A DNA stretch of 40,764 nucleotides from Flavobacteriaceae bacterium (GTDB lineage Bacteria > Bacteroidota > Bacteroidia > Flavobacteriales > Weeksellaceae). The notes beneath the pieces were generated by a model that saw only the letters and a list, made by a program, of their open reading frames with translations, did no database searches and was not told the DNA's origin. Shown piece after piece: positions 1 through 40,764 of this stretch. The position numbers were made by a program, and so were the translations under genes. Each line of letters opens with the position of its first letter. Positions within the stretch are counted from its first letter, which is position 1. The stretch spans positions 1 through 40,764 of the forward strand of contig JAISMV010000060.1 of assembly GCA_031276535.1 (NCBI GenBank). The letters are read 5' to 3'.

Positions 1-113
1 GTCTTTTTCTCTTTTTCTTCTTGATTTAGCCCGCTAAATCTTCAAATAAAAAGCAAAAAATCCATCTCAAAAATAGCAATAAAATATAATCGCAATAAAA
101 TTTAAACAGGCTC
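1..113. repeat. MITE-like element, copy 1 (right part, cut by window edge)
   Basis: This is the right-hand ~113 bp of the short inverted-repeat element seen complete at 19710-19900 and 21607-21781. It contains the central palindrome GATTTAGC-cc-GCTAAATC (23-40) and ends in the terminal repeat TAAAATTTAAACAGGCTC. The next bases are TAA, compatible with a TNA target. It has the same orientation as the other two copies. It carries the 16-bp segment that copy 3 lacks. No coding capacity is visible. Confidence 0.85.
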
Positions 114-281
114 TAAAAATAGTAACCCTGAACTACACACGTCTTTTTTATCATCTTCTGTTCCGCATAATTGAAGATTAAGTCCTGCCTTTCAGGCAGT
201 GCGGCACTTTCGTCATCCTTCCCCCTCAGGTCGCTGACCTGAGGTTATGAAAATCAAATCCTTTCAGGATTTTTGCTGCGT
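113..281. repeat. ~168-bp direct repeat, unit A
   Basis: This unit is about 93-95% identical by eye to 535-701. It begins CTAAAAATAGTAACCCTGA and ends TTTTTGCTGCGT. It contains three perfect hairpins: CTGCCT-ttc-AGGCAG (185-199), CCTCAGGTC-gct-GACCTGAGG (224-244) and AAATCCT-ttc-AGGATTT (256-272). Its left edge abuts the right end of MITE copy 1. The differences from unit B lie outside the hairpin stems. Confidence 0.9.
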
Positions 282-534
282 AAGGCAAAAACAGTCCGGA
301 TAATACGGTTTCAAAACAACAAAAGACTCTTTTAAAACATTTGGTTTCCACCTGAAAGGCATTACGACTCTTTTGTCATCCTACCGATGACTTGCGGAGA
401 ACACACACAACAAGAAACAGACGAAGGTTAGACATTAAGGCACACTCTTTGCCTGAAAGGCAATATTTTCGTAACCGCAGATCAGCGATCTGCGGAGAAC
501 ACACACAACAACAACTCCTGCCTGAAAGGCAGGA
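282..534. repeat. Spacer with further short palindromes between the direct repeats
   Basis: This stretch holds more hairpins with the same two loop types: TTGCCT-gaa-AGGCAA (449-463), CCGCAGATC-agc-GATCTGCGG (475-495) and TCCTGCCT-gaa-AGGCAGGA (516-534). The string GCGGAGAACACACACAACAA occurs twice, near 394 and 491. The GAA and AGC loops are the reverse complements of the TTC and GCT loops in the flanking units, so the same palindrome families occur in both orientations. No ORF is supported. Confidence 0.75.
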
Positions 535-701
535 CTAAAAATAGTAACCCTGAGCTACACACGTCTTTTTTATCATCTTCTGTTCCGCATAATGAAGATT
601 AAGTCCTGCCTTTCAGGCAGTGCGATTCTTTCGTTATCCTCCCCCTCAGGTCGCTGACCTGAGGTTATGAAGATCAAATCCTTTCAGGATTTTTGCTGCG
701 T
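535..701. repeat. ~168-bp direct repeat, unit B
   Basis: This is the second copy of unit A, with its hairpins at 606-620, 644-664 and 676-692. A few substitutions and single-base indels separate the copies, for example GAGCTAC versus GAACTAC. From 702 to the promoter near 997 the sequence is AT-rich. Apart from a possible degenerate MITE core around 733-748, I see nothing there. Confidence 0.9.
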
Positions 702-996
702 TATAAAAAAAATCAAATGCTCTGATTTTTACATTTAAGCCACTAAATATCAAATATATGATCCATACACCGTCCGTAAACAAAAAACCGGATTAAACTT
801 GTTTAAAATAGTACTAATCAATATAATATACAAAAATTATTTGTGACTCACAACTATTTTACAAGATAGTATGTGTATTTCTCCCCATCTTACTTTTCTG
901 AAAATATGATGCGTTTGCCCTGTTATATCATATAATCCCAAACTGTTTGGGTAAAAAAATTGTTTAATTTTTATTGTTAATTGTCCTTTTTTGAAC

Positions 997-1004
997 TACT
1001 TTTG
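997..1004 (+). promoter_or_regulatory. Bacteroidota-type promoter (-7 box) for the DUF4136 lipoprotein gene
   Basis: TACTTTTG matches the TAnnTTTG -7 consensus. A TTG at 974-976, 20 bp upstream, can serve as the -33 element. Transcription would start near 1011, about 57 bases before the chosen start codon at 1068. This also argues against the upstream in-frame start at 1017. Confidence 0.6.
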
Positions 1005-1067
1005 GTATAATATTGGATGACTATAAATTTTAAACCTTATTATATTAACTTTAAAAATTTCAACGTG

Positions 1068-1592
1068 ATGAAAACTAAACTTTTACTCATAGTCGGAATG
1101 TGTTTATCAATGACCGGTTGTTCAATAAACACTTCTTATGATTACGATAAAACTGTGGACTTTTCGCAGTATAAGACCTTCACTGTCTATCAGGAAGGAA
1201 TAGATAAACTAAAGCTCAACGATATAGATAAAAATCGTATTCTACGGGCTTTAGTAAGCCAATTAAATAACAAAGGACTGACAGAAGATACCAAAGGGGA
1301 TCTTACCGTAAATATTTTGGCTTCTTCCAAGAAGGTGATTAATGTTGACCATCATCCTTACTGGGGCGCTCCATGGGGATGGGGATACGGTTGGTCTGAT
1401 ACCAGTACCGTTTATGAAACCCGAGAGGGGAAAATAGTTATTCATCTGGTAGATTCTAAAAAAAACATACTCGTTTGGGAAGGGATTGCGGAAGGATTTA
1501 ATGTAGACATTGCGAGAAATAAGGAAGAGTTGATCGGAAAAGCGGTTCAAAAGGCACTTACTCACTATCCTCCCGGAAGAAAGGAAAAATAG
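1068..1592 (+). CDS. DUF4136 domain lipoprotein
   Basis: The product is a predicted outer-membrane or periplasmic lipoprotein of 174 aa. A signal peptide with a lipobox-like SMTGC places the acylated cysteine at residue 18. The mature part has the DUF4136 pattern: an early YDYDKTVDFSQYKTF segment, then a strand-rich body with an aromatic, glycine-rich stretch (HPYWGAPWGWGYGW) and the late LVWEGIAEG segment. The molecular function of this family is unknown. An in-frame start 51 bases upstream (1017) would add 17 residues before the signal peptide, so I prefer 1068. The gene stands alone and converges on the ribosomal operon. Confidence 0.85.
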   Translation: MKTKLLLIVGMCLSMTGCSINTSYDYDKTVDFSQYKTFTVYQEGIDKLKLNDIDKNRILRALVSQLNNKGLTEDTKGDLTVNILASSKKVINVDHHPYWGAPWGWGYGWSDTSTVYETREGKIVIHLVDSKKNILVWEGIAEGFNVDIARNKEELIGKAVQKALTHYPPGRKEK

Positions 1593-1829
1593 TCTTGCTT
1601 AACAAACAAGAGGCTTTCTGACCGGTTTCAACGGGGAGAATTCTCATATTCGGCATATGTAGTGGGAAATTTCGAATGTTCCCGCGGGTGGAAGGTTTGT
1701 ATCAAAAATATTGAACATTTCGGATATTCGATTGGTGTGCAATAATGCGGATGCATTTTCGTCAGGATTCGGGCAACTTCTGAAATGCCGTATCAACAGC
1801 GAAAATCAGAGCTTTGTTTATAAAAAAAA
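1593..1829. other. Gene-free stretch between lipoprotein gene and operon terminator
   Basis: No credible ORF, RNA gene or repeat is seen here. Base composition is less AT-biased than in other gaps, and short frames run 15-20 codons before stops, so it could be decayed coding sequence. I cannot name a parent gene. Confidence 0.4.
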
Positions 1830-1854
1830 TAGCAGTAAGGTTTCCTTACTGCTA
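1821..1854 (-). terminator. Intrinsic terminator of the ribosomal protein operon
   Basis: On the minus strand, TAGCAGTAAGG-aaa-CCTTACTGCTA forms a perfect 11-bp stem with a 3-base loop (1830-1854). It is followed by a run of eight T (1822-1829). It lies 78 bp after the rplQ stop codon and is the only strong hairpin downstream of the operon. Confidence 0.9.
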
Positions 1855-1932
1855 GATATGTAAATGAACGTGTTATTTTTATTTAATCTGTATAATTTAA
1901 TTCAGAATCAAATAGTTAAATTTAATTCATTT

Positions 1933-2499
1933 TTATTCTTTCACTTCCGGATTTTCTTCCGCATCTGCAGGCGCTGCATTATCCTCCTCTTTTTTCACTT
2001 CTTCAACGGAAGCTTTTGTTTCAACAACTTCTTCAATTACAGGTTCTGCTGCTGCAACTTCATTTATTTCTTCTTTTTTGGAAGATGAAGATCGGCGGCT
2101 TCTTCTGGTTGTTTTTTTAGTGGAGCTTCCACCGTACAATTCGTTGAAATCCACCAGTTCTATAAGGGCTGTATCTGCTGCGTCTCCCAGACGAAAACCT
2201 GTTTTTATTATTCGGGTGTACCCTCCGTTTCTGGAAGATATTTTAGGTGCTATTGTTCTAAACAGTTCCGTAATTGCTTCTTTATTTTGAAGATAGCTGA
2301 AAACAACTCTTCTGTTTTGTGTTGTATCTTCTTTTGACTTAGTTAAAAGAGGTTCTACGTAAGTTCTTAAAGCCTTAGCTTTAGCCACAGTTGTATTAAT
2401 TCTTTTATGTAAGATAAGAGATGATGCCATATTTGAAAGCATTGCTTTTCGGTGCGATGCTGTTCTTCCCAAGTGATTAAACTTTTTTCCGTGTCTCAT
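1933..2499 (-). CDS. rplQ: 50S ribosomal protein L17, with long C-terminal tail
   Basis: L17 binds 23S rRNA domain III near the exit side of the large subunit. The N-terminal ~120 residues are the conserved core, starting [20 protein letters not shown]. The 188-residue length exceeds the ~120-residue core because of a low-complexity tail. The tail begins basic and serine-rich ([11 protein letters not shown]) and becomes strongly acidic ([18 protein letters not shown]). Such tails are familiar in Bacteroidota L17. It is the last gene of the operon, 9 bp after rpoA. Confidence 0.97.
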
Positions 2500-2508
2500 A
2501 ATTTCTTA

Positions 2509-3501
2509 TTATTCTACATCTAATTTATATCTTGAAACATCTAAACCGAAAGTAAGATTTTTAGAATATACTAAATCTTCCAATTCCGTTAAAGATTTTT
2601 TACCAAAGTTTCTAAACTTCATTAAATCTGATTTTGTAAAGGAAACCAATTCTCCCAAAGTTTCTACTTCTGCTGCTTTAAGGCAATTTAATGCTCTCAC
2701 GGACAAGTCCATATCCACCAATTTGGTTTTCAACAGCTGTCTCATATGAAGCGCTTCTTCATCGTAGGTTTCCGTAGAGGCTACCACATCTGATTCCAAA
2801 GTTATCCTTTCGTCTGAAAACAACATGAAATGATGGATCAGAATTTTAGCTGCTTCTGTCAAAGCTTTCTGAGGAGTAATGGAACCGTCTGTCTGAATAT
2901 CCAAAACCAATTTTTCATAATCGGTTCTTTGTTCTACACGATAATCTTCAACGCTATAACTTACATTCCTGATCGGAGTATAGATGGAATCGATAGCGAT
3001 AGTTCCCAGCGGAAAATGATTGGATTTATTCTGTTCTGCCGAAACGTATCCTCTTCCTTTATCTATATTGAATGTTATGTTGAAGTTTACCGATTTATCC
3101 ATACGACAGATCACCAAATCAGGGTTCAATACCTGATAAGAAGAAATAAATTTCCCAAGATCCCCTGCTGTCAGTTCTGTTTTTCCATAGATCTGAGCAG
3201 TTACTACTTCGTTTCCACCTTTATTAATTTGGTTTTTAAATCGGACTTTTTTAAGATTCAGTATGATCTCCGTTACATCTTCTATTACTCCCGGAATGGT
3301 AGAAAATTCATGTTCCACTCCTTCTATTTTTATGTATGTAATAGCATAACCTTCTAATGAAGATAATAAAACTCTTCGTAAAGCATTTCCTACAGTCAGC
3401 CCAAATCCAGGCTCTAAAGGTCTGAATTCGAATTGTCCTTTGAAATCATCTGATTCAATTAAAATTACCTTATCAGGTTTTATAAAGTTTAAAATCGCCA
3501 T
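2509..3501 (-). CDS. rpoA: DNA-directed RNA polymerase subunit alpha
   Basis: The alpha dimer nucleates RNA polymerase assembly, and its C-terminal domain contacts upstream DNA and activators. The 330-aa length is normal. The N-terminal assembly domain shows [20 protein letters not shown] (about residues 25-44). After a linker, the C-terminal domain carries the helix-hairpin-helix region [20 protein letters not shown] and [13 protein letters not shown]. It follows rpsD by 25 bp and precedes rplQ, the usual alpha-operon order. Confidence 0.98.
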
Positions 3502-3526
3502 ATAAATTTTAGCTAATTTTTTATTT

Positions 3527-4138
3527 TTATTTAGAATATAATTCGACTATCAATTGTTCTTTGATATCCTCAGGAATTTGAATTCTTTCAGGAACTACTT
3601 TAAATTCTCCTGATAGTTTTTCATCATTCCACACTAACCACTCATAAGTTTTATGAGAGTTATTAGCTAAAGCATTTTTAATTACCTGTAATGATTTAGA
3701 TTTTTCTCTTACTCCTACTACGTCACCCGGTCTCAACAGATAAGAAGGAATATTTACTATTTCTCCATTAACGGTAATATGTTTGTGAGACACTAGCTGA
3801 CGAGATCCTGCTCTTGTGCTTGACAGACCAAATCTATAGACTACATTGTCTAATCGGGATTCACAAAGTTGTAATAGAACTTCCCCTGTAATTCCTTTGT
3901 TTCTTTGAGCCTTTTCAAACAAGTTAGCAAATTGTCGTTCTAAAATACCATAGGTATATTTTGCTTTTTGTTTTTCTGCCAACTGAACTGCGTATTCAGA
4001 TTTCTTAGCTCCTCTTCTTTTGATCGGACCGTGTTGTCCTGGAGGGTATTTTCTTCTTTCAAAATACTTATCTTCCCCATAAATAGCCTGTCCGAATTTT
4101 CGGGCTATTTTCGTTTTTGGACCAATATATCTTGCCAT
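3527..4138 (-). CDS. rpsD: 30S ribosomal protein S4
   Basis: S4 is a primary 16S rRNA binder that starts assembly of the 30S body. The protein is 203 aa. It has the N-terminal [16 protein letters not shown] segment and an S4 RNA-binding domain from about residue 90 ([30 protein letters not shown]). The N-terminus lacks the four-cysteine zinc knuckle, so this is a zinc-free type. A 75-bp gap separates it from rpsK, one of the two widest gaps in the operon. I see no clear promoter in that gap. Confidence 0.98.
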
Positions 4139-4213
4139 TATTCAGATTTTACATTTTAGATCTTAGATTTTGAATGTGTGTTTTCAAAATATAAAATTCA
4201 TTCTTAATTTTTT

Positions 4214-4606
4214 CTATACTCTTCTTCTTTTTGGAGGTCTGCATCCGTTATGAGGAATCGGAGTTACATCAACGATCTCACTTACTTCAATTCCTGCATT
4301 GTGAATGGTTCGAATTGCAGATTCTCTTCCTGCTCCCGGTCCTTTCACAAAGACTTTAACTCTCCTTAAACCTAGTTCATATGCTACCTGAGCACAATTT
4401 TCCGCTGCTATCTGAGCTGCATAGGGAGTGTTTTTTTTGGAGCCTTTAAAACCCATTTTCCCGGCAGACGACCAAGAAATCACTTCTCCGCTTTTGTTAG
4501 TCAGGGAAATAATGATATTATTGAATGAGGCCTGGATATGAGCTTCTCCTACTGCTTCAATCTTAACTTTTCTTTTTTTAGTTGTTTTTGATGCTGTTTT
4601 TGCCAT
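4214..4606 (-). CDS. rpsK: 30S ribosomal protein S11
   Basis: S11 lies in the 30S platform near the E site, next to the mRNA path. The 130-aa protein begins with a lysine-rich tail and continues with the conserved [21 protein letters not shown] strands. It ends in the hallmark [13 protein letters not shown]. It starts 13 bp after rpsM. Confidence 0.98.
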
Positions 4607-4619
4607 TGTTACCTATTTA

Positions 4620-4997
4620 TTATTTAGTGGCCTTTTTCTTGTTGGCTACAGTTTTTCTCTTACCTTTTCTCGTACGGGAGTTATTTTTGGTTCTTTGTCC
4701 TCTAAGCGGTAATCCCAAACGATGTCTGATACCTCTTTGACATCCGATATCCATTAAACGTTTAATGTTTAACTGAATTTCTGAACGCAATTCTCCTTCT
4801 ACTTTAATATTTTCAGAAATAAATTTTCTGATGGCATTGATTTCGTCATCATCCCATTCTGAAACTTTTTTGTCTTCACTGATTCCTGCATCCTTTAAAA
4901 TTTTTAACGCAGTACTTTTACCGATACCATAAATATAAGTAAGACCTATAACTCCTCTTTTATTTTTTGGTAAATCTACACCGGAAATTCTAGCCAT
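4620..4997 (-). CDS. rpsM: 30S ribosomal protein S13
   Basis: S13 sits in the 30S head and bridges to L5 on the large subunit. It is 125 aa with the typical [26 protein letters not shown] start and the helix-hairpin-helix region. The basic C-terminal tail ([19 protein letters not shown]) reaches toward the decoding site. It follows rpmJ by 4 bp. Confidence 0.98.
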
Positions 4998-5001
4998 AGT
5001 A

Positions 5002-5118
5002 TTAACCTTGTCTTTGTTTAAATTTAGGATTCTTTTTGTTTATAATGTACAGACGTCCTTTTCGTCTTACAACTATATCTTCTGAACTTCTTTTTTTAAG
5101 TGATGCTCTAATTTTCAT
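5002..5118 (-). CDS. rpmJ: 50S ribosomal protein L36, zinc-free form
   Basis: This 38-codon gene lies in the gap between infA and rpsM and is in frame from ATG at 5118 to TAA at 5002. The product begins [20 protein letters not shown] and ends NPKFKQRQG, the L36 signature at both ends. L36 packs against 23S rRNA at the base of the L7/L12 stalk. The residues that form the Cys-Cys-Cys-His zinc site in E. coli L36 are Ser, Asp, Asn and Phe here, so no zinc site remains. It starts 19 bp after infA and ends 4 bp before rpsM. Confidence 0.97.
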
Positions 5119-5137
5119 TTTTTTCTTTCTAATTTTT

Positions 5138-5353
5138 TTAATATCTGAAAGTTATTCTTCCTTTGGATAGGTCATAAGGAGACATTTCCAACCTTACTTT
5201 ATCTCCGGGTAATAATTTGATGTAATGCATTCTCATCTTACCTGAAATATGCGCGGTTAAAATATGTCCGTTTTCTAATTCAACTCTAAACATTGCGTTA
5301 GACAATGCTTCGATGATCGTTCCGTCCTGTTCTATATGTTTTTGTTTTGCCAT
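5138..5353 (-). CDS. infA: Translation initiation factor IF-1
   Basis: IF-1 occupies the 30S A site during initiation and assists IF-2 and IF-3. The 71-aa OB-fold protein shows the family pattern [29 protein letters not shown] and the conserved end [12 protein letters not shown]. It is 6 bp after secY, a position common in this phylum, with no map or adk gene between. Confidence 0.98.
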
Positions 5354-5359
5354 ATATTC

Positions 5360-6739
5360 TTAATGCGGATTCCTACTTAATCTTGACTGCATTAAACCAT
5401 CATAGTGATGATTTAACAAATAAGTATTGATTTGTTGTACCGTGTCTAATAATACACCCACCATAATTAATAATGAAGTTCCTCCGAAAAACAATGCGAA
5501 TTGATCGGTTGCGGTGAGACCAATAATTTTCACAATTGCGGGAAGAACTGCAATGATAGCTAAATAAATAGCTCCGGGCAGGGTAATCTTAGACAAGATA
5601 TCATCTAAATAATCTGCGGTTTCTTTTCCGGGTTTTACTCTCGGGATCAACCCTCCGTTCCTTTTCAAATCATCAGCCATTTGATTCACGGGAATGGTAA
5701 TTGCCGTATAGAAAAACGTAAATACTATAATTAATATTGCGAACAAAAGATTATACTGCCAGCTGAATACCTGACTGAAACCCGCCCAGAATGTACTGGT
5801 CGTTGTTTCCGAACGTACGATCAGCCCGGGAATAAACATCAGTGCCTGAGCAAAGATGATAGGCATAACCCCTGCTGCATTTATTTTTAACGGAATGTAT
5901 TGTCTTGCGGCATTGGTGATGGATCGGAATGAACCCGATTTGGTCCTGCTTACGTATTGTACCGGTACTTTTCGTACGGCTACCGTTAACATGATACATA
6001 ATACTATAACCAATAACCAGGCTACGGCTTCTACGAATATCATAATAAGTCCGCTTCCGGTATCTCCTGTCTGAACTCCTATTTCCTGCACAAAGGCAGT
6101 AGGGAATCCTGCAAGTATACCTACCATAATTAGTATGGATATTCCGTTTCCTATTCCTTTGTCTGTTATTTTCTCACCCATCCACATGGCAAAAATGGTA
6201 CCTGAAATCAGGATGATAATGCTTGGTATCCAAAATAGAAACACATTGTTGGGGTCTACCAGATATGCGGTTCTGAATTGATCCACAGGTAAGAATACCT
6301 GAGTAATGGATGTGAGATAAGCAGGCGCCTGGATCAAACATATTAAAATGGTCAGCCATCGTGTAATCTGATTAACGGTCTTACGTCCGCTTTCTCCTTC
6401 TTTTTGCAGTTTCTGGATATACGGAATCGCCAACCCCATCAATTGTACTACAATGGAAGCAGAGATATACGGCATGATACCTAATGCAAAAATAGAGGCT
6501 TTACTAAATGCTCCTCCTGTAAAGGAAGATAATAGTCCCAACAAGCCGGTTGCCTGTTGATTTCCTCCATTATCTTTATAAATTTCGAGAATGTTATCTA
6601 CTTCTACCATATTAATAGCCGGAAGCGGAACATGGGTTCCGAACCTGTATACTAATATCAGGGAGAAAGTAAAGATAAGTTTATCTCTTAACTCCTTAAT
6701 GCTCCAGATATTCTTAACTGTCTGTATAAATCCTTTCAT
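5360..6739 (-). CDS. secY: Protein translocase subunit SecY
   Basis: SecY is the channel of the Sec translocon in the inner membrane. The 459-aa protein has ten predicted membrane helices. An N-terminal amphipathic segment precedes the first helix (LIFTFSLILVYRFGTHVPLP). A plug-like segment (GLLSSFTGGAFSKASIFALG) precedes helix 2b, and the cytoplasmic loop carrying VRKVPVQYVSR contacts SecA or the ribosome. It ends in a short basic tail (MQSRLSRNPH). It is encoded between rplO and infA with 6-bp gaps on each side. Confidence 0.98.
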   Translation of the reverse strand: MKGFIQTVKNIWSIKELRDKLIFTFSLILVYRFGTHVPLPAINMVEVDNILEIYKDNGGNQQATGLLGLLSSFTGGAFSKASIFALGIMPYISASIVVQLMGLAIPYIQKLQKEGESGRKTVNQITRWLTILICLIQAPAYLTSITQVFLPVDQFRTAYLVDPNNVFLFWIPSIIILISGTIFAMWMGEKITDKGIGNGISILIMVGILAGFPTAFVQEIGVQTGDTGSGLIMIFVEAVAWLLVIVLCIMLTVAVRKVPVQYVSRTKSGSFRSITNAARQYIPLKINAAGVMPIIFAQALMFIPGLIVRSETTTSTFWAGFSQVFSWQYNLLFAILIIVFTFFYTAITIPVNQMADDLKRNGGLIPRVKPGKETADYLDDILSKITLPGAIYLAIIAVLPAIVKIIGLTATDQFALFFGGTSLLIMVGVLLDTVQQINTYLLNHHYDGLMQSRLSRNPH

Positions 6740-6745
6740 GCTCTT

Positions 6746-7195
6746 TTATAAGGTATTAGCTTGCCCTCCTGCTTTTTCTATAGCTTCTTTTGCTGTTTTA
6801 GTATATTTGTCTACAGTAATGGTTATTGCTGAAGTCAATTCTCCTCTTCCGAGGATCTTTACTAAATCTTTTTTAGAAACCACTCCGTTTTGAGCCAATA
6901 CTTCTTTAGTAATTTCTCCGGAAACTTTGTTAGAATCTATTAAAGCCTGAAGAGTATCTAAGTTTACTCCTGCATACTCTTTTCTGTTGATATTTTTAAA
7001 TCCAAATTTAGGGACTCTTCTTTGTAAAGGCATTTGTCCACCTTCAAAACCGATTTTGTCTTTGTGTCCTGAACGGGATTTATCTCCTTTATGACCTTTG
7101 GTGGAAGTTCCTCCTTTTCCGCTTCCCTGACCTCTACCCAGTCTTTTGCTATTATGTGTTGAACCTTGTGCAGGTTTTAAAGTATGTAAATTCAT
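6746..7195 (-). CDS. rplO: 50S ribosomal protein L15
   Basis: L15 is a late-assembly protein that threads an extended N-terminus into 23S rRNA. The 149-aa sequence shows the glycine- and lysine-rich N-terminal extension (KRLGRGQGSGKGGTSTKGHK) and a globular C-terminal half. It follows rpmD by 6 bp and precedes secY by 6 bp, which suggests close translational linkage. Confidence 0.98.
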   Translation of the reverse strand: MNLHTLKPAQGSTHNSKRLGRGQGSGKGGTSTKGHKGDKSRSGHKDKIGFEGGQMPLQRRVPKFGFKNINRKEYAGVNLDTLQALIDSNKVSGEITKEVLAQNGVVSKKDLVKILGRGELTSAITITVDKYTKTAKEAIEKAGGQANTL

Positions 7196-7201
7196 ATCTT
7201 A

Positions 7202-7378
7202 TTATTCTTCAACAGTTACTAAATGTTTTACTACTGCAACCATCCCTAGTATCTGTGGGGTTGCTTCATGTTCAACGGTTTTATTCAGCTTTGTCAAACC
7301 TAAAGCCTCTAATGTCAGCTTTTGGTTTTTAGGTCTTTTGATTGAACTTCTCTTTAAAGTTATTTTTATCGTTGCCAT
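7202..7378 (-). CDS. rpmD: 50S ribosomal protein L30
   Basis: The product is 58 aa, beginning [20 protein letters not shown] and containing the L30 core [20 protein letters not shown]. An in-frame start further upstream (7441) would add 21 residues overlapping rpsE, so ATG 7378 is preferred. It places the gene 4 bp after the rpsE stop and gives the normal length. L30 binds 23S rRNA domain II. Confidence 0.97.
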
Positions 7379-7382
7379 GTTT

Positions 7383-7904
7383 TTATCCTTTAAATACTTT
7401 AGAAAGTGATATTCCTCGTTGTTGTGCAATAACTTCCGCACTTCGAAGGCTTAATAATGCTTTAACTGTCGCTTTCACCACATTGTGAGGATTGGAAGAT
7501 CCTTTGGATTTGGAAAGCACGTCTTTAACTCCTGCAGATTCCAATACGGCACGAACCGCTCCTCCTGCAATCAACCCGGTACCGTTAGACGCTGGACGAA
7601 GAAATATATCTGCTCCTCCGTATTTTGCTGATTGTTCATGGGGTAATGATCCGTTTAATAAAGGAACTCTAACCAGGTTTTTCTTCGCATCTTCTACGGC
7701 TTTGGAAATGGCGCTGGTAACTTCTTTGGATTTTCCCAAACCGAATCCTACCACTCCTTTTTCGTCTCCTACCACTACAATAGCCGAGAAGCCGAATGCT
7801 CTACCTCCTTTAGTTACTTTGGTTACTCTTTGTACACCTACCAATCGGTCTACCAGTTCTATTCCTCCCGGTTTTACTCTTTCAATATTTTTTATTCCTA
7901 ACAT
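7383..7904 (-). CDS. rpsE: 30S ribosomal protein S5
   Basis: S5 is at the mRNA entry and decoding region and affects translational fidelity. The 173-aa protein has the N-terminal double-stranded-RNA-binding-like domain ([30 protein letters not shown]) and a C-terminal domain with [19 protein letters not shown]. It lies 12 bp after rplR. Confidence 0.98.
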
Positions 7905-7916
7905 AATTTCAGTGTA

Positions 7917-8273
7917 TTAAAATTTTAAACCTCCTTCTCTGGCACCTTCAGCTAAAGCTTTAATTCTACCATGATAAACAAATCCGTTTCTGTCAAACAC
8001 TACAGTTTCGATACCTGCGGTTTTTGCTTTTTCTGCCAGTTTTTTACCTACGAGGATAGAAATCTCGGTTTTGGTTCCTTTTTCTCCGGCAACTTCTTTT
8101 TCCCGTGAAGAGGCGAAAGCCAAGGTTTTGCCGGAATTATCATCTATAAGTTGAGCGTAAATTTCCTTATTGCTTCTATACACTGATAAACGAGGTTTTT
8201 CAGCGGTACCGAAGATGTTTTTACGAACTCTTCTTTTAACTCTTATTCTTTTTTCTTTTTTAGTTAATGCCAT
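7917..8273 (-). CDS. rplR: 50S ribosomal protein L18
   Basis: L18 binds 5S rRNA together with L5 and L25 in the central protuberance. The 118-aa protein has the basic N-terminus ([19 protein letters not shown]) and the core [18 protein letters not shown]. It ends in the conserved [23 protein letters not shown] pattern. Gaps of 12 bp separate it from rplF and rpsE. Confidence 0.98.
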
Positions 8274-8285
8274 AACTCAATATTT

Positions 8286-8831
8286 TTATGCAGATTTACC
8301 TGCTTTTCTTCTAATTTGTTCTCCTACAAACTTAACTCCTTTTCCTTTGTACGGTTCCGGTTTACGAAGTGATCTGATTTTTGCACAAACCATTCCTAAC
8401 AGATATTTATCGTGCGAAGTTAAGGTAATTATCGGATTTTTACCTTTTTCGGTCAATGTTTCTACTTTTACTTCCTGAGGAAGTTCTATTACTACCAAAT
8501 GGGAAAAACCTAAGGCTAATTCTAATTTTTGTCCCTGATTGGAAGCTCTGTACCCTACTCCTACCAATTCCAGTTTTTTTGTAAACCCTTCTGAAACACC
8601 GATTATCATGTTATTAACTAACGCTCTGTATAACCCGTGCAAAGCTCTGTGTTCTTTATTGTCGGAAGGTCGTTCCACCGTAATTTGAGCTTCTTCAATC
8701 TTTAAGGTAATTCCTTTGGTGAGTTCTTGAGTCAATTCGCCGTTTTTTCCTTTTACTGTAACTACGTTATCTTTATAATCAACGGTAGTTCCTACAGGTA
8801 TATTTATGATTGCTTTACCTATTCTTGACAT
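8286..8831 (-). CDS. rplF: 50S ribosomal protein L6
   Basis: L6 lies near the factor-binding centre and the sarcin-ricin loop. The 181-aa protein consists of two related domains. The first begins MSRIGKAIINIPVGTTVDYKD, and the second carries the C-terminal signature RKPEPYKGKGVKFVGEQIRRK. It is 12 bp after rpsH. Confidence 0.98.
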   Translation of the reverse strand: MSRIGKAIINIPVGTTVDYKDNVVTVKGKNGELTQELTKGITLKIEEAQITVERPSDNKEHRALHGLYRALVNNMIIGVSEGFTKKLELVGVGYRASNQGQKLELALGFSHLVVIELPQEVKVETLTEKGKNPIITLTSHDKYLLGMVCAKIRSLRKPEPYKGKGVKFVGEQIRRKAGKSA

Positions 8832-8843
8832 TCTTTCAATTTT

Positions 8844-9242
8844 TTAATAAACATAACAAATTACCTCACCACCTACATTTTCCTGACGTGCTTTTTTGTC
8901 AGTCATCACTCCTCTGGAAGTTGAGATGATAGCAATACCTAATCCATTTAACACTCTCGGAAGTTCTTTAGAGCCGGCATATTTTCTTAAACCCGGTTTT
9001 GAAGCTCTTTCTATTTTTCTGATAGCCGGAAGATTGGTAACCTTATCGTATTTTAACGCGATTTTGATGGTTCCCTGAACGATTCCTTCTTCAAATTTAT
9101 AGTTAAGGATATATCCTTGATCGTAGAGAATTTTTGTAATCTCTTTTTTAATTTTAGATGCAGGAATTTCCACTACTTTGTGGCCTGCTCTCATGGCATT
9201 TCTTACTCTTGTCAAGTAATCTGCGATTGGGTCTGTAACCAT
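8844..9242 (-). CDS. rpsH: 30S ribosomal protein S8
   Basis: S8 binds the central domain of 16S rRNA. In E. coli it also represses the spc operon. The 132-aa sequence has the N-terminal TDPIADYLTRVRNAMRAGHK and the C-terminal STSRGVMTDKKARQENVGGE RNA-binding loop. A 69-bp gap from rpsN contains AGAATTT-t-AAATTCT, a perfect palindrome at 9266-9280. No function is assigned to it. Confidence 0.98.
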   Translation of the reverse strand: MVTDPIADYLTRVRNAMRAGHKVVEIPASKIKKEITKILYDQGYILNYKFEEGIVQGTIKIALKYDKVTNLPAIRKIERASKPGLRKYAGSKELPRVLNGLGIAIISTSRGVMTDKKARQENVGGEVICYVY

Positions 9243-9311
9243 ATTCTTTTTAATTTTAGAGTATAGAATTTTAAATTCTACTTTTAAAATTCATGTTTGT
9301 TTTTTAATTTA

Positions 9312-9581
9312 TTACCAGCTGGCTTTTTTCACTCCGGGTATCAATCCTTCGTTAGCCATTTCTCTGAAAGTTACTCTGGAAATCCCAAAGACTCTCATAT
9401 ATCCTTTAGGTCTTCCGGTAAGTTTGCATCGGTTGTGCAGCCTGACCGGAGAAGCATTTTTCGGAAGTTTCTGAAGAGCTTCGTAATCTCCTGCTTCTTT
9501 CAAAGCTTTCCTTTTAGCGGCATATTTAGCAGAAAGTGCTTCTCTTTTGCGCTCACGCGCTTTCATTGATTCTTTTGCCAT
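9312..9581 (-). CDS. rpsN: 30S ribosomal protein S14, long zinc-free form
   Basis: S14 is in the 30S head near the decoding centre. The 89-aa length and the absence of paired CxxC motifs mark the long, zinc-independent class. The C-terminal [20 protein letters not shown] and [17 protein letters not shown] segments are diagnostic. It follows rplE by 9 bp. Confidence 0.98.
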
Positions 9582-9590
9582 ATTATTTGA

Positions 9591-10142
9591 TTAGTTCTTT
9601 TTAAATGGTAATCCAAAATGGGTTAACAATGCTTTTGCTTCTTTATCGGTGTTTGCACTGGTCACGAAAGTAATATCCATCCCCTGAATTTTCTTTATTT
9701 TGTCTATGTTTATTTCAGGGAATATGATTTGTTCCGTAATACCTAAGGTATAGTTTCCTCTTCCGTCAAATCCGTCTGCTTTTATTCCGTTAAAATCACG
9801 AACTCGCGGCAGGGCTGATGTAATGAGCCTATCCAGAAATTCGTACATTTTATCTCCTCTCAGTGTCACTTTTGCTCCGATAGGCATTCCTTTTCTCAGT
9901 TTAAATCCTGCTTCATCTTTCTTTGACAAACAAGGAACCGCTTTTTGTCCGGCAATTAAAGTCATTTCTTCTATTGCGTAATCCACAATTTTTTTATCTG
10001 CGGTAGCTGCGCCTAATCCCTGACTAATTACTATTTTTTGTAATTTAGGGACCTGCATTATCGATTTATATCCAAACTCCTCTTTAAGGGCAGTTTTAAT
10101 TTTATCGTTATATAGTTTTTTGGGTCTTGCTATGTATTGCAT
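9591..10142 (-). CDS. rplE: 50S ribosomal protein L5
   Basis: L5 binds 5S rRNA and forms an inter-subunit bridge with S13 in the central protuberance. The 183-aa protein shows the conserved [16 protein letters not shown] near the start, the [27 protein letters not shown] segment and the C-terminal [20 protein letters not shown]. It is 15 bp after rplX. Confidence 0.98.
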
Positions 10143-10157
10143 AATTTTCTAATTTAA

Positions 10158-10472
10158 TTAAATCACTTGTCCTGATTTAGTTGCAACTCTAACTTTTTTA
10201 TCCCCTTCTATTTTATAACTTACCCGGGTAGGTTTTCCTGATTTAGGATCCAGTAATGCCAGGTTAGAAATATCAATGGAAGCTTCTTTTTCTATGATTC
10301 TTCCCTGAGGGCTTTCCGTTGAGGGTTTTTTATGTCTTTTCACAATGTTCACTCCTTCAACGATTGCTCGGTTTTTTTCAGGATACACTACTAATACTTG
10401 TCCCTGCTTTCCTTTATAAGCTCCTGCAAGAACCTGAACTTTATCTCCTTTTTTTATCTTAATTTTTGCCAT
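10158..10472 (-). CDS. rplX: 50S ribosomal protein L24
   Basis: L24 is an assembly initiator that sits at the polypeptide exit. The 104-aa protein begins with a KOW motif ([20 protein letters not shown]). It continues with the typical [14 protein letters not shown] segment. It lies 15 bp after rplN. Confidence 0.98.
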
Positions 10473-10487
10473 TTTTTTAATTTTAGC

Positions 10488-10856
10488 TTATAATACTTCA
10501 GGAGCTAATGAAATGATCTTCATATACTCTTTGTCACGCAGTTCTCTGGCAACCGGTCCGAAAACACGGGTTCCTCTCATTTCTCCTGCGGCATTTAACA
10601 ATACGCATGCATTATCTTCAAAGCTGATGTAAGAACCGTCTTTTCTTCTTACCGATTTTTTAGTTCTTATCACTACTGCTTTGGATACTTGTCCTTTTTT
10701 TGCATTTCCTGATGGAGTAGCATCTTTAATAGTTACTACGATCTTGTCTCCTACGGATGCATATCTTCTTTTTGAGCCTCCTAATACTCGGATAACTAAA
10801 GCTTCTTTAGCTCCTGTATTATCTGCAACTTTTAATCTTGATTCTGTCTGTAACAT
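10488..10856 (-). CDS. rplN: 50S ribosomal protein L14
   Basis: L14 contacts 16S rRNA helix 44 through inter-subunit bridges and is the docking site of the silencing factor RsfS. The 122-aa sequence starts [20 protein letters not shown]. It has the conserved end [24 protein letters not shown]. It follows rpsQ by 7 bp. Confidence 0.98.
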
Positions 10857-10863
10857 CTCTTAA

Positions 10864-11118
10864 TTATTTAGCTCTTTCTAAAATTTCTACTAATCTCCAC
10901 CTTTTATTTTTACTCAATGGGCGAGTCTCCATAATGCGTACGGTGTCTCCTTCGTTGCATTCATTTTTTTCATCATGAGCAGTATATTTTTTTGTTTTTA
11001 AAACGAATTTGCCATACATGGGGTGTTTCATCCTTGAAACTTCACTGACAACAATGGTTTTATCCATTTTGTTACTAGATACTACTCCGATTCTTTCTTT
11101 TCTTAAATTTCTTTCCAT
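10864..11118 (-). CDS. rpsQ: 30S ribosomal protein S17
   Basis: S17 is an early 16S 5'-domain binder. The OB-fold protein is 84 aa and shows [20 protein letters not shown] and the typical [22 protein letters not shown] stretch. It is separated from rpmC by 31 bp. Confidence 0.98.
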
Positions 11119-11149
11119 AGTTGAAATTAATTCTTTTTCGGATTTTTAA

Positions 11150-11326
11150 TTACTTTAGGGCTGTTTCCAACCTTGCTATTGTTTTTCTTATCTCTCTTAA
11201 CTGAATCGGATTTTCAATCGGAGACACTTTATGCGCTAATCTGAGTTTTGCATATTCAGCTTTTTTATCGGCTAATTTTGCTTTTACTTCTTCCTGACTT
11301 AAATTTTTGATATCTACTGCTTTCAT
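11150..11326 (-). CDS. rpmC: 50S ribosomal protein L29
   Basis: This 58-codon gene fills the gap between rplP and rpsQ, from ATG at 11326 to TAA at 11150. The product begins MKAVDIKNLSQEEVKAKLAD and ends in EIRKTIARLETALK, the two-helix hairpin typical of L29. L29 surrounds the exit tunnel with L23 and contributes to docking of trigger factor and SRP. It starts 12 bp after rplP. Confidence 0.97.
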   Translation of the reverse strand: MKAVDIKNLSQEEVKAKLADKKAEYAKLRLAHKVSPIENPIQLREIRKTIARLETALK

Positions 11327-11338
11327 CGATTTTAGTTT

Positions 11339-11761
11339 TTATGATTGTACAAAATCGTTAGCAACGACAAACTTAGTTTTAACCGGAAGTTTTTGAGCTG
11401 CCAAACGTAATGCTTCTTTAGCTACATCGTGAGGAACTCCTCCCACTTCAAATAGGATTCTTCCCGGCGACACTCTGGCTACCCAATATTCTACAGCTCC
11501 TTTTCCTTTACCCATACGAACCTCAGCCGGTTTTTTTGTGATAGGTTTATCCGGAAATATTTTAATCCATAATTGTCCTTCTCTTTTCATATATCGAGTT
11601 GCGGCAATACGGGCTGCTTCTATTTGTCTTGCAGTAATAAACACTGAATCTAACGCTTTGATCCCAAAAGTTCCATATGCTAGTTGGTTTCCTCTGTAGG
11701 AAAGACCTTTCATACGTCCTGTTTGCTGTTTACGGAATTTTGTCCTTCTTGGTTGTAACAT
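11339..11761 (-). CDS. rplP: 50S ribosomal protein L16
   Basis: L16 helps organise the A-site region of the large subunit. The 140-aa sequence has the classic start [19 protein letters not shown]. It also has the conserved [23 protein letters not shown] stretch, which contains the loop arginine that is hydroxylated in E. coli. It is 15 bp after rpsC. Confidence 0.98.
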
Positions 11762-11776
11762 AATTACCTAAGTGTT

Positions 11777-12472
11777 TTATCTTCTTTCTTTAACTTTTCT
11801 TTTTTGGGTCTTTTTCTGAAGACCTACCAACGGGGATAATTCTCTTTTACCGTATACTTCCCCTTTCATAATCCATACTTTCACTCCTAAACGCCCGTAG
11901 GTGGTATGAGCTTCCGCTATGTAATAATCAATATCTGCACGGAAGGTGGATAATGGGATTCTTCCTTCTTTGAAGGATTCGGATCTCGCCATTTCTGCTC
12001 CGTTTAAACGCCCGGAGATCATTATTTTAATTCCTTCTGCGTTCATTCTGATGGTAGATGCTATCGCCATTTTTACGGCTCTTCTGTAAGAGACACGGCT
12101 TTCGATCTGACGGGCTACACTTTCTGCTACCAGTTTTGCATCCAGTTCCGGTCTTTTGATTTCAAATATATTTATTTGAATTTCCTTTTTAGTAAGTTTC
12201 TTCAGCTCTTCTTTCAGTTTGTCTACTTCCTGACCTCCTTTTCCTATGATAATTCCCGGGCGGGCAGTAGTAATTGTAATTGTAACTAATTTCAGAGTTC
12301 TTTCGATGTAAATTCTGGAAACTCCTGCTTTGGATAAACGGGCTTCCAAATATCTTCTGATCTTGTAATCTTCCGCTATTTTATCTCCAAAGTTTTTTCC
12401 ACCGTACCAATTAGAATCCCATCCACGAATGATTCCTAATCTATTGCCTATTGGATTTGTCTTTTGTCCCAT
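11777..12472 (-). CDS. rpsC: 30S ribosomal protein S3
   Basis: S3 forms part of the mRNA entry channel and its helicase activity. The 231-aa protein has a KH domain with the GxxG loop in [20 protein letters not shown]. The C-terminal domain ([20 protein letters not shown]) is followed by a short basic tail. It follows rplV by only 2 bp. Confidence 0.98.
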
Positions 12473-12474
12473 AT

Positions 12475-12879
12475 TTAATTTACTTCGTTTTTGTTTCCAA
12501 GAATGATTGTCACGTGATTGGATCTTTTTCTGATCCTATATCCTCTTCCCTGAGGTGCAGGACGTAATCTTTTCAACATAGGTCCTCCATCAACAAAGAT
12601 TTCTTTCACATAAAGCTGTGCTTCTTCGATATCTTTTCCTTCATTTTTCACCTGCCAGTTGGCAATGGCGCTTAATAAAAGTTTTTCTAATCGTATGGAA
12701 GCTTCCTTCTTGGAATATTTTAAAATATACAATGCTTTATCAACATCAACACCTCTAATGATATCGGCTACCAATCTCATTTTTCTCGGTGAGGTAGGAC
12801 AATTATTCAAGCGAGCAATAGCTAAGTCTTTTTTAGCTTCTTTACGTGCTATTGCACTATTTTGTTTTCTGTTACCCAT
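12475..12879 (-). CDS. rplV: 50S ribosomal protein L22
   Basis: L22 lines the exit tunnel constriction through a long beta hairpin. In this 134-aa protein the hairpin is [26 protein letters not shown]. The core [17 protein letters not shown] is conserved. An N-terminal extension of about 25 lysine/alanine-rich residues precedes the core. It is 10 bp after rpsS. Confidence 0.98.
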
Positions 12880-12889
12880 TGCTTACCTT

Positions 12890-13168
12890 TTATCTGTTTC
12901 CTTTATTTTTGTTTCCTGCATGACCTCTAAACACTCGTGTAGGAGAGAATTCTCCTAATTTATGCCCAACCATATTCTCTGTTATGTATACAGGAATAAA
13001 TTGTTTACCGTTGTGTACGGCAAAGGTTTGTCCTACGAAATCCGGAGAAATCATAGAGGCTCTTGACCAGGTTTTAATCACGACTTTTTTTCCTGATTCT
13101 ACATTTGCCTGGACTTTTTTATTTAGCTTATAATGAATATAAGGTCCTTTTTTTAACGAACGTGCCAT
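12890..13168 (-). CDS. rpsS: 30S ribosomal protein S19
   Basis: S19 is in the 30S head and contacts the A-site tRNA region with S13. The 92-aa protein begins [19 protein letters not shown]. It carries [23 protein letters not shown] and the conserved [19 protein letters not shown]. It is 6 bp after rplB. Confidence 0.98.
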
Positions 13169-13174
13169 ATCAGA

Positions 13175-13996
13175 TTATTTTCTTTTTTGTAAAATATAAC
13201 GATTCGATTCTTTCTTTTTTGAACGAGTCTTGTATCCTTTTGCAGGTATACCTTTTCTGGATCTTGGATGTCCTCCGGTCGATCTACCTTCACCACCTCC
13301 CATTGGGTGATCTACAGGGTTCATTGCTACTGCTCTTGTTCTTGGTCTTCTTCCTAACCATCTACTTCTACCGGCTTTTCCGGATACGATCAACTGATGG
13401 TCTGAGTTGGAAACCGAACCAATTGTTGCGATGCATTCTACCAATATCATACGGGTCTCTCCTGAAGGCATTTTAAGAACGGCATATTTTCCGTCTCTTG
13501 CTATCAGCTGAGCGCTGGTTCCTGCACTTCTTGCCATTTTTGCTCCTTGTCCGGGACGCAATTCTATGCAGGAAATAACGGTACCTAACGGTATGTTTTT
13601 TAATTTCATTGCGTTTCCTATTTCCGGAGATACACTGTCTCCTGAAACGACTTTTTGCCCGACTTTAATTCCATGTGGGGCAACAATGTAGCGTTTTTCA
13701 CCGTCGGCATATACCAATAAAGCGATAAATGCCGTTCTGTTCGGATCGTATTCTACTGATTTTACAGTAGCCGGAATTCCAAACTTATTTCTCTTGAAAT
13801 CGATCTCTCTGTATCGTTTCTTGTGTCCACCTCCGGTATAACGCATGGTCATTTTTCCGGTATTGTTTCTACCTCCTGATTTGGAAATTCCTTTTATAAG
13901 GCTTTTTTCCGGTTTTGAAGTAGTAATTTCTTCAAAATTGTTTACAATTCTGAATCTTTGTCCGGGGGTGATAGGTTTTAATTTTCTTACCGACAT
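13175..13996 (-). CDS. rplB: 50S ribosomal protein L2
   Basis: L2 supports the peptidyl transferase centre and subunit association. The 273-aa sequence has the OB-like and SH3-like RNA-binding domains. The C-terminal [14 protein letters not shown] carries the conserved histidine corresponding to E. coli His229. It is 14 bp after rplW. Confidence 0.98.
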
Positions 13997-14010
13997 GATT
14001 CTTTAATATA

Positions 14011-14301
14011 TTATATAGTTCCAAATACATCAATGGTTTCGCCTTCTTTAACGTCTACCATTGCTTTTTTCAATTTATTTGATTTTCCTACCTGTAAGCC
14101 TGTTTTGGTGTATTTCGTTTTTACTACGGGTGCAGAGATTAATGTTCTTACTGCTACTACTTTAACACCATACGCTTGTTCTACAGCATGCTTTATCTCT
14201 AATTTATTCGCTTTGGGATCAACCAAAAATGTATAGCGATTTCTTTTGCTAGCGATATCGTTTGCTTTTTCTGATATAATAGGTTTTATTAGTACAGACA
14301 T
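14011..14301 (-). CDS. rplW: 50S ribosomal protein L23
   Basis: L23 is the tunnel-exit protein that binds trigger factor and SRP. The 96-aa protein starts with LIKPIISEKANDIASKRNRYTF, the usual motif, and has the VEQAYGVKVVAVRT strand-helix region. It follows rplD by 4 bp. Confidence 0.98.
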   Translation of the reverse strand: MSVLIKPIISEKANDIASKRNRYTFLVDPKANKLEIKHAVEQAYGVKVVAVRTLISAPVVKTKYTKTGLQVGKSNKLKKAMVDVKEGETIDVFGTI

Positions 14302-14305
14302 GTTT

Positions 14306-14935
14306 CTACTTTCTTAAATTTTCTTGTATTTTTTCTACTGAACCTTCAAATAAAACTACTTCATTAGCTCTTAAAATGTCGTAACTGCTTATCTCGCTGT
14401 ATTTTAACACTTTAGTTTCCTGTAAATTTCGAGATGACAAATATACAAATTTATTTGCTTCGCCTAACACAAATAAAGTCTTTTTGTTTGCTAATCCCAG
14501 ATTTTGTATCACCTGAATGAAATCTTTGGTTTTCGGAGCTTCAAATTTTAAGTCTTCAACTATTTTTAAATTGTTTTCTTTTATTTTCTGACTTAAAACT
14601 GATTTTTTAGCTAATCTTTTTAGCGCTTTATTTAATTTAAATCTATAATTTCTCGGTTTAGGACCGAAAACTCTTGCTCCTCCTCTGAATAGCGGGCTGT
14701 TGATATCTCCTTTACGAGAACCTCCTGTTCCTTTCTGACGGTGAAGTTTACGGGTTGAACCGCTCAATTCTGATCTTTCTTTAGATTTATGTGTTCCTTG
14801 TCTTTGTGCGGCCAAATATTGTTTTACTTCTAAGTAAACCACGTGCTCATTGGGCTCTACACCAAATATTGTGTCGTCTAAAGTAACCTTTCTTCCGGTT
14901 TCTTTTCCGTTTTTATCTAGTACTGCTAATTCCAT
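14306..14935 (-). CDS. rplD: 50S ribosomal protein L4
   Basis: L4 extends a loop into the exit tunnel constriction. In E. coli it also represses the S10 operon. The 209-aa protein has the loop region [31 protein letters not shown]. Its start codon overlaps the end of rplC by 10 bp, implying translational coupling. The leader before rplC looks too short (about 20-25 bases) for an E. coli-style L4-binding leader. Confidence 0.98.
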
Positions 14936-15549
14936 CTTCTTATGATTACATATGAATTTTTAGGACCCGGAACTGCACCTTTTACTATTAAAAGATTCTT
15001 TTCTTCGTCCACTTTTATTACCTGTAAGTTCTGCACTGTCACCTGGTCTCCACCCATTCTTCCTGCCATCCTCATTCCTTTGAATACTCTGGACGGGTCT
15101 GAACCCGCACCTATGGAACCCGGCGCTCTCAATCTGTTATGCTGACCATGAGAAGCCTGCATTACTCCTCCAAATCCGTGTCTTTTCACTACACCCTGAA
15201 ATCCTTTCCCTTTAGAGGTCCCTGTAACATCTACATACTCTCCTTCGGAAAATAATTTCACCGTAATCTCTTCCCCCAGTTTTAAATCGTCAAATCCGTG
15301 ATAAAACTCCACCAATTTTCTTTTTGGGGTTGAACCTGCCTTTTTGAAGTGACCTAGCAGGGCTTTCCCTACATTTTTTTCACTTCTGTCATCGAAACCG
15401 AGCTGAACGGCAAAATAGCCGTCTTTTTCTACGGTTCTGACCTGTAAAACTGAACATGGACCTGCTTCAATAACGGTACAAGGAATGTTTCTTCCTTCTT
15501 CGTCAAATAAACTGGTCATGCCAATTTTCTTTCCAATAATTCCTGACAT
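14926..15549 (-). CDS. rplC: 50S ribosomal protein L3, first gene of the operon
   Basis: L3 is an assembly initiator whose finger reaches the peptidyl transferase A site. The 207-aa protein begins [20 protein letters not shown]. It carries [19 protein letters not shown] and the [21 protein letters not shown] stretch. It is the promoter-proximal gene. rpsJ (S10), which usually precedes rplC, is not present upstream, where the divergent asnA gene lies instead. Confidence 0.98.
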
Positions 15550-15577
15550 TTGTTATGTTTATAATTTTTTCGGATTG

Positions 15578-15585
15578 CAAAAGTA
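15578..15585 (-). promoter_or_regulatory. Promoter (-7 box) of the ribosomal protein operon
   Basis: On the minus strand TACTTTTG matches TAnnTTTG exactly, about 29 bp before the rplC start. The predicted leader is only ~22 bases. A TTG at 15597-15599 is closer than the usual -33 spacing, so the upstream element is uncertain. Confidence 0.6.
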
Positions 15586-15900
15586 TAAAAAAAAATCAAT
15601 ATTTTATTATTCTGATACAAAATTTTTTATATTTTTTTACTTATATTCGGAATTATTTCAGGGAATCAGCGTTATAGGTTAATAATCAGTGTTTTACACT
15701 CAAAATACCGGCTTTAATTAGAATTATTCTTTTGATCTTTAACGAATTTATTCTTTCAAATAGATGATAATCCACGACTTAGCCCGCTATCGGGATTTAA
15801 TCCAAATATTTCTTCCATATTCCCGTCTTAAAATATCTTTCGTATCTTTATCTTAAAATATTTAAACTTCAAAAATAAAAACCATTTTCGATATTTTCTT

Positions 15901-15908
15901 TACTTTTG
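15901..15908 (+). promoter_or_regulatory. Promoter (-7 box) of asnA
   Basis: TACTTTTG is an exact TAnnTTTG match that ends 26 bp before the asnA ATG. Transcription would start near 15915. No clear -33 element is visible. Confidence 0.55.
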
Positions 15909-15934
15909 CTACCCATATTATATTAAACAACTTT

Positions 15935-16975
15935 ATGAGTAAATTAATCATCCCTGAGGGGTATAAGCCTCTTCTGAACTTAAAACAAACAGAATCGGGA
16001 ATCAAGCAGATAAAAGATTTTTTTCAACTGAATCTATCTTCGGAACTACATTTGAGAAGGGTAACCGCTCCTCTTTTCGTATTGAAGGGAACCGGTATAA
16101 ATGATGATCTGACCGGAACAGACCGTGCGGTAACTTTTCCCATCAAAAATATGGGAGATCGACCTGCGGAAATAGTCCATTCTCTGGCAAAATGGAAACG
16201 GCTGACTCTGGCAGATCTGCAAATAGAGGAAGGATACGGTATTTATACGGATATGAATGCCATACGTGCAGATGAAGAAATGGACAATACTCATTCCCTT
16301 TATGTGGATCAATGGGATTGGGAACGGGTAATTTCTGAAAAAGACCGGAATATTTCTTTTTTAAAGGAAATTGTTACCAATATCTATAATGCTATCCGAC
16401 GTACGGAATATATGACTTATGAAATGTATTCCGATTTGAAACTGAGACTGCCTAAAACTATTCATTTTATTCATTCTGAGGAATTACTTCAATTATATCC
16501 GAATTTAAATCCGAAAGAGCGGGAAAATAAGATTGCCGAACAATACGGTGCCGTATTCATTATAGGTATCGGAGATAATTTAAGCAATGGAGAACCTCAT
16601 GACCTACGCTCTCCGGATTACGATGACTGGACTACTATCTCGGAATTAAACCTAAAGGGGCTGAATGGAGATATTATCTTATGGAATGATACATTGAAGC
16701 AGGCTTTTGAAATTTCTTCCATGGGTATCCGCGTGGATAAGGAAGCTTTGAACCGCCAACTGGAAATGACAGGACAAACTCAACGTAAAGAATTGTACTT
16801 CCATTCCCGTTTGTTCAATGACGAACTGCCTTTGTCTATCGGAGGAGGAATAGGACAATCTCGTCTGTGTATGTTTTTACTGCAAAAGGCTCATATCGGA
16901 GAAATTCAATCCAGCATCTGGCCGGAAGATATGAGGGCTGCCTGTAAAAAAGCCGGAATCCCGTTAATTATTTGA
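15935..16975 (+). CDS. asnA: Aspartate--ammonia ligase (ammonia-dependent asparagine synthetase)
   Basis: AsnA makes asparagine from aspartate, ammonia and ATP in the cytoplasm. The 346-aa length is close to the ~330 aa of E. coli AsnA. Conserved blocks include GTQDNLSG-like GINDDLTGTDRAVTF, VHSLAKWKRLTLAD, YVDQWDWERVI, SPDYDDWTTISELNLKGLNGDI, SSMGIRVD and the class II synthetase-like motif 3 region GGGIGQSRLCMFLLQ. The enzyme uses free ammonia, and no glutaminase domain is present. It is a single gene divergent from the ribosomal operon. Confidence 0.97.
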   Translation: MSKLIIPEGYKPLLNLKQTESGIKQIKDFFQLNLSSELHLRRVTAPLFVLKGTGINDDLTGTDRAVTFPIKNMGDRPAEIVHSLAKWKRLTLADLQIEEGYGIYTDMNAIRADEEMDNTHSLYVDQWDWERVISEKDRNISFLKEIVTNIYNAIRRTEYMTYEMYSDLKLRLPKTIHFIHSEELLQLYPNLNPKERENKIAEQYGAVFIIGIGDNLSNGEPHDLRSPDYDDWTTISELNLKGLNGDIILWNDTLKQAFEISSMGIRVDKEALNRQLEMTGQTQRKELYFHSRLFNDELPLSIGGGIGQSRLCMFLLQKAHIGEIQSSIWPEDMRAACKKAGIPLII

Positions 16976-17043
16976 TATTCTTTATTCCTTATAAAAGATA
17001 TTTAAAACCCTCTGTGTGGTATAACTAAAGATCACACAAGGAT

Positions 17044-17116
17044 TTCAACCGGTAAATGCGGAATTTCACCTGAATCCGGGTTAAATGATGAAAAAATTAC
17101 GCATTTACCGATTGAA
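17044..17116. repeat. Long inverted repeat downstream of asnA
   Basis: TTCAAcCGGTAAATGCG (17044-17060) and CGCATTTACCGaTTGAA (17100-17116) pair over 16 of 17 positions around a 39-base loop. The internal text GTAAATGC...ATTTCACCTGAATCCGGGTT also resembles, reverse-complemented, the sequence at 21850-21895, so it may belong to a dispersed degenerate repeat. It lies between asnA and the convergent symporter gene. It has no T-run typical of a terminator. Confidence 0.6.
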
Positions 17117-17201
17117 CTTACTTTCTTTTCTTCTGAAAAAAGTTTCTACATTGTTCTTCCTGTCAGGCTGCATTTTCCGGTTGAGCCTGTTATTTTTTAA
17201 T

Positions 17202-18653
17202 CTATTCCAGTAAGAAAAAATATCCCCATAGAGATACAACCAATATGGAAATGATGTTTAAAACAATTCCTATACGAACCATTTCTTTCTGCTTTATGAG
17301 TCCGGTGCCGAACACAATAGCATTAGGCGGAGTGGCAACCGGTAACATGAAGGCACAAGAAGCGCCTAAGCCTATGATCAATACCAGTATCTCTTCCGGC
17401 AGCCCTGTCTGAGAAGCTATACTTGCTACGACAGGCACCAGTAAAGCCGCAGAGGCTGTGTTGCTGGTAAATTCGGTCCAGAAAATAATAAAAGATGCCA
17501 CAATGAAAATCATCAAAAAGGGAGATGTCGAACCGAATGTTTCCGCGACCTGTTTTCCCAAAGCCAGAGATGCGCCGGAATCTTTTAACAGAGAACTTAA
17601 AGCGATTCCTCCGCCGAATAAAAATAAAACTCCCCAGTCTGTATTGTCGGAAACTTGTTTCCAACTGACCAAGCCCAAAAGAACAACAGCTACGGTAGTG
17701 CTTACGGCTACAAATGTATCCGGACTTTTTATTCCGAAACTCTTCTCAATAGTTGTTCCGAGTATCCAGGCAAATGCCGTCAATACAAACACGATCAAAG
17801 TCAGAATACGGGTAGTACTCCAAGGAATATCTTCCGATTGAATTGTTATCTTTTGCTTCAGATCGGGGCGTAAAATAAGATACATAGCTCCTAAAAGCAA
17901 CGGCATCAAAACCATCATGATCGGAAATCCGTACTTCATCCATCCCGTAAAATCAATATTCAGGTATTTCGCAGCAATCGCATTCGGCGGAGAACCCACT
18001 AAAGTTCCCATTCCTCCAATGCTTGCCGAGTAAGCTATCCCCAAGAGTATAAACACAAAGGTATTTCGATCTTTCTTCACATCCAAGTGACTCGTTAACC
18101 CTAAAGCCAAAGGCAGCATCATCGCTGTAGTCGCCGTATTGCTTATCCACATGGAAAGAAAGGCGGTAACTGAAAAAATTCCCAGAGTTGCTATTCTTAG
18201 ATCAGACCCTGATAAGGATATGATCCAGGCAGCTATTTTCTTGTCCAGTTTCTGTACGTGCAGAGCGGAAGCCAGAGCAAACCCTCCGAAGAAAAGGAAA
18301 ATAATAGGATCCGCAAAACTGCTGAGTCCTTTCTGTATGGTAAAATCCGGCAATCCGACGACTACTCCCAGAATGGGTATCATTAATGCGGTTATGGTGA
18401 TATGAACCGCCTCAGTAAACCACAAAACAGCTACAAATACTAAAATAGCCAATCCTTTGTTTGCGGTTTCTTCATAAGGCAAAATGTTATATAAGACCAA
18501 AGAAATAATCATTGAAATAAGGACTATTATTATTCCTTTAATTATTCCTCTGGGTAGGTATTTATATACCTCGGAAAGTTCCAATAAATGTTCCGGATTT
18601 TCGGGTTCTATTCCCTGTAAAAGATTTTTTAGTTTTTTTCTCACGTTGTTCAA
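17202..18653 (-). CDS. DASS (SLC13) family sodium:dicarboxylate/anion symporter
   Basis: The product is an inner-membrane importer of the divalent anion:sodium symporter family, of the type that takes up succinate, malate, citrate or sulfate. The 483-aa protein has an N-terminal cytoplasmic stretch and about eleven hydrophobic segments. The two SNT substrate/sodium signature motifs are present at residues 171-173 (SNTATTAMM) and 397-399 (SNTASAALL). Each is followed by a PPNAI motif, GSPPNAI at 220-226 and TPPNAI at 441-446, reflecting the internal two-fold repeat. The exact substrate cannot be deduced. It is a single gene with its own promoter at 18676-18704. Confidence 0.93.
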   Translation of the reverse strand: MNNVRKKLKNLLQGIEPENPEHLLELSEVYKYLPRGIIKGIIIVLISMIISLVLYNILPYEETANKGLAILVFVAVLWFTEAVHITITALMIPILGVVVGLPDFTIQKGLSSFADPIIFLFFGGFALASALHVQKLDKKIAAWIISLSGSDLRIATLGIFSVTAFLSMWISNTATTAMMLPLALGLTSHLDVKKDRNTFVFILLGIAYSASIGGMGTLVGSPPNAIAAKYLNIDFTGWMKYGFPIMMVLMPLLLGAMYLILRPDLKQKITIQSEDIPWSTTRILTLIVFVLTAFAWILGTTIEKSFGIKSPDTFVAVSTTVAVVLLGLVSWKQVSDNTDWGVLFLFGGGIALSSLLKDSGASLALGKQVAETFGSTSPFLMIFIVASFIIFWTEFTSNTASAALLVPVVASIASQTGLPEEILVLIIGLGASCAFMLPVATPPNAIVFGTGLIKQKEMVRIGIVLNIISILVVSLWGYFFLLE

Positions 18654-18675
18654 TTTTTCTCGCTGTTAATCGGGC

Positions 18676-18704
18676 ATAAAGTACAAAAAAAAATAATATG
18701 CAAA
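18676..18704 (-). promoter_or_regulatory. Probable promoter of the DASS symporter gene
   Basis: Read on the minus strand, TTTG (18701-18704) is followed after 17 bp by TACTTTAT (18676-18683), a near match to TAnnTTTG. The spacing fits the Bacteroidota -33/-7 arrangement. The -7 box ends about 22 bp from the start codon. Confidence 0.45.
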
Positions 18705-18710
18705 AATCTA

Positions 18711-18732
18711 TAAAAAATAACCCTTCGGGGTT
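18711..18732 (-). terminator. Probable terminator of the GH25 gene
   Basis: On the minus strand AACCC-CGAA-GGGTT (18719-18732) is a perfect 5-bp stem with a tetraloop, followed by ATTTTTTA. It lies 115 bp after the GH25 stop and upstream of the symporter promoter. The short stem keeps confidence moderate. Confidence 0.5.
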
Positions 18733-18847
18733 GTGATTATCAACTAACTAAACCTACGGAATATCTATATATGCGGTTTTCGGGAGCATCAAAAAACAGG
18801 TGTATCAGCGATATTTTCATGAATCGCATAAAATAAATACCCTGTTT

Positions 18848-19684
18848 TTATTGTATGGTAAGTCGTTTCAGCTCGGTTATATTTCCGTTGAATACATTAA
18901 TATCTACGAAATTCTGCGTAATTCCTTTTACAATTCCTTTTTCTGTAAATTGCCAGAATAACCATTTTTTATGCAGGGGGCTTTCCATGGGATTATAATT
19001 GGCTACCCAGACAGGATAGTTGTCCAGATCGGGAATGTGATAGATAAAATACGCGTCGTTGGAATAAATAATAGGTTTGACCTTATATTCATTTTCCACT
19101 ATTTGCAGCCAGTTGAGCACTCCCTTTTTCAGCAGTTCCAGAGATTGGTTCTTAGGTAAATCTTCAATATCTAAAACCGGAGGTAGATCTCCTTTTTCCA
19201 AAGTGACCGTTTTAATAAAGTTTTGAGCCTGATCCGTAGAATTTCTGTTGACATCATAATAATGATAGGCTCCCCTCATAATTTTTTTTTTCGCAAGATT
19301 ATTCCAATTCTTCTTAAAAAAAGCATCCTGAGTAATCACTCCCCGGGTAGCCCGTACAAATACAAAGGAAATGGGTAGATCTTTTTTCACTGTTTCCAGA
19401 CTGTCCCAGTTTATCTCTCCCTGATGCCGGCTAATATCCAACCCAAAAGCATTCCCCCCATATCTCGTAAATATTCTTTGTATTTTCTCTGCCTCGGATT
19501 CCTTACGCATTTTTTCCAGATTGGAATATCCATACTCCCTTTTTTCAAGTTGTCCTTTTACAATATAGTAATACATGGTTAATGTAGTACGGAAGAAGAA
19601 AACCAGCGAGATAAGAATAATAATTCCGGTAAGCCAATAATAAATTCTATATGAAGTTTTGTTTTTCTTTGTCTTTCTTTTCAT
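18848..19684 (-). CDS. Membrane-anchored GH25 muramidase (lysozyme)
   Basis: GH25 enzymes cut the beta-1,4 bond between N-acetylmuramic acid and N-acetylglucosamine in peptidoglycan. The 278-aa protein has a basic cytoplasmic N-terminus, one membrane helix (about 15-32), a charged linker and a GH25 barrel from about residue 80. Catalytic-type residues are visible: Asp83 in GLDISRHQGEINWD, and Asp172 and Glu174 in LPPVLDIED. FVFVRATRG, RGAYHYYD and YPVWVANY are typical strand ends. The helix suggests the enzyme is tethered in the periplasm, where it may act in wall remodelling. The MITE copy at 19710-19900 begins 25 bp before its start codon. Confidence 0.93.
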   Translation of the reverse strand: MKRKTKKNKTSYRIYYWLTGIIILISLVFFFRTTLTMYYYIVKGQLEKREYGYSNLEKMRKESEAEKIQRIFTRYGGNAFGLDISRHQGEINWDSLETVKKDLPISFVFVRATRGVITQDAFFKKNWNNLAKKKIMRGAYHYYDVNRNSTDQAQNFIKTVTLEKGDLPPVLDIEDLPKNQSLELLKKGVLNWLQIVENEYKVKPIIYSNDAYFIYHIPDLDNYPVWVANYNPMESPLHKKWLFWQFTEKGIVKGITQNFVDINVFNGNITELKRLTIQ

Positions 19685-19709
19685 TTAGGTTTACTACGTT
19701 ATAAACTAA

Positions 19710-19900
19710 GAGCCTGTTTAAATTTTATTCAAATATTTATTTTTAGGTTCTAATTATATTTTGCATTCTTTTTAAGCTCTTTTTAGCGGCTTTTTCTCTT
19801 TTTCTTTTTGATTTAGCCCGCTAAATCTTCAAATAAAAAGCAAAAAATCCATCGCAAAAATAGCAATAAAAAATAATCGCAATAAAATTTAAACAGGCTC
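19710..19900. mobile_element. MITE-like element, copy 2 (191 bp, complete)
   Basis: The element has perfect terminal inverted repeats, GAGCCTGTTTAAATTTTA and its reverse complement TAAAATTTAAACAGGCTC. A central palindrome GATTTAGC-cc-GCTAAATC lies at 19810-19827. There is no ORF. The flanks are TAA on the left and TTA on the right, both TNA triplets, which recalls IS5-family (IS1031-type) target choice. It lies directly upstream of the GH25 gene and so occupies the place where its promoter should be. Confidence 0.88.
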
Positions 19901-19926
19901 TTAAAAAATATGCCGAAAAGGAAAAA

Positions 19927-20574
19927 TCATTTCAGATGGGCTAGTATGCTTATCTGTAGATCGAAATCGTCAGTAATCAGAATAGGGCTTATTCCTTCAT
20001 ACGTAATGCCAAAATCCTGACGGTTCAGGGAAAATTTTTCTGTATGCAGGTGTAATGTATTTTTTTCAATCCTTACATTCGCTCTTACCGAAATATTTTT
20101 AGTACGGTTTTTTAAATTCAGAACTCCTTTCAATTCCGTGTTAAAATCGGAAATACCTTCTATGTTTCGGGAGGAAGTGATGGTGAAAACAGCGGTAGGA
20201 TAGGTATTCACGTCTAAAAAATCCTTACTTTTCAGATGTTCCGTCAATTTTTGATTTAATCCGGGGTTTTCTTCATCTTCATCCTTTAGGGAAGATACCT
20301 CTACGATGAGGATTCCGCTGTCTAAGCGGCTATATTTAAAATTCAACGTTCCTTCCCTGAATGACAGTGTTCCGAAATGATTTAAATTCAAGGATTTTTC
20401 TATTTTATATCCTGTCCAGTTGACAATACTTTGAGATATGTCCAATTTGTACTCTCCTGACGGGGAAGACAGGGAATCAGCGGTCATGAGATGTGTGGTT
20501 TCTTTAGCAGGCTTTTTGCAGGAGATTATAGAAAGTAAGATAATTACAAAACTTAAAAGTGTTTTTTTCATCAT
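19927..20574 (-). CDS. YceI-family lipoprotein
   Basis: YceI proteins are lipocalin-like barrels that bind isoprenoid-type lipids, and they are often periplasmic. The 215-aa product has a signal peptide ending in the lipobox LLSIISC, so it is probably lipid-anchored. The YceI domain spans about residues 40-213. It has GEYKLDISQSIVNWTGYK at the start, the strand FREGTLNF, and KSKDFLDVNTYPTAVFTITS, which is diagnostic. The start could be either of two adjacent Met codons. It is divergent from the ABC ATPase gene with 67 bp between. The physiological ligand is unknown. Confidence 0.88.
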   Translation of the reverse strand: MMKKTLLSFVIILLSIISCKKPAKETTHLMTADSLSSPSGEYKLDISQSIVNWTGYKIEKSLNLNHFGTLSFREGTLNFKYSRLDSGILIVEVSSLKDEDEENPGLNQKLTEHLKSKDFLDVNTYPTAVFTITSSRNIEGISDFNTELKGVLNLKNRTKNISVRANVRIEKNTLHLHTEKFSLNRQDFGITYEGISPILITDDFDLQISILAHLK

Positions 20575-20591
20575 TAATATTTTAAATTTGT

Positions 20592-20621
20592 AAAAAGTAA
20601 AATTATAATTATTTAACCAAA
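20592..20621 (-). promoter_or_regulatory. Probable promoter of the YceI gene
   Basis: On the minus strand TTTG (20618-20621), then 18 bp, then TACTTTTT (20592-20599) resembles the -33/-7 pair. It sits 18-47 bp upstream of the start codon. The last base of the -7 box deviates from consensus. Confidence 0.4.
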
Positions 20622-20641
20622 CCTGTTATAAAAATAATAGT

Positions 20642-21607
20642 ATGCTAAAAGTAAATAATTTGTCTTTTTCTTATACTGCCGATAAAAAGATCATTCATTC
20701 TTTTTCTTTTGATTTGGAACAAGGGAAAATGTTGGCATTAATAGGGGAAAGCGGAAGTGGAAAAAGTACGGTTTTGAAGTTGGTTTATGGGTTGTTGGAA
20801 TGGGAAGAAGGTGAAATTTACCACAATAACAGGAAATTGGCAGGAGTTAAAGGAAATTTAATTCCCGGAGAACCCGAATTTAAATATCTGGAACAGGACT
20901 TTGGGCTGATGCCGTATTTTACCGTAGGAGAAAATGTAGGAAAGTTTCTATCTAACATAGACACGAAAGAAAAGCAGGAACGGATCATCTTTTTGCTTAA
21001 TCTGGTGGGTATGGAAGAATACATTAACGAAAAAGCCCTTTCTTTAAGCGGAGGGCAGAAACAAAGAGTGGCATTGGCAAAAGCGCTGGCTCAAACTCCT
21101 TCTCTGCTATTACTGGACGAGCCTTTTTCTCAAGTAGATATTTTCAAGAAGAACATTCTAAAGAGGGCTGTTTTTGATTTTGCAAGAGAAAATAATATTT
21201 CCATTATTCTGGCAACTCACGATATTGAAGACGCACTGGCTTATGCCGATGAAATGATCGTGGTAAAAGAAGGGAATATTATACAAAAAGGAGTTCCTTC
21301 TTATGTATACGAAAACCCGAAAAATGAATATGTAGCAAATTTATTTGGAGAAACAACGGTTTTGACCAAAGAGAAATTTCCACAATTATTTGAACATATC
21401 GACGAAGATAAGATTTTGGTTTATCCGCACCAGTTTTTAATTTCCGACAGAGGAGTAAACGTGAAAGTATTAAAAAGTTACTTTATGGGAGGTCATTATC
21501 TGGTTGAAAGTATCAGCCGGTTAAGCCGGATTTGGTTTACCAGCGAACATTACTTTTCTATGGGAGAAGAATGCCGATTGCAAATTTCCGAATACCAAAA
21601 GATTTAG
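20642..21607 (+). CDS. ABC transporter ATP-binding protein (orphan)
   Basis: This is the ATPase subunit of an importer-type ABC transporter, similar in layout to PotA/FbpC proteins (ATPase domain plus a C-terminal regulatory extension). It is 321 aa. Walker A GESGSGKST is at 35-43, the Q-loop Gln is near 85, the signature LSGGQ is at 135-139, Walker B LLLLDE at 155-160 and the switch His at 193. Residues from about 240 form a TOBE-like extension. No permease or binding protein gene is adjacent, so the substrate is unknown. Its TAG stop shares its G with the first base of MITE copy 3. Confidence 0.9.
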   Translation: MLKVNNLSFSYTADKKIIHSFSFDLEQGKMLALIGESGSGKSTVLKLVYGLLEWEEGEIYHNNRKLAGVKGNLIPGEPEFKYLEQDFGLMPYFTVGENVGKFLSNIDTKEKQERIIFLLNLVGMEEYINEKALSLSGGQKQRVALAKALAQTPSLLLLDEPFSQVDIFKKNILKRAVFDFARENNISIILATHDIEDALAYADEMIVVKEGNIIQKGVPSYVYENPKNEYVANLFGETTVLTKEKFPQLFEHIDEDKILVYPHQFLISDRGVNVKVLKSYFMGGHYLVESISRLSRIWFTSEHYFSMGEECRLQISEYQKI

Positions 21608-21781
21608 AGCCTGTTTAAATTTTATTCAAATATTTATTTTTAGGTTCTAATTATGTTTTGCATTCTTTTTAAGCTCTTTTGAGCGTCTTTTTCTCTTTTT
21701 CTTCTTGATTTAGCCCGCTAAATCTTCTAATAAAAAGCAAAAAATCCATCTCAAAAATAGCAATAAAATTTAAACAGGCTC
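21607..21781. mobile_element. MITE-like element, copy 3 (175 bp, complete)
   Basis: It has the same terminal repeats and orientation as copy 2, with perfect TTA on both sides (21604-21606 and 21782-21784), consistent with a 3-bp target duplication. It lacks 16 bp relative to copy 2. That deletion lies between two GCAATAAAA direct repeats and so looks like slippage. Removing the element and one TTA restores AAG ATT TAA at the end of the ABC gene. The insertion therefore only changed the stop codon from TAA to TAG. Confidence 0.9.
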
Positions 21782-21801
21782 TTAATCCGAACCCCGGTGA
21801 A

Positions 21802-21895
21802 ATATTGAAAAAGTTCAAGCAAGGTCAATTATTTTCAGCTTGCGCTCAAACCAGACTCAGGTGAAATTAAGAACTTTATGCATTTACTGAAAAAG
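21802..21895. repeat. Degenerate dispersed repeat, copy upstream of thioredoxin gene
   Basis: Bases 21802-21830, reverse-complemented, match 31261-31288 closely (AATTGACC...AACTTTTTCAATAT). Bases 21850-21895, reverse-complemented, resemble 17050-17082 (GTAAATGC...ATTTCACCTGA). The shared pieces suggest one old repeat family, now diverged. Confidence 0.5.
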
Positions 21896-21979
21896 ATTTT
21901 TCTTTTTTCGGCTGAAATTCTTCTTACTTGGATTGATTTTTGAAGGGACTGTCCCCGTACGATAAAAAACACGAAGAAT

Positions 21980-22276
21980 ATGTCAGATTTTTCAGATATT
22001 ATAAAAAGCGAAAAAACCGTTTTACTGGATTTTTTTGCAGTATGGTGCCAGCCTTGTAAAACGATGGCTCCTATTCTCAAAGAAGTAAAGGAAAAAGTAG
22101 GCGACAAAGCAACCATTTTGAAAATTGATGTTGATAAAAACCCTGAATTGGGGAACGTTTATCGAATACAATCTGTCCCTACCCTGATAATTTTGAAAAA
22201 CGGAGAGGTTAAATGGCGGGAAAGCGGAGTAAGACCTGCTCAGGAGTTGATAGATTTAATCAACCAATATAGCTAG
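21980..22276 (+). CDS. trxA: Thioredoxin
   Basis: This is a small cytoplasmic disulfide reductase of 98 aa. The active site is W22-C23-Q24-P25-C26, with Gln in place of the more common Gly. The cis-proline is Pro67 in SVPTLI. The upstream Asp in LLDFFAVW is conserved, and the C-terminal helix is normal. It converges on recX: the two stop codons overlap in a CTAG tetranucleotide (22273-22276). The symbol is assigned by family, and paralogues may exist elsewhere in the genome. Confidence 0.92.
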   Translation: MSDFSDIIKSEKTVLLDFFAVWCQPCKTMAPILKEVKEKVGDKATILKIDVDKNPELGNVYRIQSVPTLIILKNGEVKWRESGVRPAQELIDLINQYS

Positions 22277-22728
22277 AAGTCTTCCAACAGTTCATAAATT
22301 AAAAAACTTTCATATCCTTTTTGTAAAAGGTACGCTACGAGTTTTTTCTTTTTTATGAAAACAGAGGCTTCTGTTATTGTCTCCCATTTTCTTTTTGCAA
22401 TTTTTCCGAGTGTCTGTTTATAATCTTCTTCATCAATTTCCTGCAATCCTTCTGTAATTAATTTTTCAGAAACCCGTTTTTGTTTCAATCCTTGTATTAT
22501 TTTAATTTTACCCCATTTTTTCTGATAGAATTTACCTCTCGCATATGATCTGGCAAATCGTTCTTCATTTAAAAAATCATTTTCTATCAACCACACTATC
22601 ACTTCTCCCCTTTCTTCTTCATTCAGAAAAGAAAAAGTTTTCAATTTTTGTTCTACTTCCCAATGACTCCGATCCTGATAAACACAGTAATCCGATACTT
22701 TTTTCTTTACCTGTGTGACTGTATACAA
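22273..22728 (-). CDS. recX: Regulatory protein RecX
   Basis: RecX modulates RecA filament growth. The 151-aa product shows the tandem three-helix organisation, with YCVYQDRSHWEVEQKL, VIVWLIENDFLNEERFARSYARGKF and KWGKIKIIQGLKQKRVSEKLI as typical motifs. The likely start is TTG at 22726-22728. No ATG occurs in frame between it and the upstream stop codon. recA is not adjacent. Confidence 0.92.
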   Translation of the reverse strand: MYTVTQVKKKVSDYCVYQDRSHWEVEQKLKTFSFLNEEERGEVIVWLIENDFLNEERFARSYARGKFYQKKWGKIKIIQGLKQKRVSEKLITEGLQEIDEEDYKQTLGKIAKRKWETITEASVFIKKKKLVAYLLQKGYESFLIYELLEDF

Positions 22729-23072
22729 TTCTATAAAACGGGTTAAATTAGTAAAATCATCCGTTGCGGATCATAAAAAAAGCTCTGCCGACTTACTAAA
22801 CAAGACATATTGAACTGCTCATAAACCGGTTATAATTACACGCAACGTAGAAGCAAGTTACAATATAATTTTAAAAAATCCTGAGAAAAATTTTTATACC
22901 AAACTTTTACTTCCAATCTATAACTCCATACGTTTGTGTGGAAACACATTACTCCCCTCCGGAAAGTTCTGTTTTTACGGGTTAATTTAAATTAAAAAAG
23001 AGTTGAAATTTATTTTTAAAACTTCAACTCTCACGATAAACCTTATTGTATAACCTAATCTTTCTTCCGAGA
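22729..23072. other. Gene-free stretch between recX and hsp20
   Basis: The only structures I see are a small hairpin ATCCG-ttg-CGGAT around 22758-22770 in the recX leader and the hsp20 terminator at 22990-23030. No ORF or RNA gene is supported. Confidence 0.5.
22990..23030 (-). terminator. Terminator of the small heat shock protein gene
   Basis: On the minus strand GAGTTGAA (23023-23030) pairs with TTCAACTC (23000-23007) around a 15-base loop and is followed by TTTTTTAATTT. It lies about 43 bp after the hsp20 stop codon. Confidence 0.65.
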
Positions 23073-23489
23073 TTACTTCACCTCAATTTGTTTAGGGGCA
23101 ACCTCTGTTTGTTCCTTTTTAGGTAAAACCAATTTCAAAACCCCGTCCTTATAGGAAGCGTCTATTTTACTCGCATCTATATTGGCGTCGTCTAAAGAAA
23201 AACTACGCTTAAAACTAGATTGATAATATTCTATTCTATGAGTTTTTTTATCGGTCACCTCTGTTCTCTTATCATAGCCGATAGTTAACATGCCATTCTC
23301 CAGGCTTACTTTGAAATCGTTTTTATCCAACCCCGGAGCATACAAATCCACTTCATAATTATTATTATCCTCTGTAATATTCACAGGAGGAAATTTCATT
23401 TCGGGCTTGCTCCACCCTGAAGTATTAGAAAATAATTCATCTAATAAACTTCCGAAATTTCTGTTGTTGCTTTTAATTATATCTGCCAT
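23073..23489 (-). CDS. Small heat shock protein (Hsp20/alpha-crystallin)
   Basis: This is an ATP-independent holdase that keeps unfolding proteins soluble. The 138-aa protein has a short N-terminal region (LLDELFSNTSGW). The alpha-crystallin domain runs from about residue 35 (PPVNITEDNNNYEVDLYAPGLDKNDFKVSLE) to the conserved SYKDGVLKLVLPKKE. It ends in the short tail PKQIEVK, whose I-E-V corresponds to the I-x-I/V oligomerisation motif. It is a single gene. The upstream region holds paired GACA-N3-TGTC sites. Confidence 0.95.
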   Translation of the reverse strand: MADIIKSNNRNFGSLLDELFSNTSGWSKPEMKFPPVNITEDNNNYEVDLYAPGLDKNDFKVSLENGMLTIGYDKRTEVTDKKTHRIEYYQSSFKRSFSLDDANIDASKIDASYKDGVLKLVLPKKEQTEVAPKQIEVK

Positions 23490-23609
23490 AACTTTTATTT
23501 TTTTTAAGATTTATATTTATCATTTTTCAAAATGCAGACCAAAACAGAACATTAAGACATAAATACTTATTATCCAGTTATATGGGTTAATTTTCAATAA
23601 AAACTTAAT

Positions 23610-23661
23610 GACAATCTGTCTTTTTTGTGTGGAAAATGGTTGGAAATTAAGACATAATGTC
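23610..23661. promoter_or_regulatory. Paired GACA-N3-TGTC palindromes, possible operator
   Basis: GACAatcTGTC (23610-23620) and GACAtaaTGTC (23651-23661) share the same half-sites, with centres 41 bp apart, close to four helical turns. TTAAGACATAA also recurs near 23555 and 23648. They lie between the divergent hsp20 and DedA genes. The binding protein is unknown. Confidence 0.35.
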
Positions 23662-23734
23662 GTTAATTTATATGTAAAAACACTTAACTTTTTCGCATTT
23701 TGCTTTTTTTACCGTAACCTTTTCTGATTTTTAG

Positions 23735-23742
23735 TACCTTTG
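23735..23742 (+). promoter_or_regulatory. Promoter (-7 box) of the DedA gene
   Basis: TACCTTTG matches TAnnTTTG. Transcription would start near 23749, about 65 bases before the ATG. Confidence 0.5.
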
Positions 23743-23813
23743 CGGACATTAGAATAAGTTATTAATTTAGATTATTAGCATAGTTTTCGGGAAATAGTAA
23801 TTTTGATTTGTTC

Positions 23814-24473
23814 ATGGAATACATACATTTTTTAATTGATTTAATCCTTCACATAGATGTACACCTGAAGGATCTGGTTACCGATTATGGAGTTTGGGTT
23901 TATGTTTTTTTATTTATCATTATTTTTTGTGAAACAGGATTGGTGGTAACTCCTTTTTTACCCGGAGATTCCATGCTTTTTGTTGCAGGCGCTTTAACCG
24001 CCCTGCCTGATAATGGCATGAACATCATTCTCCTGAATGTTTTCCTTATCGTAGCTGCCATATTGGGAGATTCCGCTAATTTTGAGATTGGAAAATATTT
24101 CGGTCATAAGCTCTTTAGCAATCCGAAATCTAAAATATTCAAGCAAAGTCATCTCCAAAAAACGCACGATTTTTACGAAAAGCACGGAGGAAAAACCATT
24201 ATTCTCGCCCGGTTCATCCCGATCATCCGGACTTTTGCTCCTTTTGTGGCAGGTATGGGACGCATGAATTACACGTTCTTTTTTAAATATAATATTATCG
24301 GAGGAATTACCTGGGTAGCTTTTTTCTCCCTTTTGGGCTATTATGTCGGCAATTTACCATGGGTTCAGGATAATCTCAAATTTCTGATAGTATTTATTAT
24401 TGTAATTTCCATCCTACCGGGAATACTGGAAATTTTAAGGAATAAATGGAAAAATAAAAACACAAAAGGCTAA
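23814..24473 (+). CDS. DedA family membrane protein
   Basis: DedA proteins are inner-membrane transporters of the SNARE-associated/VTT family, implicated in lipid carrier recycling and membrane homeostasis. The 219-aa protein has the conserved [20 protein letters not shown] block (re-entrant region) and [13 protein letters not shown]. The second block is [20 protein letters not shown] with its key arginines, followed by C-terminal membrane helices. ATG 23814 is preferred over an in-frame TTG two codons upstream. The transported substrate is not predictable. Confidence 0.92.
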
Positions 24474-24794
24474 AAGTAAATTTTTCAAGTCGTCTTAATT
24501 CTAAAAGAACGAGGGGGGTTGTGCCTTTTTCAGAAACATCATTCTTCTCCCCACCTACAGGTTTAAAAAAAGCCCTTCTTTAATAAATTTATACATATTT
24601 TCAGATAACACCTGTTTTTAAAGGGGGTATTGCTGATAAATCACACATTTTATACCATGGGTGTTAAATAAATTATGGTGGTTACATAAAATATTAGTAT
24701 TTTTGACCATGGAAATGAAAAAACACAATAGGGCATCAAGATAAAAAAATAAAAAATTTATTATAATATAACCAAAATATCTAAAAATTCTTAT
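24474..24794. other. Gene-free stretch before the dicarboxylate/amino-acid symporter
   Basis: This 321-bp AT-rich gap contains the promoter at 24698-24705. An 11-codon frame from 24711 (MEMKKHNRASR) is too short to support. No repeat or RNA structure stands out. Confidence 0.5.
24698..24705 (+). promoter_or_regulatory. Possible promoter (-7 box) of the symporter gene
   Basis: TATTTTTG fits TAnnTTTG. The predicted leader is about 83 bases. No convincing -33 element is visible. Confidence 0.35.
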
Positions 24795-26183
24795 ATGAAG
24801 AAAATTTCTTTTTTTATTTGGCTCCCTTTAATTACAGTTACCTTAACTGCCTTGCTTTATGGCTTAAATTTTATTTTAGGGGGAATTTCTGATTTGATAT
24901 TAGCAATTTCCCGTTGGGTGACTGTAGCCTCTTTTTTTGTTTATGGGATAAAAAAGAAAAATCTCACTACCTGGATTTTCATCAGTTTGCTAGTCGGGGG
25001 AACCATCGGTCATGATTTCCCTGAAATAGGTTCCGGATTTCAGGTGTTGAGTAAAATATTTCTCAAACTTATCAAGACTATCATTGCTCCTTTAATATTT
25101 GCCACTTTGGTACATGGAATTGCCGGACATTCGGACATGAAGCAGGTGGGAAGAATGGGGTGGAAATCTCTGGTATATTTTGAGATAGTAACTACCATTG
25201 CCCTTTTTATAGGATTGGCAGCCATTAATTTCACTCAGGCAGGTGTCGGAATAAAACATCCTACAGGTCATCAGGAAGCCCTTCCGGAAGTTCTCCCTCA
25301 AACCTGGCAGGATATTATCCTACATATCTTCCCTGAAAATATAGCTAAATCCATAGCCGAAGGACAGGTCTTACAGGTAGTTGTTTTTAGCATTCTTTTC
25401 GGGATTGCACTATTATTAGTTCCTGATAATAAACGGGAATTTTTGGTGAGATTCACCGACAGCCTTGCCGAAACCATGTTCAAATTTACCAATATCATCA
25501 TGTATTTTGCCCCTTTCGGGGTTGGCGGCGCTATGGCATATACCGTGAGCCATATGGGATTAGGAGTTCTGGTGAATCTTTTACAATTGCTGCTCACTCT
25601 TTATGGAGCCTTAATCATATTCTTATTATTCGTCTTGTTACCGGTTGCCCTCATCATAAAACTTCCTTTGAGAAAGTTTATAAAAAGTGTCGGAGAAGCC
25701 GTATCTATTGCTTTTGCCACTACCAGCTCGGAGGCGGCTTTACCTAAAGCCATGGAAGCCATGGAAAATATAGGAGTTCCCAGAAAAATAGTCGCCTTTG
25801 TGATGCCTACAGGATATACTTTTAATCTGGATGGAACTACCTTATATTTATCTCTTGCCAGCGTTTTTGTTGCGCAGGCTGCCGGCATTCCTATGTCTTT
25901 TTCCCAACAGCTCATCATGGTCTTTACTTTGATGATAACCAGCAAAGGAGTAGCCGGAGTACCCCGGGCTTCTTTAGTAATCCTTTTGGGAACCGTTTCC
26001 TCTTTCGGACTTCCGGCATGGCCTATTTTCATTATTTTGGGAATTGATGAATTGATGGATATGGCGCGTACATCCGTGAACGTTATTGGAAACTGTCTGG
26101 CTTCTGCGGTAGTTGCCAGATGGGAAGGAGAATTTAATCCGGAAGTCGGCGAAATAACAACGGCAGGTGAAGGAAAATCATAA
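24795..26183 (+). CDS. Dicarboxylate/amino acid:cation symporter (DAACS family)
   Basis: The product is an inner-membrane secondary transporter of the GltPh/EAAT fold that imports glutamate, aspartate or C4-dicarboxylates with Na+ or H+. It is 462 aa. The HP1 serine-rich motif is ATTSSEAALP (about 308-317) and the unwound TM7 motif is NLDGT (344-348; usually NMDGT). The TM8 signature is DMARTSVNVIGN (about 422-433), where Arg425 would bind the substrate side-chain carboxylate. An extra hydrophobic segment is present at the N-terminus. It is a single gene. Confidence 0.94.
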   Translation: MKKISFFIWLPLITVTLTALLYGLNFILGGISDLILAISRWVTVASFFVYGIKKKNLTTWIFISLLVGGTIGHDFPEIGSGFQVLSKIFLKLIKTIIAPLIFATLVHGIAGHSDMKQVGRMGWKSLVYFEIVTTIALFIGLAAINFTQAGVGIKHPTGHQEALPEVLPQTWQDIILHIFPENIAKSIAEGQVLQVVVFSILFGIALLLVPDNKREFLVRFTDSLAETMFKFTNIIMYFAPFGVGGAMAYTVSHMGLGVLVNLLQLLLTLYGALIIFLLFVLLPVALIIKLPLRKFIKSVGEAVSIAFATTSSEAALPKAMEAMENIGVPRKIVAFVMPTGYTFNLDGTTLYLSLASVFVAQAAGIPMSFSQQLIMVFTLMITSKGVAGVPRASLVILLGTVSSFGLPAWPIFIILGIDELMDMARTSVNVIGNCLASAVVARWEGEFNPEVGEITTAGEGKS

Positions 26184-26541
26184 AAAACGTATTCCTTAAC
26201 CGAAATTAATTTTCTCTACATGACCGGCGAGGCAGACGCATGATGTATTGGGGAGTAACGGACAAAAATCAGGCTATTATTTAGACGTTATTTCCTAGAT
26301 GGGCATTTTTTAGGCTGTTTTTTCAGCAGTGTCTGCCTTTACTCTCAAATCCGGGTTGTTTCGTTAATTAAATATATGGTATACAGGAGATTATTGACTT
26401 TCAATTCCATTCCGATGACATCTATAGTCCTCTTTTTTTCAGAATGAAAAACTTTGCCGTTTTTTCACGGAAATCAAAATTGAAAATACTAATTTGAAAA
26501 ATAAGACTTACTTTTGCAGGTAATTAAATTTTTTATTTTCA
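26184..26541. other. Gene-free stretch before the carbon-nitrogen hydrolase gene
   Basis: It contains a widely spaced inverted pair AGGCAGAC (26230-26237)/GTCTGCCT (26331-26338), the phrase AATCCGGGTT also seen near 17074, and a promoter at 26509-26516. No ORF or RNA gene is recognised. Confidence 0.45.
26509..26516 (+). promoter_or_regulatory. Promoter (-7 box) of the carbon-nitrogen hydrolase gene
   Basis: TACTTTTG is an exact TAnnTTTG match ending 25 bp before the ATG at 26542. The predicted start near 26523 gives a ~19-base leader. Confidence 0.55.
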
Positions 26542-27423
26542 ATGGCAAAGGTTAAAATAGGGTTAATACAATCAAGCTGTTCAGGCAATGTCAACGAAAA
26601 CATTGAAAAAGCAATTGAAGGAATCAAAAAAGCAGCTTTGGAAGGCGCTCAGATTGTTTGTCTTCAGGAATTATTTTCCTCTTTATATTTTTGCGATACT
26701 GAAGATTATGCCAATTTTAAGCTGGCAGAACCTATTCCCGGACCTACAACGGATAAATTATCAAAAGTAGCCGGAGAATATAAGGTAGTTATTGTAGCTT
26801 CCCTTTTTGAAAAAAGAACCGAGGGGCTGTATCATAATACCGTTGCCGTTATCGATGCCGATGGAAAATATTTAGGAAAATATCGGAAAATGCATATTCC
26901 CGATGACCCGGCGTATTATGAAAAATTTTATTTTACTCCCGGCGATTTAGGATATAAAGTATTTCAAACCCAATATGCCAAAATCGGAGTTTTGATTTGT
27001 TGGGATCAATGGTATCCGGAAGCTTCCCGAATAACTGCATTAATGGGAGCTCAGATATTGTTTTATCCGACCGCTATCGGCTGGGCTGCCTCTCAGGACG
27101 ACACAACCAATACGGAACAATACAACGCCTGGCAAACTATCCAAAGAAGTCATGCCATTGCAAACGGAGTACATACTGTGAGTGTAAACCGTGTGGGATT
27201 TGAACAGGATGAAGCCATGAAATTCTGGGGAGGCTCTTTTGTATCCAATCCTTTTGGAACCATTCTTTATCAGGCTTCTCACGAAAACGAAGAAGTGAAG
27301 GTAGTAGAAATAAATACCGAAAAATCCGACAATTACAGGATACACTGGCCTTTTTTAAGAGACAGACGCATTGATTCTTACCTGCCTATAACCAAACGGT
27401 TTATTGACGAAGACGAATTCTAA
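26542..27423 (+). CDS. aguB: Carbon-nitrogen hydrolase, probable N-carbamoylputrescine amidase
   Basis: The enzyme converts N-carbamoylputrescine to putrescine, CO2 and ammonia in the agmatine route of polyamine synthesis. The 293-aa protein has the nitrilase catalytic triad Glu43 (CLQELF), Lys116 (YRKMHIPD) and Cys153 (LICWDQWYPE). PTAIGW and WQTIQRSHAIANGV are typical of the AguB subfamily. The agmatine deiminase gene aguA, often adjacent in this phylum, is not next to it here. The family is confident. The exact substrate rests on overall similarity as I recognise it. Confidence 0.88.
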   Translation: MAKVKIGLIQSSCSGNVNENIEKAIEGIKKAALEGAQIVCLQELFSSLYFCDTEDYANFKLAEPIPGPTTDKLSKVAGEYKVVIVASLFEKRTEGLYHNTVAVIDADGKYLGKYRKMHIPDDPAYYEKFYFTPGDLGYKVFQTQYAKIGVLICWDQWYPEASRITALMGAQILFYPTAIGWAASQDDTTNTEQYNAWQTIQRSHAIANGVHTVSVNRVGFEQDEAMKFWGGSFVSNPFGTILYQASHENEEVKVVEINTEKSDNYRIHWPFLRDRRIDSYLPITKRFIDEDEF

Positions 27424-27443
27424 TCAGATATAACCCGACTATT

Positions 27444-28085
27444 TTGGAAACAATAAGAACACCCATAGGAGACAACCTGATAAACTTTATTTTATTAGGA
27501 AGTTTGCTGCTGTTGATCATATCCCGGTTTATTCTTATTTCTAAAGATGAACCTGTTTTCAGATTAAAATCCATTCCTATTGAAAATGAAAACTTCACTC
27601 TTTATGTAACCATTTGCAGTTTTATTTATATCATATTATTATCTTTAACCCTACTGCCCTTTTTTAATATTGTGGTGCCCTTTTTTAATTCGAAATTATT
27701 AAAACTCACGATTCTATTCATTATCCTGTTCATATATCAGGTAGCATCTTACACTTTAGGAAACGGTTTTTTTCTCATATTGGGGAAAAATAAAGAATAT
27801 CAGGAAAACTATAAAAACCGTTTCATATTTTTATTCATCAAACTATTTGTTGTCATTCTGCTTTGCTTCGCAATATATTATGCGAATATCCCCCCGAAAT
27901 ACACTTTCTACATTGCCATAGGAATTATTTCTGTCCTGCTGATTTCAGAATGGATATGGTTAATGTTCTTTATTAAAAAACAAATAAAACTTCCTGGTTA
28001 TTACGAATTTTTGTACCTTTGCACTTTCGAAATCTTACCGGCACTATGTGTTTTTAAACTAGTGTTTTTAGGGGATAAATTTTAG
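27444..28085 (+). CDS. DUF4271 domain membrane protein
   Basis: This 213-aa integral membrane protein has about six hydrophobic segments and begins at a TTG codon. No in-frame ATG is available near the start. The layout and its place directly upstream of hemD match the DUF4271 family, a Bacteroidota-restricted family of unknown function commonly found beside uroporphyrinogen-III synthase. The gap to aguB is 20 bp and to hemD 6 bp, so it may be cotranscribed with both. Confidence 0.75.
   Translation: METIRTPIGDNLINFILLGSLLLLIISRFILISKDEPVFRLKSIPIENENFTLYVTICSFIYIILLSLTLLPFFNIVVPFFNSKLLKLTILFIILFIYQVASYTLGNGFFLILGKNKEYQENYKNRFIFLFIKLFVVILLCFAIYYANIPPKYTFYIAIGIISVLLISEWIWLMFFIKKQIKLPGYYEFLYLCTFEILPALCVFKLVFLGDKF
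28014..28021 (+). promoter_or_regulatory. Possible internal promoter for hemD
   Basis: TACCTTTG matches TAnnTTTG within the 3' end of the DUF4271 gene, 71 bp before the hemD ATG. It may be a chance match inside coding sequence. Confidence 0.3.
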
Positions 28086-28091
28086 TTTATT

Positions 28092-28838
28092 ATGAAAGTA
28101 AAATCCATATTAGTCTCTCAACCGGCACCTGTTGGTGATAGTTCTCCTTATTTTGATATTGAAAAGAAACATAAAATAAAAATAGATTTTTTTCCTTTTA
28201 TACATGTACAGGGCGCTGATACAAAAGATGTAAGATTGCAAAAAATTGATTTTTCAAATTTTACGGCAATCATATTCACCAGTAAGAATGCCATCGACCA
28301 TTTCTTCCGCCTTTCCGAAGAAATGCGGTTCATCGTACCTGATTCCATGAAATATGTTTGTCAGTCGGAAGCTATTGCCCTTTATCTTCAAAGATATATC
28401 GTATACAGAAAACGTAAAATTTATTTTGGAGAAAAAGAAGCAGACGATATGATTCCTCACCTAAAGAAAAATCCGGATGAAAAGTATCTTCTTCCCACCT
28501 CTGATGTCCTAAATCAAGACATCCCCGACGCGTTGGATAAAGCAAAAATAGACTGGACCCGGGCTATTTTATTCAGAACTGTGAGCAGTGATGTCGCTTC
28601 CAAAATTGAAAACATTTATAAATATGACACTCTGGTTTTTTTCAGTCCTTCCGGTATAAAATCTCTATTTGATAATTATGCCAGTTTCAAACAGAAAAAA
28701 ATCAACATAGGCACATTCGGGCATTCTACCAAACAAGCGGCGGAAGAAGCTGGATTAACCGTTAATTTCTTTGCTCCAACCAAGGAAAAACCCTCTATGA
28801 CAAAAGCTTTGGATGACTTTTTACAACAATTGTCGTAA
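28092..28838 (+). CDS. hemD: Uroporphyrinogen-III synthase
   Basis: HemD closes and inverts ring D of hydroxymethylbilane to give uroporphyrinogen III, the precursor of heme and siroheme. The 248-aa sequence is divergent, as usual for this family. It has the two-domain pattern with FTAIIFTSKNAIDHFF (first domain) and YDTLVFFSPSGIKSLFDNY followed by IGTFGHSTKQAAEEAGL (second domain). It starts 6 bp after the DUF4271 gene. Confidence 0.9.
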   Translation: MKVKSILVSQPAPVGDSSPYFDIEKKHKIKIDFFPFIHVQGADTKDVRLQKIDFSNFTAIIFTSKNAIDHFFRLSEEMRFIVPDSMKYVCQSEAIALYLQRYIVYRKRKIYFGEKEADDMIPHLKKNPDEKYLLPTSDVLNQDIPDALDKAKIDWTRAILFRTVSSDVASKIENIYKYDTLVFFSPSGIKSLFDNYASFKQKKINIGTFGHSTKQAAEEAGLTVNFFAPTKEKPSMTKALDDFLQQLS

Positions 28839-28920
28839 TTAAAAAAATATCCGATTACTGTTTTAATTATACTATTTTTCACAAAATAACCTGAGCTAAA
28901 CCAACTAATACAAGTATTCC

Positions 28921-29907
28921 ATGACAACATACAAAGACTCCGGTGTAGACAAAAAAGAAGGATACCAAACCGTATCCAAAATAAAAAAAGCCGTATCAGA
29001 AACCCATAATCCCAATGTCCTGAACGGGATAGGAAGTTTTGGGGCTTTTTACCAACTTTCCGGTTACAAAAACCCTGTTTTAGTTTCAGGAACGGACGGC
29101 GTAGGCACCAAACTTCGCATTGCCTTGGATACGAAAATATACGATACCATCGGAATAGACTGCTTCGCCATGTGCGCCAATGATATTCTATGCCATGGAG
29201 CTAAACCTCTTTTTTTTCTGGATTATCTTGCATGTGGCAAATTAGACTCCGATGTAGCCGCTGAAATAATAACAGGAATTGTGAATGCCTGTAAAGAAAC
29301 CAATACCGCACTGATTGGAGGGGAAACAGCCGAAATGCCCGGAATGTATACAGTCGGAGACTACGATGTCGCAGGATTTTGTGTGGGTGTTGTGGAAAGA
29401 AACGAAATCATTGACGGTTCCCAAATTCAGGAAGGACAGGTTATCATAGGATTGCCCTCCAGCGGATTCCATTCCAACGGATTTTCTCTGGTTAGGAAAA
29501 TATTTCCCGACTTTTATGAAGAATTTGAGGGGAAACCTCTATATCAAACCCTTCTTATCCCTACCCGATTATATCAAAATGATATTTTTGCCATCAGAGA
29601 AAAATTCCCTATTTATGGAATTGCCCATATCACAGGAGGTGGATTGATTGAAAATGTTCCCCGAATTATTCCGGACGGACTTAGTGCTGAAATTGAGATA
29701 GCAAAAATTAAAATTCCTTCTGTCATGAAAGAACTTCAAAAAAGAGGAAATATAGACGAAAAGGAAATGTTCGGAACTTTCAACATGGGAGTAGGAATGT
29801 GTGTAATCGCAGATACAGCAAACGCAGACAACATCCTTGCTCTTGTTGAAAACAGTATGTTGATAGGCTCCATAAAAAAAGGATCGGAGAAAATACGGCT
29901 CCTGTAA
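28921..29907 (+). CDS. purM: Phosphoribosylformylglycinamidine cyclo-ligase (AIR synthetase)
   Basis: PurM catalyses the fifth step of purine synthesis, the ATP-dependent closure of FGAM to AIR. The 328-aa protein has the N-terminal glycine-rich segment, then SGTDGVGTKLRIALD, GIDCFAMCANDILCHGAKPLFFLDY and IGGETAEMPGMY. The C-terminal half carries GLPSSGFHSNGFSLVRK and GIAHITGGGLIENVPRI, all PurM hallmarks. It stands 82 bp after hemD and converges on the NUDIX gene. Confidence 0.97.
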   Translation: MTTYKDSGVDKKEGYQTVSKIKKAVSETHNPNVLNGIGSFGAFYQLSGYKNPVLVSGTDGVGTKLRIALDTKIYDTIGIDCFAMCANDILCHGAKPLFFLDYLACGKLDSDVAAEIITGIVNACKETNTALIGGETAEMPGMYTVGDYDVAGFCVGVVERNEIIDGSQIQEGQVIIGLPSSGFHSNGFSLVRKIFPDFYEEFEGKPLYQTLLIPTRLYQNDIFAIREKFPIYGIAHITGGGLIENVPRIIPDGLSAEIEIAKIKIPSVMKELQKRGNIDEKEMFGTFNMGVGMCVIADTANADNILALVENSMLIGSIKKGSEKIRLL

Positions 29908-29969
29908 AACCCGCATATACCTAAAACCGGACAAATTCATCCGACAAGTCCCGGACTGACAAAAACGGT

Positions 29970-30566
29970 TTATTTCAAAACATATCGGAACACCAGTTCC
30001 CTGATATTTTCATATGTGTTTTCCATCAATTCAGGAATTTCGTCTTCGGAAAACCATCCTGCCAGTTCAATGTTTTCCTCTGTCTGAGGCTGAGGGTTTT
30101 CATCCCCGGAATAACCCATCTTAAACCATTTGACCACCTTTAGTCGGTAGCCTTGTTCGTCGAGATAAACATGATACGTAGTAGAAAGTGGTTTTTTTAA
30201 TTTAATTCCCTGCACGGAGCATTCTTCTTCCACTTCCCGAACGGCGGTTTCTTCAAAAGTTTCTTTTTCTTCCACATGTCCCTTGGGAAGATCCCACACT
30301 CCGTTTCGTTTTATAAAAAGATATTTCCCGTCCTTATTTTTAACGATTCCTCCGGCAGCATAAACGGGAGTAACAAGTTTTTGAAACTTTTTCCATACTT
30401 CTTTTATATCCGATGAATAAACATGTACCTTATCTAACGGTGTATTATATAAAATATCAAGGGCCGTTTTAAAAGTATCCTTATTGCTATAAGGAAAACT
30501 TATTATTCCCTTAATTCTCTTTTTACCAATGGTAAAAGGCTTTCCGTTAACAGAAATTTTGTACAT
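29970..30566 (-). CDS. NUDIX hydrolase
   Basis: NUDIX enzymes hydrolyse nucleoside diphosphates linked to another moiety. In this 198-aa protein the Nudix box runs from Gly96 (GHVEEKETFEETAVREVEEECSV), with one deviation: Ser replaces the late Gly. It is preceded by NGVWDLPKGH. The N-terminal ~65 residues form a separate domain I do not recognise. Start ATG 30566 is preferred over an upstream in-frame codon at 30605, because the latter would overlap the divergent gene and both promoters. The substrate is unknown. Confidence 0.88.
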   Translation of the reverse strand: MYKISVNGKPFTIGKKRIKGIISFPYSNKDTFKTALDILYNTPLDKVHVYSSDIKEVWKKFQKLVTPVYAAGGIVKNKDGKYLFIKRNGVWDLPKGHVEEKETFEETAVREVEEECSVQGIKLKKPLSTTYHVYLDEQGYRLKVVKWFKMGYSGDENPQPQTEENIELAGWFSEDEIPELMENTYENIRELVFRYVLK

Positions 30567-30569
30567 TTG
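30562..30569 (+). promoter_or_regulatory. Promoter (-7 box) of the SRPBCC-like gene
   Basis: TACATTTG matches TAnnTTTG. It overlaps the start codon of the NUDIX gene on the other strand. The predicted transcription start is near 30576. Confidence 0.45.
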
Positions 30570-30583
30570 TCTTAAGTTTTTAT

Positions 30584-30591
30584 CAAAATTA
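30584..30591 (-). promoter_or_regulatory. Promoter (-7 box) of the NUDIX gene
   Basis: TAATTTTG on the minus strand matches TAnnTTTG. The predicted start near 30577 almost coincides with that of the opposing promoter, and the leader would be about 11 bases. Confidence 0.45.
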
Positions 30592-30597
30592 CAAAAA

Positions 30598-30990
30598 ATG
30601 AACATAACAGGAGAAAAAGTACTTATAAATAAGCCTGCTGAAGAAATTTATTCGTTAACATCACAGCCTGCTGAATATGAAAAGTTTATGCCGGAAAATA
30701 TCGATAGCTTTAAAGCCAACGATGAGGGATTTACCTTTGCTTTGAAAGGAATGCCGGAAATAGCCTTGAAAATAAAAGAACAGACACCCGTATCCGGAGT
30801 AGTACTAACTTCTGCAAAAGAATCACTAAAATTTGATTTAAGTCTTTCCATTGAAAAGGTATCCGATACTTCTTGTGAAATCCAGTTTATTTTTGATGGA
30901 AAATTTAATATGTTCGTTTCCTCCATGGTAGAAAAACCGTTGAAAAATTTCATCGTCTCCCTGACTCAGGGGATCGCCAATTTACCGTAG
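30598..30990 (+). CDS. SRPBCC-like protein (START/polyketide-cyclase fold)
   Basis: This 130-aa cytoplasmic protein has the pattern of small SRPBCC proteins. An initial strand with INKPAEEIYSLTSQPAEYEKFMPENI is followed by alternating strands and a long C-terminal helix (SSMVEKPLKNFIVSLTQGI). Such proteins bind hydrophobic ligands, and the specific role here is unknown. Start 30598 is preferred to an upstream in-frame codon at 30529, which lies inside the NUDIX gene. Confidence 0.75.
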   Translation: MNITGEKVLINKPAEEIYSLTSQPAEYEKFMPENIDSFKANDEGFTFALKGMPEIALKIKEQTPVSGVVLTSAKESLKFDLSLSIEKVSDTSCEIQFIFDGKFNMFVSSMVEKPLKNFIVSLTQGIANLP

Positions 30991-31374
30991 TGAAACAATA
31001 ATTAACCTGAATTCCATCCCCAATGTGAGAATCGGAAAAAGGAAGAGGTGTGCTGTTGCTCTAAAAAATCAATACTTTATAATCTTGCCGCCCATAGCGC
31101 ATCATCCTGTAAGATTAATTTTTAAGTTATTGATGTTTCTGCCGAAGATAAATTTATTCAAATATTGAGTAGTAGTTGGTTGAATTATATCGACTTGAGC
31201 ACATATAAGGACAACCCATTATTAATTTAACCCGAGTTCCGGGTAAGTTCAGACCAAAGTAATTGACCGTCGTAAACTTTTTCAATATAAAAAAAGGAGA
31301 GCGGAAAAAGCTTTAAAAGTTTGAATCGTTCGATTTCTTATTTTATTCTTTCATATCTTCGTAAAAAATTAGTT
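30991..31374. other. Gene-free stretch before aroQ, with dispersed repeat piece
   Basis: Bases 31261-31288 match the reverse complement of 21802-21830 with about 24 identical positions and one gap. A frame without a start codon (31126-31230, 34 codons) may be a gene remnant. Nothing else is recognised. Confidence 0.45.
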
Positions 31375-31800
31375 ATGAAAATACTGATTATAAACGGACC
31401 CAATTTGAATCTGCTGGGGAAAAGAGAACCCGAAATTTACGGCACTCAGACCTTTGAAGATTATTTCGATCAGTTGCAGAAAAAATTTTCATTTATAGAA
31501 TTAGAATATTTTCAGTCTAACCATGAAGGCTCAATTATTGATAAGATTCATGAAGCAGGTTTTTCTTACGACGGGATCGTAATAAATCCAGGAGCCTATA
31601 CCCATTATTCCTATGCCATACACGACGCATTGAAATCCGTAATTACTCCGGCAATAGAAATTCACATCTCGGATATAGAAAAACGGGAAGATTTCCGAAA
31701 AATTTCGGTTACTAAAGATGCCTGTATTCTGCAAATTAAAGGAAAAGGCTTATCGGGATATGATGAGGCTATCGAATATTTCATACAGAATAAAAAATAA
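31375..31800 (+). CDS. aroQ: 3-dehydroquinate dehydratase, type II
   Basis: The enzyme dehydrates 3-dehydroquinate to 3-dehydroshikimate in the shikimate pathway. The product is 141 aa, typical of the type II dodecameric family. INGPNLNLLGKREPEIYG holds the catalytic Arg and Tyr region. SNHEGSIIDKIHEA, INPGAYTHYSYAIHDAL and IEIHISDIEKREDFRK follow. ATG 31375 is chosen over an upstream TTG (31321), since it gives the family N-terminus. TATCTTCG at 31354-31361 is a near match to the -7 box. A PerM-type permease follows after 24 bp. Confidence 0.96.
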   Translation: MKILIINGPNLNLLGKREPEIYGTQTFEDYFDQLQKKFSFIELEYFQSNHEGSIIDKIHEAGFSYDGIVINPGAYTHYSYAIHDALKSVITPAIEIHISDIEKREDFRKISVTKDACILQIKGKGLSGYDEAIEYFIQNKK

Positions 31801-31824
31801 ACCCGTAACGGATCCCTCACAGAC

Positions 31825-32841
31825 ATGAAAGAAAAAATAAACGGAAGAATAATACATCAGATATTATTCATACTTATAATAATAGCCTTGTTTTTTCTCA
31901 TAGCAGCCCAGCTGGCTGTTTTCTTACCCGCTTTGTTGGGAGCGGCTACCTTGTATGCCCTTTCCAGAGATTTCTTTTTGTACCTGACGGAAAAAAAGAA
32001 ATGGAATAACTGGTCGGCTGTCGTACTTATTTTCATTCTGGCAATTTTAATTATATCCGCTCCGATCTATTTATTGATAGAACTTACCTATTCCAAAGTT
32101 CATACAGCCATTTCTTATTCTAACAGTGTAAATGATTCCATAGTTCAGATCGTACATAAACTGCAAAACGATTACGGATTTAATCTATTAAACAAGGAAA
32201 ATGTGATTCAGGTTACTGCCTGGGCAGGAAAATTCATACCCCGGTTATTGAATTCGACCGTCAATTCCATTGTAGTTTTCTTTTTTTCCTTTTTTCTTTT
32301 CTTTTTTATGATTATGAATATCAGAAAAATGGAAGCTGCTTTTATGAAATGGTCTCCGCTGAAAAGTGAAAACACAATAAAACTGGGACAAAGATTAAAA
32401 AAAATGATCTTGTCGAACGCCATCGGAATTCCCTCAGTTGCCCTGATTCAAGGTGTTGTAGGAGTGATCGGATACACCATTGTAGGATTGGATAATTTAT
32501 GGTTTTGGTTTGTGGTCACCACCTTTGCATCCATGCTTCCGATTGTGGGCGCTGCCTTAGCCTATGTTCCCATAGCCATTTTATTATTTGCTTCCGGACA
32601 AACCTGGCCGGCTGTCTTTGTTCTTCTATATGGAATTTTAATCATCGGGATTTCCGACAACATAGTCAGATTTACCCTATTGAAAAAACTGGATGATGTT
32701 CATCCTTTGATTACGGTTTTCGGTGTAATCTTCGGAGTGAATGTCTTTGGCTTTCTGGGACTGATTTTCGGACCTATTCTTTTATCTTGCTTTTTCCTTC
32801 TTATAGATGTTTATAACGATGAATTCAGTAATAAAAGCTAA
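31825..32841 (+). CDS. AI-2E/PerM family permease
   Basis: This 338-aa inner-membrane protein of the AI-2 exporter/PerM superfamily has about eight membrane helices. Two hydrophobic segments open the protein, followed by a periplasmic coiled region (residues 80-130). The C-terminal half carries the typical GVVGVIGYTIVGLDNLWFW, MLPIVGAALAYVPIAI and GVIFGVNVFGFLGLIFGP. Members export small molecules or couple Na+ and H+. The substrate here is unknown. It is probably cotranscribed with aroQ. Confidence 0.87.
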   Translation: MKEKINGRIIHQILFILIIIALFFLIAAQLAVFLPALLGAATLYALSRDFFLYLTEKKKWNNWSAVVLIFILAILIISAPIYLLIELTYSKVHTAISYSNSVNDSIVQIVHKLQNDYGFNLLNKENVIQVTAWAGKFIPRLLNSTVNSIVVFFFSFFLFFFMIMNIRKMEAAFMKWSPLKSENTIKLGQRLKKMILSNAIGIPSVALIQGVVGVIGYTIVGLDNLWFWFVVTTFASMLPIVGAALAYVPIAILLFASGQTWPAVFVLLYGILIIGISDNIVRFTLLKKLDDVHPLITVFGVIFGVNVFGFLGLIFGPILLSCFFLLIDVYNDEFSNKS

Positions 32842-32967
32842 AAAATGAGTACTTGGAACAGATTTTGAACAACTTACATTATGACGGACAATAAGACAGA
32901 TAAGAGTCCCGAGAGTGGGAATATTTCCGATACTGTTGTGTTCAAGACAAAAAATACATTTTAAACT

Positions 32968-33591
32968 ATGGCAAAAGTACTAAAAATATACCCTGAAAAT
33001 CCCTCAGAAAAGCATATCAACGAGGTAGTGGCGGTATTAAAAAAAGGAGGTATAATCATATACCCTACAGATACGGTATATGGACTGGGGTGTGATATTT
33101 TTAATCATAAAGCAATGGAGAGATTAGCACGAATAAAAGGAATAAAACCGGAGAAAGCTCATTTTTCCTTTGTTTGCAGTGATCTAAGTGATTTATCCAA
33201 ATTTTCCAAACCTATAGATAACAGCATATTTAAGTTACTAAAAAGAACATTACCGGGACCTTTTACTTTTATCCTGAATGCTTCCAATAACCTGCCGTCC
33301 CTATATAAAAATAAAAAAACCATAGGAATCCGAATACCGGATCATACTATTCCGAAAATATTGGTAGAAAGACTGGGAAATCCGATAGCTTCCACCTCTA
33401 CCCATAGCGACGATGAAATTATGGAATATTCTACAGATCCGGGGCTGATCGTTGAGAAATACGATAAGCTGGTAGATCTGGTGATCGATAGCGGGGTGGG
33501 TGATTATACGGCATCTACAGTAGTTGATGTTACTTCCGGAGAACCGGAACTGCTTCGTCAGGGAAAGGGAAATCTGGAGTTATATCTTTAA
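32968..33591 (+). CDS. YciO/YrdC/Sua5-type protein (threonylcarbamoyl-AMP synthase family)
   Basis: The family includes TsaC/Sua5, which makes threonylcarbamoyl-AMP for the tRNA modification t6A. The 207-aa protein aligns best with E. coli YciO as I recall it: GGIIIYPTDTVYGLGCDIFNHKAMERLARIKGIK, KRTLPGPFTFIL, KKTIGIRIPDHTI and GNPIASTSTHSD. The KxR-type motif of TsaC is altered (KGIKPEKAHFSF). It may therefore be a YciO paralogue with a different or weaker role. Whether a separate Sua5/TsaC exists cannot be seen here. TACATTTT just upstream is a weak -7 candidate. Confidence 0.85.
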   Translation: MAKVLKIYPENPSEKHINEVVAVLKKGGIIIYPTDTVYGLGCDIFNHKAMERLARIKGIKPEKAHFSFVCSDLSDLSKFSKPIDNSIFKLLKRTLPGPFTFILNASNNLPSLYKNKKTIGIRIPDHTIPKILVERLGNPIASTSTHSDDEIMEYSTDPGLIVEKYDKLVDLVIDSGVGDYTASTVVDVTSGEPELLRQGKGNLELYL

Positions 33592-33671
33592 GAAATTCAT
33601 TACTACTCCACGCCTTGATAAACAGCGTATTAGCTTAAAATCAACCTGTGTGCGGGTTCATTTTAAATTCT

Positions 33672-33679
33672 TACCTTTG
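33672..33679 (+). promoter_or_regulatory. Promoter (-7 box) of dgt
   Basis: TACCTTTG matches TAnnTTTG and predicts a start near 33686, 13 bases before ATG 33699. This argues against the upstream in-frame start at 33648. Confidence 0.5.
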
Positions 33680-33698
33680 TAATCCGACACCAATAAAG

Positions 33699-35072
33699 AT
33701 GGATATAAACAGGCTATTTTCCGATAAACGTACCGGACCCCAATATAAATCAGCAAGCGAAAGAACGGATCCAAGGAGCGAATATCAACGAGATTTTGAC
33801 CGAGTGATCTTTTCTACGGCATTTCGGAGATTACAAAATAAAACCCAGGTTTTCCCCCTTCCCGGAAGTGTCTTTGTTCATAACCGATTGACACACTCAC
33901 TGGAAGTTGCTTCCGTAGGGCGTTCTCTGGGAAATGAAATAGGAAATTACATCGCGGAAGAATATGCTTCTGAACTGACAAAGGAAAATAAGGAATTATA
34001 TCAGCACAGCTTATATAATGTGATTTCCTCCGGATGTTTATGTCACGATATTGGAAATCCTGCTTTCGGACATTCGGGAGAAGACGCCATAGCCAGTTAT
34101 TTTCACCGGAACGAATCTCTGTTAAAAGACCGGTTTTCATCCAAAGAATGGCAGGATTTTATCAATTTTGAAGGGAATGCCAATGCTTTGCGGATACTGA
34201 CACAACAACAAAACGGAAAATCGGAAGGAGGAGTCATGCTTACTTATTCCACACTGGCTTCCATAATTAAATATCCCTGCGAATCCATAGCAAAAGATAA
34301 AAAAATAGTACAAAGAAAGAAGTTTGGTTTTTTTCAGTCGGAAAAAAACACCTTTCAGGATATAGCACAAGAAACATCCATGTTTCTGGAACAAGAAGAT
34401 CCGTTAATTTACCTCCGTCATCCTTTTGTATGGCTGGTAGAAGTGGCTGACGACATTTGTTATAACATCATAGATTTGGAAGACGCCCAGCGTTTAGGTT
34501 TTATCGGCTCTCAGATCTGCGAAGATTTACTGCAACAGATTATCACGGAAATACACGGCAACGACAAATGGAAACGGGTGGAGAAAAAGTTGGACAGCAT
34601 AGACGATAAGAACGACCGAATTTCATTCCTGAGAGCGGTATCCATAGGAACGTTGATTTCGAGATCTGTAGAATTGTACAAACAAAACTTTGAAAAAATC
34701 CTTTCCGGAATTCTGGATGTTTCCATTTTCGAACAGATAAAAATGGAATGTAATGCCATTCGTACCATTGAAGATTTTTCCATAGAGCATATTTATAACC
34801 ACCGTTCGGTAGTTGAAATAGAAAATGCAGGCTACAATGTTATGTATGAGTTACTGGATCATTTTATCATTCCGATAATAAAATCCAAAGAAGAACGCAA
34901 GGAATATGAAAAAAAAGCAATAAAACTAATTCCGAAACAATTTTTGTATGAAGATAAAAGCGAATATGAAAGAGTTTTGGGGGTATTGGATTTCGTTTCC
35001 GGAATGACGGATAACTATGCCACTGATCTATACAAAAAAATTAAAGGAATTGATATTGGAATGACATTGTAG
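33699..35072 (+). CDS. dgt: Deoxyguanosinetriphosphate triphosphohydrolase (dGTPase)
   Basis: dGTPase-type HD enzymes cut dNTPs to deoxynucleoside and triphosphate, affecting nucleotide pools and phage defence. The 457-aa product has the family start YQRDFDRVIFSTAFRRLQNKTQVFP. The HD metal site is visible: His66 in HNRLTHSLEV, His116-Asp117 in CLCHDIGNPAFGHSGED, and a later Asp in EVADDICYNIIDLEDA. ATG 33699 is chosen because the upstream promoter lies inside the longer alternative. It is a single gene. Confidence 0.94.
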   Translation: MDINRLFSDKRTGPQYKSASERTDPRSEYQRDFDRVIFSTAFRRLQNKTQVFPLPGSVFVHNRLTHSLEVASVGRSLGNEIGNYIAEEYASELTKENKELYQHSLYNVISSGCLCHDIGNPAFGHSGEDAIASYFHRNESLLKDRFSSKEWQDFINFEGNANALRILTQQQNGKSEGGVMLTYSTLASIIKYPCESIAKDKKIVQRKKFGFFQSEKNTFQDIAQETSMFLEQEDPLIYLRHPFVWLVEVADDICYNIIDLEDAQRLGFIGSQICEDLLQQIITEIHGNDKWKRVEKKLDSIDDKNDRISFLRAVSIGTLISRSVELYKQNFEKILSGILDVSIFEQIKMECNAIRTIEDFSIEHIYNHRSVVEIENAGYNVMYELLDHFIIPIIKSKEERKEYEKKAIKLIPKQFLYEDKSEYERVLGVLDFVSGMTDNYATDLYKKIKGIDIGMTL

Positions 35073-35233
35073 CTCCGGGCATTTCCCCCTTTTCATCGGA
35101 GGGCAACAATCGGAACAAAATACGCACCGAAAGAATACAGGCTCAACTGAAAAATACATAAAAAGACACTAATTCGTATTCTTAAATTCCTAAACAGCAA
35201 AGTTTTACTACTAAAGTGTGCAAATCGGACGTT

Positions 35234-36250
35234 TCAAAGTTTCGGACGAAACTTCTTATAGTTGAAATTTTTTGATACAACCACTTTCCCCTCATCGGTA
35301 ATTATTATACAACTATAATCCGGATATTTATTGATTAGATCCAGTCCTGCTTTTTTTCCCAATACCATCAACGAAGTACTGAAACCGTTCGCCGTTTCAG
35401 CGCTGGGTCCGAAAACCGTAACACTGCAAAGACCAGTTGCCGGATACCCCGTTACGGGGTTAATGATATGAGAATAGCGTTTTCCGTTGAAAACAACAAA
35501 TTTTTCATAGCTTCCCGATGTAGTTACAGCCCCTTGGCGTAAGGGAACCACAGCAACAAGCTTATCGGTATCAAAAGGGTTGGTAATGCCTATATTCCAG
35601 TCCTTGCCATCGGGCTGTGTCCCCCAGGTGCTCATATCTCCCGAACCGTTTACAATCCCGGACTTAACCCCTTTAGCTATCATCATGTCACGGCATTTGT
35701 CCGCCGCATAGCCTTCACCTAAAGCTCCAAATCCGATTTTCATCCCTTTTAGTTTCAGGAAAATAGTTGATTGAATACTATCTAATACGATATTTTTATA
35801 TCCGACCTTTTCTACTGATCTTTTAATTTCTTCAGGAGTAGGCATCGTGGTCATAGAACCGTCGAACTTCCATATTCTGTCCATTGCAGCAAAGCTTATA
35901 TCAAAAGCTCCGTGGGTGATTTCAGAAAAATACAACGCCCTTTTAGTCAATTCAAAAACTTCCCTGTCCACTTTTACAGGACGAATACCCGCATTTCTAT
36001 TCACCTCGGATACCTGAGAATCAGGCTTCCAATCCGAAATTAAATTTTCTATACGCGTAATTTCCGCTATGATCGTATCAATGTGGCGTTCTGCCGACAA
36101 CGAATCCCCTGCCACGACAGTTATATCAAACCGCCCGCCCATCAGCAACGTTGTCTTTTTTCGCAAGGTCTGCCCCATACAGAGTAATCCGTATAAAAAC
36201 AGAACCACGGTAACAGACGCCTTTGAATAAAAAATGTATCTTCCCGACAT
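35234..36250 (-). CDS. apbE: FAD:protein FMN transferase (ApbE family)
   Basis: ApbE covalently attaches FMN from FAD to Ser/Thr of exported proteins. The 338-aa product has an N-terminal hydrophobic signal, so it should act in the periplasm. Family motifs are LMGGRFDITV, IENLISDWKPDSQVSEVNRNAG, GALGEGYAADK, VNGSGDMSTWG, TTSGSYEKF and SHIINPVTGYP. The usual Lys in the AxGxGYAxDK-like segment is Glu. ATG 36250 is preferred over 36280, which would overlap the upstream gene by 14 bp. It is the last gene of the redox operon, 16 bp after the PepSY reductase. The DUF2271 protein is a plausible substrate. Confidence 0.93.
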   Translation of the reverse strand: MSGRYIFYSKASVTVVLFLYGLLCMGQTLRKKTTLLMGGRFDITVVAGDSLSAERHIDTIIAEITRIENLISDWKPDSQVSEVNRNAGIRPVKVDREVFELTKRALYFSEITHGAFDISFAAMDRIWKFDGSMTTMPTPEEIKRSVEKVGYKNIVLDSIQSTIFLKLKGMKIGFGALGEGYAADKCRDMMIAKGVKSGIVNGSGDMSTWGTQPDGKDWNIGITNPFDTDKLVAVVPLRQGAVTTSGSYEKFVVFNGKRYSHIINPVTGYPATGLCSVTVFGPSAETANGFSTSLMVLGKKAGLDLINKYPDYSCIIITDEGKVVVSKNFNYKKFRPKL

Positions 36251-36266
36251 ATTGTACAAATTTACA

Positions 36267-38468
36267 TCAATAACAGTCAATAAGTATTTGTCCTTTGGAT
36301 TTATAATATGCTATTCCGTTGCCGTTTTTTTCCATGCAGATTGCATCTAAAACGGTTTCTACATCCTGCTGCATAGCCCGTGAACCACAAATCATCAGCA
36401 TTCCTCCCCGTTGCAGCAAATGAGAAAAAAAGTCGGCATCTCTTCGTACCAGATCCATCACATAGCATTGATTGCCTTCACGTGAAAAAGCAATATGAAA
36501 ACTTTTCAGATACTGTTTCCGTACCTGATCTTCCACAAATTTTCCGTGTCGGCGGACTATCTCCGTTTCTTTTCGGAAACCACAATATAAATGACATTCC
36601 GTTTTTTTCTTATTCCCTTCTATCATACCCATGAAAGGAGCTATACCGGTACCGTTGGCGATCATCGCCACTACAGGGGCTTTTTCAGGAAAATGAAATT
36701 CGGCATTACGGATAATGCGCGCTCGGATAACAGATCCCGGCGTAAGTCCGTACAGATAACCGGAACCTAAACCCGAAGGATGCAGCTTCACCACCAGTTG
36801 TATATTACCTTTACTTTTACCGATGGAGTAAAGGCGTTCTCTACCATCACCGGCAGGATAAATCGCCAACAGGTCGCCTGAGGTAAATTTAGCCCTCATA
36901 CCCGGACATATGGTAAGAATGAACGTCTGATCGATATCGTCAACAGCCGTTTTTTCCAGCACTGTCATTTTTTGCAGGTTCGCCGGTTTTTTACCGTACA
37001 ATGCAGGAACCGTAACCAGCGGGATCTCCGTCTTCCTGCTCCAGGCTTTTACCCATTGGATAAATTGTTCGGGTGACTTGTCGCTTACCGTGTATAAATC
37101 CAAAAGTGGATTTGCCCAATCCTGTGCTGCCAGCAATGCGTCCACTTTTCGGGCATATCCGCAAAAATCGGGGTATGCTCTGGAACCAAAGCCCACAACA
37201 GATATATTAACGGTATGTTTTTGCGGATGTTTTTTTATTAGCGATGCCAGCTTGTTTGCGTTGGATGGCGCATCACCCAAGCCGTGTGTAGAAGTAAAGA
37301 CAATGATATGCTCTGCTTTTGGGAAAACCGTATAATTATTTAATTCCGTAAGGTAGGACGTCTGTTTGGCAGAAAGCAACTGTTTGTGTATGGCATCGGC
37401 AAAACGCAGAGTACTGCCGTTTTCAGAACCTGCCAATAAGATAAATTTACTCTCTGACGGCTTGTATTTGTTCTTGATCCTCACTACCCTGCGCCGCAAT
37501 GTAATAGTGAACCCCGAATAAATAAAAAATAAAATGCTGAGAGATGCAACGACCAAAATGACCGCCCATACGATGCTGGTGCGCCCGGTATGCAAATCCA
37601 GACTTAAATTTTCAAGCAGCACGGTTTGGGGATAAACGACTTCACTGAGGATCTCTCCGGTAAACTGGCTGACCTGTATTTCCCGTTCTTTTAGTTTAAG
37701 GGTATAATATTCCTCCGGATCATCCGAAAAAGGAAATTCTATATTTCGTACTTCCGCAAGCGGTGTATTTTTAAATACTGAAAATTCTGCAATATTTTTT
37801 TTATCTGTTATGTCTTCGGAAATTTCCGTATGGGTTTGACGGCTTATTTCGTATTCCGGCAAAAGCTTAAACCTCACCATTGACAGATAGGTGCCGGTAA
37901 GTGCAATGATAACTATGGGTATGAGCAATAACCTCCCCACAACAACATGATAATGTTGTGCGAAATAGTCTTTTATCGTTTTAGAAAAGAACCGGCGTAA
38001 TCCCCGTTGTCTCTGTATCACCAGAATAATTCCCAATCCGGCTATCAACAAGAGCAGAAAAGCAATAATTCCTACAAAAAACCTTCCTGCCTCATGGAGG
38101 AACAGAGAACGATGGAGAGATGTAACCCATTGAATGAACGCGCTTTTCTTTTGAGGTGTTCCCAATATCTTACCTGTCCTCGGGTCAATGCAGGCGTGCA
38201 CATCATTTCCCTCTTTGTCAATTCCTTCCAGTGTCACAAACAAATTATCGTCGACACTTATTTCAATTATTTCCGGATAGGTACTGCTTAAAGCGGATAA
38301 TGTTTCCGATAGTGTTATCTTGTCGAAATCATGTACACGATAGGGCGATATTTTCTCCTTTACCGTATCTGTTGCCAGTATGATACCGGTTATTGAGGCT
38401 AATGCTAAAAAAAGCGAAGAAAACACCGCCAAAACCAAGTGTGTATATCGCCAGACAGAAAGGGTCAT
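36267..38468 (-). CDS. PepSY-membrane/flavodoxin/NADPH-flavin reductase fusion protein
   Basis: This 733-aa inner-membrane electron-transfer protein is fused from three parts. Residues 1-330 are a PepSY_TM unit with four membrane helices and a periplasmic PepSY region; histidines near membrane segments (H10, H119, H125, H172, H174, H293) could bind heme. Residues about 342-475 are a flavodoxin domain (LLAGSENGST, STHGLGDAPSN, VVGFGSRAYPDFCGYA). Residues about 500-733 are a CPR/sulfite-reductase-like FAD/NADP module with RLYSIGKS (FAD), NGTGIAPF (605-612) and ICGS (693-696). It should pass electrons from NAD(P)H through FAD and FMN across the membrane. Related PepSY_TM proteins include the ferrisiderophore reductases FpvG and FoxB. 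Confidence 0.9.
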   Translation of the reverse strand: MTLSVWRYTHLVLAVFSSLFLALASITGIILATDTVKEKISPYRVHDFDKITLSETLSALSSTYPEIIEISVDDNLFVTLEGIDKEGNDVHACIDPRTGKILGTPQKKSAFIQWVTSLHRSLFLHEAGRFFVGIIAFLLLLIAGLGIILVIQRQRGLRRFFSKTIKDYFAQHYHVVVGRLLLIPIVIIALTGTYLSMVRFKLLPEYEISRQTHTEISEDITDKKNIAEFSVFKNTPLAEVRNIEFPFSDDPEEYYTLKLKEREIQVSQFTGEILSEVVYPQTVLLENLSLDLHTGRTSIVWAVILVVASLSILFFIYSGFTITLRRRVVRIKNKYKPSESKFILLAGSENGSTLRFADAIHKQLLSAKQTSYLTELNNYTVFPKAEHIIVFTSTHGLGDAPSNANKLASLIKKHPQKHTVNISVVGFGSRAYPDFCGYARKVDALLAAQDWANPLLDLYTVSDKSPEQFIQWVKAWSRKTEIPLVTVPALYGKKPANLQKMTVLEKTAVDDIDQTFILTICPGMRAKFTSGDLLAIYPAGDGRERLYSIGKSKGNIQLVVKLHPSGLGSGYLYGLTPGSVIRARIIRNAEFHFPEKAPVVAMIANGTGIAPFMGMIEGNKKKTECHLYCGFRKETEIVRRHGKFVEDQVRKQYLKSFHIAFSREGNQCYVMDLVRRDADFFSHLLQRGGMLMICGSRAMQQDVETVLDAICMEKNGNGIAYYKSKGQILIDCY

Positions 38469-38479
38469 AAGATCTTGTG

Positions 38480-38962
38480 CTACGAAATTTTGTTGAGCCT
38501 TACATATCGAATATACCCTTTTCCTTCCGTTTTGCCGGAAAGTCCTTCCGTGGTCAGGGGTATCTCCAGATCGTCCTTATAATAATTCTGGTCTTCCACC
38601 GCCGTTTCAAAGCGCAGCTTATACCCGGTATTGATCTTGGAATCTTCTATTTCAAACAGGGTTACGCTGCGATCACCGCCAGTAACCGAAGCTCCTGTCC
38701 TTGCACTGATGTTTTCAGGTTTTTTGGAATAGAATTTATACCATTCTTTGAGGCTGTTATACCATCTTTTATCACTTCCCATCACGTATACCGTCTTTTC
38801 ATATTTACCTTTCGAATCTATGAGTGATACTACTATATAAGCTCCTTCGCCCATGTAATTGGACATTTGAAGCAAACATTTGTATTTACCGGTCTGTGCG
38901 GATGCCGGTAAAGAAAAAAGACTTATCAATACCCCCATCAGGCATAATCTAAATAACTTCAT
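38480..38962 (-). CDS. DUF2271 periplasmic protein with flavinylation-like motif
   Basis: The 160-aa protein has a signal peptide ending at ASA (about residue 22) and a single beta-rich domain of the DUF2271 type. KRWYNSLKEWYKFYSKKPENI precedes the motif T89-G90-A91-S92-V93-T94. This resembles the [ST]GA[ST]x[ST] site where ApbE attaches FMN, although the usual upstream Asp is Ser86 here. It lies 11 bp before the PepSY reductase gene and 4 bp after the ankyrin gene. I infer that it is the periplasmic, FMN-carrying electron acceptor. The family assignment is by pattern and the flavinylation is untested. Confidence 0.8.
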   Translation of the reverse strand: MKLFRLCLMGVLISLFSLPASAQTGKYKCLLQMSNYMGEGAYIVVSLIDSKGKYEKTVYVMGSDKRWYNSLKEWYKFYSKKPENISARTGASVTGGDRSVTLFEIEDSKINTGYKLRFETAVEDQNYYKDDLEIPLTTEGLSGKTEGKGYIRYVRLNKIS

Positions 38963-38966
38963 ATTA

Positions 38967-40466
38967 CTATTTTAAAAAATCTATGGTTATATTGTTTTTA
39001 GTTAAAAATTCATTTTCTTTTGCCAAATCATATGCGGTCTCGTCAAACTCGGTAAGAATATCTTTTTTAGCACCTATGGATAATAAATATTTCAGGATTT
39101 CGGTGTCTTTAGCTATCATAGCTGCTTTGTGTAAGACCGTAAGCCCTTCATTATTTTTTGCGTTTACGTTAATATTCAGATTTGCTATTTTTTTCAATAA
39201 AGTCAGATCATTTTTGGTGATGGCTACGTGATATAATGTATTTCCGTCTTTTTGAAGGGAAGTAAAGTCTAAGCTTTTATCCTGCAATTTTTTCAACTTA
39301 GCTTCAAAATCTTCTTCTTGTTGAGCATTGTTGGGAGCGCCGGCTCTCAGAGGTCTGTAAGACTGTATCAGATAGTAAGCCAGACTATTTCCTTCCTTGT
39401 CCTTTATCTTTATATCTGCTCCTTTATCTAAAAGTAGAGATACTACATCGGGAGAGCCTTGTTTTACTGCTGCGGTTAACGCGGATTCTCCTTTGGCGTT
39501 TACGGCATTAACGTTTTTTATTTTGGATACCAGAAGTCCTACAATTTCCACCTCTTTGCCTGATGCTGCGTTAATTAATGGGGTATTCCCATCATTATCG
39601 GCTTTATTCACATCTACTCCTTTAGCTAAAAAGTAGTTAACAATTTCGGATTGTTTTTGTCTCCGTACGATCGTATGCAGCACGTTATCTCCATTTTCGC
39701 CGGTAATCGTAGGCTTTATCTTCAGTTCCTCCACCAGATATTGGTATACTTCGATCGGACTTGTACTTCGGCGGGTGCCTTGTGCAGCCATGAGAAGTGC
39801 GTTATCGGTATATTTTACTCCTTTTTTCAAAAGTGTTTTCAACAGTTCCAGATTACCTGCCCTTGCCGCATAGTTAAAGGCTGTGTTTCCGTTGTTGTCA
39901 ACGTCACTCAACGATAGTCCTTTTGATACGAAATAATTGGTAAGGGAAAGGTCTTTATCGCTTGGTATGGCTAGCAAAAGAAGGCTTGCGCCGTCTCTGT
40001 ATTTGCTTTTAACATCAATTCCGGCTTTAAAAAAAGCTTCATATACGGCAACATTGGTCTGTCCGTTTCCTGCAGCAAAAGCAATGGGAGCGATTCCGTG
40101 GCTGTCTTCCAATCTGATATCGGAACCTTTGTCAATCAGGTATTTCACAATTTCCGCGTTCCCTTTACTGGCTGCCCAATGGAGGTAAATACGGTTGTCA
40201 TGCGTAAGTTTACTAATGCTGTTTCCTTTTTGTTCCAATAAAAATTTGATCGTTGCATTGGGCGCATCATTGTTAATAGCCATAGAGGTAGCATCAAAAG
40301 CCATGCCATTGAGTTCTGTCGGGCTGTTGCCTTTTGCTATTTCGGCTTGTACGGCGGCTACGTCAGGTTTTGTTTTCCAGAAATCCTGACTTAAAAGCGT
40401 ATTACCCTGCTGTGCTTTTAGTATAAAAGCCACCAGAGTAAGAGATATAAGAAATATTTTTTTCAT
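38967..40466 (-). CDS. Secreted ankyrin-repeat protein
   Basis: The 499-aa protein has a cleavable signal peptide (MKKIFLISLTLVAFILKAQQ) followed almost entirely by ankyrin repeats. Clear units are IYLHWAASKGNAEIVKYLID, VNKADNDGNTPLINAASGKE, VNAKGESALTAAVKQGSPDV and VNAKNNEGLTVLHKAAMIAK. I count about ten repeats, some degenerate. A periplasmic ankyrin protein should act as a binding scaffold. ATG 40466 is preferred to an in-frame codon at 40493. It is the first gene of the four-gene redox operon, 4 bp before the DUF2271 gene. The partner is unknown. Confidence 0.88.
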   Translation of the reverse strand: MKKIFLISLTLVAFILKAQQGNTLLSQDFWKTKPDVAAVQAEIAKGNSPTELNGMAFDATSMAINNDAPNATIKFLLEQKGNSISKLTHDNRIYLHWAASKGNAEIVKYLIDKGSDIRLEDSHGIAPIAFAAGNGQTNVAVYEAFFKAGIDVKSKYRDGASLLLLAIPSDKDLSLTNYFVSKGLSLSDVDNNGNTAFNYAARAGNLELLKTLLKKGVKYTDNALLMAAQGTRRSTSPIEVYQYLVEELKIKPTITGENGDNVLHTIVRRQKQSEIVNYFLAKGVDVNKADNDGNTPLINAASGKEVEIVGLLVSKIKNVNAVNAKGESALTAAVKQGSPDVVSLLLDKGADIKIKDKEGNSLAYYLIQSYRPLRAGAPNNAQQEEDFEAKLKKLQDKSLDFTSLQKDGNTLYHVAITKNDLTLLKKIANLNINVNAKNNEGLTVLHKAAMIAKDTEILKYLLSIGAKKDILTEFDETAYDLAKENEFLTKNNITIDFLK

Positions 40467-40570
40467 TTGTTTAAATGTATTTATTTTTATCAATTTATAG
40501 GAGATTTTTCGTTAAAATATTGCATTGGATCGGTTTACCAATTAGTAACGGAAATTCTCCATTTATGAAT

Positions 40571-40606
40571 ATAATTCACAAGGTGATGTGAATTATCTGT
40601 GAAAAT
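40571..40606. promoter_or_regulatory. Operator-like cluster of TTCACA/TGTGAA sites
   Basis: ATAATTCACA (40571-40580) and TGTGAATTAT (40587-40596) form a perfect 10-bp inverted repeat around six bases. A third TGTGAA follows as a direct repeat 11 bp after the second (40598-40603). The cluster lies 105-135 bp upstream of the ankyrin gene start and just inside the upstream terminator. Direct repeats at one helical turn are typical of response-regulator sites. The arrangement is the reverse of a CRP site (TGTGA-N6-TCACA). The regulator is unknown. Confidence 0.45.
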
Positions 40607-40609
40607 AAC

Positions 40610-40650
40610 AAAAAACAGCCGGTACGGCAAATACCGGACTGTTTTTATTT
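40610..40650. terminator. Bidirectional intrinsic terminator
   Basis: ACAGCCGGTA and TACCGGaCTGT (40615-40642) form a 10-bp stem with one bulged A and a 7-base loop. It is flanked by five A on the left and TTTTT on the right, so it can act on both strands. It separates the truncated upstream gene from the ankyrin operon. Confidence 0.75.
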
Positions 40651-40664
40651 TTAAATATTTACCG

Positions 40665-40764
40665 TTAGTATGTCAATAATGATACTGCAGAAACTTTTGC
40701 CGCCTCTACAACCAATCCGGCTTTTGCCGTTGCGGTTTTTGGATCTATCACATAGATGGTAGGG
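40665..40764 (-). CDS. C-terminal end of a protein, possibly DUF4374/XusB-like (cut by window edge)
   Basis: An open frame enters from the window edge and ends at TAA (40665-40667). The visible 32 residues begin PTIYVIDPKTATAKAGLVVE and end KVSAVSLLTY. The pattern (IYVIDPKT...KAGLVVE...ISA-like...LTY) recalls the C-terminus of DUF4374 beta-propeller proteins such as XusB, a siderophore-binding lipoprotein partnered with a PepSY protein in Bacteroides. The neighbouring PepSY operon supports this, but 32 residues are too few for certainty. Confidence 0.5.
   Translation of the reverse strand, partial: PTIYVIDPKTATAKAGLVVEAAKVSAVSLLTY

What the first reader, a model, noticed from the sequence alone, without database searches (positions are those of the whole stretch)
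35234..40764. Predicted transmembrane flavin electron-transfer operon with a secreted ankyrin protein
Four tightly packed genes encode, in order, a secreted ankyrin-repeat protein, a DUF2271 protein, a PepSY-membrane/flavodoxin/FAD-NADP reductase fusion and ApbE (gaps of 4, 11 and 16 bp). Together they suggest one route: NAD(P)H to FAD to FMN in one chain, across the membrane, then to a periplasmic flavinylated carrier loaded by ApbE. PepSY_TM proteins FpvG and FoxB reduce ferric siderophores, which suggests iron as the end use. The role of the ankyrin protein, perhaps as docking scaffold for the redox partners, has no explanation that I know of.
Basis: partly seen in the sequence, partly recalled or inferred. 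Interest (0 to 1): 0.75.

Follow-up and report, generated by a model that had tools for sequence, protein, structure and literature searches.

The report
Iron-scavenging flavin reductase with ankyrin partner
This looks like the inner half of a bacterial system for taking iron from siderophores: it should move electrons across the membrane to free the iron, and it comes with a secreted ankyrin protein whose job has not been described.

Summary
The four genes are real and as described (minus strand, gaps 4, 11, 16 bp): a secreted ankyrin-repeat protein (ANK), DUF2271 with an intact flavinylation motif, a FoxB-like PepSY protein fused to a diflavin reductase, and ApbE. The gene cut by the contig end is a DUF4374 (XusB-family) C-terminus; another contig of the assembly carries a XusA-like receptor and a DUF4374 N-terminus. 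So this is probably the inner half of a Xus-type siderophore locus. The matching Riemerella operon is up under iron limitation in two published datasets, and Fur binds its receptor promoter in one strain. DUF2271/PepSY/ApbE clusters and Xus are known. Not found in print: the ankyrin subunit. In 395 Bacteroidota genomes, ANK and the PepSY-diflavin fusion occur in the same 28; ANK adjoins DUF2271 in 27 (contig break in the last). The cassette looks horizontally acquired here. Best reading: an NAD(P)H-driven, haem-wired periplasmic ferric-siderophore reductase with a flavinylated carrier, ANK being its docking subunit. The ankyrin role and the electron route are inference; the rest rests on homology, synteny and published regulation.

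The parts
38967..40466 (-). ANK: secreted ankyrin-repeat protein, 499 aa (an upstream TTG at 40493 is an alternative start)
   Evidence: translation; Pfam Ank_2 183.5 bits; AlphaFold2 mean pLDDT 91.1, helical throughout; signal-like N-terminus read from the sequence (no signal-peptide program run)
38480..38962 (-). DUF2271 periplasmic protein, 160 aa, predicted ApbE substrate
   Evidence: PF10029 121.3 bits (cut-off 27.3); only DUF2271 match in the own assembly
38687..38698 (-). flavinylation motif TGAS (residues 89-92) in DUF2271; acceptor probably Ser92 (acceptor position recalled, not from a call)
   Evidence: [ST]GA[ST] in 106 of 108 DUF2271 homologues; motif and flavinylation shown for another DUF2271 in PMC8238504 (passages)
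36267..38468 (-). PepSY_TM - flavodoxin - FNR fusion, 733 aa: transmembrane diflavin reductase
   Evidence: PF03929, PF00258, PF00175; FoxB 7abw E 2.4e-6; diflavin reductases
37470..38468 (-). membrane half: four predicted membrane helices, two PepSY domains, invariant His10, His119, His174, His293 (predicted ligands of two haems)
37029..37445 (-). flavodoxin domain (FMN), residues 342-480
36270..36989 (-). FNR domain (FAD, NAD(P)H), residues 494-733, with RLYS and GTGIAPF motifs and C-terminal Tyr (motif names recalled)
35234..36250 (-). ApbE FAD:protein FMN transferase, 338 aa
   Evidence: PF02424 275.1 bits; FAD:protein FMN transferase 7esa E 4.1e-42 (best hit 1vrm, an unnamed relative, 1.7e-43); only ApbE match in the own assembly
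40619..40637 (-). terminator-like hairpin with T-run between the DUF4374 gene and ank
   Evidence: 9 such sites in the region, 5.6 expected by shuffling, so weak as a class
40665..40763 (-). last 32 codons and stop of a DUF4374 (XusB-family) gene cut by the contig end
   Evidence: aligned with C-termini of L017, L018 and L021 proteins, which are DUF4374 by Pfam in L018 and by similarity in the others

Best explanation
The four genes encode the inner-membrane and periplasmic half of a Xus-type (xeno)siderophore-iron uptake locus. NAD(P)H reduces FAD, then FMN, in the cytosolic diflavin part of the PepSY fusion. Two haems held by four invariant histidines carry the electrons across the membrane. 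In the periplasm they pass to FMN covalently attached to DUF2271 by ApbE, which reduces Fe(III)-siderophore brought in by the XusA/XusB-like outer-membrane pair and so frees Fe(II). The ankyrin protein is a dedicated, non-redox periplasmic subunit that docks DUF2271 to the PepSY protein (or to the incoming ligand). Shown here: gene content, conserved order, family membership, motifs, co-occurrence. In print for the matching Riemerella operon: rise under iron limitation and Fur binding at the receptor promoter. Inferred: electron route, substrate, and the docking role of ANK.
For: Families and motifs. FoxB homology and four histidines invariant in 103 of 103 fusions of at least 690 aa. Own assembly: one ApbE, one DUF2271 (9), no FMN_bind match, so DUF2271 is the evident ApbE substrate. 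Contig C135 of the own assembly ends in a TonB receptor matching XusA 9gbc_A at E 4.5e-209 and the first 276 residues of a DUF4374 protein matching XusB 9gbc_B at 2.4e-18; 9GBC is XusAB. In three congeners (L018, L019, L021) receptor, two DUF4374-like genes, ANK, DUF2271, PepSY and ApbE stand in one row, in L017 with two small genes in between. Riemerella: both published RT-PCR primers for the iron-responsive apbE gene RAYM_04506 fall, convergent, in the ApbE gene of this operon; operon genes are up in iron limitation and Fur binds the receptor promoter in strain CH-1. ANK is in the same 28 of 395 genomes as the PepSY-diflavin fusion; the window ANK has no Cys (4).
Against: No binding, redox or growth data for this ankyrin protein. 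Covariation ANK-DUF2271 was only slightly above the cytosolic FNR control (2.61 against 1.84 per mille of pairs over z 4; 102 pairs, Neff 38), and ANK-PepSY periplasmic domains were below it (1.19, 0.86). One operon (L127) keeps ANK and PepSY although its DUF2271 lost the motif, so the flavin on DUF2271 is not needed everywhere. A XusA-like receptor is near only 23 of 66 testable named loci and 8 of 24 others, and the congener L020 has none next to its operon. The XusA/B genes of the own genome are on another contig, so their linkage is inferred. In Riemerella YM the operon genes are in the iron table but, by the locus-tag counts, not in the Fur table, in tension with the CH-1 Fur result.
Confidence: 0.62

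Rival explanations
1. Same reductase, but the ankyrin protein is a maturation factor: it delivers or inserts haem into the di-haem PepSY protein, as ankyrin proteins are reported to do for catalases (AnkB of Pseudomonas, Cj1386 of Campylobacter).
For: Ankyrin proteins required for catalase activity, probably through haem binding, are cited in PMC7567364 (passages; the two primary papers were not held). The PepSY half has four invariant histidines. ANK goes with the PepSY-diflavin fusion, also where ApbE is not adjacent. His89 of ANK is 99% conserved and does not sit at the usual structural His of a repeat (my reading of the sequence).
Against: None of the four operon genes is a catalase. The HiuB siderophore-reductase paper (preprint version, search listing) does not contain the word ankyrin, so such PepSY proteins can mature without one. 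Other conserved His in ANK (96, 264, 413, 446) sit at the structural position (my reading).
Confidence: 0.17
2. The metal or acceptor is not siderophore iron but copper or another periplasmic oxidant; the system is a general periplasmic reductase.
For: A PepSY_TM protein supporting heme-copper oxidoreductase function is in print (CrpH; title and start of abstract in the search listing only). Many loci have no XusA-like receptor nearby.
Against: XusA/XusB-like genes in the own assembly and in four congeners; iron regulation in Riemerella.
Confidence: 0.12
3. The ankyrin protein binds the siderophore or the XusB-like lipoprotein and hands the ligand to the reductase: a substrate-side adaptor rather than a redox-partner scaffold.
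For: Where the receptor and lipoprotein genes precede the unit, ANK is the next gene in L018, L019, L021 and L111. ANK has strongly conserved blocks at residues 81-100 (0.79) and 441-480 (0.78, 0.76).
Against: Co-occurrence is tight with DUF2271/PepSY (28 of 28) and loose with XusA-like receptors (23 of 66 named, 8 of 24 others).
Confidence: 0.15
4. The ankyrin gene is an unrelated hitch-hiker, or the linkage is an accident of close kinship.
For: Most of the 80 best named loci are Flavobacterium, so counts are not independent.
Against: The 28 genomes with ANK and fusion fall in 12 genera of 171 sampled, with varied flanks in those read, and the genes seem to have stayed together through a horizontal transfer into this genome.
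Confidence: 0.03

Closest known systems
PepSY-like flavinylation gene clusters with DUF2271 and ApbE (2021, PMC8238504)
   Same: PepSY-like membrane protein, DUF2271 with [ST]GA[ST], ApbE; a subset of PepSY proteins with an NAD-binding domain; iron reduction proposed (passages)
   Different: Their frequent secreted partner is DUF4198; here it is an ankyrin protein. The word ankyrin does not occur in the main text (its supplementary tables were not looked at). Here the PepSY chain carries both flavodoxin and FNR.
XusABC xenosiderophore utilisation system of Bacteroides (PMC13142918)
   Same: XusA-like TonB receptor and XusB-like DUF4374 lipoprotein with a PepSY inner-membrane protein
   Different: XusC is described as a PepSY domain protein and reductase (passages); no diflavin fusion, DUF2271, ApbE or ankyrin protein in the passages read.
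FoxB of Pseudomonas aeruginosa (PDB 7abw) and HiuB of Caulobacter
   Same: PepSY membrane proteins with haem histidines and a link to siderophore reduction
   Different: Here fused to its own NAD(P)H diflavin reductase and paired with a predicted flavinylated periplasmic carrier.
CysJ / NADPH-cytochrome P450 reductase / NOS reductase
   Same: Flavodoxin + FNR tandem
   Different: Fused to a haem-binding type of membrane domain; NCBIfam CysJ cut-off not reached (103.5 of 668.15 bits).
AnkB (Pseudomonas) and Cj1386 (Campylobacter) ankyrin proteins
   Same: Bacterial ankyrin protein linked with a haem protein (cited in PMC7567364)
   Different: Their partner is a catalase, here a membrane reductase; sequence relation not tested.

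Membership tests
PepSY-like flavinylation cluster (DUF2271 type) | PepSY-like protein (PF03929) in the cluster | tested here: met
   117.4 bits, cut-off 28.8
PepSY-like flavinylation cluster (DUF2271 type) | DUF2271 with [ST]GA[ST] in a cluster with ApbE | tested here: met
PepSY-like flavinylation cluster (DUF2271 type) | covalent FMN on DUF2271 | not testable with these tools
   needs co-expression with ApbE
FoxB-type PepSY siderophore reductase | sequence relation to FoxB over the membrane half | tested here: met
   profile of 26 halves, 7abw E 2.4e-6 (single-sequence phmmer did not list it)
FoxB-type PepSY siderophore reductase | four haem-ligand histidines | tested here: met
   invariant in 103 of 103 and aligned with FoxB His; the fourth lies in a stretch that does not score on its own (0.9 bits). 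That FoxB has two haems with conserved His ligands is from passages
FoxB-type PepSY siderophore reductase | FoxB fold by structure comparison | tested here: inconclusive
   rows are filled by the diflavin half; the membrane half was barely tested
FoxB-type PepSY siderophore reductase | ferric-siderophore reductase activity | not testable with these tools
   biochemistry
Xus system | XusA-like TonB receptor | tested here: met
   E 4.5e-209, on another contig of the same assembly
Xus system | XusB-like DUF4374 lipoprotein | tested here: met
   (on C135); C-terminal fragment in the window
Xus system | receptor, lipoprotein and PepSY gene adjacent in this genome | tested here: inconclusive
   contig break between C135 and the window; in one row in L018, L019, L021, with two small genes between in L017, absent next to the operon in L020
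Xus system | use of a siderophore | not testable with these tools
   growth assay needed
Diflavin reductase (CPR/CysJ/NOS type) | tandem FMN flavodoxin and FAD/NADP FNR modules | tested here: met
AnkB/Cj1386-like catalase ankyrin proteins | gene beside a catalase gene | tested here: not met
   none of the four operon genes is a catalase; most flanking genes in relatives were not annotated
AnkB/Cj1386-like catalase ankyrin proteins | haem binding | not testable with these tools
   biochemistry

The most novel reading that the evidence does not exclude
ANK is a long periplasmic arm that holds flavinylated DUF2271 within reach of both the inner-membrane PepSY haems and the outer-membrane receptor, so that the siderophore is reduced as it enters: a protein-scaffolded, flavin-based electron bridge across the periplasm, and to my knowledge the first periplasmic ankyrin scaffold for electron transfer.
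Probability: 0.13. Interest if true: 0.8.

Novelty: new variant of a known kind. Interest (0 to 1): 0.52.

Why it matters
It ties together two lines of work that the passages read here do not connect, Xus siderophore piracy and extracytosolic flavinylation. In the Bacteroidota genomes surveyed the PepSY-diflavin reductase was not found without a secreted ankyrin protein that has no described role (28 of 28). Published iron-limitation tables already list these genes under labels such as 'Ankyrin', 'Predicted periplasmic protein' and 'Nitric oxide synthase', so the unit can be tested directly in Flavobacteriia. If the ankyrin protein proves to be a docking subunit, it would be a new kind of part in periplasmic electron transfer.

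Tried and rejected
Covariation between ANK and its putative partners (102 paired sequences, Neff about 38). Per mille of pairs above z 4: ANK-DUF2271 2.61, ANK-PepSY periplasmic domains 1.19 and 0.86, ANK-PepSY membrane part 1.57, and the cytosolic controls flavodoxin 0.96 and FNR 1.84. Too weak to support or reject contact. A first version was killed by the sandbox.

A Riemerella-type Fur box (consensus written by me from the published table) was not found upstream of the operon; its 3 matches in the window, with 3 mismatches each, lie elsewhere and are not above chance (12 of 100 shuffles had as many). The true promoter may lie upstream of the receptor gene, off the window.

Structure comparison of the PepSY fusion: FoxB is not in the rows shown, which the diflavin half fills; the model's membrane half is weaker (block pLDDT 37-84). 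The FoxB relation rests on the profile search. Fold search of ANK gives ankyrin solenoids and DARPins.

ANK as ApbE substrate: rejected ([ST]GA[ST] in 2 of 108 ANK; 0 of 80 named). ANK as a cysteine-based carrier: rejected (no Cys in the window protein; Cys beyond residue 25 in 5 of 80 named). NCBIfam matches of ANK to named ankyrin effectors are far below their cut-offs and are taken as shared repeats.

DUF2271 against solved structures: nothing convincing (best E 0.1).

Literature: the 10 paper searches are. Searches (20 of 24 papers listed; 15 of 61 listed), which joined ankyrin with PepSY, DUF2271, flavinylation or siderophore terms, list no paper that connects them. By locus tag (2 papers) the ankyrin gene itself appears only in the table of PMC5429918; its YM counterpart is 'Hypothetical protein' in PMC5609570 (assigned by order). 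The library lacks most subscription papers, and no supplementary file was read.
Full report
OBSERVATION. The four genes lie on the minus strand in the order ank (40466-38967), DUF2271 (38962-38480), PepSY-flavodoxin-FNR (38468-36267) and apbE (36250-35234), with gaps of 4, 11 and 16 bp. Pfam confirms the names over its cut-offs. ANK, DUF2271 and ApbE begin with signal-like segments without an obvious lipobox; this is read from the sequence, no program was run. A terminator-like hairpin lies between that gene and ank.

PARTS. DUF2271 carries TGAS at residues 89-92. The motif [ST]GA[ST] is present in 106 of 108 homologues collected here (frames kept only if at least 140 aa for DUF2271, 690 for PepSY, 440 for ANK, 290 for ApbE; shorter or cut ones dropped). 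The two without it are L119, a second DUF2271 copy with no ank or PepSY beside it, and L127, an ank-DUF2271-PepSY operon. Flavinylation of a DUF2271 protein at this motif by its cognate ApbE is published (PMC8238504, passages). The own assembly (93.5% complete) has one ApbE, one DUF2271, one PepSY_TM protein and no FMN_bind match, so DUF2271 is the evident ApbE substrate; DUF3570 and NqrB/RnfD were not searched.

THE REDUCTASE. The PepSY fusion is predicted to have four membrane helices, two PepSY domains, then flavodoxin and FNR domains (mean pLDDT 76, membrane half weaker). A profile of 26 membrane halves finds FoxB (7abw) at E 2.4e-6; the only other chain listed has E 2.1. His10, His119, His174 and His293 fall on FoxB histidines, the fourth in a stretch that does not score on its own. 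These four are invariant in 103 of 103 fusions. The C-terminal half is a CysJ/CPR/NOS-type diflavin reductase.

SURROUNDINGS. Elsewhere in the same assembly, contig C135 ends in a TonB receptor gene and the first 276 residues of a DUF4374 protein, preceded by a divergent 328-aa gene where L018 has an AraC-type regulator (Pfam for L018 only). The receptor matches XusA of the XusAB complex (9gbc_A) at E 4.5e-209 and the DUF4374 piece matches XusB (9gbc_B) at 2.4e-18. In congeners L018, L019 and L021 the receptor, two DUF4374-like genes and the four-gene unit stand in one row; in L017 two small genes lie between; in L020 no receptor is next to the unit (Pfam of two DUF4374 and one receptor from L018). 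The likely arrangement here is the same, broken by the assembly; this junction is inferred.

REGULATION IN PRINT. Riemerella anatipestifer CH-1 under iron depletion: B739_0173 TonB receptor 3.31, 0174 hypothetical 3.64, 0175 'Ankyrin' 2.41, 0176 'Predicted periplasmic protein' 3.06, 0177 'Nitric oxide synthase' 1.05 (log2; PMC5429918, passages of Table 2). Strain YM: RAYM_04481 TonB receptor 6.36, 04491 5.24, 04496 3.42, 04501 'Nitric oxide synthase' 2.80, 04506 'ApbE' 1.84 under iron restriction (PMC5609570, passages of Table 3; units not checked; 04486 not listed). By the locus-tag counts none of these is in that paper's Fur table, whereas in CH-1 Fur binds the promoter of B739_0173 and a fur mutant derepresses it (PMC7976709, passages; the same passage says transcript levels were not affected by an added chelator in that medium). 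To test identity by sequence I used the YM paper's RT-PCR primers for RAYM_04506: the forward one matches exactly in 2 of 296 family genomes and with one mismatch in 2 more, and in the two exact genomes both primers lie convergent inside the ApbE gene of receptor - 447-aa protein - ANK - DUF2271 - PepSY - ApbE (the receptor is split in L112).

CO-OCCURRENCE. In 395 Bacteroidota genomes, DUF2271 is over the cut-off in 33, ANK (E at most 1e-40) in 28 and the PepSY-diflavin fusion (E at most 1e-30) in 28. ANK and fusion are in the same 28 genomes, all with DUF2271; none of the 362 genomes without DUF2271 over the cut-off has ANK. Limits: only the best 3 (ANK) or 2 (fusion) candidates per genome were scored, and both profiles were built from ANK operons, so distant fusions could fall below the threshold. 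ANK and DUF2271 matches lie on one strand within 217 bp in 27 of 28; in the last (G560) they are on different contigs near contig ends. I read the neighbourhoods of 15 of the 28 (window, L016 and 13 genomes). The five DUF2271 genomes without ANK: four (G457, G497, G684, G692) have one ~500-aa frame hit by both the ApbE and DUF2271 searches (Pfam-checked in L114 only), and G652 has a lone, more distant DUF2271. ApbE is the loosest member: not adjacent in L120 and L125-L128, whose genomes do encode ApbE elsewhere, and on the opposite strand in L121, L124, L133 and L032. Among the best 80 of 519 named relatives, mostly Flavobacterium, DUF2271 follows in 79 of 79 testable, PepSY in 74 of 75, ApbE (either strand) in 70 of 73; exceptions are L031 (an extra ank-DUF2271 pair), L027 and L060 (no ApbE). 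Species are related, so the counts are not independent; the 28 fall in 12 genera of 171.

TRANSFER. The neighbouring dGTPase-like gene (window 33699-35069; family name recalled) is 78-86% identical to all eight same-genus genomes and 42% to G026 of another family. ANK is instead 63% identical to G026 and 56-60% to the five congeners that have it, ApbE 75% against 58-60%, PepSY 61% against 50-53%; DUF2271 differs little (72% against 66-71%). The PepSY tree puts the window with Chryseosolibacter and a Flavobacterium, not with its congeners. The unit looks horizontally acquired as a whole, ank included; this is inference from these genes only.

THE ANKYRIN PROTEIN. AlphaFold2 gives a confident, all-helical repeat protein (pLDDT 91.1). 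The window protein has no cysteine and [ST]GA[ST] occurs in only 2 of 108, so a redox-carrier role is unlikely. Its best conserved blocks are residues 81-100 (0.79) and 441-480 (0.78, 0.76). Its partnership is tight with DUF2271/PepSY and loose with ApbE (above) or with a receptor type (XusA-like receptor near 23 of 66 testable named loci and 8 of 24 others), which points to the redox pair as its partner. Docking is the simplest reading; haem delivery is the main rival, by analogy with ankyrin proteins needed for catalase activity (PMC7567364, passages). Covariation did not decide.

KNOWN AND NEW. Known: DUF2271/PepSY/ApbE clusters and their proposed link to iron, Xus, PepSY siderophore reductases. 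Not found in the searches listed under Tried and rejected: the ankyrin protein as a constant part, and the joining of XusAB with a flavinylated diflavin PepSY reductase. Verdict: new variant of a known kind, moderately interesting, with one open question: what the ankyrin subunit does.

Noticed in passing
window 35234-40466 against 33699-35069: ANK, PepSY and ApbE are more like Flavobacterium/Chryseosolibacter versions than like those of the same genus, while the next-door housekeeping gene is 78-86% identical to congeners: apparent horizontal acquisition. Operon GC 41.3% against 36.4% for the rest of the window.
   Followed up: partly
L127 8938-9444: An ank-DUF2271-PepSY operon whose DUF2271 has lost the flavinylation motif (VGET in its place) and has no adjacent ApbE, yet keeps ANK.
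   Followed up: partly
L114-L117 (frames of about 500 aa): Single proteins hit by both ApbE and DUF2271 searches (fusion confirmed by Pfam in L114); a small PepSY_TM_like_2 protein follows in L114 and L116; no ANK match in these genomes.
   Followed up: partly
L112 850-4057: The XusA-like receptor of this operon is in two pieces with an opposite-strand ORF between them, as by an insertion; a related genome (L111) has it in one frame.
   Followed up: no
L025 6711-8876: PepSY fusion frame only 463 aa with a 774-bp gap to DUF2271: the membrane half is not in one open frame.
   Followed up: no
L131 86-3048 and L031: Two ankyrin genes in tandem (L131) and, in L031, a second ank-DUF2271 pair without PepSY on the same contig as a full unit.
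   Followed up: no
L130 11330-14910: A separate, non-fused PepSY_TM protein and a TonB receptor lie upstream of ank on the same strand, so two PepSY proteins stand side by side; similar maps in several other named loci.
   Followed up: no
window 40619-40637: Terminator-like hairpin between the DUF4374 gene and ank; with the falling values along the Riemerella YM operon it may mean partial termination.
   Followed up: no
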